A stretch of DNA of 64,000 nucleotides from Desulfohalovibrio reitneri. GTDB taxonomy: Bacteria; Desulfobacterota; Desulfovibrionia; Desulfovibrionales; Desulfovibrionaceae. Shown here piece by piece: positions 1 through 64,000 of the stretch; position 1 is the stretch's first letter, and each line of letters opens with the position of its first letter. The DNA is taken from contig NZ_JOMJ01000003.1 of the NCBI RefSeq assembly GCF_000711295.1, positions 2,429,501-2,493,500 on the forward strand. The letters are read 5' to 3'. The notes below the pieces were generated by a model. That model was given only the letters and a program-made list of their open reading frames with translations. It ran no database searches and had not been told where the DNA came from. The position numbers were made by a program, and so were the translations under genes.

Positions 1-1
1 G

Positions 2-2212
2 GCCATGCTGGAGCTGGGCGGCATTCCCGTCCGCTCGGCCGAGCGCGGGGAGGGCGACCCGCTGGTGCTGGCCGGTGGCGGCTGCGCCCTGGCCGCGGAG
101 CCGGTGGCCCCCTTCATCGACGCCTTCGTGCTGGGCGACGGCGAAGCCGTGCTGGACGCCCTGCTGGACGAGCTGGCCGCCTCCCGCTCGCGGAGCAAGG
201 CGGAGACCCTGGCCGCCCTGGCGGAGCTGCCCGGCATCTACGTGCCCGCCTTTTTCCCGGAGCGGGTCGGGGTCGTGGCGCACGAGGGGCCCGGCCCGGA
301 CAGGCCCGCCCGCGCCGTGGTGGAGGACCTGGACCGCCTGGAGTGCCCCACGGACCTGGTGCTGCCCCACGCCAAGGCGGTGCACGACCGCCTCTCCGTG
401 GAGATTGCCCGTGGCTGCACCCGTGGCTGCCGCTTCTGCCACGCGGGCATGACCTACCGCCCGGTGCGCGAGCGTTCCCAGGAAACCGTGCTGCGGGCAC
501 TGGACCGGGGCCTGCATGAACAGGGCTACGAGGAAGTCTCCTTCCTCTCCCTGTCCACGGGCGACTACTCCGCCCTGGAGGACCTCTTCACCCGCAGCTT
601 CGACCGCTGCGCCGCCGAGCAGGTATCCTTCTCCCTGCCCTCCCTGCGGGCGGGCACCGTGTCCTCGGCCATCTGGGAGCGCATGGCCTCCATCCGCCGC
701 ACCGGCGCCACCGTGGCCCCGGAGGCGGGCAGCCAGCGGCTGCGCGACGTCATCAACAAGGGCATCGGACGCGAGGACCTCATGCGCCACGTGCGGGCGC
801 TGTTCTCGCGCGGCTGGAGCCAGGTGAAGCTGTATTTCATGATCGGCCTGCCCACGGAGACGGACGAGGACGTGCGAGCCATCTACGAGCTGTGCCGCGA
901 GGTGGCGGACATCGCGCCGAAGGGGCGCAAGCGGCTGCAGGTCACGGCCTCGGTCTCGCCCTTCGTGCCCAAGCCGCACACCCCCTTCCAGTGGGAGCGG
1001 CAGGACGCGCCCGAGGAGACCACCCGCAAGGTTGAGATGCTGCGGGAGCTGTTCGGCAGGGACAAGCGGCTCAAACTGCGCTGGCACGAGCCGGAGATGA
1101 ACTTCCTGGAGGGGGTCTTCTCCCGGGGCGGCCGCGAACTGGCCGTGGTGGTGGAGGAGGCCGCCCGGCGCGGGCTGCTCTTCGCCTCCTGGACGGACCA
1201 CTTCCGCATGGGGCCGTGGCTGGAGTTGTTCGACGACCTGGGCATCGACCCCCGCGCCTACCTGGCCGCCCGCGACCCGGGGAAGCCCCTGCCCTGGGAC
1301 CACCTGAACGTCGGGGTGAGCCGGGAATTTCTGCTGCTGGAGCGCAGGCGCGCCCTGTCCGAGAGCACCACCCCGGACTGCCGTTACAATGACTGCCAGG
1401 GCTGCGGAGCCTGCGACATGGCGGCCGCGCGCTCCGGCGGCGACGGCCTGCGTCCCCGCGTGGTGCTGCCCGAGCGCGACCAGGTGCCCGAGGACCCGGA
1501 CCCCGGGGCGGGTCCGCCCGCGTCCTCTCGCGAGGCCCCGCCCGTGTTGTCCGAGGACCTGACCCGCAAGGCCGCCCACTACCGTTTGTGGTACACCAAG
1601 GAAGGACCAGCGGCCTACCTCTCCACCCTGGAGATGGGCGCATTCTGGGAGCGGGCCATGCGCCGGGCGGGCATCAAGCCCACCTTCTCCAAGGGCTTCC
1701 ATCCCATGCCGCAGATTTCCCAGCACCGCGCCCTGCCCGTGGGCGTGGAGAGCCGGGCCGAGTACGTGGACCTCTTCACCCGCGAGGAGTACGACCCGGC
1801 CGAGCTGGCCCGCCGCCTGAACGAACAGGCGGTGGAGGGCATCCGCGTGCTGCTGGCCGAACCGCTGTCCATGGGCCGCAAGCAGGCCCAGGCCCCGCGC
1901 GAGGAATACTCCCTGCGTTACACAGGCCCGGACCCCGAAGGCTGGCGGCGGGCCTGGGAGGCCTTCCTGGCCTCGGGGTCCTTCCCTTTCGTGCGGCGCT
2001 CCAAACGCGGGGACAAGGAGGACGACGCCCGGGCCTACGCGGCGGAGGGCGAGTTCACTGGGACGGACGGCCTGCGCCTGGTGCTGGACTGGTCGAACGG
2101 CTATGTCAGCCCGCTGACCCTGGTGCGGGCGGTGCAGCCGGACGTGGAGGCCACGGATTTCCGGCTGAAAAAGACGGCCCAGCGCTTCGAGGGGACCGAA
2201 AAAACCGGCTGA
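2..2212 (+). CDS. Radical SAM protein fused to a DUF2344 domain (TIGR03960/TIGR03936 type), 5' end outside window
   Basis: The visible 736 or so residues begin inside an N-terminal cobalamin-binding-like region, so the true start lies upstream of the window. A radical-SAM cluster motif C-x3-C-x2-C (ARGCTRGCRFC, about residues 138-145 of the visible part) sits in the usual place, followed by a TIM-barrel-like stretch. Near residue 460 is a short Cys cluster (CRYNDCQGCGAC). The last 215 or so residues resemble DUF2344, which is fused to this radical SAM family in many anaerobes. It probably binds [4Fe-4S] and S-adenosylmethionine; the substrate is not established, though DUF2344 proteins are often linked to RNA modification or ribosome-associated genes. 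The family call is firm and the function is not known. Confidence 0.85.
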   Translation, partial: AMLELGGIPVRSAERGEGDPLVLAGGGCALAAEPVAPFIDAFVLGDGEAVLDALLDELAASRSRSKAETLAALAELPGIYVPAFFPERVGVVAHEGPGPDRPARAVVEDLDRLECPTDLVLPHAKAVHDRLSVEIARGCTRGCRFCHAGMTYRPVRERSQETVLRALDRGLHEQGYEEVSFLSLSTGDYSALEDLFTRSFDRCAAEQVSFSLPSLRAGTVSSAIWERMASIRRTGATVAPEAGSQRLRDVINKGIGREDLMRHVRALFSRGWSQVKLYFMIGLPTETDEDVRAIYELCREVADIAPKGRKRLQVTASVSPFVPKPHTPFQWERQDAPEETTRKVEMLRELFGRDKRLKLRWHEPEMNFLEGVFSRGGRELAVVVEEAARRGLLFASWTDHFRMGPWLELFDDLGIDPRAYLAARDPGKPLPWDHLNVGVSREFLLLERRRALSESTTPDCRYNDCQGCGACDMAAARSGGDGLRPRVVLPERDQVPEDPDPGAGPPASSREAPPVLSEDLTRKAAHYRLWYTKEGPAAYLSTLEMGAFWERAMRRAGIKPTFSKGFHPMPQISQHRALPVGVESRAEYVDLFTREEYDPAELARRLNEQAVEGIRVLLAEPLSMGRKQAQAPREEYSLRYTGPDPEGWRRAWEAFLASGSFPFVRRSKRGDKEDDARAYAAEGEFTGTDGLRLVLDWSNGYVSPLTLVRAVQPDVEATDFRLKKTAQRFEGTEKTG

Positions 2213-2304
2213 TCCGGTTGCGCCGGTTCCTGCCGGGTGGTAAAAGGACGAATCGGAAAATCCACTATTCGAGCAGTTGAACTTTTCCCCGAGGAGCAGT
2301 CGCA

Positions 2305-2574
2305 ATGAGCGTGGATCAGCAGCAAGTCATGGCCAAGATCAAGGAAATGTACCCCGAGATCGACAAGTACGGCCTCCAGGCCTCCCTCAGCTTCGACGAC
2401 CAGAAGGACGCCTGGATGCTGGAGTTGAAGAAGGACGAACACGAGCTGGTCACGCACATTGAGAAGGCTGACGCGGAGAAGTGCCTGGAAGGGGTGGAGT
2501 GCGTTTACCTTTCCCACCAGATCGGGCAGTTCGTTCGCGTCTATTGCGAAGGCGGCGACTCCTGCACCACCTGA
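2305..2574 (+). CDS. Small conserved hypothetical protein (89 aa)
   Basis: An 89-residue acidic, soluble protein with no signal peptide or membrane segment. A GGAG ribosome-binding site lies about 9 bases before the ATG, and a strong terminator follows at 2624-2653, so it is either the last gene of the upstream unit or a single gene. Two Cys residues occur (ECVYLSHQ and the near-terminal GGDSC). It looks like one of the short lineage-specific proteins of Desulfovibrio-type genomes; I do not recognise a domain and assign no function. Confidence 0.7.
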   Translation: MSVDQQQVMAKIKEMYPEIDKYGLQASLSFDDQKDAWMLELKKDEHELVTHIEKADAEKCLEGVECVYLSHQIGQFVRVYCEGGDSCTT

Positions 2575-2623
2575 CGGCCCGCGCGGGCCGGCGGGCGCAG
2601 CGCCGTCCGTGTCGACAACACGG

Positions 2624-2653
2624 GAGCGGGGGAGGGCCCCCGCTCTCTTTTTT
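2624..2653 (+). terminator. Rho-independent terminator after the 89-aa gene
   Basis: GAGCGGGGG and CCCCCGCTC form a 9-bp GC stem with an AGGG loop, directly followed by TCTTTTTT. It separates the small gene from the peptidase gene that starts at 2692. Confidence 0.85.
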
Positions 2654-2691
2654 CCACCGGTCACGACATCCGAGAGCGGAGGACCCCCCGC

Positions 2692-5496
2692 ATGCATCCC
2701 CAATCCGCCCTCCGGGCGATCACCCTGGCGGCCATCATGCTGCTGGCCGCGGTAGGTTGTGAGTACATGGGCACCATCGAAGGCTACGAGGCTGAGGCCG
2801 GCGCGAACAAGACGGCAACCACCGCTTCCGCAGAGGAGCGCGAAAAGCAACCCCCGGTCCCGCGCCAGGGCGAGGGGCCCAAGGTCACGGTGCTGGAGAA
2901 CGGCCTGACCGTGCTCACCCTCCAGGACGACCGCTTCCCCCTGGCCTCCATGCGGCTCTACGTCCACGCCGGGTCCGCCTACGAGGACCCGGAACAGGCG
3001 GGCATCTCGCACCTCCTGGAGCACATGGTCTTCAAGGGGGAGGGCGAGGGGCCGTCCGGGGCCATCGCCCGCAAGGTCGAGTCCGTGGGGGGCAACCTCA
3101 ACGCCGGGACCTCCTTCGACTACACCGTCTACTACGTGGACGTGCCCAGCACGGAGTGGAAACTGGGCCTGGACGTGGTCAACGACATGGCCTTCGGCCT
3201 GAGCGTGGACCCGGAGGAGCTCAAGAGCGAGCAGCAGGTGGTCCTGTCCGAGCTGGAGCGCGGCGAGGACAACCCCTCCCAGCGCCAGTTCAAGATGCTG
3301 CAGAAGCTGGTATTCGCAGACACCCCGTACGAGCGTCCCATCATCGGCTTCCGCGAGACCGTCCCGGCCATCACCCGCCAGGACATCCTGGACTACGTGG
3401 TGCGTCTCTACCAGCCGCAGTCCATGCTGCTGGTGGTGGTGGGCGACGTGGACGAGGCCGAGGTGCTGGCCGAGGCCGACCGCCTCTTCGGCGACCTGCG
3501 AAACGACCGCGAGGTCCATCCCCCGCGGGAGATTCCGATCAAGAAGCTCTCCGGGGCCGACGGCGGCTCGCCGTCCGGGCCCGCCGTGCGGGTGGAGGAG
3601 GGCGACTGGAACAAGGCCTACGTCTCCCTGGCCTTCCCCATTCCCGGGCAGCGCTCGCAGGAGGTGGCCGGGCTGGAGGTGCTGGCCCACCTGCTGGGCG
3701 GCGACAGGACCTCCCGCCTGTACCGCGAATACAAGTACGAAAAACAGATGGTGGACTCCATCTCCGCCAGCGCCCTGACCCTGGAGCGCGCCGGGGTGCT
3801 GGTCATCCAGGCCGTCTGCGACCCGGACGACGTGGACCCCTTCGTGCGCTCCCTGGCCGGTGATCTGTCCACCTTCGACGCCGCCGACTTCAGCAAGGAA
3901 GAGCTGGAACGGGCCCGCCTCAATCTGGAGGACTCCCTCTACCGCACCAAGGAGACCTTCTCCGGGCTGGCCTCCAAGCTCGGCTACTTCCAGTTCTTCG
4001 AGGGCGGAGTGGAGGCCGAGGAGAACTACCTCTACTCCCTGCGCACCGTGGACGAGAGCGACCTGCAGGGACTGGCCGAGACCTACCTCGACCCGGACCG
4101 GCTGGCACTGGCCGCCCTGACCCCGGAAGGCAAGGGGCCGGACGCCGAGGCCCTGCGCGGGACCATCGGCGAGGCCTGGCGGGCCGAAACCGGGGCCAGA
4201 ACCACGGCCAAGGCCATGCCCGAGCACGGCGAGACCGGCGGAGCCAGGGGCGAGCCGGAGGTCGTCACCCTGGAGTCCGGCGACACCGTGGTGCTGCTGC
4301 CCGACGAGACCCTGCCCTACGCCGCCGTGGACATGCTCTTCGCGGGCGGCGACCGCCTGCTGGACAAGGACGAGCAGGGCCTGGCCGCCCTGACCGCCTC
4401 CATGCTCGGCCGGGGCGCGGGCGACATGAGCGCCACCGCGTACCAGGACTATCTGGCCAACCGCGCCGCCAGCGTCTCCGCCCGCTCGCGCCGGGACACC
4501 TTCGGCCTGGCCGCGCGCTTCCCCTCGCGCTTCAGCGACGAGGTGCTGCCCGTCTTCCGCCAGACCGTGCTGTCCCCGCGCTTCGCCCCGGAGGAGATGG
4601 ACCGCGCCAAGCGCGAGCAGATCGCCTCCATCAAGCGCAAGCAGGACCAGCCCCTGGGGCTGGCCTTCCGCCGCCTCTTCCCCTTCCTCTACCAAAGCCC
4701 CGGCTACGGCTGGCTGCACCTGGGCGAGCCGGAACAGGTCTCCGGGTACACCACGGAACAGGTGGCCTCCTTCTGGCAAACCCAGCAGGCCCGGCCCTTC
4801 GTGTTCACCGCCTGCGGCACCTTCGACCGCGATGAAATCCTGGACCTGGCCCGCACCCTGGCCGCCGACCTGGAACATGAGCCGGGCGCGGAGCTGGCCG
4901 AATTCCAGCCGCCGGTGTGGGGCGAGGACAAGGAACTCACCCTGACCATGCCGGGCCGCAACCAGACCCACCTGGTGCGCGTCTATCCCGTGCCCGGCGA
5001 AAAGGACGAGGACACCGCCGGGCTGTCCCTCATGCGCGACATCCTGGCCGGGCAGTCCGGCCTGCTCTTCACCCAGCTGCGCGACAAGCAGGGCCTGGGC
5101 TACTCCGTCACCGCCTTCCTCTGGCAGGCTCCGGAGACCGGCTTCCTGGCCTTCTACATCGGCACCGACCCGGACAAGAAGCAGCAGGCCCTGGACTCCT
5201 TCGACCGCATCGCCGAGGACATCAAGTCCAAGCCGCTGGACAAGGCGGAACTGGAGCGTGCGGCCAACCTCATGCAGGGCGAGTACTACCGCAACCACCA
5301 GACCCTGCGCTCCCGCGCCTCGGCAGCGGCCGGACTCACCCTGCGCGGCCTGGGCCTGGACCACCCCGAGGAACTCATCGCCAAGGCCAGGGAAATCACC
5401 CCAGCCCAGCTTCAGGACTTGGCAAGCAAGTACCTGGAATCCGAAGAATCCTACCTCGTCACCGTCTCGCCTGAAGAGAGCGGGCAGACGGACTAG
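2692..5496 (+). CDS. M16 family zinc metallopeptidase, predicted lipoprotein
   Basis: A 934-residue protein with a lipoprotein signal: a hydrophobic stretch and lipobox LAAVGC, with the lipidated Cys at about residue 23. The inverted zinc motif HxxEH is present as HLLEH (residues 107-111) within AGISHLLEHMVFKG, and the downstream acidic ligand region (SELERGEDNP) is present. The protein has two M16 halves: the N-terminal half carries the catalytic site and the C-terminal half (about residues 500-930) is the usual inactive partner. This matches the bacterial pitrilysin/PqqL-like proteins that degrade peptides at the envelope. It is a stand-alone gene between terminator-like hairpins. Confidence 0.9.
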   Translation: MHPQSALRAITLAAIMLLAAVGCEYMGTIEGYEAEAGANKTATTASAEEREKQPPVPRQGEGPKVTVLENGLTVLTLQDDRFPLASMRLYVHAGSAYEDPEQAGISHLLEHMVFKGEGEGPSGAIARKVESVGGNLNAGTSFDYTVYYVDVPSTEWKLGLDVVNDMAFGLSVDPEELKSEQQVVLSELERGEDNPSQRQFKMLQKLVFADTPYERPIIGFRETVPAITRQDILDYVVRLYQPQSMLLVVVGDVDEAEVLAEADRLFGDLRNDREVHPPREIPIKKLSGADGGSPSGPAVRVEEGDWNKAYVSLAFPIPGQRSQEVAGLEVLAHLLGGDRTSRLYREYKYEKQMVDSISASALTLERAGVLVIQAVCDPDDVDPFVRSLAGDLSTFDAADFSKEELERARLNLEDSLYRTKETFSGLASKLGYFQFFEGGVEAEENYLYSLRTVDESDLQGLAETYLDPDRLALAALTPEGKGPDAEALRGTIGEAWRAETGARTTAKAMPEHGETGGARGEPEVVTLESGDTVVLLPDETLPYAAVDMLFAGGDRLLDKDEQGLAALTASMLGRGAGDMSATAYQDYLANRAASVSARSRRDTFGLAARFPSRFSDEVLPVFRQTVLSPRFAPEEMDRAKREQIASIKRKQDQPLGLAFRRLFPFLYQSPGYGWLHLGEPEQVSGYTTEQVASFWQTQQARPFVFTACGTFDRDEILDLARTLAADLEHEPGAELAEFQPPVWGEDKELTLTMPGRNQTHLVRVYPVPGEKDEDTAGLSLMRDILAGQSGLLFTQLRDKQGLGYSVTAFLWQAPETGFLAFYIGTDPDKKQQALDSFDRIAEDIKSKPLDKAELERAANLMQGEYYRNHQTLRSRASAAAGLTLRGLGLDHPEELIAKAREITPAQLQDLASKYLESEESYLVTVSPEESGQTD

Positions 5497-5503
5497 CTTC
5501 CCG

Positions 5504-5543
5504 GCCTCCCTTGCGGCGGGCTTAAGCCCGCCGCAAGGGAGGC
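5504..5543. terminator. Perfect 18-bp-arm hairpin after the M16 peptidase gene
   Basis: The arms at 5504-5521 and 5526-5543 are exactly complementary with a TTAA loop, forming a 40-base palindrome just after the stop codon. No U-run follows on the + strand, so it may act as a processing or stabilising hairpin rather than a classic terminator. Confidence 0.6.
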
Positions 5544-5554
5544 GTGAAGAGGGA

Positions 5555-5715
5555 AGATTTTCGCCCTGCGGGCGACCAGGGGGCAGACACGGGCCAACTC
5601 TGCTCTCTTCAGCCCTAAGGGCGAGCAAGCTCGGCCTTAGGGCTGAAGGTTCCTGGCCCGTGCCCTTCGGGTCAAGCGCTCCGCACTTGCTCCAAATCGG
5701 CCTCCGGGGCGGATG
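5555..5715 (+). repeat. Dispersed intergenic repeat family, copy E (left half with long hairpin)
   Basis: This spacer matches the reverse complement of about 47700-47845 across its length. The order is the same: a TCGCCCTGCGGGCGACCAGG motif, a GGGCC..CTCTGCTCTCTTCA segment, a hairpin, a GAAGGTTCCT segment, and GCTCCAAATCGGCCTCCGG. The hairpin has 14-bp perfect arms at 5607-5620 and 5635-5648 and an inner CGAGC/GCTCG stem. No gene is seen here. Confidence 0.75.
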
Positions 5716-5737
5716 TGTTTCCTTTCTCCAGCTCTTC

Positions 5738-6151
5738 TTAGAGTCTATTTATTTCGGCTACTTGCGAACTTCCTCCCGGGAGCTTGCCAAATTTCGTGTC
5801 CCCAACGTGTGTCCGTTTCAAAGCCTCCTCCAAAAGCCCTGGAGTCCCCGAACTCGCCCTGACCCTTGAGATGTGCCCCTGGGTCACAGCCACGCTGCTG
5901 TGGCGCATGAAGTCTTTGACATCCAGCAGCGTCGCAAGGCTGTCGATGCATACACTTCCCGCCAGATGGCGAATCCCATGGAAGGTGAAACTCTTCACCC
6001 CGGCCTTTTTGCAGAGCCGATTCAGGAACTGTGGGTAGCTTTTCCAGCGACGTCCTTCCTCGGGCTTGAGGTAGAACACGTACTCCAGGTTCGGATGACG
6101 TTTCTCCCTGTACTCCTGGAGAATCTTGGCAAGGGGATCGGCCATCGCCAC
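5738..6151 (-). pseudogene. Decayed tyrosine recombinase (integrase), C-terminal remnant
   Basis: About 137 residues resembling the catalytic half of phage-type tyrosine recombinases. The box-II part is recognisable as TFHGIRHLAGS (the H-x-x-R region), followed by FMRHSSVAVTQGHIS, which corresponds to the usual GHSS..T..Y segment. The catalytic Tyr is not seen where expected, and the N-terminal DNA-binding half and first catalytic Arg are missing. It is therefore a fragment. It sits next to a second integrase remnant at the edge of the lower-GC region, which suggests past integration. Confidence 0.65.
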
Positions 6152-6213
6152 CCACTCCTTGACCCAGTCACCGTTCCTTCAAGATGATTAGGCCTTTTCT
6201 TTTGCGGTGACCC

Positions 6214-6239
6214 TGCCGGTGAACCGGGGGTGAACATTG
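6214..6239 (-). repeat. 26-bp repeat, inverted copy of 26076-26101 (24/26 identical)
   Basis: On the minus strand the segment reads through ATGTTCAC..CCCGGTTCACCGGCA. The same sequence, with two mismatches, lies on the plus strand at 26076-26101. It sits between two integrase remnants, so a former recombination or attachment site is possible. Confidence 0.6.
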
Positions 6240-6414
6240 CCCCATCGAGAATCATCTTTCTCCACGGAAATGACAGTGGATGAGGTGATGCAGGATTCTT
6301 GTGGACAATATGCATCTGTGGTCGCCACCAGAGCTGTCCTTTCTTCACTGATCTCAAAAAGAGGAAGGGGACGCCATTTCTAACATCCCAAATTTCCTTA
6401 TCTCTCTCGCGCTC

Positions 6415-6830
6415 CTACTCAATCACTGACAGCAACTCATTAGCTCTGCCCTCGTCACCCGGCATGACATGGCCGTATCGGTCCAAGGTCATCTTCGGGC
6501 TGGCTGCCCCATGAGGCGGGATACAGCGTTGGGAGACGCCCTCTGTGGCAGCATGCTTGGAGCAGAAGAGGTGGCGGACATCATAGCTGATGATGTCGTC
6601 TCTGATTCCGGAGCGGCGGCAGGCGTTTCTGAATGCTTTGTGGAAGCTTTTGATCGACCGTCCATGGTATTCCACGAGGAAGTTGGTCTTTGCCTTTTGG
6701 CCTTCTTTCCACGGAGCTTTTCCAGAAACTCAGGTCGGATCGGAATGCTGCGCCAGGTCTTGGTCTTGGTGGCGAAGACCCGAGAGGTGGTCTCGTTGAC
6801 ACGACAGCACGGCCGGCTATAGGGTAACCT
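6415..6830 (-). pseudogene. Second decayed tyrosine recombinase remnant, frameshifted
   Basis: Read on the minus strand from about 6820, one frame gives VNETTSRVFATKTKTWRSIP and continues into EFLEKLRGKKAK. The match then shifts frame to KAKTNFLVEYHGRSIKSFHK, followed by ISYDVRHLFCSKHAATEG and SPKMTLDRYGHVMPG, the box-II and Tyr region of tyrosine recombinases. Between those blocks the expected L-x-GH motif is scrambled (PPHGAASP). At least one frameshift and the missing N-terminal half make this a pseudogene. It differs in sequence from the neighbouring remnant at 5738-6151. Confidence 0.65.
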
Positions 6831-6972
6831 CAGCCTACATGGGAGATATGTTTCTATACAACTACAGTCTGCAAAAGCCCGAGGCTATGAACAATAATAC
6901 ATGGTGAACAACATGTTCCTACTTCCGTGCAGACCAACCTCAGAGTTATTTCCCTCCTGAAGCAGGACTCTA

Positions 6973-8106
6973 ATGTTCAAACGCCTCTTCATCATCTCCA
7001 TTCTGCTTGGGGGCCTCTTCGGGGGCGTATTCTGGTATCATGGCTACATTGAGCGGGCCGAGGACAAAGCCATGGCCGACTACACCCCACCTCCCACCGT
7101 GGTCACGGCCGCCAAGGTGAAGAAACAAGCATGGGTGGAGCACATCCACGCCGTTGGGGAGGTTTTCTCTCTGAGCAGTTCGGAGCTGAGCCCGGAGGCC
7201 TCAGGCAAGGTCACGGCCATCCGCTTCGAATCCGGGGAGCGAGTCGAGGCGGGGCAGCCCCTGGTTGACGTCAGCCACCGGGTTGAGACCACCTCCATGG
7301 GCAAGCTTAAGGCCAACGAGCGTGAAGCGCGGAAGGACTACCAACGCTATAAGGATCTCTACCAGCGCGGCGTGGTGGCAAAAGCCACTCTGGACAAGTA
7401 CAGGACCGCCTTTGAGGATGCCCGCTCTCAGGTTCACGCCCAGACGGCCCGCATCGAGCGCAACTCGGTCAAGGCCCCCTTCTCTGGCACAGTGGGCATC
7501 TGCAACATTGAGATGGGAGATTTTGTTGACGCGGGGCAGCCACTGCTCCGCTTGACCAAGTTGTCCCCAATCTACATCGATTTCGCTATCCGCCAGCAGG
7601 ACTTGTCCAAAGTTTCCACGGGACAGATAGTCAAGGCCAAGGTGGATGCCTGGCCTGGTGAAACGTTCCACGGTGAGCTCACTTCCATCAATCCGTTCCT
7701 CTCCAAAAAAACCCGCCGCATCCATGCCCGAGCAACCTTCGACAACAAGCAGGGCAAGCTTCTGCCGGGCATGTTCTGTAGCGTCTCTCTGGTAATGCCA
7801 GATAGGCGCGAAGTGTTCACAGCCCCGACCACTTCAGTGACTTACCGCATGTCCGGAAACACCGTTTACCTGCTCAAACCCAAGAAAACCAACACCGACA
7901 AGAAAGGAAAGGAAAGCAAACCCGACACGATCTACACCGCCAAGGAGGTGCTGGTGAAGGCCGGGCCAACCCGAAAGGGCCGCACAGTGATCGGCGGCAG
8001 CATCTCCGAAGGGGACTTGTTGGTCACATCCGGACAAAACAAGCTTTACAACGGCAGTAACGTTAAGATCGACAATTCAGTGAATCCAGCTAAGGCCGGG
8101 AAGTGA
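6973..8106 (+). CDS. RND efflux periplasmic adaptor (membrane fusion protein)
   Basis: A 377-residue HlyD/AcrA-type adaptor. Residues 1-22 form an N-terminal membrane anchor (MFKRLFIISILLGGLFGGVF). Next come a biotinyl-lipoyl half (ITAIRFESGERVEAGQPLVD-like), an alpha-helical hairpin around residues 110-165, the second lipoyl half (VKAPFSGTVGICNIEMGDFV) and the beta-barrel and membrane-proximal domains. It links an RND pump to an outer-membrane channel. The pump gene follows after 7 bases but is broken by an insertion sequence. No outer-membrane factor gene is adjacent. Confidence 0.9.
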   Translation: MFKRLFIISILLGGLFGGVFWYHGYIERAEDKAMADYTPPPTVVTAAKVKKQAWVEHIHAVGEVFSLSSSELSPEASGKVTAIRFESGERVEAGQPLVDVSHRVETTSMGKLKANEREARKDYQRYKDLYQRGVVAKATLDKYRTAFEDARSQVHAQTARIERNSVKAPFSGTVGICNIEMGDFVDAGQPLLRLTKLSPIYIDFAIRQQDLSKVSTGQIVKAKVDAWPGETFHGELTSINPFLSKKTRRIHARATFDNKQGKLLPGMFCSVSLVMPDRREVFTAPTTSVTYRMSGNTVYLLKPKKTNTDKKGKESKPDTIYTAKEVLVKAGPTRKGRTVIGGSISEGDLLVTSGQNKLYNGSNVKIDNSVNPAKAGK

Positions 8107-8113
8107 GGGTGGC

Positions 8114-8836
8114 ATGGCGCGGACCTCGCCGCCCCCGAAGTTCACCGACTTCTTTATTGAACGGCCTGTCCTGGCCGTTGTCCTGGCCCTGAGTCTGTTC
8201 TTGATCGGGGCTTTTTGCGTATTCAAGCTCCCGGTGCGCCTCTACCCCAAGATCGACAGCAAGCAGATCGCGGTCACCACCGAGTACCCCGGTGCCAGTT
8301 CCGAGGTGGTCCAGGGATACGTCACCCGGACCATTTCAAAGGCCGTGGGAGGAGTGAACCACCTAGCCTACGTCAAAAGCAAGAGTGTACAGGGCAAAAG
8401 CACTGTCACAGCCGTGCTCAAGCTGGGCGCGGATGCCGACACGGCCCTGACCGAAGTCATGAGCAAAGTGGACAGGGTCAAGTACCTGTTGCCGCCCGAT
8501 GTCTTCGCCCCGCAGGTAAGCAAGAAGACCACCGGCGCCTTCCCACTGTTTTATCTCGGCTTCAGCAGCGACACCGTGCCCACTGAGGCCATCACCGACT
8601 TCCTGCAGCGTGAGGTCCTGCCGCGAGTCTCTGCCCTGCGGGGGACGGCGAACGTTGGCGTTCAAGGACCTGGCTCGTACGCCATGCGGGTGGACCTTGA
8701 CCCGGACAAGATGGCCGCTCTTGGCGTCTCTCCCCAGGAGGTGAGCCGGGCTCTGCGCGAGAACGACTGTATCGCCTCACCCGGCCGTTCCCAGGGAACC
8801 TACGTCGTCGGTCCTGAAAAAGGCCTTTCAGATTGA
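8114..8836 (+). pseudogene. RND efflux pump inner-membrane subunit, N-terminal part (interrupted by IS)
   Basis: The gene starts with a GAGGGTGG ribosome-binding site 7 bases after the adaptor gene. The first 231 residues are typical RND: a first membrane helix (VLAVVLALSLFLIGAFCVFKL), then the PN1 and start of the PC1 porter subdomains (LYPKIDSKQIAVTTEYPGAS). At base 8806 the frame enters an IS5-like element and stops 30 bases later at 8834-8836. Joining base 8806 to base 10271 restores one open frame of about 1033 codons, the normal size for the family, so a full gene was present before the insertion. Confidence 0.9.
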
Positions 8837-10264
8837 ATCAGGCGTACTTTAGTCTGCCCCGACTCCAGGTTCCGAAGCAGAGCCAAGGGGCGAAAAGAGA
8901 CAAAAAGTGCTTCAGTCCCCGCATCCACTTCTTGAAGTTGAACGCGGCTGCGGCCATCAGCAGGTTGATCGCATCACCGAGGGCCCCTTTCAGGAAGTTT
9001 TTGGCCATGCGGAAGTCGTGTTTGAGATGTCCGATCACCGGCTCGATGCCAGCGCGTCTGCGAAAACGTTGCCTGGCCTTTCGTCTCTGGTAGGGCGTGT
9101 CGCTTTTCTTCGGCCGGCCCGGAATCAGAATGCTCGTGTCACCGACTTTTTTGCGCCCCCTGTAACCCCGGTCACAGATGGCCGCCTCGGGGCAGGATTC
9201 CGTGATTTGCGAAACTTGCTCCAGAACATCCGGCAGGGTGTGACCGTCGAAAACGTTCTCCTTGAAGGACATGGCTCCTACGATCACACCGGTGGTCTTG
9301 GTCCAGGCGATGGAGGCCTTGCGTCCGAACTCGTACTTTTTGTGCTCTTTGCCCTTGCCGATGCAAAGCACGTCCGGTTCGTGCAGGCTGTAGGTCTTGT
9401 TCTTGTCGGTACGTTTCTGGTCATGGACCCGGCGGAAGAGCTGCATAGCTTCCCTGTGCCTGGCCAACGAATCCTTGGGCAGTTTGCGCTCAAGTTCGCG
9501 GATCAGGACGCCAGCCATGGTCCGAATGCGTTTGATGATCTTGCGACTCTTGAATCGCTGGCGCAGGAGGCCTGGCAATTCACGGCGGAAACTGCGGCGC
9601 AAGCTGATTCCTTCGAACTCGGCGATGGCCCTGCATCGCTTGATGACCTTGGTCAGAAGCTTCACGTCAGTGGGGAAGGTGATGTTCTTCTCCTGGACCG
9701 TGGTGTCCACGGCGATCTCCCGCTCCATGGCGTCGTCGCCGTGCAGACCCACCGAGACCTCGAAGATCAAACGCGCCCCACCCTCGCCGATGCGTTTGCG
9801 GAAATAAACCAAGTCCGTGGGGTCACAAGGAAGCCTCCACCGGAAATGCGTCTCACCGCAGAAGGCCTGATAGTAGGGGTTCCGGACCCAAGCCTCAATG
9901 ACACGCTCGTCGCTCAGATTTTCAAGCTGCTTGAGGATCATGAGCCCGACCATGAGTCTTATGGGCTTTGCTGGACGACCATACTCACTATAGAGGCTAG
10001 AAAACTCCTGCTCGAACCTTTCCCAGGGGATGTTCGCTGCAAGCTTGAGCAGCGGGTCCTTGGGATTGAGCTGATCGATGAGGTCCTCGTAGAGGAAATT
10101 GCCCTGATCGCTTTTGGCTGGCTTGGCCTTCATCATCACTCCCGAACCGGTGACGGCGCGACCGGTTTCTTGCAGAATCACTACAGTTCCTGGTCGAGAA
10201 TGATACATTGAATGCTACACTTTGTTAATTTTTTTCAGTGGCATGGATGTTTTTCAGGGCCGAC
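8807..10264 (-). mobile_element. IS5-like insertion sequence, 1458 bp, complete, inside the RND pump gene
   Basis: Both ends carry the terminal inverted repeat GTCGGYCCTGAAAAA (8807-8821 and the complement of 10250-10264), with one mismatch in 15. It is flanked by a direct repeat TACGTC (8801-8806 and 10265-10270), read as a 6-bp target duplication. One transposase gene fills it. Family assignment rests on the DDE transposase only; a 6-bp duplication is longer than usual for core IS5 members, so a related subgroup is possible. Confidence 0.85.
8838..10136 (-). CDS. DDE transposase of the IS5-like element
   Basis: About 432 residues from the ATG at 10136; an upstream extension to 10208 is open but unlikely. 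It has the IS4/IS5-type layout: an N-terminal DUF772-like helical region (GLMILKQLENLSDERVIEAW..NPYYQAFCGE), a first catalytic Asp in EIAVDTTVQEKNITFPTD, a second in EAAICDRGYRG and a C-terminal Glu in GIEPVIGHLKHDFRM (the Y-x2-R-x3-E-like region). All three acidic residues are in place and the frame is intact, so the element could still be active. Its end lies 17 bases inside the left inverted repeat. Confidence 0.9.
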   Translation of the reverse strand: MMKAKPAKSDQGNFLYEDLIDQLNPKDPLLKLAANIPWERFEQEFSSLYSEYGRPAKPIRLMVGLMILKQLENLSDERVIEAWVRNPYYQAFCGETHFRWRLPCDPTDLVYFRKRIGEGGARLIFEVSVGLHGDDAMEREIAVDTTVQEKNITFPTDVKLLTKVIKRCRAIAEFEGISLRRSFRRELPGLLRQRFKSRKIIKRIRTMAGVLIRELERKLPKDSLARHREAMQLFRRVHDQKRTDKNKTYSLHEPDVLCIGKGKEHKKYEFGRKASIAWTKTTGVIVGAMSFKENVFDGHTLPDVLEQVSQITESCPEAAICDRGYRGRKKVGDTSILIPGRPKKSDTPYQRRKARQRFRRRAGIEPVIGHLKHDFRMAKNFLKGALGDAINLLMAAAAFNFKKWMRGLKHFLSLFAPWLCFGTWSRGRLKYA

Positions 10265-12679
10265 TACGTCCTTTCCAACATTCGCCTGGAGACGGGGCTG
10301 AGTAACCCAAAAGCCTTTCGCCAATTGGTGGTCAAGAAGGAGGGGGATGGACTGATCCGGCTCGGGGAGCTAGCCGAGGTCAAGTTAGGACCGAGGAACG
10401 ACGATGTGCGCATGGCCATCAATGGTTCACCGGGCGTTTTCCTCACCGTGACAAATGCGCCCGGGGCCAACCCCCTGCGCATGGCCAAGCGCCTGGAAAA
10501 GGCCCTGGAACAGGACATCCGCCCGTTGCTTCCCCCTGGAGTCGAGGCCACCAAGGCATACGACGCCACTCTTTTCATCCAGGCCTCGATCAAGGAAGTC
10601 ATCGGCACCCTGGGCAAAACCATTGGCATCGTGCTGCTGGTGGTTGTACTTTTCCTGGCATCCTTCCGCTCCTCCCTTGCGCCCATGGCAGCCGTCCCAC
10701 TCTCAATCGTGGGCGTCTTCACCCTGATGCTGGTTATGGGCTTTTCCTTGAACATCCTGACAATGTTGGCCATAGTTCTGGCCATCGGACTGGTGGTGGA
10801 CGATGCCATCCTCATCACAGAGAACGCCACCCGACACATAGAAAACGGCAAGTCCCCCCTGCGTGCCTCCATCATCGGCACAAGGGAAGTTTCCCTGGCC
10901 ATCATCGGCATGACCGTGACCCTGGCTGCTGTTTTCTCTCCGCTGGCCTACATGGGCGGCCTTACCGGCTCGTTGTTTAGCGAGTTCGCCCTTACTTTGG
11001 TGGGGGCCGTGGCCGCCTCTGCCGTGGTAGCCCTCTTTATCACCCCTGTGCTGGCCTCCAGGGTCCTGCGCTCCGTGGAGAGGAAAAACCTCCTGGCCCG
11101 GTGGCTGGACGCGGTCATTGCCGGTATTCAATGGGTCTACGGCAAGGTACTGCGCGATTTCCTGACCTACCGGGCAGGGGCGCTGCTCATCGGCGCGACG
11201 CTTCTGGTCTGTTGCGGCTTCCTCTATTCGGGTACGCCCAAAGAACTGTCTCCCAGCGAGGACCAGTCCCTGTTCGTGGTCCAAGGCAAAGGGCCAGCCT
11301 ACGCCAACGTGGACTATCTGCACCTGTTTTCCTCCCGGCTGGACAAAATTGCGGCCAGCATTCCGGAACTGTCCAAGTATTTCGTTTGCAACGGGTATCC
11401 CAACCGGGAGGCGGTGTTCGGCATATACAGTCTGGTTCCCTGGGACGAGCGCCAGCGAAGCCAAAAGGAGATCATGCGTTCCGTGGCCCCGGCCATTCGG
11501 GACATCGCCGGACTGCAGAGCTACACCTTTGGCATGCCCCCGTTGCCCGGCGGCTACGGCCTGCCGGTGCAGTTTGTCCTGGCTACCTCCAAAGACTTTC
11601 CCCTGCTCCATACCTACCAGGAGAAGATGGTCCAGAAGGCCATGCGAAGCGGGCTCTTCACCTACCTCAAGGGCTCTCTGCAGTATGACACCCCGGTCAC
11701 GGACATCCGCATCGACCGGCTCAAGGCAGCGGAGTTGGGGGTGACCATGGCCAACATCGGCGAGGCATTCGGGATCTTCTACAACAACGACTACGTCAAC
11801 CGCTTCACGGACAGGGGTTTGGCCTACCAAGTCATCCCGCGTGCGCGGCGGCTTAACCAGGAAAGCGACCGCATCCTGGAGAGCCAAGTCAAGACCGCCT
11901 TTGGGGCCATGACCCCTCTGTCCAACTTCGCCGAGGCCTCCCGCCACACCTCGCCTGACGCTCTGACACAGTTTGACCAACTCAACTCCGCCACCATCTC
12001 CGGCTCGCTAGCGCCTGGAGTGACCCTGGGCCAAGCCCTTGACCATCTGCAAAACGTGGCCAAGCAGGTCCTGCCCAAGGATTTCCAGATCGACTACACA
12101 GGCCAGTCCCGCCAGTACATGCAGCAGGGAAACCGGCTGTTAGTAGCCTTTCTGGTGGCCATCATAGCCATCTATCTGGCTCTGACCGCACAATTCAACA
12201 GCTTTCGAGAACCCTTGATCATCCTTCTCAGCGTCCCCGGGGCCCTCTGCGGCGCACTTATTCCTCTCTACATGGGATTTGCTACTATCAACATATATAC
12301 CCAGGTGGGTCTTCTCACCCTCACCGGACTCATCGCCAAGCACTCCATCCTGTTGGTTGTCATGGCCAACGAGGCGCAGCGCAGCGAAGGCAAAAGCAAG
12401 ATCGAGGCTGCTTTCAAAGGGGGTATGGTGCGCCTGCGCCCCTTCCTCATGACCACTGCGGCCATGACCGCCGGGGTCGTTCCCCTTCTTCTGGCGGATG
12501 GTGCAGGAGCGCACTCACGTTTCGACATCGGCCTTGTCCTCTTCTCAGGGATGCTTTTCGGCTCTATGGTCATCCTCGTCGTCGTGCCCGTAGTCTACAG
12601 TTTTCTGGCCAATGATCTGAGGCCGGAAGGCACCTCCCTCTCCGCCTCGGACGCAGACGAGCAGTTCCAGGCGGGGTGA
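10265..12679 (+). pseudogene. RND efflux pump inner-membrane subunit, C-terminal part (interrupted by IS)
   Basis: About 800 residues continuing the pump split at 8806. The segment resumes with YVLSNIRLETGLSNPKAFRQ and has the helix with the proton-relay acids (AIGLVVDDAILITENATRHI), the second porter repeat, and the closing helices ending near LANDLRPEGT. An ATG at 10238 inside the IS end could give a short in-frame leader, but the N-terminal helix and porter half would be lacking, so a working pump is not expected. No other stop or frameshift is seen, which suggests a recent insertion. Confidence 0.9.
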
Positions 12680-12785
12680 TTCCGGCAACATCTCCCGGTG
12701 TCGTCCATTCCGCCGTGACATTGTCGCCGCTAGGGGCCGTGAAATAAGCGTCTCCACTCTCGCAACGATGACAAGGACTCTTTCC

Positions 12786-14996
12786 ATGGCTCGACTAATC
12801 CCGACACTTTTGGCCGTTTGGATCCTGTTACTCGGTTCGTACGCCTTGGCCGACGAGCCGATTGGGGATGAAATCACCCTGGACTCACCCGGCCAAGGAG
12901 CCATCTTCCTGCACCAGGAAGCGGCCCAAGTGGCCGAACGGTTGAACTTCCTCCTCTCCGGGCTGGACACCGCGCCCGGGGACCTGGCGGGGGTCTGGAA
13001 GGCCATGGACGAAACGGGGGGAGGAATGGCCCATGTGGCCCTCTCCGCGGCCATTCTGCTTGCCGCCTATCTTCTGGAGCGGCTATTCCGGCGCCTCTAC
13101 CGACGGCCCAGAAGGAAGTTGGAGACCAAGCCCGCCCACACTGCGCTCGTCAAACTGTCGCGGCTGATCTTCCGGGGTTTCTTCGGCCTTATGGACGTCG
13201 GCCTGTTCTACGCCCTGGGCCTGCTCCTGTTGGTTTTCTTCGTCGGCCCCCCCGCCGGGGAGCCTGCCTTGGCAGGGGTCTGGCTCCGGGCAGTGGGGTT
13301 GGTCCGTCTGCTGGTTTTAACCGCAGATTTGCTTCTGGCGGCCCGTGCCCCGACCGTACGCCTTATCCCTTTGGGCGACTCCGCTGCGAAGCGACTAATG
13401 TCCTGGCTGACCCTCTCCTTGGCCACAGGCATCCTTCTCTCCGAAACCATACTCTACCTGCGCCAGATCGGCCCCATGCGCGAGCAGACTTTCCTGCTGC
13501 TCTATGCCCTGGCGGGAATGGCGCAAGTCCTCGTCCTCGTCCTGCTCAGCCTGTCTACGCGGCGCGATGTGGCTGAACTCATAAGTCGGCCAGATCCGGA
13601 AGTCCCCGAGTCGGAGATGCGTGTCCGGCGCTGGATTGGCCGCTGGTGGCACGTCCTGTTTATCGCCTTCGTCCTGCTTATAGGATTGGCCTGGGAGGGC
13701 GAGCTGCTTCTGGGCGGGCATGACATGGCCCTGGCAATGGGACTGAGTCTGCTCTGCCTGCCGGGAATCTATGCCATCGACAGATTGGCCTGTAACCTGC
13801 TGCGCACCTTCTTGGCCCGCAGGCAGGCCGGGCCGAACCCAAACCGTCCAGAGGTGGACGTGCAGGGCGAGGCCCTGCCCACGAACGAGTCGCCACCTGA
13901 ACCGCCCGATGTGGAGGTGGTGGAAGGTTTCGACGATGATGATTACCGAGAAGCGCCCGAACCCCGCGGGCCTGGCCCGTATCTCTTCTTCGCGCGGCGC
14001 GTGATGCGGATGGGCCTGCTGGTCATCCTGGTTCTGGTCCTCATGGAGATATGGGGCGTAGACATCGGCCGCGGCCAAGTGCTGGTTCGCACTGGTTTGA
14101 CCATCTTGGCTACCTTGGCTGTGGGCTACGGGCTGTGGGAGTGGGCGAGGGCGGCCATCGACGTCCGCTTGGAGGAAGAGAGCCAGGATATGGACCTGGA
14201 CGAGGCCGAAGCTGGGGCTGGCGGATCTCGTAAGGGCACCTTGCTGACTCTGTTGCGCAAGGTCATCCTTATTGCCGTGGTGCTGGTCTCATGCTTCACC
14301 GTGCTTTCGGCCATGGGCGTGAACCTCGGCCCCCTTCTGGCAGGCGCGGGCATCTTCGGCCTGGCCATTGGATTCGGCGCACAGACCCTGGTGAGGGACG
14401 TTTTTTCCGGCCTATTCTTTCTGTTGGACGACGCATTTCGCATTGGCGACTATGTGGAGACCGGCAGCCTAACAGGCACTGTGGAGCATCTCACTATCCG
14501 CTCCCTGCAACTGCGCCACCCCAGAGGCATGGTGCACACCATCCCTTACGGCGAACTGAGTTCGGTGAGCAACTATTCCCGGGACTGGGTCATCATGAAG
14601 CTGGACATCCGGGTTCCCTTTGAGACGGACATCGAAAAGGTGCGCAAGATCGTCAAGAAGGTGGGAAAGAAGTTGATGAAGGATGAAGAACACGGGGACA
14701 AGCTGCTTGCTCCTGTCAAATCCCAAGGCGTGCGGGAGATCGATGACTCGGCCCTGGTAACCCGAGTCAAGTTTAAGACCGTTCCTGGTGAGCAGTTTGT
14801 CCTGCGGCGGGAGGTCTACCGTCGTATCCAAGAGGCTTTCGCAGCCAACGGCATTCAATTTGCCCCGCGCAAGGTCATTGTTCATTTGCCGGAGCCCGCC
14901 CCTGGACAGCCTCCCACGGACGAGGCGACAAAGGCCGGAGCGGCCGCAGCCGCTGGTGAGCTTGTCAATAACGGCCAGGAAAACAACCAGGGCTGA
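12786..14996 (+). CDS. Large MscS-family mechanosensitive channel
   Basis: About 736 residues from the ATG at 12786, chosen because an AAGGA motif precedes it and it begins a clean signal peptide (MARLIPTLLAVWILLLGSYALA). The alternative ATG at 12768 adds 6 residues. Several hydrophobic helices span residues 75-420. An acidic linker is at about 355-400 (VEVVEGFDDDDYREAPEP). The C-terminal third is the MscS core: pore helix LLAGAGIFGLAIGFGAQTLV, then the beta domain GDYVETGSLTGTVEHLTIRS and the carboxyl domain. It resembles the long MscK/YbdG-like channels that release solutes on osmotic downshift. It stands alone after the broken RND operon. Confidence 0.88.
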   Translation: MARLIPTLLAVWILLLGSYALADEPIGDEITLDSPGQGAIFLHQEAAQVAERLNFLLSGLDTAPGDLAGVWKAMDETGGGMAHVALSAAILLAAYLLERLFRRLYRRPRRKLETKPAHTALVKLSRLIFRGFFGLMDVGLFYALGLLLLVFFVGPPAGEPALAGVWLRAVGLVRLLVLTADLLLAARAPTVRLIPLGDSAAKRLMSWLTLSLATGILLSETILYLRQIGPMREQTFLLLYALAGMAQVLVLVLLSLSTRRDVAELISRPDPEVPESEMRVRRWIGRWWHVLFIAFVLLIGLAWEGELLLGGHDMALAMGLSLLCLPGIYAIDRLACNLLRTFLARRQAGPNPNRPEVDVQGEALPTNESPPEPPDVEVVEGFDDDDYREAPEPRGPGPYLFFARRVMRMGLLVILVLVLMEIWGVDIGRGQVLVRTGLTILATLAVGYGLWEWARAAIDVRLEEESQDMDLDEAEAGAGGSRKGTLLTLLRKVILIAVVLVSCFTVLSAMGVNLGPLLAGAGIFGLAIGFGAQTLVRDVFSGLFFLLDDAFRIGDYVETGSLTGTVEHLTIRSLQLRHPRGMVHTIPYGELSSVSNYSRDWVIMKLDIRVPFETDIEKVRKIVKKVGKKLMKDEEHGDKLLAPVKSQGVREIDDSALVTRVKFKTVPGEQFVLRREVYRRIQEAFAANGIQFAPRKVIVHLPEPAPGQPPTDEATKAGAAAAAGELVNNGQENNQG

Positions 14997-15565
14997 GCCC
15001 GGGACGCAACGACCAACGTGAAAGCACACCGCTTTCTCGTCAATTTTCCCGCAGGGATTCTGATTCTATCACAAGCGGCCTTGAGGGGCGGAAATCAGAA
15101 AAACATGGCCGCCTAACCTGTTTATTTAATGTAACAAAACTTTCAGGCAAAACTCATATGACACAGAAAATTGATCGTATGGGACACATGAAGAACACAT
15201 AATGACGTGTCGCTGAGCGCCTTTCTTCTTAAGCATGCCTAAGTCCACTTTGACTCTTGTATGCCCACCCTCGCAAGTGGTCCAGTTTCCCGAGGCCACC
15301 TCTTCGAGTTGGGTAGCGAACTTGGGTTTATGTACTTTTAGGGGGCAAATCATTGGCATGTCGCCGAAAACGATCTGAAAAACCGAACATGCTATTTTTA
15401 ACATATTGAAATTGCTCTGTTTTAATTGACCGGCCTTGTCCCTCCTGCCATGAAGGAATCATGTGCTGAAGCAAGCCGAGGAACGTGGTTCCGAACGCTC
15501 TGGGAGAACGCCGATCCAGCCAATCGAGCTGGTGGCGCACAAACCAGTGAACGGAGGAGGCAGGT
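14997..15565. other. 569-bp spacer before fdhA
   Basis: An AT-rich stretch relative to the flanks, with no gene I can support. It holds the 24-bp repeat at 15096-15119 whose exact inverse is at 26257-26280. A minus-strand frame of 92 codons (15126-15404) has several Cys but no recognised family and no good ribosome-binding site. The fdhA leader ends with a strong GGAGGAGG site. No terminator or clear promoter was found for the downstream operon. Confidence 0.5.
15096..15119 (+). repeat. 24-bp repeat, exact inverse of 26257-26280
   Basis: This stretch, which contains AACATGGCCGCCTAACCT, is repeated exactly on the opposite strand 11.1 kb downstream. The match stops sharply on both sides. Chance identity of 24 bases in this window is very unlikely. 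Confidence 0.8.
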
Positions 15566-18500
15566 ATGGATTGCAATCGAAGGGATTTCCTCAAGCTGGT
15601 GGGCACAGGCGTGGCAGGCCTGAGCTTGGCCCACCTCGGCTTCGATATCAGGCCGGTTGAGGCATACGCTGCCGGGCTGAAGATCGAGGGCGCCAAAGAA
15701 GTGATCACCGTATGCCCCTTCTGCTCGGTGAGTTGCCACATCGTGGCCTACGTCAAGAATGGCAAGCTCGTGAGCACCGAAGGCGACCCGGACTATCCCA
15801 TCAACCAAGGGGCGCTGTGCTCCAAAGGCGCGGCCATGCTGACCATGACCCGCAACAAGCACCGTCTGACCATGCCTCTCTATCGCGCCCCCCACTCGGA
15901 CAAATGGGAAGAAAAGTCCTGGGAGTGGACCCTGACCGAGATCGCCAAGCGGGTGAAAAAAACTCGCGACAGCCGACTGGTCTTCAAGAATGAGAAAGGC
16001 AACACCGTAAACCGCCTGGACGCCATGTTCCTGCTCGGCACGTCCCATGCCGACAACGAGGAATGCGCCCTGGCGCACCAAGCCATGAGAAGCCTGGGTG
16101 TCGTCCACATGGACCACCAGGCACGTATCTGACACAGCGCCACTGTTGCGGCTCTGGGAGAGTCGTTCGGACGCGGCGCGATGACAAACCACTGGATCGA
16201 CATCAAGAATGCCGATGCGATCCTGATCATGGGCAGCAATGCTGCCGAACACCACCCCATTTCCTTCAAGTGGGTGCTCGACGCCAAGTACAACAAGAAC
16301 GCCACGGTCATGCATGTCGACCCCAAGTTCTCGCGTACTTCGGCGCGCTCCGACTTCCACGTGCCCTTGCGTTCCGGCACGGACGTCGCCTTTCTCGGGG
16401 GGATGGTAAACTACCTGCTCAACGAGCAAAAATACTACGACTTCTACGTCAAGGAGTACACAAACGCTTCCCTCATTGTGGGCGAGGACTACGCCTTCGA
16501 GGACGGCTTGTTCAGCGGGTTTGACCCGAAAACGCGCTCCTACGACAAGTCAAAGTGGGCCTTCGAGATGGACTCCGATGGCGTGCCAAAGCGAGACAAG
16601 AGCCTTGGACACCCCCGCTGCGTGTTCCAGCTCATGAAGAAGCACTACTCCCGCTACGACCTGGACACAGTCTCGTCCGTCACCGGTGTCTCCAAGGACA
16701 ACCTCATGCGGGTATACGAGGCCTACGCCAAAACGGGGAACGGCTCCAAGGCGGGCACCATCATGTACGCCCTGGGATGGACCCAGCATACCGTGGGCGT
16801 CCAGAACATCCGTTGCGCGGCCATCATCCAGCTCCTGCTGGGCAACATCGGCATCGCCGGAGGCGGCATCAACGCCCTGCGCGGCGAGCCCAACGTGCAG
16901 GGGTCCACGGACCACACTCTGCTCTACCACATCGTGCCTGGCTACATGGCCATGCCGCATGACGAGTGGCGGACTCTGGACGATTACCTCAAGGCCAACA
17001 CGCCGGTCAGCAACGACCCCACAAGCGCCAACTGGTGGCAGCACAAGCCCAAGTACTTCGTGAGCCTGCTCAAGGCCTGGTACGGCGATGCCGCCACCCC
17101 GGACAACGGCTACGGCTACGACTGGTTGCCAAAGATCGAGAAGGGCGGTGACTACTCTTACCTGCCGCTGTTCGACCGTATGTACAATGGCGAGATAGAA
17201 GGCGGCTTCATCATCGGCCTCAACCCAATGCAGAGCGTGCCCAATTCCAACAAGATTCGGGCCGCGCTGGATAAACTTGACTGGCTGGTGACTTCGGAAC
17301 TGCACCATTCCGAAACTACGGACAACTGGAACCGACCAGGCGTGGACCCCAAGGACGTCAAGACCGAGGTGTTCCTGCTTCCTTCCGCCCACCGGGTGGA
17401 GAAGGAAGGCACTGTGACCAACTCCGGCCGCTGGCTTCTGTGGCACTACAAGGCCATTGATCCTCCGGGGCAGGCTAGAACCTTCGGCGAGATGTTCGTG
17501 GGCATCATGAACAAGCTCAGGGAGATGTACAAGCTGGAGGGCGGCGCCCTGCACCAGGCCGTGACCGAGCTCGACTGGCCGCGCACCTACGACCCCGAAG
17601 CCGTTACCCGTAAAATCAATGGCGTCTTCACCAAGGACACCAATGTGGGCGGCAAGGTGTACAGGAAGGGGCAGTTGGTGCCTTCCTTCACCGCCCTCAA
17701 GGACGACGGATCCACCATGAGCCTGAACTGGCTCTACACCGGCAGCTACACCGAGGAGGAAGGCAACAAGTCCAAGCGGCGCGACCCCTCCCAGACCGCC
17801 ATGCAAAAGAAGATCGGCCTGTTCCCCAACTGGAGCTGGTGCTGGCCTGTTAACCGGCGCATCCTCTACAACCGCGCCTCGGTGGATCTGCAGGGCAACC
17901 CGCTGAACAAGGAACAGCCCACAATCTCCTGGACCGGCGACTCCTGGGCGGGCGACGTACCCGACGGCGGTTGGCCGCCCATGGCCTCCGGCAAGGGCAG
18001 GTACCCCTTCATCATGACTGTGCACGGCTTTGGGCAGCAATACGGGCCGGGACGGGCCGACGGCCCCTTCCCCGAGCACTACGAGCCAGTGGAGACCCCG
18101 GTGGACTCCAATCCGTTCTCCAAGCAACTCAGCAGCCCGGTGTTCAAGTCCGTGAACAGCGACATGGACAAGCTGGCCAAGGCGGGTGACCCCAATTACC
18201 CCATCGTACTCACCACTTACAACGTGTGCGAGCACTGGTGCGGTGGTGGCGAGACCCGCAACGTGCCCAACCTGCTGGAGACCGAACCCCAGCTCTATGT
18301 GGAAATCAGCCCCGAGCTGGCCAAGGAGAAAGGCATCAAGAACGGCGAGGGCGTCATCGTGCAGAGTGCGCGCGCCGAGGTCGAAGCCATTGCCATGGTT
18401 ACGGTGCGCATGCGTCCACTGCAGGTGCACGGCCGGGTCATCCATGAGATCGGGATGCCCTACTGCTTCGGCTGGAAAACCCCCGGAGTCGGCGACTCCA

Positions 18501-18610
18501 CCAACAGGCTCACGCCATCGGTGGCTGATCCCAACACCACCATTCCGGAGTTCAAGGCCTGTTGCGTGAATATTCGCAAGGCGGACAAGCTGACCGAGCT
18601 TGCCACCTGA
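15566..18610 (+). CDS. fdhA: Formate dehydrogenase alpha subunit, selenoprotein (UGA at 16130-16132 read as Sec)
   Basis: One frame runs from 15566 to 18610 (1014 residues) with a single in-frame TGA at codon 189. The TGA falls where the active-site Cys/Sec lies in this family (HQARI-U-HSATVA). The product is the catalytic Mo/W-bis-MGD subunit that oxidises formate to CO2 or reduces CO2. A Tat signal is seen (NRRDFLKLVG, residues 4-13), so it is exported with its partner. One [4Fe-4S] cluster is bound by C50, C53, C57 and C85. The C-terminal molybdopterin-binding domain is intact. A GGAGGAGG site precedes the ATG. fdhB follows 56 bases downstream. It resembles the periplasmic FdhAB of Desulfovibrio; no cytochrome subunit gene is nearby. 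Confidence 0.95.
16130..16170 (+). promoter_or_regulatory. SECIS-like element downstream of the fdhA UGA codon
   Basis: From 14 to 24 bases after the UGA the sequence TTGCGGCTCTG nearly matches TTGCAGGTCTG, the apical part of the E. coli fdhF SECIS, at the same distance. A short stem GGCTCT/AGAGTC closes at 16150-16164, though I cannot verify the full fold. It would bind SelB to insert selenocysteine. Confidence 0.7.
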
Positions 18611-18666
18611 TGACCCGCCACCCGCGGGGGGATAGGTCTCTTCGCGGGTGAAGCAAGGAGGATCCC

Positions 18667-19413
18667 ATGCCGAAGGTGTTCCTGATTGACACGTCCCGCT
18701 GCACCGCTTGCCGCGGGTGCCAGTTGGCCTGCAAGGAGTGGCACGAGCTCGAGCCGAATACGACCTACCAGTACGGCTGGGGCAGCCACCAGAATCCCAA
18801 GGACCTCAACCCCAACAATTACAAGTTGGTCCGCTTCATCGAGCACATGGACGGCGACGGCGTGGTGCGGTGGAATTTCTTCCCCGACCAGTGCCGCCAT
18901 TGCGTCATGCCCCCGTGCAAGGACGCGGCCGACATGTACATGGAAGGGGCGATCATCAAGGACGATAAGACGGGCGCGGTGCTCTTCACCGGCAAAACGT
19001 CCATGCTCTCGCGCGAAGCTTACGAGGTGGTGCGCGACGCCTGCCCCTACGACATTCCCCGCCGCGACATCGCCTCGGGCATGCTCAGCAAGTGCACCAT
19101 GTGCATCGACCGGGTACGCGCCGGCATGCTGCCCGCTTGCGTCAAGGTTTGTCCAACCGGAGCCATGAACTTCGGTGAGCGCGACAAGATGCTGGACCTG
19201 GCGGACGAACGCCTGAAGATCGCCAGAAGGAAGTATCCCGAAGCCATGCTGGCGGACGCCAGGGATGTGAACGTGATATTCCTGCTGACGGACAAGCCCG
19301 AGAACTATTGGAAGAACAGCGTGGCCAGCGCCTCCCCGCGCGGTTTGAACCGCAAGCGATTCCTGGCCGGACTGACCGAACCGCTACGCAGGGTGATCCC
19401 CTCGCGCGGCTAG
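18667..19413 (+). CDS. fdhB: Formate dehydrogenase beta (iron-sulfur) subunit
   Basis: A 248-residue ferredoxin-type electron-transfer subunit. Cys clusters in order: CTACRGCQLACKEW near residue 12, CRHCVMPPCKDA near 78, CPYDIPRR near 125 and CTMCIDRVRAGMLPACVKVCP near 140, enough for three to four [4Fe-4S] clusters. There is no signal peptide, so it would be exported with the Tat-bearing alpha subunit. It passes electrons from FdhA to a periplasmic cytochrome c3 in Desulfovibrio-type systems. An AAGGAGG site precedes the ATG. There is no C-terminal membrane helix, unlike E. coli FdnH, which supports a soluble enzyme. Confidence 0.93.
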   Translation: MPKVFLIDTSRCTACRGCQLACKEWHELEPNTTYQYGWGSHQNPKDLNPNNYKLVRFIEHMDGDGVVRWNFFPDQCRHCVMPPCKDAADMYMEGAIIKDDKTGAVLFTGKTSMLSREAYEVVRDACPYDIPRRDIASGMLSKCTMCIDRVRAGMLPACVKVCPTGAMNFGERDKMLDLADERLKIARRKYPEAMLADARDVNVIFLLTDKPENYWKNSVASASPRGLNRKRFLAGLTEPLRRVIPSRG

Positions 19414-19519
19414 GTTCTTGAGGAAAGGAAAAGTCCGCACTTGGCCCAGGGAGCGCCGGGCAACAGGCCCGGCGCCCCCCAGGGCCGCGAACGCACCAGC
19501 CACGGGAGGCAGCCGCCCC

Positions 19520-20470
19520 ATGACCGAGACCCCCGTCATTTCCGGCCCCGAGACCGTCAGCCAAACCATCGAACGATACGCTTCACAACGCCCGCAAATG
19601 GAGCCCATCCTGCGTGCCTTCGAGTCCCCTCTGCGCGAACGCGCCAAGTTACGGGAAGAGTTTGCTCGGGATTCCCTGGATCTCTCCGGCATCGACTGTT
19701 CCCGGCTGGTAGGGGGCGATACGGGCGCACCGCTTTTGGCCGGGGTGGATCTGGCTTTCCTCGCCAGATGGATCGAGCGTTCGGCCTCGGCCCTGCTGCC
19801 GCTGTTGCAGCGTGCCATGCCGGACAGCCAGGAGCTTGACCGCATCGCCGAGGCCGCATCCGGGAAAGGCCTGGACCTGAAGGCCTGCGGCCGCATGCTT
19901 CTGGACGGCGACCGCGCCTCCCTGGAGCGCGAGGCGGAAGTCTTCGGTGTATCCCCGGCCATGTTGGAGTTCACGCTGGCCGAAATCCTGGCGGCCCCAT
20001 TGGCGTCGCTGACGGACCAGCTTCAGGAGAAATTGCATGAGGCCTCTTGGCGGCAAGGCGTCTGTCCGGTCTGCGGTTCCTTCCCCTCAGTGGCTTGCCT
20101 GGGCAGGCCGGAAACGGTGGAGCTGGACTCCCTGGTTGGCGGCGGTGGACAAAAGTACCTGCACTGTTCGCTGTGCGGCCACGACTGGCGATACCGCCGC
20201 GACGCGTGTCCGGCCTGCGAAAACGCCGACCCGGGAACAAGAGAGATGCACCACGCGGTCAAGGCGCGGCAGGAACGAATCGAGGCCTGCACCAAGTGCG
20301 GTGCCTACTTCCTGTGTATCGACCTGCGGGAGTATGCCGAGGACCCTGACCTGTCCGTCGCCCCCCTGGCTCTTATGCATCTTGATATCATCGCCTCGGG
20401 CAAAGGGTATAGGCCCCTGGCCCCGGCCCCTTGGAACACCTTCCCCGCCAGGGAGGCGGAAGGGGCATGA
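19520..20470 (+). CDS. fdhE: Formate dehydrogenase accessory protein FdhE
   Basis: 316 residues from the ATG at 19520, chosen because GGGAGG precedes it; the frame is open further upstream to 19418. FdhE is a rubredoxin-like zinc or iron protein needed to make active formate dehydrogenase. The four CxxC motifs of the family are present in order: CPVCGSFP, CSLCGHDW, CPACENAD and CTKCGAYF (about residues 180-265). The gene lies 106 bases after fdhB and its stop overlaps the fdhD start (ATGA), so the pair is translationally coupled. Confidence 0.92.
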   Translation: MTETPVISGPETVSQTIERYASQRPQMEPILRAFESPLRERAKLREEFARDSLDLSGIDCSRLVGGDTGAPLLAGVDLAFLARWIERSASALLPLLQRAMPDSQELDRIAEAASGKGLDLKACGRMLLDGDRASLEREAEVFGVSPAMLEFTLAEILAAPLASLTDQLQEKLHEASWRQGVCPVCGSFPSVACLGRPETVELDSLVGGGGQKYLHCSLCGHDWRYRRDACPACENADPGTREMHHAVKARQERIEACTKCGAYFLCIDLREYAEDPDLSVAPLALMHLDIIASGKGYRPLAPAPWNTFPAREAEGA

Positions 20471-21228
20471 CCACGTGCATACGGACCGTGTTGCGCCATT
20501 ACCGCAACGCCGTTGAGCCGGTGGAGGACACCCTGGCCGAGGAGCACTGCCTGGCGGTCGTGGTTGATGATGCCGAGTCAGTGCGCACCATGAGTACGCC
20601 GGGCGAGGACGAGGAGTTGGTGCTCGGTCATCTGTTCACAGAGGGACGCATACGTCGTCCCAGGGACGTGCGCTCCATGCGCTTCCACTACCCTGGCAAA
20701 GGGAGAACGGTTGCCGAGGTGGAACTGGCCCCGGAAGCTGGTGACGGTCGACCGGTTTCGCTACCAAGTGGCGCCTGTCTTGATGCCGGGGAGATATTTC
20801 GGCTGATGCGGAAGATGGAATCAATGCAGGCCGTCTTTCGTCGCACTGGGGCGACCCATTGCGCTGCGCTCTTTGACAAGGGCGGTCGCATCCTGTCCAT
20901 GGCCGAGGATATCGGACGACACAACGCCCTTGACAAAGTCATTGGCTCGGCGCTGCGCGACGGTCTACTGGACCGGGCGCTGGTGGCCACCATGAGTTCC
21001 CGCCTAAGCTGCGAGCTTGTTTGCAAGGCCGCGGCCGCTGGGCTGACCTTCCTGTGCGGCCTTTCCGTGGCCACAGGGTTGGCCGTGGACCTTGCCGCGG
21101 AGAAGGGCATCACCCTGGCTGGCAGGGTTCGGGACGGCCGCATGAACGTCTACTCCCACAGAGAACGGGTTCTTTGGCCGCAACAGCACGCCGAACCCGG
21201 CGGTCGACTCTGCGACTCCGCCTCCTGA
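20467..21228 (+). CDS. fdhD: Sulfurtransferase FdhD for formate dehydrogenase maturation
   Basis: 253 residues from the ATG that overlaps the fdhE stop. FdhD moves sulfur from a Cys desulfurase to the Mo/W cofactor of formate dehydrogenase. Family signatures are clear: the TGATHCAALFDKGGRI stretch, the EDIGRHNALDKVIG motif and the closing GRVRDGRMNVY. The usual CxxC is altered: the first Cys is kept (C104 in PSGACLDAG) but the second position is Ala107. E. coli FdhD has Cys121 and Cys124 here. A strong terminator follows at 21261-21294 and ends the fdhABED unit. Confidence 0.9.
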   Translation: MTTCIRTVLRHYRNAVEPVEDTLAEEHCLAVVVDDAESVRTMSTPGEDEELVLGHLFTEGRIRRPRDVRSMRFHYPGKGRTVAEVELAPEAGDGRPVSLPSGACLDAGEIFRLMRKMESMQAVFRRTGATHCAALFDKGGRILSMAEDIGRHNALDKVIGSALRDGLLDRALVATMSSRLSCELVCKAAAAGLTFLCGLSVATGLAVDLAAEKGITLAGRVRDGRMNVYSHRERVLWPQQHAEPGGRLCDSAS

Positions 21229-21260
21229 CCTGCATTTCCGGCACCTCCACTCCCTTACCC

Positions 21261-21294
21261 CGCCTCGGGCAGTAGCCCGGGGCGGCATTTTTTT
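21261..21294 (+). terminator. Rho-independent terminator after fdhD
   Basis: CGCCTCGGGC and GCCCGGGGCG pair over 10 bp (one G-T) around an AGTA loop and are followed by a run of seven T. It separates fdhABED from the FmdE/MoeA-like gene. Confidence 0.9.
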
Positions 21295-21432
21295 GCCAAA
21301 GCGTTTAACAGTTCTCCGCAGTGTGATTGTCCACGGAATTCGCCTTTGGGTAAGTTCAGGCAACACGACTGAAATGCCCGGGGTGCCGCCATCACGGAAG
21401 GCCCGGGCGTGAACGAATCAAACGGAGCGCCC

Positions 21433-23097
21433 ATGGATTCCATCACAAATGACCACGCGTCGCTACCCCGCATCGGTCCCCATGCCTTCGAGGAATACAT
21501 CCACATGGCAGAACAGTTCCACGGCTACGCCGCCCCGGGACTCATCCTGGGCGGCTTCATGGTTGCCGAGGTGCGGCGTAGGCTGCCGGAGAGCATTCTC
21601 TACGACGCGATCTCAGAGACCGCCTGGTGCATGCCGGACGCCATCCAGATGCTCACCCCCTGCACCATCGGCAACGGCTGGCTGAAAGTATTCAACCTCG
21701 GCCTGTACGCTCTCTGCTTGTACGACAAGGCCACGGGAGAGGGCGTGCGGGCCGCGGTGGACCCATCCAGAATTGGTCCGTACCCGGCCATCGGTGAGTG
21801 GTTATACAAACTCAAGCCCAAAAAGGAGCAGGACAGCGCCAGGCTGCGCGAAGAGATGCGCTTGGCCGGGCACACCATCTGCGACTTCCGTCGCATCACG
21901 GTCAAGCCGGATGTCATGCGGCCCCGGGGGAAGGGGCACATAGGCACCTGCCGCAACTGCGGCCAGCCCTATCCCTGTCGCGACGGAGCGGTCTGCCGCG
22001 CCTGCCAAGGGGAGTCGCCATACGACGATTTTTTGGCCGCGCGGGAGGAGCGTTTTCCCGAAGGCCCCAAGCTTCGCGTCATGGAAGCCGGCGAAGCCAT
22101 CGGCAAGACCCTGCTCCACGATATGACCGGCATCGAGCCGGGGCGGAGTAAAGGGGCTGTTTTCAAGCGCAAGCAGCGAGTGGAGGTGGAGGACGTCTGC
22201 CAACTGCAGCGGCTAGGTCGATACAGCGTGTATGTGGAGGAAGGGCAGAGACTGGACCCGGACTGGATTCACGAGGACGAGGCCGCCCGTGCCATGGCCG
22301 GAACGTTGGCGGGAGACGGTGTGGACATAGCCCCAGAAGTCCGCGAGGGCAAGGCTGTGCTCCGAGCCGGGATGGATGGACTGTTGCTGGTGGATGTCGT
22401 CGGACTGGAACGGTTCAACCGAACCCCAGGGGTCATATGCGCCAGCAGGCAGACCGGCTCTTTGGTGAACGCCGGGCAGGAGGTTGCGGCCGCCCGGGCC
22501 ATTCCCCTCTACCTGGAGCGCGAGCAGTTGGAGCGAGCCGTGGAGAGTCTGGACGGTCCGGCTGTGCGGGTGGCCGCGTTGCGACCACGCGGCGTGGGAG
22601 TGCTGGTCACGGGAACCGAGGTCTTTCAGGGGCTGGTCAACGACAGGTTCGCGCCCATCGTGCGAGCCAAGGTTGAAGCCATGGGCTGCAGGGTGGTGGC
22701 AACCGAGATTGCCCCGGATGACAGGAATTGCATCGCGGGCGCGGTGCGCTCAATGCTGGAACGGGGAGCGGAGTTGATCGTGACCACCGCGGGGCTGTCT
22801 GTGGATCCCGAAGACGTGACACGAAAGGGGCTGGAGGATGCCGGTGCAAGGGACATGCTCTACGGACTGCCGGTGTTGCCGGGCGCAATGAGCCTGGTGG
22901 CCAAGGTGGAGGAGAGCCGCATCATTGGCGTACCCGCCTGCGCTCTGTATTTCCGCACCACGGGCTTCGACGTTCTGCTGCCGCGCGTCCTGGCCGATCT
23001 GGAGATAACCCGCAGCGATCTGGCCGCTCTGGGCCACGGCGGCCTCTGCCACAACTGCAAGAACTGCACTTATCCCAAGTGCGGCTTCGCTAAATGA
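21433..23097 (+). CDS. FmdE-domain protein fused to a MoeA-like molybdopterin-binding domain
   Basis: 554 residues from the ATG at 21433, chosen because GGAG lies 6 bases upstream; a GTG at 21409 is an alternative. Residues 1-165 match FmdE, found with molybdenum/tungsten enzymes such as formylmethanofuran dehydrogenase (HMAEQFHGYAAPGLILGG, TPCTIGNGWLKV). A zinc-ribbon-like CRNCGQPYPCRDGAVCRAC follows. Residues 215-530 resemble MoeA/MogA molybdopterin-binding folds (GVGVLVTGTEVFQGLVNDRF, LIVTTAGLSVDPEDVT, GLPVLPGAMSLVAKV). The C-terminus ends in CHNCKNCTYPKCGF, a possible metal site. Its place next to fdh and a ModE-type regulator suggests Mo/W cofactor insertion or sensing for formate dehydrogenase; that role is inferred. 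Confidence 0.82.
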   Translation: MDSITNDHASLPRIGPHAFEEYIHMAEQFHGYAAPGLILGGFMVAEVRRRLPESILYDAISETAWCMPDAIQMLTPCTIGNGWLKVFNLGLYALCLYDKATGEGVRAAVDPSRIGPYPAIGEWLYKLKPKKEQDSARLREEMRLAGHTICDFRRITVKPDVMRPRGKGHIGTCRNCGQPYPCRDGAVCRACQGESPYDDFLAAREERFPEGPKLRVMEAGEAIGKTLLHDMTGIEPGRSKGAVFKRKQRVEVEDVCQLQRLGRYSVYVEEGQRLDPDWIHEDEAARAMAGTLAGDGVDIAPEVREGKAVLRAGMDGLLLVDVVGLERFNRTPGVICASRQTGSLVNAGQEVAAARAIPLYLEREQLERAVESLDGPAVRVAALRPRGVGVLVTGTEVFQGLVNDRFAPIVRAKVEAMGCRVVATEIAPDDRNCIAGAVRSMLERGAELIVTTAGLSVDPEDVTRKGLEDAGARDMLYGLPVLPGAMSLVAKVEESRIIGVPACALYFRTTGFDVLLPRVLADLEITRSDLAALGHGGLCHNCKNCTYPKCGFAK

Positions 23098-23110
23098 CCT
23101 GGAGGAGGCC

Positions 23111-23539
23111 ATGAAGTCTCATTATCCCACCGTGCGGCTGAAACTTTGGCTGCAGGACGGTCAGGAGGTCGTATTTGGTACCGGGCGTGTACTTCTGTTG
23201 GACCGAATCGAACGGCATGGTTCCCTCAAGAAAGCCGCGAGCGACCTGGGCATGTCCTACCGCGCAGCCTGGGGCAAACTGAAGGCCACGGAAAAGGTTC
23301 TTGGCACGCAGTTGGTGGAGACGCGCAGCTGCAAGCGGAAGGGGTGTAGGCTGACCGAGGAAGGACGCAGGCTGCGCGACATGTTTAGGGAGTGGTTCGA
23401 CGCGGTGGAGCGGGATGCTTTGGACCACGCCGCGCGGATTTTCCCATGGCGTGTGCGGAGCTATTGCGATCAGGTTCCTTCCGCGTCCCTTAAGGCTGAG
23501 CAGGAACAGCGGCCCACGAGATTTCTGTGCGTCGAATGA
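23111..23539 (+). CDS. ModE-type winged-helix regulator without a molybdate-binding domain
   Basis: 142 residues. The N-terminal 110 match the ModE/LysR-type winged helix: VRLKLWLQDGQEVVFGTGRV, LLDRIERHGSLKKAASDLGMSYRAAWGKLK and LVETRSCKRKGCRLTEEGRRL. The molbindin half of full ModE (about 260 residues) is absent. GGAGGAGG precedes the start, and only 13 bases separate it from the upstream stop, so it is cotranscribed with the FmdE/MoeA-like gene. It probably tunes the fdh or cofactor genes to molybdate or tungstate; this is inferred from context. Confidence 0.8.
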   Translation: MKSHYPTVRLKLWLQDGQEVVFGTGRVLLLDRIERHGSLKKAASDLGMSYRAAWGKLKATEKVLGTQLVETRSCKRKGCRLTEEGRRLRDMFREWFDAVERDALDHAARIFPWRVRSYCDQVPSASLKAEQEQRPTRFLCVE

Positions 23540-23678
23540 ATCGTTACGCCCTCGCTTCGTAACCATTTTCGATTCCAAATAGTTTTCCGGCCGCACTCCC
23601 AAGCTCCCGGAGGCCTGGGAGGTCCGGCAGCCGTTGACCGCGAGACCAAGCGGAAAGGGAAAATTTTCTATTTTGTTC

Positions 23679-23698
23679 TTATGTCTGTTTTGACATAA
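23679..23698. promoter_or_regulatory. Perfect dyad TTATGTC-N6-GACATAA, candidate operator
   Basis: The 7-bp arms lie at 23679-23685 and 23692-23698, 14 bases before the ATG at 23713 and after the ModE-type gene. A likely binding site for either neighbouring product. Confidence 0.5.
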
Positions 23699-23712
23699 CT
23701 AAACAAAGGCGT

Positions 23713-24543
23713 ATGGACGTAAGCAGCTTCAACCAATTGATATCCAGCGAGAATCGCGCGCGCAGATTCTTTTTGGGATTTTGCTGGAAAAACCATCAAC
23801 GGTTTTGTCCGCGATGCCGTGAGCGCAAGCTTTACCGCGTGGGTGACCGCAGGCGGTGCTCTCGCTGCATGTATACTTTCCACGACTTTAGCAGACGTTT
23901 CATCAAAGGATGCAACTTCACCTTTCGGCAGTGGCTTTGGTTTCTGAAACTGTATGAGCTGAACGTGCCCAGCAAGGAGATGGCCAGGCAACTCAAAGTG
24001 TCCTACGTCACCGTGCTCAAGGCAAGGGACATCACACGCAGGGCCATCTTGGCGCAGGCTCTGGATGCAAATAGTTACTATCGCCTGGGCATTCGCCCAG
24101 GCTCGGGGCGGAGAAAGGGCCGGCCAACCATGCGCAACTCCCCAGTCTTCGGCGTGCTGGATCTGGGAGGGTACGTCATCTGCGACCTCATGTCGGACTT
24201 AACCGTGGAGAACATACTCCATTTCAAGCTCAATTTCTGTTTGAAGACATCGCATTTGGGGCAACTGGTATATACCTCACCCTACCAGAAATACACCGCC
24301 CTGACGGCCTGCGGTCCGGACCTATGGACTACGAACTTCATACGCCACGGGGACACGCGCATCCCGGTGGATGCAACGGATTTTTGGCGTGACGTCAAGG
24401 CGCGCCTGCGCTCTGTGCGCGGGGTTAACCCGACCACCTTCCCCTTATACCTCAAGGAGTGGGAGTTGCGGTTCAACAACCGCGGTGAGAGCCTCGTCCC
24501 GGTCTTGGCGGCCGCTCTGTGCGGCTTCGTGCCAAAAAGTTAA
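23713..24543 (+). CDS. IS1595-like transposase homologue, probably catalytically inactive
   Basis: 276 residues with the IS1595 layout: an N-terminal zinc ribbon (C32, C35, C49, C52 in FCPRC..RRCSRC), a helix-turn-helix-like region (NVPSKEMARQLKVSYVTVLK, about 84-103) and an ISXO2-like DDE domain ending in FPLYLKEWELRFNNRG. The first acid is kept (D118 in LDANSYYRLG). The expected second Asp is Ser189 (VYTSPYQKY where the family has TD-x-x-x-Y), and the expected Glu of I-E-x-F-W is Thr222 (VDATDFW). The frame is otherwise clean and no terminal repeats were found. It could be a decaying insertion sequence or a transposase taken over as a DNA-binding protein. Confidence 0.75.
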   Translation: MDVSSFNQLISSENRARRFFLGFCWKNHQRFCPRCRERKLYRVGDRRRCSRCMYTFHDFSRRFIKGCNFTFRQWLWFLKLYELNVPSKEMARQLKVSYVTVLKARDITRRAILAQALDANSYYRLGIRPGSGRRKGRPTMRNSPVFGVLDLGGYVICDLMSDLTVENILHFKLNFCLKTSHLGQLVYTSPYQKYTALTACGPDLWTTNFIRHGDTRIPVDATDFWRDVKARLRSVRGVNPTTFPLYLKEWELRFNNRGESLVPVLAAALCGFVPKS

Positions 24544-24870
24544 ATCGAAGACTGCTATGGAATCACAGGGAGACGACTTGTCGCATTTTTTCAAACTATC
24601 GCGGTTACGGCGACCGAAGTGGAAGGTTCCAGGCGGGCCCCCCACATAGCTGCGAGACCTTCCGCTTTCACTTCGTTCGCTGGTTTTTGGTCGCCAAGGG
24701 CTCTGTGTTTTTCCATTCGTCGGCGTAGTGTTTTGTCGAGTGGTGTAATCCCCCGTCCATTCCTCGGATCTTCCTTAGACTATAGACGACTTGGAAAGCT
24801 CCCTCAGAGGTGCCCTCGATTCTTCGGACCAATGAGCGGCGTTTGCAAGGTGGACAGGCTCAAATGTTCA
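24544..24870. other. 327-bp spacer between the transposase-like gene and the IS3 element
   Basis: AT-richer than the flanks (first line about 42% GC). I see no gene, no inverted repeat that would mark the right end of an IS1595 element, and no terminator. Its last four bases (TTCA, 24867-24870) are the left copy of the IS3 target duplication. Confidence 0.4.
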
Positions 24871-24944
24871 TATCCTGCCCCCAGTTTGAAACAGCCTTGA
24901 TTTAAGTGGAAGTCCGTGGCTTCTCAACAGGCAGGAGGTTTGCC

Positions 24945-25217
24945 ATGAAGCGACGGAAGTGGACCCCGGAGCAGAAGACTCGGGTCGTCCTCGAAGGCCT
25001 TCGAGGACGACCCGTGGGCGAAGTGTGCGCCGAGTACGCCATCTCGCAGAACCAGTACTACAAGTGGCGCGATCAATTCCTTGCCCAGGCGCACAAAGCG
25101 TTCGAGACCGAGCACGGCGCACAGCGTACGGCCAAGCTTGAGCGCGAGAACATGAAGCTCAAAAGCCTGATCGGTGAGTTGACCATTGAGCTAAAAAAAA
25201 GCGGGCCGTTCGGATGA
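24945..25217 (+). CDS. IS3 transposase OrfA (helix-turn-helix, InsE-like)
   Basis: 90 residues from the ATG at 24945 with GGAGG upstream. The helix-turn-helix region is KTRVVLEGLRGRPVGEVCAE followed by YAISQNQYYKWRDQFL. A leucine-zipper-like coil follows (TAKLERENMKLKSLIGELTIEL). It binds the element ends and is the N-terminal part of the OrfAB transposase. The stop overlaps the orfB start (ATGA at 25214-25217), and eight A at 25193-25200 just before the end allow the usual -1 frameshift. Confidence 0.9.
   Translation: MKRRKWTPEQKTRVVLEGLRGRPVGEVCAEYAISQNQYYKWRDQFLAQAHKAFETEHGAQRTAKLERENMKLKSLIGELTIELKKSGPFG
25193..25200 (+). promoter_or_regulatory. A8 slippery site for -1 frameshift between orfA and orfB
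   Basis: Eight consecutive A followed by G, 17 bases before the orfA stop. Slipping back one base joins orfA to orfB, the known way IS3 elements make the fused transposase. Confidence 0.75.
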
Positions 25218-25990
25218 AGCGTGGACCATATGCAAAGGTCGCCGAGCGCAACGCCGACCTCCTGGCCCGCATTCGCGGCATCAAGGCCGACCATCCGTTC
25301 TGGGGATACCGTCGGGTCTGGGCGTTTCTGCGCTTCGTGGACGGCGTAGTCGTCGGCAAAAATCGCGTCTACCGGCTCATGAGCGAGCATGACCTCACGG
25401 TGAAGCCCAACCTGCGACTCAAGGCCAAACGCAGGCCGACCGGCGTCAAGCCCCGGCCCACGCGACCCAACGAGTGGTGGGGTATCGACATGACCAAAAT
25501 CAAGATTGACGGCTACGGCTGGCTGTACGTGGTCATTGTGCTTGATTGGCGCACCAAGAAGGTCGTCGGCCATTACGCCGGCGACCAGGCCAAGGCGTGG
25601 CATTGGCTCTCGGCGCTCAACGCGGCTGTCGGCAGGCAGTTCCCCGAAGGCGTGCGCGACGGCGGTCTTCATCTCATGGCCGACAACGGCTGCCAGCCGA
25701 CCTCGGCGAGCTTCATGAAGGCTTGCCGCGTCATGGACATCAAACTCGCCTTCACCAGCTACAACAACCCAAAAGGCAATGCCGACACCGAGCGCTTCAT
25801 GCGCACCATGAAGGAAGAGCTGGTCTGGATTAATGAATGGCGTAGCCCGACGGCCTTTTGCCAAGCCTTGGGCTCCTGGATCGAAGAATACAACCAAGGC
25901 TACCTGCACTCGGCGCTGGGGTATAAAACCCCGGTGACAACCGAGCAGGAACTGATCAACTCGCGGACTCTCTTAAAAAAGGCTTGCTAA
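25214..25990 (+). CDS. IS3 transposase OrfB (rve integrase core)
   Basis: 258 residues with the IS150/IS3-type core. The HTH_21-like start is DHPFWGYRRVWAFLRF. The catalytic acids are seen in WWGIDMTKIKID, HLMADNGCQPTS and the Glu of YNNPKGNADTERFMRTMKEE. The C-terminal LHSALGYKTPVTTEQEL is the usual tail. It may be made as OrfAB by frameshift or on its own by coupling at the ATGA overlap. The gene is intact, so the element may be active. Confidence 0.92.
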   Translation: MKRGPYAKVAERNADLLARIRGIKADHPFWGYRRVWAFLRFVDGVVVGKNRVYRLMSEHDLTVKPNLRLKAKRRPTGVKPRPTRPNEWWGIDMTKIKIDGYGWLYVVIVLDWRTKKVVGHYAGDQAKAWHWLSALNAAVGRQFPEGVRDGGLHLMADNGCQPTSASFMKACRVMDIKLAFTSYNNPKGNADTERFMRTMKEELVWINEWRSPTAFCQALGSWIEEYNQGYLHSALGYKTPVTTEQELINSRTLLKKAC

Positions 25991-26075
25991 ACCGGGGGCA
26001 GTACATTCAGAACCACCATTACCTACAATATGAACAAATTAGCTATTGCCAAAGGGAAAAATGCTTCCCATGGGA

Positions 26076-26101
26076 AAATGTTCACACCCGGTTCACCGGC
26101 A
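26076..26101 (+). repeat. 26-bp repeat, inverted copy of 6214-6239
   Basis: Matches the minus strand of 6214-6239 at 24 of 26 bases (shared ATGTTCAC and CCCGGTTCACCGGCA parts). The other copy lies between integrase remnants. Confidence 0.6.
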
Positions 26102-26256
26102 TACTTAACCTTTTGCCGGAAAGATGCACTGCTGCTAGTCTATTCCTTTTTTCATAGTAGAATGTTGCAAACGTCCAACGCGTCCCTTGCGTATCCTTTG
26201 TGCCTCATTCCTGAGTGAGAGACTGAAGCAAATATTTTTCAATCGAATGAAAAAGT

Positions 26257-26280
26257 AGGTTAGGCGGCCATGTTTTTCTG
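26257..26280 (-). repeat. 24-bp repeat, exact inverse of 15096-15119
   Basis: All 24 bases match the opposite strand of 15096-15119. It ends where copy C of the dispersed repeat family begins. Confidence 0.8.
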
Positions 26281-26440
26281 GTTATCGGCCTCCGGGCCGA
26301 TTTCGTCTCGCGTCCCCTGGGCCCTGCGGCAAGATAATCTGCATGTGTACTAGCGCGAAGGCGCGAGGTGGAATCGCGGCCGGGGAGCGCCCCGGCGCTG
26401 TTGCGATCGGGAGTGCGTTTGGCCGGTACGCCGCGCTCCG
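26281..26440 (+). repeat. Dispersed intergenic repeat family, copy C (right half)
   Basis: Shares CGGCCTCCGGGCCGATTT, CCCTGCGGCAA, TGCATGTGTA and a CGGGGAGCGCCCCGGCG-like tail, in the same order, with the copies at 27.7, 43.4 and 47.7 kb. The left half of the unit is missing. Confidence 0.7.
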
Positions 26441-26742
26441 CTGATTGGCGCAGCGGGCGAGACGGAGCGCGTGGGCTGCGTCGCGCTACCTGGTCTGTCT
26501 GTGGCCCTGCTGGGTGACGCGCCGCTGTCAACAAATTTTACACATGTGTGTAGCCGGACCTGACATGTTCCGTGGCATGTGTTCACGAGGTGCTCATAAT
26601 TGCTCGGCATAAAAAGGTAAAAAATAGGGAATGGATTTTGCTATGGCTTGTGGAAAGGGCTTCGGGATTGGGGTGATATGGGGCCCGCCGTGAATCTGGA
26701 GGCAAGCCAGGCGGGCAGGACAATCTAGAAGGGGATAAAGCC

Positions 26743-27603
26743 ATGAAGACTCATTTTCTCGCTTTGGCTCTGGTTCTCGCCTTGCTCCCGGCCCAAGCCT
26801 TCGGCTTCACCGTCACACCAAGCGCCGACGCCAACGCCCTGGCAGGAGCGCTGGTGGGCAGCGGCATCACCGTCAACAGCGTCAGCCTCGTCGGCACGTC
26901 CACCCAGCAGGGCTTCTTCTCGGGCGGCCTGGGCGCGGGCATCGGCATCGACACCGGCATCATCCTCACCTCCGGCTCCGCCGCCGGAGCGGCCACGCCC
27001 AACGACTCCGACGGCACGGCCACCAACATCGGCAGCGCCGGGTCGGCTGCCCTGGACGCCCTCATTCCGCAGTCCACCAACGACGCCAACATCCTCAACA
27101 TAGACTTCACCACCACCACAGGCGACATTTTCTTCCAGTACGTCTTCGCCTCGGAAGAATACAACGAGTACGTCAACTCCTCCTTCAACGACGTATTCGC
27201 CTTCTTCCTCGACGGCACCAACATCGCCCTCATCCCCGGCACGTCCAACCCCGTGTCCATCAACAACGTCAACAACGGCGCCAACTCGGCCTATTACAAT
27301 GACAATGACTTCGGCGACTTCGGCGGCTCGACTCCCTTCGCCATCGAGTACGACGGCTTCACCACCGTCCTCACCGCCCAGCAACTCGGCCTCTCCGCCG
27401 GAACGCACACCCTCTCCCTGCAAATCGCCGACGCCGGCGACACGACCCTCGACTCCGCCGTGTTCATCGCCGGCGGCTCCTTCTCCGGCCAGGATCCCAG
27501 CAACGGCCAGAACGCCATCCCCGAACCCGGCACCCTCGCCCTGCTGATCGGCGGCCTGGGACTCCTCGGTCTCAACCGCTACCGCAACCGCAATCGCGGA
27601 TGA
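26743..27603 (+). CDS. PEP-CTERM sorted surface protein with choice-of-anchor L-type domain
   Basis: 286 residues. A signal peptide at 1-21 (MKTHFLALALVLALLPAQAFG) is followed by a Ser/Thr/Asn/Gly-rich beta-type domain with the motif FFQYVFASEEYNEYVNSSFN and FLDGTNIALIPG, as in choice-of-anchor L proteins. The C-terminus is a PEP-CTERM signal: IPEPGT, a hydrophobic helix (LALLIGGLGLLGL) and a basic tail (NRYRNRNRG). Such proteins are cut by an exosortase and exported with exopolysaccharide; the exosortase must be encoded elsewhere. A strong terminator follows 16 bases after the stop. Confidence 0.88.
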   Translation: MKTHFLALALVLALLPAQAFGFTVTPSADANALAGALVGSGITVNSVSLVGTSTQQGFFSGGLGAGIGIDTGIILTSGSAAGAATPNDSDGTATNIGSAGSAALDALIPQSTNDANILNIDFTTTTGDIFFQYVFASEEYNEYVNSSFNDVFAFFLDGTNIALIPGTSNPVSINNVNNGANSAYYNDNDFGDFGGSTPFAIEYDGFTTVLTAQQLGLSAGTHTLSLQIADAGDTTLDSAVFIAGGSFSGQDPSNGQNAIPEPGTLALLIGGLGLLGLNRYRNRNRG

Positions 27604-27619
27604 GCGAAGAACAACCGAC

Positions 27620-27659
27620 CACGCAAAAAGGGGCGGCTAAGGCCGCCCCTTTTTGCGTG
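27620..27659. terminator. Strong terminator after the PEP-CTERM gene
   Basis: Perfect 18-bp arms (27620-27637 and 27642-27659) with a TAAG loop; the 3' arm contains TTTTT. It also has AAAAA in the left arm and could work in both directions. Confidence 0.85.
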
Positions 27660-27660
27660 G

Positions 27661-27800
27661 GAGAAAGATTTCGCCCTGGCGGGCGACCAGGGGGCTGCGC
27701 GCCCCCTGGACCCTGCGGCAAAGTAACTTTGCATGTGTATTCGCGGGATAGCGCGCGGCGGATCGCGGGAAGGGAGTACCCCGGCGAACCCTCAATTCTG
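27661..27800 (+). repeat. Dispersed intergenic repeat family, copy A
   Basis: Begins GAGAAAGATTTCGCCCTGGC and continues through CCCCCTGGACCCTGCGGCAA, TAACTTTGCATGTGTATTCG and GGGAGTACCCCGGCGAA. It aligns with copy B at 43.4 kb with few changes. Compared with copy D the central hairpin segment is missing. Confidence 0.8.
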
Positions 27801-28119
27801 GGGGGCCGTTCGGTATAATCCCGCACCGTCCGCAAGGGGTCACATGCATTGAACGCGAAATTGAGCGGGAATCCCCCGGCTGCAACGCGCCGGTACCACG
27901 CCCCCGAGCGAAGCGAGCGGTAAGCGAATTTGGGGAAAGAGGATGGTGGGGTGTGGGGAGGAAGGAGAAAACCTTTTTTCTGGCGACAAAGGGGTTTTCT
28001 CCTTCCTCCCCACTGCCCTGAACAATCACCCCCACCGACCGCCTTTCATTCCCCCAAACCCATGCAGAGGGTCTTTTTGAAGAGGCGGCCGCCTCTTCAA
28101 AAAGAAAAACCCGTTCCGC
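27801..28119. other. Spacer with two large hairpins between convergent genes
   Basis: No gene seen. One hairpin has perfect 21-bp arms (27953-27973 and 27993-28013) around a 19-base loop. A second is a 34-base perfect palindrome (28072-28105) and is probably the terminator of the minus-strand gene that ends at 28120. Confidence 0.6.
28072..28105 (-). terminator. Palindromic terminator downstream of the 90-aa minus-strand gene
   Basis: A perfect palindrome whose arms end in CTTTTT/AAAAAG, 15 bases past the stop of the gene at 28120-28392. On the minus strand the hairpin arm closes with a T-run. Confidence 0.65.
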
Positions 28120-28392
28120 CTATTTCTCTTCCAGAATCTTGCGGGCGACGTTGATGTCGTAGGCTTTGGTGGGGTCGAAGGCTTTGTTTTTGCCTTCTTC
28201 CTTGTGCATGGAAATGGCTTTTTGCAGCGCGCCCCAGGGCACCCAGCCGTGTTGTTCCCAGAGGCTGGGGTCGTTGGCGTCGTCCATGCGGAACCAGATG
28301 GTGTCCTCGTCTTTCTTGACGTACATGCGCACGGACTTGTTTTCCGGGAAGGGGTAGTAGAAGCGTCCCTTGTCGTCTTTCACTGTCGGCAC
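28120..28392 (-). CDS. Small conserved hypothetical protein (90 aa)
   Basis: 90 residues, charged and soluble, with aromatic-rich N-terminal beta-like strands (GRFYYPFPENKSVRMYVKKD, TIWFRMDDAND) and a Lys-rich C-terminal helix (DINVARKILEEK). There is no signal peptide, membrane segment or metal motif. It lies upstream of a palindromic terminator and 37 bases downstream of the GGDEF/TPR gene on the same strand, so it may be cotranscribed with it. It looks like a lineage-specific Desulfovibrio protein; I do not recognise a function. Confidence 0.65.
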   Translation of the reverse strand: MPTVKDDKGRFYYPFPENKSVRMYVKKDEDTIWFRMDDANDPSLWEQHGWVPWGALQKAISMHKEEGKNKAFDPTKAYDINVARKILEEK

Positions 28393-28429
28393 CTCCGGTG
28401 GGTCGGGATGCCCCCTGGCGTGGGGGATG

Positions 28430-30850
28430 TCAAGCGCGGGCGGATTCGGCCCGGGCGCGGACGGACTGGGCCTCGGCGGACTTGCCCTGGCGTTCGAGGG
28501 CTTCGGCCCACAGGGAGAGGTAGCGGGCCTTGGGCTTTATCTCGGCCGCCTGCCGGGCCAGGGTGGTGGCGATGGCCGGGTCCTCGCCCTCGTCCAGGTA
28601 GAGCCGGGCCAGCATGGCGATGGCTCCGGCGTCGTGGGGGTTGTGGGTCACGGCCTGGTGCAGGTGGTGGCGGGCTTCCTCGCGGCCGTCGCGGGCCAGG
28701 GCGGCCCGGGCCAGGAAGCGGTGGGCCGTGGGCAGCCCGCCGGGCCGGGCGGCGGCTTTCTGGTAGAGGTCCTCGGCCTGTTCCGGTTCGCCCGCCTGTT
28801 CGGCCAGCTGGCCCAGCCGGATGAGGGAGTAGACGTGGCCGGGGTCGATGCGCAGGCAGTCGGCGAAGGCCTCGGCCGCCTCGCGGTGTTCGCCCAGGCG
28901 CAGGCAGGCGCAGCCCAGGTTGTAGCGGGCGGAGAGGTCGTCCGGGTCCAGTTCGCAGACCTGGTGGAAGAGGGCGCGGGCCTGGTCCAGGCGTCCCAGG
29001 CGGGCCAGGCACACGGCCAGGGAGTTGCGGGCCAGGTTGTTGTTCTCGTCCGCCAGCAGGGCGCGCTTGTACTCCTCCATGGCCCCGTAGTGGTCGCCGT
29101 GGGTGAAGAGGCGGTCGGCGGAGATGTTCAGGGAGACGGAGTCGAACAGGGCCACCTTGGGCTCGTCCAGGAGCTGGGCGTGGTCCAGGGCCTTGCGGCA
29201 GTTCTCCAGCAGGTCCGCCCGCGAGGCGTCCAGAAAGGGATAGGCGGCCGCGCCGATGGCCACGGAGGCCCCCAGGGCGTCGCGGGCGCGCTCGGCCAGC
29301 TCCAGGCAGCCTTGGCGCAGGTCGCCGGGATCGGCGTCCGGCACCAGCAGGCAGAGGGAGCCCAGGGAGTAGCGGCCGCCGGTGATGTCGCGGCCCAGGG
29401 TCTCGCGGGCCAGCTCGGCCAGCTTGCGCGCCCCGGCGTCGGCCCGGCGGGAGCCGTTGAGCAGCCGGGCCAGCACCAGGCCGAAACGGTCCAGCCCGCC
29501 GCGCTCGCGGGCGAAGCGGGAGAGGAAGTCGCGGTAGGAGTAGAGGCCGGTGACCATGTCGCGGCGCGGGGCGGCTTTTTCCTCATGGTCCATGGGGGTC
29601 TCGGCCTCGTCCAGCAGCACCAGCCGGTCGCCCGGCTCGATGGTCCAGGCGGGGTCGGCCAGGTGCAGCACCTCGGCGATGGCGATCTCCTCCTGCACTT
29701 CCACCAGCACGGCCTCGCCCTTGGGCATGGCCGGGTAGCGGCCCTGGTAGCGTCCCTGGCCCGTGGCGGGCCTGTAGTCGGCCTCGGCCAGGGCCTTGGC
29801 CGGGGAGACGGCGAAACGCATGCCCTCCTGGGCGTCCACCCGCCTGCCCAGGGAGCAGGAGAAGCGGGACAGGGGCAGGCACTCCAGCACCCGTCCGCCT
29901 TCGGAAAGCACGCCGTCGAAGGCTGTCACGCCGTCGGGGTCGGCCTCGCCCGCCGTGGCCGCGTCCTCGGCCGCGGCGTCCGCCGCCAGGGCGGCCTTGG
30001 AAAGCAGGGTGCGGGCCATGTCGCGCGGGGAGAGGGTGATCTGCGGTCCGGAGAGGTCCGCGGGAAAGACGGCCACTCCGCCGGATGCGGTCAGGGTCAG
30101 GGGCGGGTCGGTGGGCGCGGCGCCCTTGGGCTGCACCTGGGCCTTGACCAGGGCGCGGCGGCAGTAGCGGGCCAGCTTCAGCCCCTCCTTGCGCGATCCG
30201 CCGGGCCACAGGGCTGCCAGCCGGTTGTCCCCCACCTGGGCGCAGGCCACCTGCTCTGGGCAGGCCCGGCGCAGGGTGTCGGCGGCCTCGCGCAACAGGG
30301 CCTCGGCCGCGTCCGCGCCGTGCCGCTCCTCGGCGGCATCCAGCCCCTCCAGGCGGAAGGAGAGCACGGCCAGCCGCCCGGAGACGCTGGACAGTCCAGG
30401 GTCCAGGCAGGCCTGGGAGGAGGGCAGCAGGCAGGACTGGGCCTGTTCGATCTCGCGGGTGAGGTCCGCCTCCAGGGTGTGCCCGGCCAGCAGGCCGGTG
30501 GCCGGGTCGCGCCGGGCGGCCTTGGCCAGGGCCAGGTTGTCCAGGATGAGGGAGGCGGCCTGGGGCAGCGCCTCCGTCTGGGTGCGGGGCGCCTGCAGGC
30601 GCACGTCCTTGGCCACGAAGACCGCCAGGCAGCGGCCGTGGTGGATGAGCGGCAGCAGCAGCCGCTTTTCGTCGGGCAGGTGCAGCGGCTCGCCGGACTC
30701 GGGATCGAACCCGCCGGGCTGGCGCGTGTCCGGGAAATACAGGGAGTGTCCGCCGAAGCGGAGGAAGCGGGAAAGCTGTTCGGCGATCTCCGCCTCCAGC
30801 AGGATGCAGTCGCGTGGAGTGAGTCGCGCCGGGGAATCGGCCTCGTTCAT
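28430..30850 (-). CDS. Protein with two degenerate GGDEF-like domains and C-terminal TPR repeats
   Basis: About 806 residues from the ATG at 30850; a GTG at 30922 would add 24. Residues 10-110 look GAF-like. A first GGDEF-like domain (about 115-290) starts ARRDPATGLLAGHTLE and has VGDNRLAALWPGG at the active-site place. A second (about 455-590) starts RRDMVTGLYSYRDFL and has GGRYSLGSLCLLVP there. Neither has the GGDEF/GGEEF residues, so diguanylate cyclase activity is unlikely. From about 590 on there are five or six TPR repeats (SARYNLGCACLRLGEHREAA, YSLIRLGQLAEQAG). It probably works as a sensor-scaffold in signalling; partners are unknown. Confidence 0.75.
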   Translation of the reverse strand: MNEADSPARLTPRDCILLEAEIAEQLSRFLRFGGHSLYFPDTRQPGGFDPESGEPLHLPDEKRLLLPLIHHGRCLAVFVAKDVRLQAPRTQTEALPQAASLILDNLALAKAARRDPATGLLAGHTLEADLTREIEQAQSCLLPSSQACLDPGLSSVSGRLAVLSFRLEGLDAAEERHGADAAEALLREAADTLRRACPEQVACAQVGDNRLAALWPGGSRKEGLKLARYCRRALVKAQVQPKGAAPTDPPLTLTASGGVAVFPADLSGPQITLSPRDMARTLLSKAALAADAAAEDAATAGEADPDGVTAFDGVLSEGGRVLECLPLSRFSCSLGRRVDAQEGMRFAVSPAKALAEADYRPATGQGRYQGRYPAMPKGEAVLVEVQEEIAIAEVLHLADPAWTIEPGDRLVLLDEAETPMDHEEKAAPRRDMVTGLYSYRDFLSRFARERGGLDRFGLVLARLLNGSRRADAGARKLAELARETLGRDITGGRYSLGSLCLLVPDADPGDLRQGCLELAERARDALGASVAIGAAAYPFLDASRADLLENCRKALDHAQLLDEPKVALFDSVSLNISADRLFTHGDHYGAMEEYKRALLADENNNLARNSLAVCLARLGRLDQARALFHQVCELDPDDLSARYNLGCACLRLGEHREAAEAFADCLRIDPGHVYSLIRLGQLAEQAGEPEQAEDLYQKAAARPGGLPTAHRFLARAALARDGREEARHHLHQAVTHNPHDAGAIAMLARLYLDEGEDPAIATTLARQAAEIKPKARYLSLWAEALERQGKSAEAQSVRARAESARA

Positions 30851-31057
30851 GAGCCGGGGGTATACGACAGGCGCGGGCGCGGCGCAATCCGTGGCGCGGG
30901 CTGGCCGGGAGGGGAAATCCACCGGGTCTTCGTTTTTGTAGACAATCGGGCGGGGAGTTACAAAAACGAAAGGGCCGAAATGCGTTGAAACGCAGCGATT
31001 TCAATTGGATGGTGTTTGGCACTCGCCTTGCTCAAGAAGAGGCACGGAGGACACGCC

Positions 31058-31330
31058 ATGCACATCGCCATTCTGCTCATCGCCGCCCTGGCCCTGCATT
31101 TTCTGCTGGAATGCCTGCTGGGGCTGTTGCCCGGCCGCCGGGCCTCCCGCCGCCTGCCGCCGAGGGAGTTCGCCTTCCGGCTGGCTCCGCTGGCCCTGGC
31201 CGGGGCCGGGCTGCCCCTGGCCCCCGCCCATCCGGCCCAGGGCGCGGCCTGCCTCTTCCTGGCCGCCTCGCTGTTGCTTTTGGGCCGCATTCTGCGCGGG
31301 CCGGAGATCAGCCACGGGAGCTTCTCGTGA
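31058..31330 (+). CDS. Small predicted membrane protein (90 aa)
   Basis: 90 residues from the ATG at 31058, which has GGAGG 8 bases upstream. Two or three hydrophobic segments (MHIAILLIAALALHFLLECLL, LAPLALAGAGLPL, GAACLFLAASLLLLG) are separated by an Arg-rich loop (GRRASRRLPPREF), which suggests an inner-membrane protein with the loop inside. The stop overlaps the GTG start of the next gene, so the two are coupled. No family recognised. Confidence 0.6.
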   Translation: MHIAILLIAALALHFLLECLLGLLPGRRASRRLPPREFAFRLAPLALAGAGLPLAPAHPAQGAACLFLAASLLLLGRILRGPEISHGSFS

Positions 31331-31836
31331 GCCTGTCGCTCAATCCCATCGGAATCATGCGCACCCCGCACCGGGACATCGAGGGCATGCCCATCCAGCC
31401 GCCAGGAGCCGGTGAGTTCGAGGGCACTCTGCACCTGCGGCCCGAGTTGGCCGAGGGGCTGCGCGACCTGGACGGCTTCTCCCACGTCCACCTCATCTAC
31501 CTGCTGCACAAGGTCGAGGGGTACGAGTTGACGGTGAAGCCCTTTCTGGACGACGCGGAGCACGGCATCTTCGCCACCCGCTCCCCCAGCCGCCCCGCGC
31601 CCATCGGCCTGAGCGTGCTGGAGGTGCTTCAGGTGCGCGGCAACACGGTGCGGCTGGGCCGGGTGGACATGCTGGACCGCACCCCGGTGCTGGACATCAA
31701 GCCCTACGTGCCGGATTTCGACGTCTGGCCCGCGGACCGCATCGGCTGGTTCGCCGGCAAGAGCGGCAACGCGGACAGCGTGCGGGCGGACGGCCGCTTC
31801 CGCGAGTCCGGCCGCCGGGTGAAACGCTCCGCCTGA
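31327..31836 (+). CDS. TrmO/TsaA-like tRNA (N6-threonylcarbamoyladenosine37) methyltransferase
   Basis: 169 residues from a GTG that overlaps the previous stop. The TsaA-like beta-barrel family is clear: LNPIGIMRTPHRDIEGMPIQ, LDGFSHVHLIYLLHKVEG, FATRSPSRPAPIGLSVLEVL and MLDRTPVLDIKPYVPDFD. The family methylates t6A37 of tRNA-Thr using S-adenosylmethionine. Some members in anaerobes sit with metal or cofactor genes and may have other substrates, so the exact target is uncertain. It forms a unit with the small membrane protein before it. Confidence 0.85.
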   Translation: MSLSLNPIGIMRTPHRDIEGMPIQPPGAGEFEGTLHLRPELAEGLRDLDGFSHVHLIYLLHKVEGYELTVKPFLDDAEHGIFATRSPSRPAPIGLSVLEVLQVRGNTVRLGRVDMLDRTPVLDIKPYVPDFDVWPADRIGWFAGKSGNADSVRADGRFRESGRRVKRSA

Positions 31837-31882
31837 CGCGGCCGATCGGGACTGCCCGCCGGGGGTGGCGCGCGTTTGAAGG

Positions 31883-32764
31883 ATGCGCTACACCCGCCCC
31901 ATGTCCGGCCGTTTCGATCCCGTCCTGACCCGTCTGCGCCGCCTGGCCGAAGCCCCGCCCGGCTCCCTGCTGCTGGAAGGGGGGAGCGAGGCGGACCGCG
32001 AGGGCATGGCCACCCGCTGGGCCATGCTGCTGAACTGCGAAGGCGCGCCGGAGGAGCGGCCCTGCGGGGTCTGCGCCGCCTGCCGCCGCATCGAGGAGGG
32101 GGCCAGCCGGGACGTGCTGCGCTTCGACTGGCGCGGCGGCCCCTGGAAGGGCTCTGTGGAGGAGCTGCGCGAGGCCCGCCGGATAATGGGCGAGCCGCCG
32201 CGCGACGGCCGGGCCCGGGTCATCATCCTGTTCGAGGCGCACGGCATGCGCGCCGAGCAGGCCAACACCCTGCTCAAGTCCATCGAGGAGCCCCGCGCGG
32301 GCAACCATTTCGTCCTCACCAGCCCCCAGCGCGAGCGCGTGCTGCCCACCCTGGTCTCCCGCTCCATGGTCCTGACCCTGCCCTGGCCCGAGCCGGGAGG
32401 GGAGGCGCTGTCCACCCCCGAAGGGGAGGAGGGCGAGGACCCAGAGGGCTGGGCGCGGGCGGTCTACGGCTTCGCCTCCAGCGGCAGGGGGCTGTTCCCC
32501 CTGACCGGCAAGGGCAAGATGGAGCGGGGGCTGGTGGAGCGGGTCACCGTTGTCCTTTCCCGCGACCTGGCGCAGGCCCTGTCCGGCCGGGCGGAGGGCG
32601 ATGGGGCGCGGCTGCTGGCCGGGATGGACCCGGCGGCCCTGCGCTCCCTGGACCTGACCCTGGACCAGGCCAAGCAGGCCCTGGACGCCATGGCCCGGCC
32701 CGCCCTGGTACTGGAATGGCTGGCCGTGGAGCTGCGCGGCCTGGCCGCAAGGAGCGAGCGATGA
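31883..32764 (+). CDS. holB: DNA polymerase III delta' subunit
   Basis: 293 residues (or 287 from the ATG at 31901). Clamp-loader AAA+ fold: a zinc module with four Cys (NCEGAPEERPCGVCAACRR, about 50-70), a sensor region (RARVIILFEAHGMRAEQANTLLKSIEEP) and the NHFVLTSPQRERVLPTLVSRS motif. The Walker A Lys is lacking (LLLEGGSEADREG), as is usual for delta'. It helps load the sliding clamp. The stop overlaps the next start (ATGA at 32761-32764), so the two genes are coupled. Confidence 0.85.
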   Translation: MRYTRPMSGRFDPVLTRLRRLAEAPPGSLLLEGGSEADREGMATRWAMLLNCEGAPEERPCGVCAACRRIEEGASRDVLRFDWRGGPWKGSVEELREARRIMGEPPRDGRARVIILFEAHGMRAEQANTLLKSIEEPRAGNHFVLTSPQRERVLPTLVSRSMVLTLPWPEPGGEALSTPEGEEGEDPEGWARAVYGFASSGRGLFPLTGKGKMERGLVERVTVVLSRDLAQALSGRAEGDGARLLAGMDPAALRSLDLTLDQAKQALDAMARPALVLEWLAVELRGLAARSER

Positions 32765-33165
32765 GCGCCAAGAAGCGCAAGAAGAGCGGCAAGCAGGCGC
32801 GCGCCAAGGCGAATTCCCATGGGGAATCCGGGGATGCCGCGCCCGTGGCCGAGGTGCCCAGGCACGTGCGCGACCTGTCCATCACCGTGGAGCAGGGCGT
32901 GGTGCGGCGGCTTCTGGGGCGGGGGGGCGGCCTGTCCATCGAGCTGGAGTACGAGACCCTGGCCTCCATCGCGGACAAGGAGGGGGAGGTGCGCCTCTCC
33001 CTGGACATGGACCGCGACGACATCGAGGGCCCGCCCGCGGTGAACACCGTCTTTCTGGCCGGGCCGCCGCCGCAGCCGGGGGCCTCCTGCGCCCTGAAAC
33101 TCTTCGCCCTGCTAGGCTGGGCCGCCTTCCTTGGCCTGCTCACCTGGTACTTCCTCTACGTCTGA
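32761..33165 (+). CDS. Hypothetical protein with C-terminal membrane helix (134 aa)
   Basis: 134 residues, coupled to holB by an ATGA overlap. The N-terminus is very basic (MSAKKRKKSGKQARAKANSH), a middle region of about 70 residues is acidic and beta-rich, and the C-terminus has a single membrane helix (LKLFALLGWAAFLGLLTWYF) ending in FLYV. It is probably anchored by the tail with the basic N-terminus in the cytoplasm. No family recognised; the position after holB gives no firm role. Confidence 0.6.
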   Translation: MSAKKRKKSGKQARAKANSHGESGDAAPVAEVPRHVRDLSITVEQGVVRRLLGRGGGLSIELEYETLASIADKEGEVRLSLDMDRDDIEGPPAVNTVFLAGPPPQPGASCALKLFALLGWAAFLGLLTWYFLYV

Positions 33166-33282
33166 TCCTCCCGCGTCCCTTTCGCCGCCATTTCTGCTTT
33201 ACAGCTCGGCGGCGAAGGAACACTATGCGAACATGGAATGAAACATTCCGCGTCCGCATATGGCGACGTGAGAGGGGGAGCC

Positions 33283-33960
33283 ATGCAGGAGAAGGGAACC
33301 AGAGGAAAGGCGCGCAGGGTCCCGGGGTTCTTGTTCGACATGGACGGCCGCAGCGCGGTCTGGCTTCGGCTTTTGGCCACGGGCGAGGACCTGCACGCCG
33401 AGTACGTGGGCCAGGCGGACAACCAGTACATTCTGCTGCGCATCCCCAGGCTGCAGGGCATGCGGGAAAAGCTGCTGCGGGACAACGGCCTGGAGCTGCG
33501 CTACCACCAGCAGGGCGAGGTCTGCGTTTTCTCCTCCCAGGCGGTGAAGTATTTCCCCAGCCCGGTGCCGCTTCTGCTGGCGGAGTTTCCGGTGAACATC
33601 GCCTGTCAGGGGCTGCGCGGGGAGACGCGCGTGGCCAGCAACCTGCCCTGCAAGCTGCGCGGGGAGTTCGGCGAGTACCGGGGGCTGCTCACCGACCTCA
33701 GCCGCAGCGGGGCGGCCGTGGTCTGCCGCCTGGAGACCGACGCCAAACTGCGCCGCGCCGCGCCGGGCGACGCCGCCACCCTGCTGCTGGACCTGGGCGG
33801 GCGCGGCAGCGTTTCCGCCGGGGTGCGCATCCGGCGGAAGGACGATCTGGGCACGGACAAGATCCGCCTGGGCGTGGAGTTCGAGGAGCTGGGCGAGGTG
33901 GAGTCCGAGGCGGTGGGGGGCTTTCTGGACGAGCTGCTGGATTTCGCCGACGTTGTCTGA
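33283..33960 (+). CDS. PilZ-domain protein (YcgR-like), first of a tandem pair
   Basis: 225 residues from the ATG at 33283 (GGGGAG upstream; the frame is open to 33238). An N-terminal YcgR-type split barrel (about 20-110) precedes a C-terminal PilZ domain with the c-di-GMP signatures RxxxR (RGETR near 125) and D-x-S-x-x-G (DLSRSGAAV near 150). The pattern suggests a c-di-GMP receptor acting on motility or surface functions. The next gene is a close paralogue (shared blocks DNQYILLRIP, REKLLRDNG, IACQG). Confidence 0.85.
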   Translation: MQEKGTRGKARRVPGFLFDMDGRSAVWLRLLATGEDLHAEYVGQADNQYILLRIPRLQGMREKLLRDNGLELRYHQQGEVCVFSSQAVKYFPSPVPLLLAEFPVNIACQGLRGETRVASNLPCKLRGEFGEYRGLLTDLSRSGAAVVCRLETDAKLRRAAPGDAATLLLDLGGRGSVSAGVRIRRKDDLGTDKIRLGVEFEELGEVESEAVGGFLDELLDFADVV

Positions 33961-34112
33961 CATGACCGGGGCCGGTCGAGCCCGCAAAACGAAAATAGCT
34001 CACCATTGCGAGATGTTACGTGAACGGGGTAGGGTTTCACCCCATTCACAGCGAATTCCAGCTGGTCTAGCTTCGTCCTCCCGCCGGGGGGAGCGGCGGT
34101 GAAAGGGGCACC

Positions 34113-34784
34113 ATGGCAGCAGAGGAAAAATCCGTCCGGCGCATACCCGGAATCAATTTCGGCATAGAAAGCAACGCCGTGGTCAGCCTGCGGTTGCTTG
34201 CCCTGAACCAGGACTTCCGCGCGGAGTACGTGGGGCAGATCGACAACCAGTACATCCTGCTCCGCATCCCGCACATCCAGAGCGTGCGGGAGAAGCTGCT
34301 GCGGGACAACGGGGTGGTCGTCCGCTACCAGCAGAAGGGCGACGTCTGCCTTTTCAATTCGCACGTCATCAAGTACGTCCACTCCCCCTGCCCGCTCTTT
34401 TTCATCTCCTACCCGGAGACCATCGCCTGCCAGGGGTTCCGCCGCTCCACGCGGGTGCGGTGCAGCCTGCCCTGCCTGCTGCAGGGCCGCTTCGGCGAGC
34501 ACGACGGGCTGCTCACCGACCTCAGCCTGCACGGGGCCTCCGTGGTCTGCCGCCTGGAAAACGACGCCAGCCTGCGCAAGTTCCAGTCCGGCGACCCGGC
34601 GGTTCTGAACTTCTCCCTGGGCGAGCACGGGGAGGTCATGGCCGGGGTCAAGGTCCGCCGCATGGAGAACGTGGGCAGCGAGAAGGTCAAACTGGGACTG
34701 GAGTTCGAGGATCTGGACGAGATGGAGACCGAGGCTCTGAACGAGTTTCTCGACAGGCTTGCCGGATTCCTCGACGTCAACTAA
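34113..34784 (+). CDS. PilZ-domain protein (YcgR-like), second of a tandem pair
   Basis: 223 residues, colinear with the gene before it and sharing AEYVGQ-x-DNQYILLRIP, LLRDNG and SPCPLFF-like blocks. The c-di-GMP-binding signatures are kept: RRSTR (near 113) and DLSLHGASV (near 140). A GAAAGGGG site precedes the ATG. The gap of 152 bases after the first paralogue has no terminator I can see, so cotranscription is possible. This looks like a local duplication with later divergence in the N-terminal barrel. Confidence 0.85.
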   Translation: MAAEEKSVRRIPGINFGIESNAVVSLRLLALNQDFRAEYVGQIDNQYILLRIPHIQSVREKLLRDNGVVVRYQQKGDVCLFNSHVIKYVHSPCPLFFISYPETIACQGFRRSTRVRCSLPCLLQGRFGEHDGLLTDLSLHGASVVCRLENDASLRKFQSGDPAVLNFSLGEHGEVMAGVKVRRMENVGSEKVKLGLEFEDLDEMETEALNEFLDRLAGFLDVN

Positions 34785-34826
34785 CGTTTTTCACCGCAAC
34801 GTCCGATGCAGCAAGGGGGGTGAGGC

Positions 34827-35516
34827 ATGGACGCTGAAATCAAGGGAGTATTCTCCACGTCGCGCGAGCGCCGTCAGGGGGACGGCACCACGTCCAGGGT
34901 CATGGACGAGCGTCTGCTGTGGTTCGTGGTCCGGGTGGGCGAGTCCTTCCAGACCAGCGCCCTGGCGGACAACCGCATGCCCTCGGGCATCCGCAAGATG
35001 GTGCCGGGGAAGGACTTCGAGGCCTACCGGCCCGAGCCAGACGTCTACCTGGAGTCCATCCGGCCCCATTTTCCCGGCGTGCTGGACAAGCTGGGCGAGA
35101 CGGACGAGGAGTCCGACCTCCCGGGCATGACCCGCGAGGAGCGCAGCCTGTTCAAGGCGCTGCAGATATCCATCAAGGGCGGCTCCTCCTCGCGCATGTC
35201 CGTGGCCCGGGAGCTGCTGCGCCGGGCGGAGCGCGAGAGGCACGCCTGGAGCAGCGAGCAGGCCATGCGGCTCAGCGGCATGGCCGTGGCCGCCCGCAAG
35301 TCCTCGGACCCCGTGGCCGCGGTGAAGAACTACCGCGAGGCCCTGCGCCTCAACCCGCACGACGACCATCTCTATTTCAACATGGCCCGCGCCCTGTACG
35401 ACATGGGCGAGATGGACACCTGCCGCCAGGCTTTGCGCCGCTCCCTCAGCCTCAATCCGGAGTTGCGCCATTCCAGGGAGTTTCTCGCCTTCCTGGAGGC
35501 CGTGGGACAGGACTGA
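34827..35516 (+). CDS. TPR-repeat protein, first of a tandem pair
   Basis: 229 residues. It starts MDAEIKGVFSTSRERRQGDG, and the C-terminal third has two TPR-like repeats (AVKNYREALRLNPHDDHLYF, ALRRSLSLNPELRHSREF). A mid-region helix bundle carries TREERSLFKALQISIKGGSS. The start has GGGGGG 8 bases before the ATG. It lies 42 bases after the PilZ pair and is paralogous to the next gene, so the region holds two successive duplicated pairs. Likely a scaffold or adaptor; partners are unknown. Confidence 0.7.
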   Translation: MDAEIKGVFSTSRERRQGDGTTSRVMDERLLWFVVRVGESFQTSALADNRMPSGIRKMVPGKDFEAYRPEPDVYLESIRPHFPGVLDKLGETDEESDLPGMTREERSLFKALQISIKGGSSSRMSVARELLRRAERERHAWSSEQAMRLSGMAVAARKSSDPVAAVKNYREALRLNPHDDHLYFNMARALYDMGEMDTCRQALRRSLSLNPELRHSREFLAFLEAVGQD

Positions 35517-35625
35517 CCCGCGCTTTTCGCAGCAAGTAGGGTTTTTCCCCATTTCCATCGCCCGCCCCCCGGGGGTAGAGGGAATGCGGGGTCGGCCATA
35601 TTCAGGCAACGAGGACGGCGAGCGG

Positions 35626-36351
35626 ATGGACGCGGAAATCCTGGGAATCTATTCCTCCGAATCAACCCGCAGGCTGGGGGCGGGCACCACGTCCACCAGG
35701 CGCAAGGAAAGGCTGTCGTGGTTCGTGATGCGGCTCGGCAGCTCCTATCAGGTCATGCCGCTGGGCGGGGACGGACTGCCCACGGGCATGCGCGAGTTTC
35801 GCGACGAGGAGGACTTCGACGAACAGTTCACCCCGGAGCCGGACGCCTACATGGAAAACGTGGCTCCTGTGGCCAACAGCCTCCGCGCCAAGCTGGAGGA
35901 GACCGGCGGCGAGGTGCTGCCCGCCGGGCTGACCCGCAAGGAGCTGTCCCTCTTCAAGTCCCTGCGGGTGAACATCAAGGGGGCGGCCAAAAGCTCCCCG
36001 CGCACGGTGCTGGAGCTGTTGCGCACGGCCCGCCCCGGCGGCTCGGCCTGGATCGCGGAGCAGGCCGCCCGGCTGGGCAGGGCGGGCATAGAGGCCCGCC
36101 GCAACGCCGACCCGGCCGAGGCGCTGCGCCAGTACGAGCGGGTGCTCAAGCTCAACCCCCACGACGACCACGCCTACTTCAACATGGCCCGCTGCCACCA
36201 CCTCCAGGGCGACGTGGAAAAGAGCCTGGAGTGTTTGCGCAGGGCGCTGAAGCTGAACCCGGACCTGCGCGAGGCCAGGGCCTTTCTGGAGTACATCCAG
36301 GACGGCGGCCGGGGAGGGCGGTTCAGGGCGGACGAGTCCTTCTCCTTCTGA
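35626..36351 (+). CDS. TPR-repeat protein, second of a tandem pair
   Basis: 241 residues from the ATG at 35626, chosen by alignment with the paralogue (MDAEILGIYSS against MDAEIKGVFST); the frame is open to 35584. Shared blocks are LSWFVMRLGSSYQV, LTRKELSLFKSLRVNIKGAA and ALRQYERVLKLNPHDDHAYF with a second TPR repeat (CLRRALKLNPDLREARAF). The protein ends in a short acidic tail. Paralogue of 34827-35516; no catalytic motif is seen. Confidence 0.7.
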   Translation: MDAEILGIYSSESTRRLGAGTTSTRRKERLSWFVMRLGSSYQVMPLGGDGLPTGMREFRDEEDFDEQFTPEPDAYMENVAPVANSLRAKLEETGGEVLPAGLTRKELSLFKSLRVNIKGAAKSSPRTVLELLRTARPGGSAWIAEQAARLGRAGIEARRNADPAEALRQYERVLKLNPHDDHAYFNMARCHHLQGDVEKSLECLRRALKLNPDLREARAFLEYIQDGGRGGRFRADESFSF

Positions 36352-36439
36352 GCCGGACGGGGCTGCTGGAAAAAGTGCGAATCGAGGGTTGACAAGTCCC
36401 CGCCGCGCCGATACATAGTTCGTCCTTTGCGAGCACTGG

Positions 36440-36514
36440 AGGCGCGTAGCTCAGGGGGAGAGCACTTGCTTGACGCGCAAGGGGTCAGGAGTTCAAATCT
36501 CCTCGCGCCTACCA
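36440..36514 (+). tRNA. tRNA-Val (anticodon GAC)
   Basis: A 75-base cloverleaf: acceptor stem AGGCGCG/CGCGCCT, D-arm GCTC/GAGC, anticodon stem CTTGC/GCAAG with loop TTGACGC (anticodon GAC, reads GUC), T-arm AGGAG/CTCCT with TTCAAAT loop, discriminator A and encoded CCA. A terminator hairpin follows. Confidence 0.92.
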
Positions 36515-36523
36515 CATTTTCGT

Positions 36524-36556
36524 GAAAGGGAGGCTCCTCGCCTCCCTTTCCTGTTT
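36524..36556 (+). terminator. Terminator after tRNA-Val
   Basis: GAAAGGGAGGC and GCCTCCCTTTC (36524-36534, 36540-36550) form an 11-bp stem around TCCTC, followed by CTGTTT. It lies just before thrS. Confidence 0.75.
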
Positions 36557-36576
36557 GGGGCACCGGAAGGTACAGC

Positions 36577-38544
36577 ATGCGTTTGGATGTCGACGGCGTC
36601 GAAGTGGAAGCCGAGTCCGGGGCGACCTTCGCCGAGGTCCTGGGCCAGGCTCTTTCCAAGAAGCGGATGAAGCAGGTGGTGGCCGCCCGGGCCTGCGGGC
36701 GGGTGCACGACCTGACCGCTTCCGTGCCGGAGTGCGCCCTTTCCGACGGCGGCGTGGCCCCCGTGCTGGAGAGCGAGCCGGACGGGCTCGAGGTCATCCG
36801 CCACTCCGCCGCCCACCTCATGGCCGAGGCGGTCAAGAACCTCTTCCCCGAGGCCAAGGTGACCATCGGCCCGGCCATCGAGTCCGGCTTTTACTACGAT
36901 TTCGACTACCACCGCCCCTTCACCCCCGAGGACCTGGAAGCCATCGAGGCCGAGATGGTCCGCCTGGCGGGCCGCGACGAGCCCTTCGAGTGCAGGGTGA
37001 TGCCCCGCGAGGAGGCCGAGCGCCTCTTCCGCGAGCAGGGCGAGGACTACAAGCTGGAGATCATGCGCGACCTGGGGGAGGAGAGCTTCTCCGTCTACTC
37101 CCAGGGCGGCTTCACCGACCTCTGCCGGGGTCCCCACGTTCCCTCCTCCGGCCGCATCAAGGCCTTCAAGCTGCTTTCCACCGGCGGGGCCTACTGGCGC
37201 GGGGACGAGAACAACCGCATGCTCTCGCGCATCTACGGCACGGCCTACGCCAACCCCAAGGATCTCAAGAAGCACCTGCAGCGCCTTGAAGAGGCCGCCA
37301 AGCGCGACCACCGCAAGCTGGGCCGCCAGCTGGACCTGTTCTCCTTCCACGACGAGATCGGGGCGGGCATGGTCCTGTGGCATCCCAAGGGCGCGCTGGT
37401 GCGCACCATCCTGGAGGACTTCGAGCGCAAGGAGCACCTCAAGCGCGGCTACAAGATCGTGCAGGGCCCCCTCATCCTCAAGCGCGACCTGTGGGAGAAG
37501 AGCGGGCACTACGACAACTACCGCGAGAACATGTACTTCACCGAGATCGAGGAGCAGGAATACGGCATCAAGCCCATGAACTGCCTCTCGCACATGCTCG
37601 TGTACCGCTCCAGGATCCGCTCCTACCGCGACCTGCCCGTGCGCCTCTTCGAGCTGGGCCAGGTGCACCGCCACGAGAAGTCCGGCGTGCTGCACGGGCT
37701 GACCCGGGTGCGCCAGTTCACCCAGGACGACGCCCACATCCTCTGCCGCCCGGACCAGCTGCAGGACGAGATTCTCGGCGTCATCACCTTCGTCACCGAC
37801 GTCATGCGCCTCTTCGGCTTCGAGTTCGAGGCGGAGCTGTCCACCCGCCCGGAGAAGTCCATCGGCTCCCAGGAGGACTGGGACCGGGCCACCGACGCGC
37901 TGAAGAGCGCCCTGGAGGCCGGGGGCTACGACTACGGGGTCAACGAGGGCGACGGCGCTTTCTACGGCCCCAAGATTGACATACTTATCAAGGATGCCTT
38001 AGATCGCCGGTGGCAGTGCGCCACCTGCCAATGCGATTTCACGTTGCCCGAACGGTTCGATCTCACGTATGTGGGGGAGGACGGGGAACGGCACCGCCCG
38101 GTCATGCTGCACCGGGTCATCCTGGGATCGCTGGAACGGTTCCTGGGGGTGCTCATCGAGCATTGCTCCGGGAAGTTCCCCACCTGGCTGGCTCCGGTCC
38201 AGGCCAAGATCCTGACCGTGACCGACGACCAGGCGGAATACGCGGCGCAGGTCGAACGGCGGCTCGGTGCCGCCGGTGTTCGCGTTGAAGCGGACCTGCG
38301 CAACGAAAAGCTGGGCTACAAGGTGCGCGAGGCCCAGTTGGAAAAGGTCCCCTTCATGCTTGTCATCGGAGACAAGGAGATGGAGGAGGGCGGCGTCAAC
38401 GTGCGGTTGCGCGGCGGCGAAAACCTTGGGCTCAAGAGCGTGGAGGAGGCAGTCGGCCTCATCCGCGACGACGCGGCCGAACCGTTCAAACGCGGAGGAA
38501 TGAGCTATAGCTTCGAAGCATGCCCGAACGAACCGGCAGATTAG
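36577..38544 (+). CDS. thrS: Threonine-tRNA ligase
   Basis: 655 residues, normal for the family. Order: TGS domain (1-60), editing domain with [10 protein letters not shown] and the [10 protein letters not shown] segment, and the class II catalytic core: motif 1 around [14 protein letters not shown], motif 2 in [13 protein letters not shown], motif 3 with the GSLERFLG region. Zinc-ligand residues are present (C of MNCLSHM and His residues downstream). The C-terminal anticodon-binding domain is complete. It charges tRNA-Thr with proofreading. It is first in the translation operon thrS-infC-rpmI-rplT-pheS-pheT, and the end of thrS overlaps the start of infC. Confidence 0.96.
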
Positions 38545-39055
38545 GGTTCCGCAGGTCAGAGTCATCGCCGAGGACGGCGAGCAGGTCGGGGTGATTCCCA
38601 CCGACCAGGCGATGGCCATGGCCCAGGAAAAGGGCCTGGACCTGGTGGAGGTGGCGCCCAACGCCGACCCGCCGGTCTGCCGGATCATGGATTACGGCAA
38701 GTACAAGTACGAGCAGCAGAAGAAGCAGCAGTCGGCCCGCAAGAAGCAGTCCCAGGTCCAGATCAAAGAGATCAAGTTCCGGCCGAAGACGGACGAGCAC
38801 GACTACCAGACCAAGATGAAGCATATCCGCCGCTTTCTCGACGGCGGAGACCGCGTCAAGGTCACAATCTTCTTCCGCGGACGCGAGATCGTGCACAAGG
38901 ATCGCGGCAACATGATCCTGGAACGCGTGGCCGAGGACCTGGCCGACGAGGCCAAGGTGGAACAGTCGGCCCGCAGCGAGGGCCGCACCATGTTCATCCT
39001 GCTGGCTCCGGACAAGAAGCAGCCGGAAAAAAAGCAGCAGGGTGCCAACGAATAG
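38507..39055 (+). CDS. infC: Translation initiation factor IF-3, non-ATG start (ATA proposed)
   Basis: 182 residues if started at ATA 38507, reading [22 protein letters not shown]. The frame has a stop at 38501 and no ATG, GTG or TTG until the GTG at 38591, which would cut off the conserved NRQIRVP block, so a rare start is needed: ATA 38507, ATT 38540 or ATC 38564. ATA is favoured because GGAGGA lies at 38493-38498, 8 bases before it. Domains: N-terminal (to about 80), a Lys/Gln-rich linker helix ([13 protein letters not shown]) and the C-terminal P-site domain. IF-3 discriminates rare start codons, so its own rare start gives autoregulation, as for E. coli infC (AUU). The gene overlaps thrS by 38 bases. 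Confidence 0.9.
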
Positions 39056-39104
39056 GCGTTTACCCCGCCATCCGGGCGGGGATTGAGATCAAGGAGTCGA
39101 GGAT

Positions 39105-39302
39105 ATGCCCAAGATCAAGACCAACCGGGCCGCGGCCAAGCGGTTCAAGAAGACCGGTTCCGGCAAGTTCATGCGCCGGCAGCGCAACATGCGCCACATC
39201 CTGACCAAGATGAGCTCCAAGCGGCAGCGCCGCCTGAACGGCGAAGTGGTCCTGGACGGCGACGACGTGAAGCGCGTCAAGCGCATGTGCCCCTACCTGT
39301 AG
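39105..39302 (+). CDS. rpmI: 50S ribosomal protein L35
   Basis: 65 residues, typical length, very basic: MPKIKTNRAAAKRFKKTGSG, FMRRQRNMRHILTKM and a C-terminal RVKRMCPYL. L35 binds 23S rRNA in the large subunit. An AAGGAG site precedes the ATG. It lies between infC and rplT, the common order in bacteria. Confidence 0.96.
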   Translation: MPKIKTNRAAAKRFKKTGSGKFMRRQRNMRHILTKMSSKRQRRLNGEVVLDGDDVKRVKRMCPYL

Positions 39303-39399
39303 GGGAGAGGTTTTCCCCCGCCCGTTTCCGGGCGGACGGGTTGCGTACGGGCGGCGGACGCATGGCCCCCGGCGGACCCCAAACAACAAGGAGTGAACG

Positions 39400-39753
39400 A
39401 TGCGTGTCAAAAGGGGCGTAACAGCCCACAAGAAGCACAAGAAGTATCTCAAGCAGGCCAAGGGCTACTACGGCGCCCGCTCCAAGCTGTACCGCACCGC
39501 CCGCGAGACCGTTGAACGGTCCATGGCCTATGCCTACCGCGACCGCAAGAACAAGAAGCGCGAGTTCCGCAAGCTGTGGATCGTGCGCATCAACGCCGCC
39601 GCCCGCGAGCACGGCCTGAGCTATTCCCGCCTGATGGCCGGACTGAAGAACGCCGGCGTGGGCATCGACCGCAAGATGCTGGCCGACATGGCCGTGCGGG
39701 AAAAGGAAAGCTTCGCCAAACTGGCTGAAGTGGCCAAGTCCTCCCTGACCTAG
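39400..39753 (+). CDS. rplT: 50S ribosomal protein L20
   Basis: 117 residues: [40 protein letters not shown] and the globular C-terminal part [21 protein letters not shown]20 binds 23S rRNA and in many bacteria represses its own operon at the leader. The 97-base spacer from rpmI holds a GC-rich hairpin (CCGCCCGTTTCCGGGCGGA-like) that could take part in such control; this is not tested. AAGGAG precedes the ATG. Confidence 0.96.
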
Positions 39754-39763
39754 CGGGGCGTCC

Positions 39764-40813
39764 ATGGCCGACGCCCAGGCGATCCGCGACGAACTGGCGT
39801 CCCTGGCCATCGAGGCGAGGGACGCCCTGTCCAAGGCGACCTCCGAAGACGAGGTGGAAGAGGCCCGCGTCCGCTATCTGGGGCGCAAGGGCCGCTTGGC
39901 GCAGTGCATGGCCGCCATGCCGGGGCTGGACGCCTCCGAGCGTCCGGCCGTGGGGCAGGCCGCCAACCAGGCCAAGGCCGAGCTGAACACCCTGCTGGAC
40001 GAGGCCAAGCAGCGCCTCGCCCGGGAAAAGGCCAAGGCCGCCTCCGCCGGGTTCGACCCCACCATGCCCGGCCGCGCCCCGGCCCCCGGCTCCCTCCATC
40101 CGGTCACCCTTGTCATGGAGGAGCTGTGCTCCGTGCTCCAGCGGCTGGGTTTCGACGTGGTCTCCGGCCCGGAGATCGAGACCGACTGGCACAACTTCGA
40201 GGCCCTGAACATGCCGCCCGACCACCCGGCGCGCGACATGCAGGACACCCTCTACGTGACCGACTCGGTGGTGCTGCGCACCCACACCTCGCCCCTGCAG
40301 ATCCGCTCCATGCTGGCCACGGAGCCGCCGGTGGCGGTCATCGCCCCGGGCCGCGTTTTCCGGCGCGACTCGGACCTGACCCACACCCCCATGTTCCACC
40401 AGATCGAGGGGCTTTTGGTGGACACCGCGTCCTCCCTGGCCGACCTGCGCGGCGTCCTCTCCTCGCTCTGCCGCCAGTTATTCGGCCCGGACACCAAGCT
40501 CCGCTTCCGTCCCTCCTTCTTCCCCTTCACCGAGCCCAGCGTGGAGGTGGACATCTCCTGCTCCATCTGCGGCGGGCACGGCGGCGTGGGGCAGGACCCC
40601 TGCCGCACCTGCAAGGAGTCGGGCTGGATCGAGATTCTGGGCGCGGGCATGGTGGACCCCGAGGTGTTCCGCCACGTGGGCTACGACCCCGAGCGGTACA
40701 CCGGCTGGGCCTTCGGCCTGGGCATCGAGCGGGTGGCCATGCTCAAGTACGGCATCGGCGACATCCGCATGTACTTCGAAAACGACCTCCGCTTCCTGGG
40801 CCAGTTCGCCTAG
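39764..40813 (+). CDS. pheS: Phenylalanine-tRNA ligase alpha subunit
   Basis: 349 residues. An N-terminal coiled coil (1-85) binds tRNA; the class II core follows: motif 1 ([17 protein letters not shown]), motif 2 ([20 protein letters not shown]), a Phe-binding region with [11 protein letters not shown], and motif 3 ([19 protein letters not shown]). A Cys-rich loop ([18 protein letters not shown]) between motifs 2 and 3 may bind zinc, as in some bacterial PheS. It forms an (alpha-beta)2 enzyme with PheT encoded 51 bases downstream. Confidence 0.96.
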
Positions 40814-40864
40814 GGGGCTCCGGGCCTCCCCCGGGGGGCCGATGATTCGCGGGAGCAGCTTCCT

Positions 40865-43264
40865 ATGCGCGTGAGTTTGCAGTGGCTTCGGGAAATGACG
40901 CCCTTTGATGGCACGCCCGAGCGGTTGGCGGACCAGCTGACCATGCTCGGCCTGGAAGTGGACGAGATCGCCCGCCCCTTCGCCGGGCTGGAGGGCGTGG
41001 TCATCGGCCATGTCGTCGAGTGCGGCCCCCACCCGGACGCGGACAAGCTCTCCGTGACCCGCGTGGACGTGGGCGACGAGACCCTGGACATCGTCTGCGG
41101 CGCGCCCAACGTGGCCAAGGGCCAGACCGTGGCCGTGGCCAAGGTGGGCACCACCCTCCCCGACGGCCTGAAGATCAAGAAGGCCAAGATCCGCGGCCAG
41201 GCCTCCCACGGCATGATCTGCTCCGAGCGGGAGCTGTCCCTGGGCGAGGGCCACGAGGGCATCCTGGCCCTTGAGGGCGATTTCACCCCCGGCCAGCGCT
41301 TCATGGACGCCCTGGGCCTGGACGACACCGTCCTCGACATCGACCTCACGCCCAACCGCGCCGACTGCCTCTCCCACCTTGGCGTGGCCCGCGAGGCGGC
41401 CCTGGCCTTCGGCCTGCCCCTCACCCCGCCCCTGTCCTTTCCCGAGGAGATTTCCGAAGCAGCGGACGCGGATTGGCGCATCGACATCGACGACCCCGAG
41501 CTGTGCCCCCTCTACATGGCCCGCGTCATTCGCGGCGTCTCCGTGGGCCCCTCCCCGCTGTGGCTGCGCAAGCGGCTGCTGGCCGTGGGGCAGCGGCCGG
41601 TGAACAACGTGGTGGACGTGACCAACTACGTGCTTCTGGAAATGGGCCACCCCCTGCACGCCTTTGACGAGGACCTGCTGCGCGGCGGCGTGGTGCGCGT
41701 GGCCCCTTCCGGCGAGCCGCGCGATTTCACCACCCTGGACGGCCAGATCCGCCGCCTGGAGCCGGACGACCTGCTCATTTGGGACAACGAGCGGCCGGTG
41801 GCCCTGGCCGGGGTCATGGGCGGCGCGGACACCGAGATGCACGGCCGGTCCGCCAACGTGCTGCTGGAGTGCGCCGTGTTCAAGCCCGCCAGCATCCGCC
41901 GCACAGCCCGCCGCCAAGCCCTTCCCTCCGAGGCCTCCCACCGCTTCGAGCGCGGCGTGGACCAGGCCGGGGCGCGCAAGGCCTGCGACCGGGCCGCCCA
42001 GCTCATCCAGGCCACGGCCGGGGGCAGGGTGCTCTCCGGCGTGGCCCGCTCCGAGCCCAAGCCCTGGCAAGCCCCCACCCTGGGCTTCCGCCCCGCCCGC
42101 GCCTCCGAGGTGGTGGGCATCGAATTCGACCACGGTTTTTGCCGCGACACCCTGCGCGGCCTGGGCTGCGAGGTCTCCGGCGACGAATCCGCCGAGTGGT
42201 CCGTGGTGCCGCCCTCCCACCGGCTGGACCTGGAGCGCGAGATCGATCTGGTGGAAGAGGTCGCCCGCGTCTACGGCATGGACAACATTCCCACCACCCT
42301 GCCGCGCGTGCGCAAGTCCCTGGAGGATGCGGCCAAGCCCGAGAGCGAGTACGACTTCGAGCTGCGCCTCAAGCGCTGGGCGCGCGGCGCGGGGTTGCGC
42401 GAGTGCATCAACTACGCCTTCCTCTCCCACCGCGAGCTGGACCTGCTGGGCCTGCCCTCGGACAACCGCGTGGACGTGGCCAACCCCCTCTCCGAGGAGC
42501 AGGGGGCCATGCGCACCGCGGTCTGCTCCGGGCTGGTGCGCAACCTGGGCCACAACCTGGCCCATGGCCAGGCCGACCTCCGCCTCTTCGAGCTGGCCAA
42601 GGCCTTCTTCGCCGACCCGGACTCCGAGACCACCGTGCGCGAGGAGCCCCGGCTGGCCGTCCTGCTGCACGGCCGCGCCCATCCCGGCGGTTTCCCGTAC
42701 GGCGACGAGCCCGTGGGCTACGCCGACCTCAAGGGCATCGTCGAGGATCTGGCCCGCTACCTCAATCTGCCGTCCCTGTGCTTCACGCTGGAGGAGGACC
42801 ACCCCTTCATGGAGCCCGCCGTCCAGGTCTCCCTGGCCGGTCGCCCCCTGGGCGCGCTGGGCCGCCTGCGGGCCGACCCCGCGGCCGAGGCCAAGGCCCG
42901 CACCGACGCCTGGCTGGCCGAACTGGACGCCACCGCCCTGCGCGAACTGGACCGCTCCGACACCCGCCACTTCCAGCAGCTGCCCGTCTACCCGGCCTCC
43001 TGGCGCGACGTCACCCTGGTCGTGCCGGACGGCGTCCAGGCCGGGGGCATCGAGGAAGCCATGCGCGGGGCCAACCACCCCCTCATGGAGTCCGTGCGCA
43101 TGGTCAACGCCTACCGCCCCGAAGGCGCGGCCGAGCGCAACCTCTCCTTCCGCCTCACCTACCGCTCCCCCAAGAAGACCCTCAAGGACGCCGAAGTGGA
43201 CAAGGCCCACGACGCCGTCATCAAGGCCGTCCTGAACGCCCTGCCCGTCAAGGCGCAGGAATAG
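40865..43264 (+). CDS. pheT: Phenylalanine-tRNA ligase beta subunit
   Basis: 799 residues, full length. Order: N-terminal region, OB-fold tRNA-binding EMAP-II-like domain (about 40-150, GVVIGHVVECGPHPDADKLS), B3/4 editing domain (about 210-380, NNVVDVTNYVLLEMGHPLHA), B5 DNA-binding-like domain, the class II-like core without catalysis, and the C-terminal RRM-like anticodon-binding domain (FQQLPVYPASWRDVTLVVPD). It edits mischarged Tyr-tRNA(Phe). It is the last gene of the operon; a terminator follows at 43285. Confidence 0.96.
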   Translation: MRVSLQWLREMTPFDGTPERLADQLTMLGLEVDEIARPFAGLEGVVIGHVVECGPHPDADKLSVTRVDVGDETLDIVCGAPNVAKGQTVAVAKVGTTLPDGLKIKKAKIRGQASHGMICSERELSLGEGHEGILALEGDFTPGQRFMDALGLDDTVLDIDLTPNRADCLSHLGVAREAALAFGLPLTPPLSFPEEISEAADADWRIDIDDPELCPLYMARVIRGVSVGPSPLWLRKRLLAVGQRPVNNVVDVTNYVLLEMGHPLHAFDEDLLRGGVVRVAPSGEPRDFTTLDGQIRRLEPDDLLIWDNERPVALAGVMGGADTEMHGRSANVLLECAVFKPASIRRTARRQALPSEASHRFERGVDQAGARKACDRAAQLIQATAGGRVLSGVARSEPKPWQAPTLGFRPARASEVVGIEFDHGFCRDTLRGLGCEVSGDESAEWSVVPPSHRLDLEREIDLVEEVARVYGMDNIPTTLPRVRKSLEDAAKPESEYDFELRLKRWARGAGLRECINYAFLSHRELDLLGLPSDNRVDVANPLSEEQGAMRTAVCSGLVRNLGHNLAHGQADLRLFELAKAFFADPDSETTVREEPRLAVLLHGRAHPGGFPYGDEPVGYADLKGIVEDLARYLNLPSLCFTLEEDHPFMEPAVQVSLAGRPLGALGRLRADPAAEAKARTDAWLAELDATALRELDRSDTRHFQQLPVYPASWRDVTLVVPDGVQAGGIEEAMRGANHPLMESVRMVNAYRPEGAAERNLSFRLTYRSPKKTLKDAEVDKAHDAVIKAVLNALPVKAQE

Positions 43265-43284
43265 GCGGGCAACAGATACCGATG

Positions 43285-43325
43285 AAAAGGCCCGGGCGCT
43301 TGAAGCGTCCGGGCCTTTTATTTTG
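43285..43325 (+). terminator. Rho-independent terminator after pheT
   Basis: The arms AAAGGCCCGGGCGCT and AGCGTCCGGGCCTTT (one G-T) flank a TGA loop; TTATTTT follows. It ends the thrS-pheT operon. Confidence 0.9.
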
Positions 43326-43339
43326 GAGAAGGGGAAAGA

Positions 43340-43475
43340 AGAAGGATTTCGCCCTGCGGGCGACCAGGGCCTGCGCGGCCCTGGACCCGCGGCAAACTAA
43401 CTTTGCATGTGTTTCGCGGGATGGGAGGTGGTGGAGTGGCGGGGAGGGAGCGCCACGGCGAAGGGGCGAATCAGG
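43340..43475 (+). repeat. Dispersed intergenic repeat family, copy B
   Basis: Reads GAAGGATTTCGCCCTGCGGG, then CCCTGGACCCGCGGCAAACT, AACTTTGCATGTGTTTCGCG and GAGGGAGCGCCACGGCGAAG. It aligns base for base over most of its length with copy A at 27.7 kb. It lies between convergent pheT and the ArsC-like gene. Confidence 0.8.
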
Positions 43476-43560
43476 GGGGGCGGCATGAGGAAAAGGGAGA
43501 AGGGGCGGAACCGGAACGAGGCGGGAGGTGGGTGCACGGGAGATGATTTGCGGTGCGGGG

Positions 43561-44013
43561 CTACGCTTCAACCGATTCTTTCAGGCTGTTTTGTTCCCGC
43601 AGCCATCCTCGGATGCGGCCCGCAAGCTGGTCTCGGCAGGCTCGCAGGGCGGTGAGGCGCGTGTCCTCGTTGCCCTGCACCGCGTCCGGGTCCGGGGTGG
43701 GCCAGTGGAGGTAGTTGGCATGGCCGGGGTAGATGGGGCAGCGTTCGCCTGTGGTGTCGTCGCAGAGGGTGATGATGTGGTCGAAGATGCGGCCGGAGGA
43801 GAACAGGGAGAAGGCGGTGGCCGACTCCACGGTGGGCGGCGGCAGCCCGGTTTCCTCGAGGACCAGGGCGCACAGCGGGTCGAGCGGCGCGGTTTCGAAT
43901 CCCGCGCTTTGCGCCTCGAATTCGCCCGGCGCGAGCGCCGAGAGGATGGCCTCGGCCATGCGGGATCGCGAACCGTGCCGCGAGCCCACGAAAAGGACGC
44001 GTGTGGGGGTCAT
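43561..44013 (-). CDS. ArsC/low-molecular-weight phosphatase-like protein lacking the catalytic Cys
   Basis: 150 residues from the ATG at 44013; the frame is open to 44076. The fold family is clear from RVLFVGSRHGSRSRMAEAIL, AQSAGFETAPLDPL and TLCDDTTGERCPIYPGHANY, which match arsenate reductases of the thioredoxin-coupled type and low-molecular-weight tyrosine phosphatases. The P-loop C-x5-R has Gly10 where the nucleophilic Cys should be (codon GGC); Arg16 is kept. The two later Cys used in ArsC relay are present. As written it cannot do the usual catalysis, so it may be a binding protein or a damaged gene. The spacer to the divergent MerR gene is about 160 bases. Confidence 0.75.
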   Translation of the reverse strand: MTPTRVLFVGSRHGSRSRMAEAILSALAPGEFEAQSAGFETAPLDPLCALVLEETGLPPPTVESATAFSLFSSGRIFDHIITLCDDTTGERCPIYPGHANYLHWPTPDPDAVQGNEDTRLTALRACRDQLAGRIRGWLREQNSLKESVEA

Positions 44014-44173
44014 GGCATCCCTCCGAAGGGATGGAGTGCGATGATGGATGGTACCCGCGGCATGTGAACCCGGCAAGGAAAACCGGGTCGCCGCCGTCTG
44101 GAGCGAGAGCGGAAATCAACCATGCCGTAACAGCCTGTTTACTCCCGTCCCGGGCACGGCTAGGATGCCGGGC

Positions 44174-44566
44174 ATGTCCGATTCCGGCGGTCACGGCGGC
44201 AATTACAAGATAGGCCAGGCGGCGGAGCTGCTTGGTGTGAAGCCGTACGTCCTGCGCTTCTGGGAGTCGGAGTTTCCGCAAATCCAGCCCCGCCGCAGTT
44301 CCACCGGCCAGCGCGTCTACGACGACGACTCCCTGCACGTCGTGCGCCGGGTCAAATATCTGCTGTACGATGAAGGACTTACCATTGAAGGCGCGCGCAA
44401 GCGGCTGGAGGAGGACGACCGGGCCGGGGTGCTGGCCGAGGTGGAAGCCGAGCTGCGGGGTATCCGGGCCATGCTGGCCGGGGAGTCGCCAGGGGAGGAC
44501 GCTTCCGGGGGCACCCCAGCCGAGGGCGGACAGCTTACCTTGTGGAACGGTCCAGGGGGGAAATAA
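44174..44566 (+). CDS. MerR-family transcriptional regulator
   Basis: 130 residues from the ATG at 44174 (an ATG at 44165 adds 3). The winged helix-turn-helix is typical: YKIGQAAELLGVKPYVLRFW, ESEFPQIQPRRSSTGQRVYD, then a second helix block VVRRVKYLLYDEGLTIEGAR. The C-terminal 60 residues form a helix and a flexible Gly/Pro-rich tail without metal-binding Cys, so no ligand is predicted. A MerR gene after pheT is a recurrent arrangement in this group of bacteria. Confidence 0.85.
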   Translation: MSDSGGHGGNYKIGQAAELLGVKPYVLRFWESEFPQIQPRRSSTGQRVYDDDSLHVVRRVKYLLYDEGLTIEGARKRLEEDDRAGVLAEVEAELRGIRAMLAGESPGEDASGGTPAEGGQLTLWNGPGGK

Positions 44567-44640
44567 GCATTGCTATTTTCTATGGGCATGGGTAGCGTCA
44601 TAAATAAGGAGGAGGCAACAGTGCAACCGGAGGTGCTGCT

Positions 44641-46110
44641 ATGCCGCCACGCAGACTCGTCCGGGAAGGGCCCGGGGCCCATAGCGAGGACTACAAGCTC
44701 TTCACCGATCTCGCTCCGGTGGGGATGTTCCTTTCCACAACGGATGGACGCTTTCTCTGGGTCAACCGCGCCCTTGCCGAAATATTCGGCTACGACTCCC
44801 CTGACGCCGTGCTCGCCAACGTCACCAACATCGCCGAGGATATCTACGACGACCCAGCGCTCCGCGAGGGGGTCGTTGAAGCTGTCCGGCAAAATCCCAA
44901 GCACGCGCGCTTCAGCCACGTCTACCGCCGCCGCGACGGCAGCCGCTTCCAGGCCCACCTCAATCTGTCCCTGAGCCGGGACGAGGATGGGCGGCCCTTC
45001 CTCATCGGCACCATTGAGGACGTCACCGAGCTCGAGCAGGCACTGGCGGATTTGCGCGAGTCCGAAGAACGCTTCCACGCCATCTTCGATTACGCCCCAC
45101 TGGGCATCTACCAGTCCACGCCCGAAGGGGAGTACCGGCTGGTGAACCCGAAGTTCGCGGAGTTGTTCGGCTACTCCTCTCCCCGGCAGCTGCTGGAGGA
45201 AGTGAAGAACGCCGAGAATCTTTACTTAGACCCCGCCCAGCGCCTTGAGATGCTGGAGATTCTGGAGGAGGAGGACTCCGTTCTGGAATTCGAGTCCGTG
45301 GCCAAACGGCGCGACGGCTCCACCTTCATCGCCCAGCGGGCGGTGCGGGCCATACGGGAGAACGGCCGCATAACCCGGCTCAAGGGATTCGTGCAGGACG
45401 TCACCAAGCGCCGCGAACTGGAGCGGCAGCGGGAGGACGTGGACCGACTCGTCCGTCACGACCTGCGCAGCCCGGTAGTCTCCTTCCAGGCTGGCCTGCG
45501 GCTTCTGCGCTCGGATGACGCGCGCCTGGACAAGGGCGAGGTGCTGGATCACCTGGAGCGCAACTGCGACCAGATGCTGCGGCTTCTGGATCTGTCCAGG
45601 GACGTGGGCAAGATGGAGCGCGGCGAGTTTCGGTTGAATAGCGAGGCCGTGGACCTTTCCGACCTGGTGGGGGAGGCGGCCGAGTGCGCCGCGGAGTCCT
45701 GCTTCGGGGTGGAGGTCAAGCTGCCGGAAGATTGCCGGCTCAGCGTGTCCGGCGACCGCACCCTGCTGTTCTGCCTGTTCGAGAACCTGCTGCGCAACGC
45801 CGTGGAGGCCTCGGAACCTGGAAGGGAAGTGCGGGTGGAGGCCGGGGATGAGGAGGGGCTGGCGCTGGTCACAGTGGCCAACCCGACACCAGTGCCGGAA
45901 TCGTTGCGCGACTGTTTCTTCGACAAGTACGCCACCTACGGCAAGAGCCACGGCACTGGACTGGGCACCTACTGGGCCAGGCTCATCGCCGACGCCCACC
46001 ACGGGGGCATCGAACTGGACACAGGCGACGAGCAGGGAACCCGGGTCACGGTGAAGCTTCCCCAGTGGCAAGGGGACGACCCGCTTGCCTCTCCTCTCCA
46101 ACCCCGGTAA
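44641..46110 (+). CDS. PAS-domain sensor histidine kinase (soluble)
   Basis: 489 residues without membrane helices. Two PAS domains at about 18-135 and 145-265 (FTDLAPVGMFLSTTDGRFLW, FDYAPLGIYQSTPEGEYRLV) are followed by a phosphoacceptor helix with H-box RLVRHDLRSPVVSF, and an ATPase domain with N-box LLRNAVEASEPG and the G-box KSHGTGLGTYWARL. The usual F-box is replaced by FDKYATYG. No response-regulator gene is adjacent. It ends 10 bases before cbiC, but a regulatory link to cobalamin genes is only a guess from position. Confidence 0.88.
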   Translation: MPPRRLVREGPGAHSEDYKLFTDLAPVGMFLSTTDGRFLWVNRALAEIFGYDSPDAVLANVTNIAEDIYDDPALREGVVEAVRQNPKHARFSHVYRRRDGSRFQAHLNLSLSRDEDGRPFLIGTIEDVTELEQALADLRESEERFHAIFDYAPLGIYQSTPEGEYRLVNPKFAELFGYSSPRQLLEEVKNAENLYLDPAQRLEMLEILEEEDSVLEFESVAKRRDGSTFIAQRAVRAIRENGRITRLKGFVQDVTKRRELERQREDVDRLVRHDLRSPVVSFQAGLRLLRSDDARLDKGEVLDHLERNCDQMLRLLDLSRDVGKMERGEFRLNSEAVDLSDLVGEAAECAAESCFGVEVKLPEDCRLSVSGDRTLLFCLFENLLRNAVEASEPGREVRVEAGDEEGLALVTVANPTPVPESLRDCFFDKYATYGKSHGTGLGTYWARLIADAHHGGIELDTGDEQGTRVTVKLPQWQGDDPLASPLQPR

Positions 46111-46120
46111 CAAAGAGGGG

Positions 46121-46771
46121 ATGGGCAAGCCACCGTTCACTCTCATCTCCGATCCCCAGGCCATCGAGCGCGAGTCCATGGCCCGCATCGAGGCCGAAGT
46201 CCCCGAGCCGCGCCCCTTCCAGGGGCTGGAATGGCTGGTGGCCCGGCGCATGGTCCACACCACGGCCGACTTCGAACTGCTGGACCTGATACGCTTCTCA
46301 CCCGGCGCGGCCGAGGCGGGGCGCAACGCCCTGGCCTCCGGGGCCACGGTGCTCACGGATACCCGCATGGCCCTGTGCGGCATTCCCTCCCGGCGGTTGG
46401 AGCCATTGGGCTGCAACGCAGTCTGCCTCATGGAGGACCCGGAGACCTACCGCCTGGCCTCGGTGCTGGGCGTCACCCGCGCGGCCGCGGCCGTGGACGT
46501 GGCCCTGGGCCGGGGGATGCTGGACGTGGTGGTCATCGGCAACGCGCCCACCGCCCTCATCCGTCTCATGGAGCACATGCTTGCCGGGCAGGCCGAACCG
46601 CGCCTTGTGGTGGGCATGCCGGTGGGCTTCGTCAACGCGGCCGAGTCCAAGGCCTGGCTGGAGTCCCACTGCCCCGCGCCGTACGTCACCATCTCCGGCC
46701 GCAAAGGCGGTTCCGCCCTGGCGGCCTGCGTAGTCAACGCCCTGGCCCAGGCCGCCCTGGAGAGCGAGTGA
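46121..46771 (+). CDS. cbiC: Precorrin-8X/cobalt-precorrin-8 methylmutase
   Basis: 216 residues from the ATG at 46121; GAGGGG lies very close upstream, so the start is not certain. Family blocks: the DPQAIERESMARI start, RMVHTTADFELLDL with the catalytic His, GATVLTDTRMALCGI, and VIGNAPTALIRLMEHM. It moves a methyl from C-11 to C-12 to give hydrogenobyrinic/cobyrinic acid in cobalamin synthesis. The stop overlaps the GTG start of cbiF. Confidence 0.92.
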   Translation: MGKPPFTLISDPQAIERESMARIEAEVPEPRPFQGLEWLVARRMVHTTADFELLDLIRFSPGAAEAGRNALASGATVLTDTRMALCGIPSRRLEPLGCNAVCLMEDPETYRLASVLGVTRAAAAVDVALGRGMLDVVVIGNAPTALIRLMEHMLAGQAEPRLVVGMPVGFVNAAESKAWLESHCPAPYVTISGRKGGSALAACVVNALAQAALESE

Positions 46772-47520
46772 GCCAGCCGCGCGTCTGGTTCGTCGGCGCC
46801 GGGCCGGGCGACCCGGAGTTGGTCACGGTCAAGGGGCTGCGGCTCATCCGCTCGGCGGACCTGGTGCTGTACGCCGGTTCCCTGGTGCCGCGCGAACTGG
46901 CCGAGGAGGCCAAGGAGGGGGCGCGGGTGGAGGATTCCGCGCCGCTGGACCTGCAGCAGACCCACGCCCTGCTCATGGAGTGCGTGCGGGCGGGCGGCAC
47001 GGCCGTTCGCCTGCACACGGGCGACCCTTCGCTGTACGGCGCGGTGCGCGAGCAAATGCGCCTGCTGGACGGGGAGGGCGTGGAGTACGGCGTGGTGCCC
47101 GGCGTGACAGCCGCCTTCGCCGCGGCGGCTGAGGCCCGGGCCAGCCTGACCGTGCCCGGCCGCGTGCAGAGCGTGGTTTTCACCCGGGCGGGGGGCCGAA
47201 CTCCGGTGCCGGAGTCGCTTCGCCAACTGGCCGCAACCGGGGCCTGCCTGGCGATCTACCTCTCAGCGCCCATGGCGGAGGGCATCCGGGACGAGCTGCT
47301 GGCAGCCGGACTGCCGCCGGAAACGGCCGTGGTGGTGGCCCACAAGGTGGGCTGGCCCGGGCAGGCGACCTCTCGGACCACGTTGGAGAACCTTCCCGAG
47401 GCGGCCGCCCCGTTCACGCGGCAGACCCTCTTTCTCGTGTTGCCGGGCGAAACCGGCGGGGAAACCCGCTCCAGCCTCTACAACCCGGACTTCGCCCACG
47501 GCTTCAGAAAGCTTTCCTGA
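46768..47520 (+). CDS. cbiF: Precorrin-4/cobalt-precorrin-4 C11-methyltransferase
   Basis: 250 residues from a GTG that overlaps the cbiC stop. The SUMT-type methylase pattern: VWFVGAGPGDPELVTVKGLR, LYAGSLVPRELAEEA, RLHTGDPSLYGAVREQ and VVPGVTAAFAAAAEA for SAM binding. It methylates C-11 in the corrin ring. Its start depends on translation of cbiC. The end lies just before copy D of the dispersed repeat. Confidence 0.92.
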   Translation: MSQPRVWFVGAGPGDPELVTVKGLRLIRSADLVLYAGSLVPRELAEEAKEGARVEDSAPLDLQQTHALLMECVRAGGTAVRLHTGDPSLYGAVREQMRLLDGEGVEYGVVPGVTAAFAAAAEARASLTVPGRVQSVVFTRAGGRTPVPESLRQLAATGACLAIYLSAPMAEGIRDELLAAGLPPETAVVVAHKVGWPGQATSRTTLENLPEAAAPFTRQTLFLVLPGETGGETRSSLYNPDFAHGFRKLS

Positions 47521-47584
47521 TGCGCTGGACCTGAACATACCCGGCCGCGCTCATGCGCTCACGTGTTCCCAGCTTTACGCGCCC

Positions 47585-47845
47585 CACAATCGCCGATGCG
47601 CCGGGGTGCTCCCGCGCACGAGCCCACCGCGCGCCAGCACGCGATACCCATGCAAGCTGAGTTTGCCGCAGGGTCCAGGGGGCGCGGACTAAATCGGCCC
47701 GGAGGCCGATTTGGAGCAAGCGCGGAGCGCTTGGCCCGAAGGGCGAGGGCTAGGAACCTTCAGTCCTTGGGCCGAGCGTGCTCGGTCTTAGGGATGAAGA
47801 GAGCAGAGCTGGCCCGAGTCAGCCCCCTGGCCGCCAGAGGCATTT
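47585..47845 (-). repeat. Dispersed intergenic repeat family, copy D (longest copy)
   Basis: On the minus strand it runs CCAGGGGGCTGACTCGGGCC, CTCTGCTCTCTTCATCCCTA, CCGAGCACGCTCGG hairpin, GAAGGTTCCTAGCC, GCTCCAAATCGGCCTCCGGG, CCCCTGGACCCTGCGGCAA, GCATGGGTATCGCG and GGAGCACCCCGGCG. It therefore links the left half seen in copy E with the right half seen in copies A, B and C. It lies between convergent cbiF and a DsrE-like gene. Confidence 0.75.
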
Positions 47846-47873
47846 TTCTGGTCCCCGCCTTTATCCCACGGCT

Positions 47874-48218
47874 TCAGAAGGTGAGCACCTTCCAGTCGCT
47901 CTGCAGCATTTCCGAGAGCGGCTGGCCGGTGTAGAGCACTTCCACGCCGAGGTCGCGCAACTGCCCGGTCAGGCCGTAGTGGTCCGAGCAGTTCCGGCAG
48001 GCCATGCACTCCACACCCGCCTCTTGGGCCTCAGCCAGACCATCGCGCAGCCGCCTGTCCACGCACAGCAGTTCCTGGGACGGGCCCCAAATCATGAGCC
48101 GGACCCGTTTCCACCATTGTTTGCGCAATCCGTTGGTGACGTAGAGCAGCACCAGCCGCTCGGCCACCTCCCTGTCCGCCGTGCTCCACACGACGCACAG
48201 CTTCCCCTCGTCGTTCAC
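47874..48218 (-). CDS. DsrE-like family protein (114 aa)
   Basis: 114 residues with the DsrE alpha/beta fold: KLCVVWSTADREVAERLVLL, VRLMIWGPSQELLC and the Cys pair in EAGVECMACRNCSDHYGLTG, followed by LRDLGVEVLYTG. DsrE relatives move sulfur or act in redox. The gene lies 16 bases downstream of another DsrE-superfamily gene on the same strand, so the two are probably one unit. Confidence 0.75.
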   Translation of the reverse strand: MNDEGKLCVVWSTADREVAERLVLLYVTNGLRKQWWKRVRLMIWGPSQELLCVDRRLRDGLAEAQEAGVECMACRNCSDHYGLTGQLRDLGVEVLYTGQPLSEMLQSDWKVLTF

Positions 48219-48234
48219 AAAGAACCCCTTCGTC

Positions 48235-48678
48235 TCAGGTGAACAGGCAAACCGAGCACTTGCGGGCGTAGGTCAGGAAGTCCTCGGCGGTCCAGACCAC
48301 AGCGCCCTCGATCAGCTTGTCCTCGTCGATTTCCATCATGTCCACGGTCATCTTGCAGGCGATGAGCTCCACCCCCTCGATCTGGGCCATCTCCTGCAGG
48401 TCGGCCAGGGACGGGATGTTGGCCTTCTCGATCTTCTTCTTCATCATCCCCGTGGCGATGGTTGACATGCCGGGAACGGCCCCCATGAGGCCGGGCGGGA
48501 TGTACTTGGCGCGCTCCGCGCCGCCCTCCATGACCAGGTTCAGCCCCATGAAGGAGTAGAAGATCTTGCTCTCCATGCCCTGCCTGGCGGCGTTGATGCC
48601 CAGTACCAGCGCGGGATACCCGCCGTCCAGGGTGTCCTTGACGCAGATGAAGCCGGCCTTTTCGCGTTTCTCGGCCAT
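48235..48678 (-). CDS. DsrE/DsrF/DrsH-like protein
   Basis: 147 residues from the ATG at 48678 (MAEKREKAGFICVKDTLDGG; the frame is open to 48729). The family core is seen in ALVLGINAARQGMESKIFYS, FMGLNLVMEGGAERAKYIPP and the KMTVDMMEIDEDKLIEGAVV tail, as in DrsH-like proteins. Cys residues occur near the N-terminus (ICVKD), in LIACKMT, and close to the end (YARKCSVCLFT). It may take part in sulfur transfer or redox; the family is firm, the role is inferred. Confidence 0.8.
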   Translation of the reverse strand: MAEKREKAGFICVKDTLDGGYPALVLGINAARQGMESKIFYSFMGLNLVMEGGAERAKYIPPGLMGAVPGMSTIATGMMKKKIEKANIPSLADLQEMAQIEGVELIACKMTVDMMEIDEDKLIEGAVVWTAEDFLTYARKCSVCLFT

Positions 48679-48765
48679 GCCGCCTCCCTTGCCGCCGGTC
48701 CGGGGCGGATGGTTGGGGTTTCGCCTCATTGTCCCTTGTAGACCGAAGGGGTGCCCCCGGCAAGT

Positions 48766-49608
48766 TCAGCGGGTGGCGTAGCAATAGCGGCAGCCGAAGG
48801 AGCAGGTGTTGTAGGAGCCGATGTCCTTGCTCGGCGCGCAGTTGCAGTGGGTGCGCTGGCCGGGGTCGGGGGTCTCGGGGAGAGTGAGTCCGAAGAGGCG
48901 GTTCAGCAGGGCGGGGTCGATGCAGGCCCCGGACGGGATGCCGTGGGGGGCGAGGTCAACGGGCGATGCGCAGGACTGGATTTCCAAATGGTGCTCCCGG
49001 GCGAGCCCCACCAGCCCGTCCGCCAGCCGCGCCAGTTTCCCGGCGTGTTCGGGCGCGGCCAGGTCCAGCAGGGGGGCGGTCACGCCGCGTTCGTCCAGGG
49101 CGGCGCGGGTGCGCTTCACCGCCCGCTTGTAGCGCCCCGGGTCCAACAGGCTGACGATCACCCGGAAGGTGTGTCCGCGCAGTTCCCCGGCCACCCGCCG
49201 GAACAGCTCCAGCGGCCGCTCCAGGTGCCCTTGGACGGCGATAACAGGGTCGAACCGCCAGATGACGCGTTCCGGGCCCAGGAGGCGGGCCAATTCGCGA
49301 AATCGCGCCGACTGCTCGGCCAGGCCGGGGAGGCCGGGCTCCATGACGCGGTTCATACCCGTGATGGTGACCATCCACACCGATCGGTACTCGCGTTCAA
49401 GGGAGGGCAGGGCGTCCAGCATGGTTCTGGACGGCAGCCGGGTCCAAAAGACCAGGGCGTCCACCGCTTCCGGCCGCAGGTCCACCCGGGACACCTGGGC
49501 AGCGTTGAAGGGGTTGGCCACGTCCACGAAGCCGTTGCCCAGGCGGTCGAGGAACCAGCGGGCGTGGAAGGCGGGCAGATCGGTGCGGCGGGAGGCGGAA
49601 ACGATCAT
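48766..49608 (-). CDS. DUF1848 protein with C-terminal Cys cluster
   Basis: 280 residues. DUF1848 family: it starts IVSASRRTDLPAFHARWFLD, has ALVFWTRLPSRTMLDALPSL and ERVIWRFDPVIA, and ends HCNCAPSKDIGSYNTCSFGC followed by RYCYA, which looks like a 4Fe-4S site of the radical-SAM type at an unusual, C-terminal place. The biochemical role of the family is not established. A single gene convergent with nothing; divergent from the GAF-SpoIIE gene. Confidence 0.82.
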   Translation of the reverse strand: MIVSASRRTDLPAFHARWFLDRLGNGFVDVANPFNAAQVSRVDLRPEAVDALVFWTRLPSRTMLDALPSLEREYRSVWMVTITGMNRVMEPGLPGLAEQSARFRELARLLGPERVIWRFDPVIAVQGHLERPLELFRRVAGELRGHTFRVIVSLLDPGRYKRAVKRTRAALDERGVTAPLLDLAAPEHAGKLARLADGLVGLAREHHLEIQSCASPVDLAPHGIPSGACIDPALLNRLFGLTLPETPDPGQRTHCNCAPSKDIGSYNTCSFGCRYCYATR

Positions 49609-49752
49609 GGGGGTTGCTCCGTGAGTCTCCCTGGACTACCCATAATAGGGCTGACTGGAAAGAGGACCCCGAGGAACCGGCATGCCGAGCGGACAACACA
49701 CTGCAATATTACGGGATATACTGATCATTCCCGAATCGCGCGGAGGCCGCGT

Positions 49753-51069
49753 GTGAGCGGGGAAGGGAACGGCGCGCCTTCCGAGGCTGGACCGCCCCGT
49801 GGTCAACTGGAGCGGCTGCGTGCCTGCATCCGGGCTATGGGGGACATCTCCGGCTCCTTGTCGCTGGGGGAGATTCTGGAGCGGCTCATGGAATCGGTCA
49901 TGGACATTCTGGGCGCGGAGAACTGTTCGCTGTACCTTGTGGACGACCAGCGCGAGCGGCTTTCCCTGGCCATGTCGCGCGGGCCGCTGGGCTCCACCAT
50001 CCCCCGGGACAAGCTGCTGGCCAGGGGGGAGAAAGTGCCCGGCCGCGCCTGGTCCGAGGGGCGCTCCCTGCTGCTCTCGCCGGAGGACATCGGCCGGGGG
50101 GAGCTGGCCTCGCCCGAGGTTGCGCGGAAGGATGTGGTCTCTATGCTGGCCGTGCCGCTCATCCACCGGGGCAGGATCCTGGGCGTGGCCAAGATAACCA
50201 ACCGCCGCGACGGCCGCCCCTTCGACGCCGAGGACGTGGAGGTGTTCGAGTTCGTCTGCGGGCAGGCCGCTTCGGCCATCCACCTTTCCTTCCTGCACGA
50301 GTCGGAACTGCGCCACCAGCGCATGCGGCTGGAGATGGACCGGGCCTCGGAGGTGCAGCGCATGCTGCTGCCCGGGGAACGGCCCGAACCGCCGGGACTG
50401 GACGTGGCCACCCATTCCCGGCCGTGCGAGGCCATCGGCGGGGACTACCTGGACCTTTTTCCCCCGCCTTGCGGGCCGGAAACCGCCTATTGCCTGGCCC
50501 TGGGCGACATTTCCGGCCACGGCACGGCCTCTGCCCTGCTCATGACCACCCTGCGCGCCTACGTGCGGGCCAACGCGCACCTCTCCTGCGAACCGCACCG
50601 GCTGCTCGGCGAGGTCAACCGCCTTTTCACCTCGGACACCTACCGGGGCGGCCACTTCTGCACCCTGTCCTTCCTGACCCTGGACACGGCCGAGGGGTGC
50701 ATGCGCTGGGCCAGCGCCGGCCACCCCTACGGGCTGGTATTCGACCCGGGTGAAGGCTCCTTCCATGAATTGTCCGGCTCGGACCCGCCCATAGGTTGCT
50801 GCACGGACAAGGATTTTCAAGGGTTCAACACCTGCGGACTGCCGCCCGGGGCGGTGGTCATTCTGTGTTCGGACGGGCTTTGGGAGGCGCGCGACACGGC
50901 CGGTGAGATGTTCGGCATCGAGCGGGTCAAGGCGGAGGTGCGGGCTCACGCGGGCAAGCGGGCCCAAGACATTGTCCAGGCCGTGCTTTCCAGTCTGGAG
51001 GAATTCACCGAGGACAGGGCCCTGGAGGACGATGTGACGCTGGCGGTGTTCAGGCGGACGTCGGAATAG
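49753..51069 (+). CDS. GAF-domain SpoIIE-type serine phosphatase
   Basis: 438 residues from a GTG at 49753 (CGGAGG 6 bases upstream). The GAF domain is at about 35-185 (LESVMDILGAENCSLYLVDD-like, RKDVVSMLAVPLIHRGRILG). A linker helix with RMRLEMDRASEVQRMLLPGE precedes the PP2C/SpoIIE phosphatase domain (about 215-435) with CEAIGGDYLDLF, LALGDISGHGTASALLMTTL and VILCSDGLWEARDTAG holding the metal-binding Asp residues. Such proteins control anti-sigma-factor antagonists or related switches; no partner is adjacent. Confidence 0.88.
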   Translation: MSGEGNGAPSEAGPPRGQLERLRACIRAMGDISGSLSLGEILERLMESVMDILGAENCSLYLVDDQRERLSLAMSRGPLGSTIPRDKLLARGEKVPGRAWSEGRSLLLSPEDIGRGELASPEVARKDVVSMLAVPLIHRGRILGVAKITNRRDGRPFDAEDVEVFEFVCGQAASAIHLSFLHESELRHQRMRLEMDRASEVQRMLLPGERPEPPGLDVATHSRPCEAIGGDYLDLFPPPCGPETAYCLALGDISGHGTASALLMTTLRAYVRANAHLSCEPHRLLGEVNRLFTSDTYRGGHFCTLSFLTLDTAEGCMRWASAGHPYGLVFDPGEGSFHELSGSDPPIGCCTDKDFQGFNTCGLPPGAVVILCSDGLWEARDTAGEMFGIERVKAEVRAHAGKRAQDIVQAVLSSLEEFTEDRALEDDVTLAVFRRTSE

Positions 51070-51173
51070 AAACGCCAAATGGACCGGTGGCGCGTCCCGC
51101 GTCGAGCGGGCGGCGGAGGCTCTGGGAAAAGGGGCGGGGGCCGCCGTAACCCGGGGGACCCGGGCGCGGCGAA

Positions 51174-51392
51174 CTAGCGCGGGCGGTAGGTTATGCGGCC
51201 GCGGGTGAGGTCGTAGGGGCTCATTTCGACCACGACCTTGTCGCCGGGCATGACGCGGATGCGGAACTTGCGCATTTTGCCGGAAATGTGGGCCAGCACT
51301 TCGTGGCCGTTCTCGAGCACCACCCGGAACATGGCGTTGGGCAGGGCCTCCTCCACGGTGCCGGTGACGTTGATTCCTTCTTCTTTGGCCAT
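51174..51392 (-). CDS. infA: Translation initiation factor IF-1
   Basis: 72 residues, standard length and OB fold: [60 protein letters not shown] and [11 protein letters not shown]. It binds the A site of the 30S subunit during initiation. GGAGG lies 8 bases before the ATG. A terminator belonging to the upstream RRM gene lies at 51414-51441, so infA is transcribed separately or by read-through. Confidence 0.96.
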
Positions 51393-51413
51393 CTATCCTC
51401 CTTGATCTATTGA

Positions 51414-51441
51414 AAAAACCCGCCCGGCCGAGGCCGGGCGG
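51414..51441 (-). terminator. Terminator downstream of the RRM gene
   Basis: On the minus strand CCCGCCCGGCC and GGCCGGGCGGG pair around TC(G), followed by TTTTTT. It separates the RRM gene from infA. Confidence 0.85.
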
Positions 51442-51460
51442 GGGAACATGCGAGTCAGTC

Positions 51461-51724
51461 CTACCAGCGGCGGGGCTTCTCTTCGCGGGGGCGCGCCTCG
51501 TTAACCTTGAGGCTGCGGCCGCCAATCATGCTGCCGTTGAGGGAGGAGATGGCCTCCTCGGCGCCGTTGTCCATTTCCACGAAGCCGAAGCCACGGGAGC
51601 GGCCGGTCTCGCGGTCATAGATGATCTTGGCGGAGGAGACGTTGCCGTACTCGGCGAACATGTCGTTCAGTTCTTCGTCGGTGGTGGACCAGGGCAGGTT
51701 GCCCACGTAGATGTTCTTGGCCAT
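51461..51724 (-). CDS. RRM-type RNA-binding protein
   Basis: 87 residues from MAKNIYVGNLPWSTT. One RNA recognition motif with RNP2 (IYVGNL) and RNP1 (RGFGFVEM), followed by a short basic tail (RPREEKPRRW). Small RRM proteins of this kind occur in many bacteria and bind RNA; the target is unknown. GGAGC lies before the ATG. The frame is open to 51787 upstream but without a good start. Confidence 0.9.
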   Translation of the reverse strand: MAKNIYVGNLPWSTTDEELNDMFAEYGNVSSAKIIYDRETGRSRGFGFVEMDNGAEEAISSLNGSMIGGRSLKVNEARPREEKPRRW

Positions 51725-52061
51725 TGTCGATGCTCCTAGCGATGCGTTGTTAGTAAAGAAGCCGAGTCGAGCCGGGTCAACGCGCAAAGCAGGAACACCG
51801 TCTCCGAACCCAAGTCTTCGTATCAGGACCCGGCGCCCGTGCGCCGAACCCGCCCCTGTGGACGCACTTCCACCCCGGGACAGCGCTTATGTAGCGCAGC
51901 GTCCGGGGGTTGTCCAGGGGGATGAAGCGGTGATTTTACGGAATCGTGCGGGATTCGGCGGATAGCAATGGCACGGCAGGGGACGTACCCCGAGGTTGCC
52001 CCGGGGCTGCGGCGGATGTAAAATCGGCGGTTCCAGATACCTTAAAACACAGGGAGTTTCC
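51725..52061. other. 337-bp spacer between divergent genes
   Basis: Holds the 5' regions of the RRM gene (minus) and the 137-aa exported protein gene (plus). No gene, clear promoter box or strong hairpin was recognised. Confidence 0.4.
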
Positions 52062-52475
52062 ATGATCCGCCGCCTCTTCCTTCCCTTGGCCGTGTCCGCC
52101 TGCCTTCTGCTGTCCTTTTCCCTGGCCCAGGCCGAAGACCTCACCGGAACGTGGACCGCTTCCGGCAAAAGCTGGGGTGCCGCCCAGGGCGGCTCCGACC
52201 ACGGGATGGTCAAAGGGGACGACATCGTCATCGGCGGCGACATGATGACCCTGCGCATCGACTCCCAGAAGGGGAGCGCCCTGCACGGCGAGTGGTGTAG
52301 CCCCAAAAAGTGCGAGGATCTGGTGGGCGTGGTGCGCATGGACGGCTCCCTGCTCATGGCCGACGAGGACACCACTTTCTTCGGCTCCATGTACCAGGGC
52401 AAGATGGAGTTGTGCCCGGTGGAGCCGGGCGAGGACAACCGCCTGGCCATCTGCATGGTGCTGGAGCGAAAGTAG
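52062..52475 (+). CDS. Exported hypothetical protein (137 aa)
   Basis: 137 residues from the ATG at 52062 with AGGGA upstream. A signal peptide at 1-24 (MIRRLFLPLAVSACLLLSFS then LAQAEDL) is followed by a small beta-rich domain with three Cys (WCSPKKCEDL, MELCPVEP) plus one near the end (AICMVL), possibly disulfide-bonded in the periplasm. It looks like a lipocalin-like or similar barrel (LTGTWTASG start); the family is not certain. A terminator follows. Confidence 0.65.
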   Translation: MIRRLFLPLAVSACLLLSFSLAQAEDLTGTWTASGKSWGAAQGGSDHGMVKGDDIVIGGDMMTLRIDSQKGSALHGEWCSPKKCEDLVGVVRMDGSLLMADEDTTFFGSMYQGKMELCPVEPGEDNRLAICMVLERK

Positions 52476-52499
52476 CCCGTTCCCCTTGTTTGAGCCAAA

Positions 52500-52533
52500 G
52501 CCCCCTCCGCGCGACGGCCGGGGGCTTTTTTTC
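52500..52533 (+). terminator. Terminator after the 137-aa gene
   Basis: AGCCCCC and GGGGGCT form a stem with an inner GGCC-containing loop, followed by a T-run. It ends just before the convergent gene at 52549. Confidence 0.75.
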
Positions 52534-52548
52534 GGCCATGTCCGCCTG

Positions 52549-52869
52549 TCAGCCGATGGTGAATTCCGGCGGGCGGACGCGTCCCGACTTGCAGACCGGA
52601 CAGCGGGAGGGCGCGGACAGCCGCTCGCGCTTGGCGAAGACGTGGCCGCAGTCGCGGCAGGCCGCGGGCTCCACCACCAAACGCTCCCCGCGCGCTCTGA
52701 GGCTCTTGGCCAGGTGTTCCAGCTCCGAGGCCACCCGCTTCTCCGAAACCCCGGCCAGGACGGAAATTTCCTTGGCCGGAAAAATGCCGTGGCGCAGCAC
52801 GGACTCCATGCGCTGCCTGGCGGTGGCCTCCCGCTCGGGCGGTTTGCGGGGCGGCTGTTCCCGGCTCAT
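52549..52869 (-). CDS. Predicted transcriptional regulator with zinc ribbon (106 aa)
   Basis: 106 residues. The N-terminal half has a helix-turn-helix-like region (FPAKEISVLAGVSEKRVASE followed by LEHLAKSLRAR). The C-terminal half has a zinc ribbon, CRDCGHVF..SRCPVCKSGR. This arrangement is known in archaeal and anaerobe regulators annotated only as predicted DNA-binding. The start overlaps the stop of the ferredoxin-nitroreductase gene (ATGA), so the two are coupled. Confidence 0.75.
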   Translation of the reverse strand: MSREQPPRKPPEREATARQRMESVLRHGIFPAKEISVLAGVSEKRVASELEHLAKSLRARGERLVVEPAACRDCGHVFAKRERLSAPSRCPVCKSGRVRPPEFTIG

Positions 52870-53687
52870 CGCCAGCGCACCGGGAGGTCCGGCCGGGGTG
52901 GCAGGCGGTGGTAGCGCAGGGCGGGGCGGCCCAGCATGAGCCCGCCGTACACCGCATGGCCCTCGGGCAGCTCCAGGTAGGCGGCCAGCTCCGGAAACTC
53001 CGAGGCCGCGCTTGTCACCAGCCCGGCCCAGCAGGTGCCCAGGCCCCGGGCCTGGGCGGCCAGGTCCAGGTGGGTCAGGGCGATGGCCGCATCCTGGGCC
53101 ATGTGCGCCTGGTCGGACGGCGCGTGGGCCAGCACCAGGTTGGGCGCGCCCCGGCAGATGAGGTCCTCGCCCTCTTGCCAGCGCTCCAGGAAGAAACGGG
53201 CGAAGGCGCGGCGGCCCTCGTCCTCGGCCTGTTCCATGACGTTGCCCAGCCAGCCCGCGCACAGCCGGGCCACGTCCGCCACCGAGGTGCGTTCGGTGAA
53301 GGCGATCCAGCGCACGGCGCGGCGGTTCACCGCCGTGGGCGCGGCCCTGGCGGCGTGCAGCAGTTCGGCGATCTCCTCCCTGGACAGCGGTTTGGGCGCG
53401 TAGGCGCGCACCGAGCGGCGGGAGTGGAGCAGGCGGTCCACGGCCTTGGGCTCGGGCAGGTCCAACGGGGTGGCTGGGGGGCAGTCTGCGGCCGTCCAGC
53501 GGCCAACGCCGATGGCTCCTTCCGGGCAGGCCGCCAGGCAGTGCCCGCAGGCGATGCAACTGGATTCGGCCCCCTCCACTGTGCGTGGGAAGCCGTCATC
53601 CCCCATGACGTAGAGCTTGGCGGGACAGACCCGCACGCAGGCCCCGTCGCCGCTGCATCGGTCGTAATCGATCTTGAGCGTCGGCAT
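52866..53687 (-). CDS. Ferredoxin-nitroreductase fusion protein
   Basis: 273 residues. Residues 1-65 form a 2[4Fe-4S] ferredoxin domain (CSGDGACVRVCP and CIACGHCLAACP). Residues 80-270 are a nitroreductase/FMN domain: RRSVRAYAPKPLSREEIAEL, LHAARAAPTAVNRRAVRWIA and ALTHLDLAAQARGLGTCWAG. Such proteins take electrons from iron-sulfur donors to FMN and reduce nitro compounds or quinones; the substrate is unknown. The next gene is coupled by overlap, and a DUF302 gene lies directly upstream in the same direction. Confidence 0.9.
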   Translation of the reverse strand: MPTLKIDYDRCSGDGACVRVCPAKLYVMGDDGFPRTVEGAESSCIACGHCLAACPEGAIGVGRWTAADCPPATPLDLPEPKAVDRLLHSRRSVRAYAPKPLSREEIAELLHAARAAPTAVNRRAVRWIAFTERTSVADVARLCAGWLGNVMEQAEDEGRRAFARFFLERWQEGEDLICRGAPNLVLAHAPSDQAHMAQDAAIALTHLDLAAQARGLGTCWAGLVTSAASEFPELAAYLELPEGHAVYGGLMLGRPALRYHRLPPRPDLPVRWR

Positions 53688-53688
53688 G

Positions 53689-54174
53689 TCATTCTCCCGC
53701 GGCCCGGCGGGCGAACCCCGCCAGGGCTTCTTCGATCTTGCGCAGGCTCTCGCCGCAGCCGGTGATGCCGTGGCGGCGGGCCAGGTAATCGGGGTCGTTG
53801 TAGACGATCCAGGTCTGGCCGTGCCCCTGGCCGAACTCCGACGGTCCGCTGAATACCAGCATCTTCTGGGGCAGGTCGATGGCCATGGTGCGGGCGCACT
53901 GCATCAGCGGGGTTCCCGCACCGGGGTTGCCGAAGAGGACCACGGTGGTGGGCGGCAGCTCCAGGCCCGCACGCTTTGCCCCGTCGGCATGGTCGATGAC
54001 CGCGAATACGGTCATGCCCCGCTTTTCGAGGTCGCTGGTCAGGCGTTTCACGGTCTTTTTCACGGAGTGGCCGCTTTTTACCGGCACCAGCCCGGCGGCG
54101 GCGTGCGATTGCCCGGGCGCGAGCAGAAGCGCGGTCAGCAAGGCGGCGGCGAGCAGGCGGGGAATCCTGGACAT
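53689..54174 (-). CDS. Exported DUF302 protein
   Basis: 161 residues from MSRIPRLLAAALLTALLLAP with a signal peptide to about residue 25. The rest is DUF302: KKTVKRLTSDLEKRGMTVFA, TTVVLFGNPGAGTPLMQCAR and MAIDLPQKMLVF. The family occurs in the periplasm and cytoplasm in many bacteria; its biochemical role is not settled, though some members are linked to sulfur or metal stress. Directly followed by the nitroreductase fusion (1 base), so one operon. Confidence 0.85.
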   Translation of the reverse strand: MSRIPRLLAAALLTALLLAPGQSHAAAGLVPVKSGHSVKKTVKRLTSDLEKRGMTVFAVIDHADGAKRAGLELPPTTVVLFGNPGAGTPLMQCARTMAIDLPQKMLVFSGPSEFGQGHGQTWIVYNDPDYLARRHGITGCGESLRKIEEALAGFARRAAGE

Positions 54175-54241
54175 GGGTCCTCCTGGTTTCAGCCAGCCTA
54201 CCACGCCCATTCGAGCGCGGACAACAGTCCAGTGAAAAAGG

Positions 54242-56580
<2,339 letters not shown>

Positions 56581-56659
56581 CCGGCGAAACCCGAATCCCG
56601 CCGCCCCGGCCGGTCCCGCCGACCGGGGCGGCCGCAGAATGTCCCCGTTCGGAGGACAC

Positions 56660-57361
56660 ATGCGAGCCGCGACATACAGCCGCAAGGGCCTCCGCGACGA
56701 GAACCAGGACCGGGCCGTGGCCAGGGCCGTCGAGGATGGCTGGCTGCTGGCCGTGGCCGACGGCATGGGCGGCGAGGCCGGAGGCGGCCTGGCCGCCGAA
56801 CTGGCCGTGGCCGCGCTGGAGGATTTTTCGCCCGGCCCCGACGCCCCGGCTGCCCTGGCCGAGGCCATCCGCCGGGCCGATCGCGACATCCACGCCCGCG
56901 CCGAGGCCGATCCCTCCCTGACCCGCATGGGCACCACCCTCACCGCCGCCTGGGTCGCGGGCGGCACGGTCCACTGGGCCCACGCCGGGGACAGCCGCCT
57001 GTATATCTTCTCCCAAGGCAACCTGCGCCAACTCACCCGCGACCACAACTACGCCGGGGAACTGGTGGCTGCGGGGGAATTGAGCAAGGCCGAGGCGGAG
57101 CACCACCCCATGCGAAACGTGCTGGAGCAGTGCGTGGGCTGCCCGGCCATGGAGCCGGAGACAGGTTCCGAGGCCGTGAACTCCGGCGGCGTTCTGCTGT
57201 TGTGTTCGGACGGCCTGTCCGCCCCGCTGGGTGACGAAGGCCTGGCCCGGGAACTGGCCCAAGGCGGCCAGCCGGAGGACCTGGCCCGAGCCCTGGTGGA
57301 CAAGGCCCTGGCGGCTGGCGGCACGGACAACGCCACCGTGGTGGTGGCCGTGGCCGAGTAG
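56660..57361 (+). CDS. PP2C-type protein serine/threonine phosphatase
   Basis: 233 residues from the ATG at 56660, chosen for GGAGG at 6 bases; an ATG at 56639 adds 7. The PP2C core is complete: KGLRDENQDRAVARAVEDGW, LAVADGMGGEAGGGLAAELA, MGTTLTAAWVAGGTVHWAHA, GDSRLYIF, LLLLCSDGLSAPLGDEGLAR and GTDNATVVVAVA, with the metal-binding Asp residues in place. It has no membrane or sensor part. A partner kinase is not in the window. Confidence 0.92.
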   Translation: MRAATYSRKGLRDENQDRAVARAVEDGWLLAVADGMGGEAGGGLAAELAVAALEDFSPGPDAPAALAEAIRRADRDIHARAEADPSLTRMGTTLTAAWVAGGTVHWAHAGDSRLYIFSQGNLRQLTRDHNYAGELVAAGELSKAEAEHHPMRNVLEQCVGCPAMEPETGSEAVNSGGVLLLCSDGLSAPLGDEGLARELAQGGQPEDLARALVDKALAAGGTDNATVVVAVAE

Positions 57362-57581
57362 CTCCTTCTCCCCGCCCCGATGGACCGGGGTTGCATCCCC
57401 TTTACGATGGCGTCTGACTCGCCGCGCCGCGCGCGGACGAATGGTGCACCGTGCGTCCCGGTGCCGCCTGGGCAGGGCACGGTGGAGAGGGTACCCGGCG
57501 GCGGGCCAGGGGCACAACTGTCGCCAAGATGGCGAATCTGTACTAAATTCATCGCCTCGAAACAGCCAAGGAGACGACCCG

Positions 57582-58439
57582 ATGAACGAACGCCTGCTCA
57601 ATCTGGCCATCGTGCAGATGCCCATCAGCCCGGATGCCGGGGAGAACGTGGATTTTCTGGCCGAGCGCTTGGAGGCGCTGGAGGACGAGGTCCGCAGGCC
57701 GGACCTGGTGGTGGGGGTGGAATACGGCATCGCCCCGCAGAAGCCGGAGCCAGTGGACGGGGAGATCATGCGGCGGCTGGGGGAACTGGCCGCCAAACAT
57801 CAGGTGGCGCTTTTGCCCGGCTCCATGAAAATGGTCGCCCCCGGCGAGGAGGGCTTCCGCAACGCCGCCCCCTTCTTCGGCCCGGACGGCTCGCTTTTGG
57901 GCGTTTACGACAAGATGGTGCCCTGGGACACGGCCCTGGAGGCGGGCACCATCCCCGGCGACGAGTACCTCATGGTGGAGCTGCCCGGCTCCGGCGCGCG
58001 CATCGGGGTGCTCATCTGCTTCGACGCCGACTTCCCCGAGATAGCCCGCACCCTGACCCTGATGGGGTCCGAGGTGCTGATCCAGCTTTCCATGGACCCC
58101 GATTCCATCCCGCCGCAGTACCGCGACGTGAAGGTGGCCCGGGCTATCGAGAACCAAGCCTTCTACGTCTATACCTGCGGGGCCGGGGACTACGGCTCCA
58201 TGCACCTGCGCGGCCGCTCCCTGGTGGTCGGCCCGGAGGGCGACACCGTGTTCGAGGCGGGGGAGGCCGCCACCACCAGCCTGATCACCCTGGAGCTGGG
58301 CCGGGTGGCCAACGCCCGAAGGCGCGGCTCCTGGCACCAGGTCGCCCAGCTGGACGCCCTGCGCCAGAACGCCCCGGAGCAGCCCTTCGCCGGGCGCGAG
58401 CTGGAGAGCCCGCTTTTCACCGAGTACTGGCCCGAGTAG
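57582..58439 (+). CDS. Nitrilase-superfamily carbon-nitrogen hydrolase
   Basis: 285 residues from the ATG at 57582 (AAGGAGA upstream). The catalytic triad is visible: E47 (GVEYGIAPQ), K111 (YDKMVPWDT) and C146 (GVLICFDADF). It cleaves C-N bonds of amides or nitriles; the exact substrate (omega-amidase, beta-ureidopropionase-like or other) cannot be told from the sequence. A single gene, convergent with the ACR3 gene that ends 3 bases after its stop. Confidence 0.88.
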   Translation: MNERLLNLAIVQMPISPDAGENVDFLAERLEALEDEVRRPDLVVGVEYGIAPQKPEPVDGEIMRRLGELAAKHQVALLPGSMKMVAPGEEGFRNAAPFFGPDGSLLGVYDKMVPWDTALEAGTIPGDEYLMVELPGSGARIGVLICFDADFPEIARTLTLMGSEVLIQLSMDPDSIPPQYRDVKVARAIENQAFYVYTCGAGDYGSMHLRGRSLVVGPEGDTVFEAGEAATTSLITLELGRVANARRRGSWHQVAQLDALRQNAPEQPFAGRELESPLFTEYWPE

Positions 58440-58442
58440 GGC

Positions 58443-59555
58443 TCACGACCCGGGCGTGTCCGGAGCCGTCCGGCAGCTGACGTGGCAGACCCCGGCCGGG
58501 GTCTCCACCGCATGGGGGAAGTAGCGTCGCTTGAAGAACAGGGCCACGTTGACCAGGGCGATGAGCACCGGCACCTCCACCAGCGGCCCGATGACCGCGG
58601 CGAAAGCCTGCCCCGAATCCAGCCCGAAGACCGCGATGGCCACGGCGATGGCCAGCTCGAAGTTGTTGGAGGCCGCGGTGAAGCTGAGGGTTGTGGCCTG
58701 CTCGTACGTGGCCTTGGCGCGGTGGGAAAGGTAGAAGGAAACCAGGAACATGGCCAGGAAGTAGATGGTCAGGGGAATGGCCACCCGCACCACGTCCAGG
58801 GGCAGCTCCACCACTTTGTCCCCCTTGAGGGAGAACATGACCAGGATGGTGAAGAGCAGAAAGACCAGGGTCAGGGGGCTGATGCGGGGGATGAACTGGT
58901 CGTCGTACCAGCGCTCCCCCTTGAGGCGCAGCCCGATGAAGCGGGTCAGCATGCCCGCCAGGAAGGGGACGCCCAGGTAGATGAACACGGTGCGGGCGAT
59001 CTGGCCCATGGAGATGTCCACCACCATGCCCTCCAAGCCGAACCAGTCGGGCAGCACGGTGATAAAGACCCAGGCGTAGACCGAGAAGAAAAGCACCTGG
59101 AAGATGGAATTGAAGGCCACCAGCCCGGCGCAGTACTCGCAGTCGCCCCGGGCCAGGTCGTTCCAGACGATGACCATGGCGATGCAGCGGGCCAGGCCGA
59201 TGAGGATGAGGCCCACCATGTACTCGTTGTGGCCGGAAAGGAAGGCCAGGGCCAGGCCGAACATGAGCACCGGGCCGATGAGCCAGTTCTGGATAAGCGA
59301 CAGCCCCAGCACCCGCGTGTTGCGGAACACCTCCCCCAGCCGCTCGTACTTCACCTTGGCCAGGGGCGGGTACATCATCAGGATGAGGCCGATGGCGATG
59401 GGGATGTTGGTGGTGCCCACGCTGAAGGCGTTGATGGTCTCCTTGACTCCGGGATGGAGATAGCCCAGCCCCACGCCCACGAGCATGGCCAGGAATATCC
59501 ACAGGGTCAGGAAGCGGTCCAGGAAGGAGAGTTTCTTGATGGCGGGGTCGCTCAT
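58443..59555 (-). CDS. acr3: Arsenite efflux transporter, ACR3 family
   Basis: 370 residues from the ATG at 59555, with about 10 membrane helices. ACR3 features: [40 protein letters not shown], and the [20 protein letters not shown] helix with the conserved Cys. A second functional stretch is [20 protein letters not shown]. It exports arsenite (and possibly antimonite) by proton exchange. It lies 22 bases after arsR on the same strand, so the pair forms an arsenic-responsive operon. The C-terminal tail has extra Cys ([10 protein letters not shown]). Confidence 0.93.
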
Positions 59556-59577
59556 GGCGGTCTCCTGAAATGAAGGA

Positions 59578-59925
59578 CTAGTCGCAGGCATCGGGGGCCT
59601 TGGCGGCCAGGTGGCCGAGCAGGCGGGCGTGGTCCTCGTCCGCCCCGGCCTGGCCGGGCAGCCCGGCCAGAAGGGCGTCCAGCACTCCGGCCAGGGCGGG
59701 ATTTCCCGGCTGGGACAGGGAGTAGTAGACCCATTTGCCGCCGCGCCGGGAGTCCACCCAGCCGCCGTGGCGCAGCACGGCCATGTGCCGGGAGATGGTG
59801 GACTGCGGCAGGTCCAGGGCGGCCATGAGGTCGCAGACACACAACTCCCCGTGCTGCAGCAGGCGCATGACGCGCAGCCGGGTGGGGTCGGCCAGGGCCT
59901 TGAGGCGTTGGGCCAGTTCGTTCAT
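59578..59925 (-). CDS. arsR: ArsR/SmtB-family arsenite-responsive repressor
   Basis: 115 residues: [20 protein letters not shown], the metal-site helix with C29 and C31 ([14 protein letters not shown]) as in ArsR proteins that sense arsenite, and the recognition helix [20 protein letters not shown] with the wing GGKWVYYSL. Arsenite binding lifts repression of the arsR-acr3 operon. The promoter upstream (59936-59963) overlaps a repeat that could be its operator. Confidence 0.92.
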
Positions 59926-59935
59926 TCGGGCATTG

Positions 59936-59963
59936 TATCCGGATATGCGGATATGTCAATGGT
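59936..59963 (-). promoter_or_regulatory. arsR-acr3 promoter with overlapping operator-like repeats
   Basis: On the minus strand TTGACA and TACAAT are spaced 16 bases apart, and the spacer holds a repeated CATATCCG and an ATCCG..CGGAT dyad. An ideal place for ArsR to block transcription. Confidence 0.7.
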
Positions 59964-60133
59964 CGGCGGACAGGCCGGGCCAGATCGAAAGCTCTCTTGA
60001 CGAGCCGCCCCGGCCTCCCGGCGGATCGCCTCTCCCGCCGGGCGCCTTGCGGCTTCACCGCGTTCCGCGGGGTTTCACGCCGCTGGTTTGCTCACCTCGG
60101 TCTCCATGCTTGCTCTTTAGCATGCGCCGGGAG

Positions 60134-60177
60134 TTGACAGGCGTCTTTGGTGAATATAATGACTGACCCATCAGTCA
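60134..60177 (+). promoter_or_regulatory. TetR-gene promoter and perfect dyad operator
   Basis: TTGACA (60134-60139) and TATAAT (60155-60160) are 15 bases apart. The perfect dyad TGACTGA-CCCA-TCAGTCA lies at 60160-60177, overlapping the -10 box and 17 bases before the TetR start, so autorepression is likely. Confidence 0.8.
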
Positions 60178-60193
60178 CATAATTAGGGAAGTC

Positions 60194-60832
60194 ATGAAAG
60201 CCAAGAACAGCAGACGCAGCCGGCCGGGCCGTCCGCCCGACCCGGAGATGAAGCGGAGGCGGCGCGGGGATTTGTTGCGCCAGGCCGCCCTGCATTTCGC
60301 CCGCGACGGGTACGCCAAGACGGACATCGCGGCCATCGCCAGGGACGCGGGCTGCGCCAAGGGCACGGTCTACAACTACTTCAGCAGCAAGCGCGACCTC
60401 TTCCAGAAGGTTGTGGACCACGTCATGAATAGCCTGCTGGAGACCCTGGACGCGGTGGAGGACGCCGACCCGGTGGAGCATTTCAAGCAGTCCATCGAGG
60501 CGTTTCTGGCGTTTTTCGACGCCCACCCGGAGTACATCGAACTGCTCATTTTGGAGCGGGCTGAGTTCCGGGACCGCAAGAAGCCAACCTATCTGGAGTA
60601 CCGGGAAGCGCACCGCGTGGAGAAGCGCGCCCGCCTGGAGCGCACCATCCTCTCCGGCCTGTTCCGCCGCGTGCCCATCGACCAGACCCTGGATATGGTG
60701 GGCGACCTGCTCTACGGCACCATCTTCACCAACTATTTCGCCGGTCGCACCACCGGCCTCGAGCGCCAGGCCGCCAACATCGCCGACATTCTGCTGCACG
60801 GGCTGCTGCGGCCGGAAGCGCGGACCGGCTGA
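60194..60832 (+). CDS. TetR-family repressor of the RND efflux operon
   Basis: 212 residues. The N-terminal helix-turn-helix is typical (AALHFARDGYAKTDIAAIAR, DAGCAKGTVYNYFSSKRDLF). The C-terminal ligand domain has LLILERAEFRDRKKPTYLEY, with the YRE stretch common in AcrR/NfxB-like regulators. It probably binds the dyad next to its own promoter and controls the adaptor-pump genes 120 bases downstream; the ligand is unknown. A strongly basic N-terminus (MKAKNSRRSRPGRPPDPEMK) precedes the DNA-binding helices. Confidence 0.88.
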   Translation: MKAKNSRRSRPGRPPDPEMKRRRRGDLLRQAALHFARDGYAKTDIAAIARDAGCAKGTVYNYFSSKRDLFQKVVDHVMNSLLETLDAVEDADPVEHFKQSIEAFLAFFDAHPEYIELLILERAEFRDRKKPTYLEYREAHRVEKRARLERTILSGLFRRVPIDQTLDMVGDLLYGTIFTNYFAGRTTGLERQAANIADILLHGLLRPEARTG

Positions 60833-60952
60833 CCAGCGGCCCGGCCGCCGTCCGCCGTTGCCGCGCCACCGTCCGTGGTGTCGCGGTGTGGCTTCGTTCG
60901 CAGGCGGCCGCGGGAACGAACAAACGACCCGAAATCCGGGGGGAACAGGGAA

Positions 60953-62212
60953 ATGGACCCGAATTTAAAAGAGACAGGCGGCGCGGCCAACGGCAAGCGG
61001 CGTTTCCTGGCCAGCCTCATCCAGCGCGCCGTGGTCATTATGGTTCTGCTGGGCGTGGTGGCCGGCGGCATCATGTACATGCGCCAGGCCGACCCCAAGC
61101 CCGAGGCGGTGCAAAGCCGTGGCGCGGGCGGGCCCGTGCCGGTCAAGGCGGTCACGCTCACCCCGCGCGACGTGCCCCTGCAACCGGTCTACCTGGGGCA
61201 GGCAGAGGCCTCCCAGACCGTGCAGATCCGCGCACGGGTGCGCGGCTTTCTGCAGAGCAAGCATTTCGAGGAGGGCAGCCGGGTGGAGAAGGGCCAGCTG
61301 CTGTTCCGCATCGATCCCCGCTCCTTCCAGGCGGAGCTTGAACTGGCGCGGTCGCGGCTGGCCAGCGCCCAGGCGCAGTTCGAGCGCGCCACCCAGAAGG
61401 TGCGCCGCTACAGCCGGCTGGTTTCCAGCAACGCCGCCACCCAGGATGAACTGGAGGAATGGCAGACCGAAAAGAGCGTGGCCCGGGCCACCATCCGCAT
61501 GGAGAAGGCGCGCATCACCCAGGCCGAGCTGGACTTGGGCTACACCACCGTGGAGTCGCCCATCACCGGCCTCATCGGCATGGCCCAAAAGGACGTGGGC
61601 AGCTACGTGGGCGACGCCTCCAACGGCCTGCTGGCCGTGGTGGAAAAGGTGGACCCCATCTACGTGCGCTACACCGTCAGCGAGCAGGACATCCTGCGGG
61701 CGCGGCGGCTGGCGGAAAAGGGCAAGGTTTCCCGCCCCTCCCTGGAGAACATGCGGCTGCGCGTGACCCTGGCAGACGGCAGCCAGTACCCGCACGAGGG
61801 GCGCATCAGCTACGCCGACCCGGAGATCGACCCGGAGACGGGCACGGCTGTCATGCGCGGCACCATCCCCAACCCGGACGGCGATCTCATGCCCGGGCAG
61901 TTCGTGCATGTGCGCCAGGTGGGCGTGAAACGGCTGGACGCGTTGCTCGCGCCCAAGAAGGCGGTCATCCAGAACCCCACCGGGGCCATGGTCTACGTGG
62001 CGGACGGGGACGGCAAGGCGCAAATCCGGCCTGTGAAGCTGGGTGAGTGGCACGAGGACGGATGGATCGTGGAGTCCGGGCTGAAGCCGGGCGAACGGGT
62101 CATCGTCAACAAGCTCATGCAGCTCAAGCCGGGCGCGGACGTCGATGTCGCCGAGGTGGCCCCCGGTAATCTGGCCGAGGGCGAAGCGGTGCGCACCGCC
62201 GGGGAAATGTAG
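60953..62212 (+). CDS. RND efflux periplasmic adaptor (second system)
   Basis: 419 residues from the ATG at 60953 (the frame is open to 60875). An N-terminal helix at about 21-40 (IQRAVVIMVLLGVVAGGIMY) anchors it. The lipoyl and hairpin domains follow: TVQIRARVRGFLQSKHFEEG, LFRIDPRSFQAELELARSRL, and DLGYTTVESPITGLIGMAQK. The membrane-proximal domain is complete. It couples the pump encoded 2 bases downstream to an outer-membrane channel. It is only distantly related to the adaptor at 6973-8106. Confidence 0.92.
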   Translation: MDPNLKETGGAANGKRRFLASLIQRAVVIMVLLGVVAGGIMYMRQADPKPEAVQSRGAGGPVPVKAVTLTPRDVPLQPVYLGQAEASQTVQIRARVRGFLQSKHFEEGSRVEKGQLLFRIDPRSFQAELELARSRLASAQAQFERATQKVRRYSRLVSSNAATQDELEEWQTEKSVARATIRMEKARITQAELDLGYTTVESPITGLIGMAQKDVGSYVGDASNGLLAVVEKVDPIYVRYTVSEQDILRARRLAEKGKVSRPSLENMRLRVTLADGSQYPHEGRISYADPEIDPETGTAVMRGTIPNPDGDLMPGQFVHVRQVGVKRLDALLAPKKAVIQNPTGAMVYVADGDGKAQIRPVKLGEWHEDGWIVESGLKPGERVIVNKLMQLKPGADVDVAEVAPGNLAEGEAVRTAGEM

Positions 62213-62214
62213 CC

Positions 62215-64000
62215 ATGTTTTCCCGCTTTTTCATCGACAGGCCGGTGCTGGCCTGCGTGCTGTCCATCCTCATCATGCTGGCGGGGACGGTCTCCATCTT
62301 CGTGCTGCCCATCGCGGAGTATCCCCAGATCACCCCGCCCACCATCCAGATCAACGCCAAGTACCCCGGCGCGGACGCCAAGACGGCGGCCAAGTCCGTG
62401 GCCTCGCCCATCGAGCAGGAGTTGAGCGGGGTGAAGAACCTGCTCTACTTCAGCTCCATGTGCTCCAACAACGGCGCGGTGAAGATCGTGGCCACCTTCG
62501 AGATCGGCACGGACCAGGACATGGCCGCGGTGGAGGTGCAGAACCGCCTCTCCATCGCCGAGCCGCGCCTGCCCTCGGAGGTGGTGCGCCAGGGCGTCAC
62601 CGTCACCAAGTCCTCCACCAGCATGCTGGGCGTCATCTCCCTGGAGTCCGACGGCCGCTACGACGACGTGTTTTTGAGCAACTACGCCACCATCAACTTG
62701 GTGGACCGGCTCAAGCGCGTGCCCGGCGTGGGCGACGTGACCGTCTTTGGCACCAAGGACTACTCCATGCGGATCTGGGTGGACCCGGACCAGCTGGCCA
62801 CCCGCGGGCTGACCGTTTCCGAGGTGGCCGCGGCCATTCGCGAGCAGAACGCCGTTTTCCCCGCGGGAACCATCGGCCAACGCCCCTCGGACGGCGAGAC
62901 GGAATTGACCGTGCCCGTGCTGACCAGGGGGCGGCTGCAGAAGGTCTCGGAGTACGAGGACATCATCCTGCGGGCCAACCCGGACGGCTCCACCCTGCGG
63001 CTGAAGGACGTGGCCCGGGTGGAGATGGGCGCGCAGAGCTACGACATGTTCGGCCGGGTGGAGGGCAACCCCACCACCCTCATGCCCGTCTACCTGCAGG
63101 TGGGGGCCAACGCCCTGGAGACCATCGAGGGTGTGCGCGAGGCCATGGACAGCGCGGCCGAGAGCTTCCCGCCAGGCGTCTCCTACCGCTTCCCCCACGA
63201 CACAACCACCTTCATCGACGCCTCCATGGAGGAGGTTGTGCACACCCTGCTGGAAGCGGTGGTGCTGGTGCTGGCGGTGGTCTTCCTCTTCCTGCAGTCC
63301 TGGCGGGCCACGCTCATTCCGCTGCTAGCCGTGCCGGTGGCCATTGTGGGCACTTTCGGCGGCATGCTGGCCCTGGGCTTCTCCATCAACACGTTGACCA
63401 TGTTCGGTCTGGTGCTGGCCATCGGCATCGTGGTGGACGACGCCATCGTGGTGGTGGAGAACGTGGAGCGCATCATGCACGAGGAGGGGTTGTCCCCGCG
63501 CGACGCCACCATCAAGGCCATGAACCAGGTCACGGGGGCGCTGGTGGCCATCGTGCTGGTGCTGTCCGCGGTATTCGTGCCCGTGGCCTTCCTGGGCGGG
63601 CTCACCGGCCAGCTCTACCAGCAGTTCGCCGTGACCATCGCCGTGTCCGTGGCCATCTCCGGGCTGGTGGCGCTCACCCTCAGCCCGGCGCTGTGCCGCC
63701 TCATCCTGCGTCCCTCCCGGGGCGAGCCTTTCGTCGTTTTCCGCTGGTTCAACCGCTTCTTCGAGTCCATGACCTCCGGCTACACCGCCGGGGTGCGCAA
63801 GGCCATCCGCTACGTGCCCATCACCCTGGCTGTCTTCGGCATCCTCTGCTGGGCGGCCTACGGGCTGCAGCAGCGGGTTCCCGGCGGCTTTTTGCCGGCG
63901 GAGGACAAGGGGTACATCCTCAGCTTCGTCATGTTGCCGGACGGGGCCTCCCTGGACCGCACGGACGAGCTGACCCGCGAGGTGGAGGCGTACCTCCTGG
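62215..64000 (+). CDS. RND efflux pump, hydrophobe/amphiphile type (3' end outside window)
   Basis: The first 595 residues of an AcrB-like pump. TM1 (MFSRFFIDRPVLACVLSILI), the porter domain, and the helices with the proton-relay DD pair (VLAIGIVVDDAIVVVENVER) are intact. The family is typified by AcrB/MexB and exports drugs, bile-like compounds or solvents. It is preceded by its adaptor with 2 bases between, and by a TetR gene. The frame runs open to the end of the window. Confidence 0.93.
   Translation, partial: MFSRFFIDRPVLACVLSILIMLAGTVSIFVLPIAEYPQITPPTIQINAKYPGADAKTAAKSVASPIEQELSGVKNLLYFSSMCSNNGAVKIVATFEIGTDQDMAAVEVQNRLSIAEPRLPSEVVRQGVTVTKSSTSMLGVISLESDGRYDDVFLSNYATINLVDRLKRVPGVGDVTVFGTKDYSMRIWVDPDQLATRGLTVSEVAAAIREQNAVFPAGTIGQRPSDGETELTVPVLTRGRLQKVSEYEDIILRANPDGSTLRLKDVARVEMGAQSYDMFGRVEGNPTTLMPVYLQVGANALETIEGVREAMDSAAESFPPGVSYRFPHDTTTFIDASMEEVVHTLLEAVVLVLAVVFLFLQSWRATLIPLLAVPVAIVGTFGGMLALGFSINTLTMFGLVLAIGIVVDDAIVVVENVERIMHEEGLSPRDATIKAMNQVTGALVAIVLVLSAVFVPVAFLGGLTGQLYQQFAVTIAVSVAISGLVALTLSPALCRLILRPSRGEPFVVFRWFNRFFESMTSGYTAGVRKAIRYVPITLAVFGILCWAAYGLQQRVPGGFLPAEDKGYILSFVMLPDGASLDRTDELTREVEAYLL

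Follow-up and report, generated by a model that had tools for sequence, protein, structure and literature searches.

An immobilised IS1595 transposase homologue beside formate dehydrogenase genes and its probable exaptation as a local regulator

The window analysed here, a 64,000-nucleotide stretch of the Desulfohalovibrio reitneri genome, encodes a 276-residue homologue of IS1595 transposases next to formate dehydrogenase (fdh) genes. The loss of its cutting residues and its long-term retention beside fdh are well supported. Based on sequence comparison, we propose that the protein is probably an immobilised, exapted transposase, which would act as a local transcription factor that reads the old ends of its element. 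Transposase and repeat ends have probably both been exapted, as regulator and operator, since a matrix derived from transposon ends finds 26 sites, 8 of them at places where the old ends never stood. The first-pass annotation of this DNA had suggested a domesticated, dead transposase working as a regulator near Mo/W-enzyme genes, and had pointed out a TTATGTC-N6-GACATAA dyad just before its start. The idea of a domesticated regulator is supported by the loss of the triad, the synteny with fdh, purifying selection and repeat-like sites at fdh promoters in several clades; the dyad more likely belongs to a separate regulator.

Gene neighbourhood and family membership

The reading frame of the homologue is open and uninterrupted, and genes of the fdhA, fdhB, fdhE, fdhD, FmdE-MoCF and ModE types all lie upstream of it on the same strand (Table 1). 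Both the clean frame and the ModE-type and formate dehydrogenase neighbours had been described in the first-pass annotation, and Pfam and NCBIfam searches recover these neighbours. Directly downstream of the homologue lies an IS3-type insertion element in two frames (window 24906-25990). Further on, at window 26743-27603, a choice-of-anchor L protein with a PEP-CTERM sorting signal is encoded.

Table 1. Features of the window around the transposase homologue.
Feature	Position	Strand	Basis
fdhA, in-frame TGA at ~16130	15566..18610	+	TGA presumably selenocysteine
fdhB-like iron-sulfur subunit	18667..19413	+	Pfam/NCBIfam
fdhE-like	19418..20470	+	Pfam/NCBIfam, under family cut-offs
fdhD	20431..21228	+	Pfam/NCBIfam
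FmdE-MoCF fusion gene	21409..23097	+	Pfam
ModE-type DNA-binding domain gene, no ligand domain recognised	23111..23539	+	Pfam/NCBIfam
Dyad TTATGTC-N6-GACATAA, probable Mo/W-regulator operator	23679..23698		exact match
Inner left transposon end relic, weak, TATGTCAAAACAGA, within dyad	23684..23697	-	score 8.0 at -29
IS1595-derived, non-catalytic transposase homologue, 276 aa	23713..24543	+	ORF; Pfam/NCBIfam; predicted structure, pLDDT 88.4
Zinc ribbon, residues 12-54	23746..23874	+	Pfam; C32, C35, C49, C52 invariant in aligned sets
HTH region, residues 65-113	23905..24051	+	predicted structure aligned to regulator HTHs, Z <=4.9, weak
D118, retained first catalytic Asp	24064..24066	+	invariant, 40 aligned sequences
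S189 at second catalytic Asp position	24277..24279	+	alignment
T222 at catalytic Glu position (INGLEGFW in transposon type)	24376..24378	+	alignment
Inner right transposon end relic, over last codons and stop, CGTGCCAAAAAGTT	24528..24541	+	matrix score 11.1

IS1595 transposases are prokaryotic relatives of Merlin. The homologue matches the Pfam family Zn_ribbon_IS1595 (PF12760) with 34.1 bits (cut-off 25.4, E 2.7e-8) and marginally passes DDE_Tnp_IS1595 (PF12762; 27.8 bits, cut-off 27). Against the NCBIfam IS1595 model NF033547 it scores 31.7 bits, far short of the cut-off of 75. In a joint alignment of relatives with 116 rows, D118, S189 and T222 occupy the triad columns, and V219 and T222 face the Asn and the Glu of the INGLEGFW motif. 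The D-D-E triad expected of an IS1595 transposase is therefore missing, as the first-pass annotation had read from Ser189 and Thr222. Some IS1595 subgroups carry Asn in place of the catalytic Glu.

The Glu and the INGLEGFW motif are found together in 18 relatives, the transposon type, which come from Syntrophaceae, Desulfobacterales, Synergistota, Planctomycetota and other hosts. D-D-E is present in 16 of them, NDE and DEE in the two others. The Desulfovibrionales-type relatives are without the catalytic Glu, with two exceptions: among the remaining 98 rows, only two from Solidesulfovibrio have it, and their nearest relatives carry Asp, Ala or Thr in that column. Members from Pseudodesulfovibrio have Asp there. 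In the tree, the transposon type forms a single starred group, which includes the divergent row L146, and the window's homologue groups with eight rows (L033-L035 and L067-L071). All eight have the second Asp replaced by Ala or Gly, so that this clade, with the Ser of the homologue itself, is also without the second Asp (9/9 rows).

The zinc ribbon, the HTH and the retained D118 named by the first-pass annotation are borne out by Pfam, by a weak structural alignment and by invariance, respectively: C32, C35, C49, C52 and D118 do not vary in 40 aligned sequences. The structure of the homologue is predicted confidently (mean pLDDT 88.4). A Foldseek search of this prediction against structure libraries gave no match at E 0.001. 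As no solved relative was found, the triad assignment rests on the sequence alignment. In a second structural comparison only HTH-sized matches were obtained (Z at most 4.9), with residues 65-113 on HTH domains of regulators and residues ~11-112 aligned, at low Z, with the Mos1 transposase. Antibody chains among the structural matches look like chance hits.

Distribution, synteny and selection

The genome of D. reitneri contains two further homologues, one 44% identical that adjoins a second fdh cluster and one 26% identical that adjoins cytochrome genes. Near-identical copies with terminal repeats, which the first-pass annotation had named as evidence against domestication, were looked for in the genome and none was found. 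At E 1e-15, homologues are present in 24 of 39 genomes (that of D. reitneri included), one or two in each, and none of these 35 matches contains a stop codon. A scan of 84,980 species genomes gave 179 confirmed relatives, of which 80 were kept. L078, L082, L087, L123 and L144 were dropped before counting as duplicates of stretches read from the genomes, and L146 was counted apart. Around each locus up to ~9 kb was read on either side.

Loci of the domesticated type, defined by the absence of the transposon-type active site, adjoin fdh genes in 71 of 92 cases, hcp/nrf-type cytochrome genes in 7 and topA in 5. None of the three is found at the other 9 loci, 6 of which are cut by contig ends. For the transposon type the count of fdh, hcp/nrf or topA neighbours is 0/18. 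A frequent gene order is fdhE-fdhD-mobA-moaA-[homologue]-fdhA-fdhB; the group nearest to the window's homologue mostly lies near a ModE-like gene and often also near an FmdE-MoCF gene.

The neighbourhoods show three further features. A second, more divergent line (L059, L060, L061, L062 and, in D. reitneri, L066) has, in three loci, hcp (Prismane) on one side and NrfH/NrfA on the other, and lies elsewhere by related multihaem cytochromes. In L042, L051, L080, L115 and L120 the neighbour is DNA topoisomerase I instead of fdh. Between homologue and fdhA, several genera encode a small conserved protein of ~70-110 residues with the motif LPFxGLGxDL ... LGREIRGR, recognised by eye (L101, L108, L055, L100; L213:1191-1490, minus strand). 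The one copy searched has no Pfam match.

The domesticated type is under strong purifying selection, with dN/dS values (Nei-Gojobori) of 0.007-0.19 in 22 pairs, some with saturated dS. More distant pairs give 0.28 for W-L067 (dS 1.22), 0.18 for W-L033 (dS 2.05) and 0.34 for L032-L084 (dS 0.64). Three pairs of the transposon type lie at 0.09-0.27; since this type is also under purifying selection, dN/dS excludes decay and by itself shows no new function. Relatives beside fdh genes and purifying selection are what the first-pass annotation had proposed to look for, and both are found: selection on the homologue is purifying, and its usual place is within a formate dehydrogenase cluster.

Transposon relatives and their ends

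We read 29 ends from 15 transposon-type elements. They open with GG, for example GGTAATTGATTAAGT...GGCACC, and their inner part, read outward, is about GGTGYCARAACTTG. The 12 elements flanked on both sides measure 897-908 bp, nine of them exactly 898 bp. The transposon type has paired inverted repeats, and perfect 8-bp target duplications are seen in 6 of the 12 testable elements. These duplications and the GG ends fit the expectation for IS1595, since PMC8101967 gives 8-bp duplications for the family and a terminal GG for the related Merlin elements. The copy number in metagenome bins is only 1-2, and the claim of mobility therefore rests on the ends and duplications.

The ~898-bp transposons L131, L134, L116 and L145 are 37-43% identical to the window's homologue and share its zinc ribbon, HTH and DDE_Tnp_IS1595-type domain; the inner sequence of their ends is similar to the fdh-associated sites described below. 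Unlike the homologue, they have an intact triad, intact ends starting with GG and 8-bp duplications. Unlike the domesticated type, they are spread over many phyla and show no fdh linkage.

The window copy has lost the outermost bases of its transposon ends. The first-pass annotation saw no terminal repeats, which holds for intact, GG-starting ends; degenerate inner relics are nevertheless present at both ancestral positions, with scores of 11.1 (right) and 8.0 (left) against a matrix of the ends. The right-end relic is the best match in 21 kb, and since the same bases encode a conserved FVP it is only partly independent evidence. Left-end relics of other loci mostly lie at -30/-31, that of the window copy at -29. 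With a score of at least 7 near the ancestral position, left-end relics occur at 13 of 92 loci; 100 permutations average 0.83 such loci and reach 4 at most. Codon choice over the old right end is also skewed towards the letters of the repeat, with CCA for Pro in 26/58 cases vs 74/727 elsewhere and GTG for Val in 44/55 vs 270/668; the loci are related by descent, and such codon tests and locus counts overstate independence. Among the strongest coding-end relics is a 20.6 match within the last codons of L066, the hcp/nrf-line homologue of D. reitneri. Matches near -50 in Humidesulfovibrio are in the ancestral left-end zone.

Sites resembling transposon ends at formate dehydrogenase promoters

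The matrix comprises the inner 14 positions of the 29 transposon-type ends and thus uses no fdh locus. The zone scanned at each of the 92 loci begins 1.5 kb before the gene and ends 0.6 kb after it, with full reading frames masked. At a score of at least 15 there are 26 matches at 20/92 loci in 8/40 clades; with 150 permuted matrices the number of matches averages 0.8 and never exceeds 8, and no more than 5 clades are reached. Ancestral end positions flanking the gene account for 18 of the 26. The other 8, from 5/40 clades, lie away from these positions, where permutations reached at most 4 clades. Off-position sites of this kind precede fdhE in Pseudodesulfovibrio (L100, L104, L122). In L091 and in loci of the Nitratidesulfovibrio type they lie in the interval between homologue and fdhA, and in L075 and L130 they are found 150-160 bases upstream of the homologue. 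At a cut-off of 13, 7 clades have sites off the end positions, a number equalled by 10 of 150 permutations. In 32/40 clades the scanned zone holds no site of at least 15, and no intergenic site of this score is present there in the hcp/nrf line.

The fdhE promoter of Pseudodesulfovibrio carries a conserved tandem, roughly GTGYCAAAnCTTGAGTAAGTGYCARAnCTTTGGCA, which in L104 reads GGTGTCAAAACTTGAGTAAGTGCC and can be compared with the transposon end of L139, GGTGCCAAAACTTGAGTAATTACC. Some of the sites before fdhE are ~1 kb away from the homologue. In G028, where the homologue lies by topA, both fdhA genes are on other contigs and have sites of 17.5 and 10.9 ~300 bp upstream. The second fdh cluster of D. 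reitneri has its best match (14.4; the next is 8.9) at the upstream end of fdhE. This site and one in G009 fall within the longest reading frame that the following gene could have, before likelier starts. Of 55 fdhA promoters, a score of 15 is reached by 1/18 adjacent to a homologue, 4/27 non-adjacent ones and 0/10 in genomes without a homologue, and the difference between 4/27 and 0/10 is too small for significance. Permuted matrices reach a score of 12 at 0.7 of the 27 non-adjacent promoters on average, and at most at 2.

The pattern GTGYCAAANCTTGNGNAWG is partly circular because it was written after the matrix sites were known. It has 19 matches in the 39 genomes, 9 of them at fdh or homologue loci, including two homologue coding ends; the others are one by an iron-sulfur protein gene, 8 within other mechanical reading frames, and L210. 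An unguided k-mer ranking for sites returned only GC-rich or A-rich words. Enriched palindromes between homologue and fdhA (AGCAGAC-N7-GTCTGCT and others) were rejected, as they lie within the fdhA coding sequence. The inner transposon end, GTGYCAAAnCTTG, appears to be a better candidate for the protein's own site than the dyad.

The upstream dyad

The perfect dyad that the first-pass annotation placed 14 bases before the start is exact, and 14 bases do separate it from the ATG. Of 100 shuffled versions of the window, 25 contain a match with up to three mismatches; because loose matches are this common, the weight of the dyad lies in its exactness and its recurrence at related loci. Within one mismatch it is found at 13 of 92 homologue loci in 7 clades, and its reversed control at 0/92. 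Genome-wide, the same tolerance gives 35 matches in 19/39 genomes, against 21 for the reversed control, and with three mismatches D. reitneri has 21 against 17. By these counts the number alone is weak evidence, and the argument rests on gene context.

This context was read in 19 stretches with sites, with genes assigned by family searches in five and by eye in the others. In 12 of the 19 the dyad precedes a tungsten or molybdenum gene, in 7 it does not. The genes behind it encode aldehyde ferredoxin oxidoreductase, TupA, ModA, FmdE-MoCF, MoCF, FdhA and ModE-like proteins. In G008 and G019, two genomes without a homologue (E 1e-15), the dyad precedes aldehyde ferredoxin oxidoreductase, and a version with two mismatches precedes tupA-type genes. 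Within D. reitneri, one further copy with two mismatches lies between a tupA-like gene and fdhE, and another with one mismatch precedes a molybdopterin-domain/aldehyde-oxidoreductase-type operon; the genes were assigned by eye in both cases. In five of seven fdhE promoters of Pseudodesulfovibrio it is present with 2-3 mismatches and is followed, after 44-46 bases, by the repeat-like site.

Because the dyad stands before tungsten-enzyme genes in genomes without a homologue, we assign it to a separate Mo/W-responsive regulator, of which it is probably the operator. D. reitneri encodes a TunR-like candidate for a Mo/W regulator, with a Xer-like recombinase domain and a Mop/TOBE part, at G000:C3:22519-23670 (L204:6520-7671, minus strand). 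The dyad is perhaps bound by this TunR-like protein, or by a ModE-like protein. A dense Mo/W control region is seen in L185 (G016:C1:121000-136000), where five dyad-like sites with at most two mismatches fall within 8 kb, near MoCF, fdhD, fdhA and ModE-like genes, and one of them before a small HTH protein.

Discussion

In the mechanism that we propose, the zinc ribbon and HTH would bind GTGYCAAAnCTTG, the inner stretch of the former inverted repeats, which sometimes occurs in tandem. The homologue would thereby control transcription locally, both of its own gene and of operons of the fdhE and fdhA types, from a site next to, yet separate from, the Mo/W-responsive operator dyad. As only weak relics are present at the window copy, we infer its target site from the relatives.

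Does the immobilised protein regulate transcription at all? The gene may have been kept for another role, such as DNA bridging, insulation or Fdh maturation, with the repeat-like sites as leftovers of insertion. A zinc ribbon and an HTH suit other DNA-binding functions equally well, and 18 of the 26 strong sites are at ancestral end positions. We nevertheless regard this explanation as unlikely, as sites also stand ~1 kb off, before fdhE, and before non-adjacent fdhA, where old ends never lay. That the protein is an autoregulator or Mo/W regulator binding the dyad, as the first-pass annotation suggested, is improbable. The dyad is found beside 13/92 of the genes in 7 clades (reversed control 0/92), and its copy in the window overlaps the place where the left end once stood; however, it also precedes aldehyde ferredoxin oxidoreductase and, in a two-mismatch form, tupA in G008 and G019, where there is no homologue to bind it. 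Elsewhere it precedes modA, FmdE-MoCF and fdhA, and the TunR-like protein of D. reitneri, with its Xer-like and Mop domains, is a likelier binder.

The two remaining explanations concern the fate of the active site, and we give both very little credence. A decaying, dead transposase that hitch-hikes by fdh would account for the lost triad and the missing intact ends, but is already contradicted by low dN/dS, 0/35 stops, wide synteny and invariant cysteines. An enzyme that still nicks or recombines DNA would have to use other acids, for instance E249 and E251, which are invariant, or, in some clades, an Asp close to where the Glu once was, as the Asp in the Glu column of Pseudodesulfovibrio might suggest. 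Yet E249 and E251 are invariant also in the transposon type, which has its normal Glu as well, and the second acid is missing in 9/9 members of the query's clade. An exapted transposase that reads its old ends thus remains our preferred reading.

TunR is reportedly a Xer-recombinase-derived Mo/W regulator of sulfate reducers with a known regulon. As is proposed for the homologue described here, it is an enzyme of DNA mobility turned regulator, in the same organisms and with the same metal theme, and D. reitneri has a likely homologue of it. TunR belongs to another protein family, however, with a tyrosine recombinase fold and a Mop ligand domain, and Pfam and NCBIfam searches found neither Xer-like nor TOBE/Mop domains in the 276-residue protein. 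Animals and plants have well-known transcription factors that arose from transposases, and those derived from DDE transposases keep the DNA-binding domain of the transposase and have the old ends as target sites. The homologue would work alike; it differs in being bacterial and embedded in metabolic operons. TldR proteins derive from TnpB. According to PMC13418256, they are RNA-guided repressors and bacterial transcription factors, nuclease-dead transposon proteins exapted for this role, as is proposed for the homologue. Whereas TldR is guided by RNA, the homologue is DDE-derived, presumably recognises DNA as a protein and has candidate operators that resemble its own transposon ends. A literature search on titles and abstract openings found no description of a bacterial transcription factor made from a DDE transposase, nor of this transposase-derived family, and the available part of PMC8987985, a 2022 review on the recruitment of mobile elements, names no such bacterial factor.

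Taken together, we lean slightly towards the broader reading that a whole insertion sequence was exapted as a two-part bacterial regulatory system, in which the dead transposase would be the transcription factor and the inverted-repeat ends its operators. Operators would later have arisen at further promoters (fdhE, distant fdhA), and the system would have been kept across much of Desulfovibrionales as a layer of fdh control, with a second, paralogous line in hcp/nitrite-reductase-type clusters. Since some relatives are still transposons with intact ends, the passage from mobile element to gene switch can be traced residue by residue and base by base. To family models such genes resemble transposases and are easily dismissed; here, one of them is a candidate for the control of formate dehydrogenases, which are tungsten/molybdenum enzymes that serve anaerobic metabolism.
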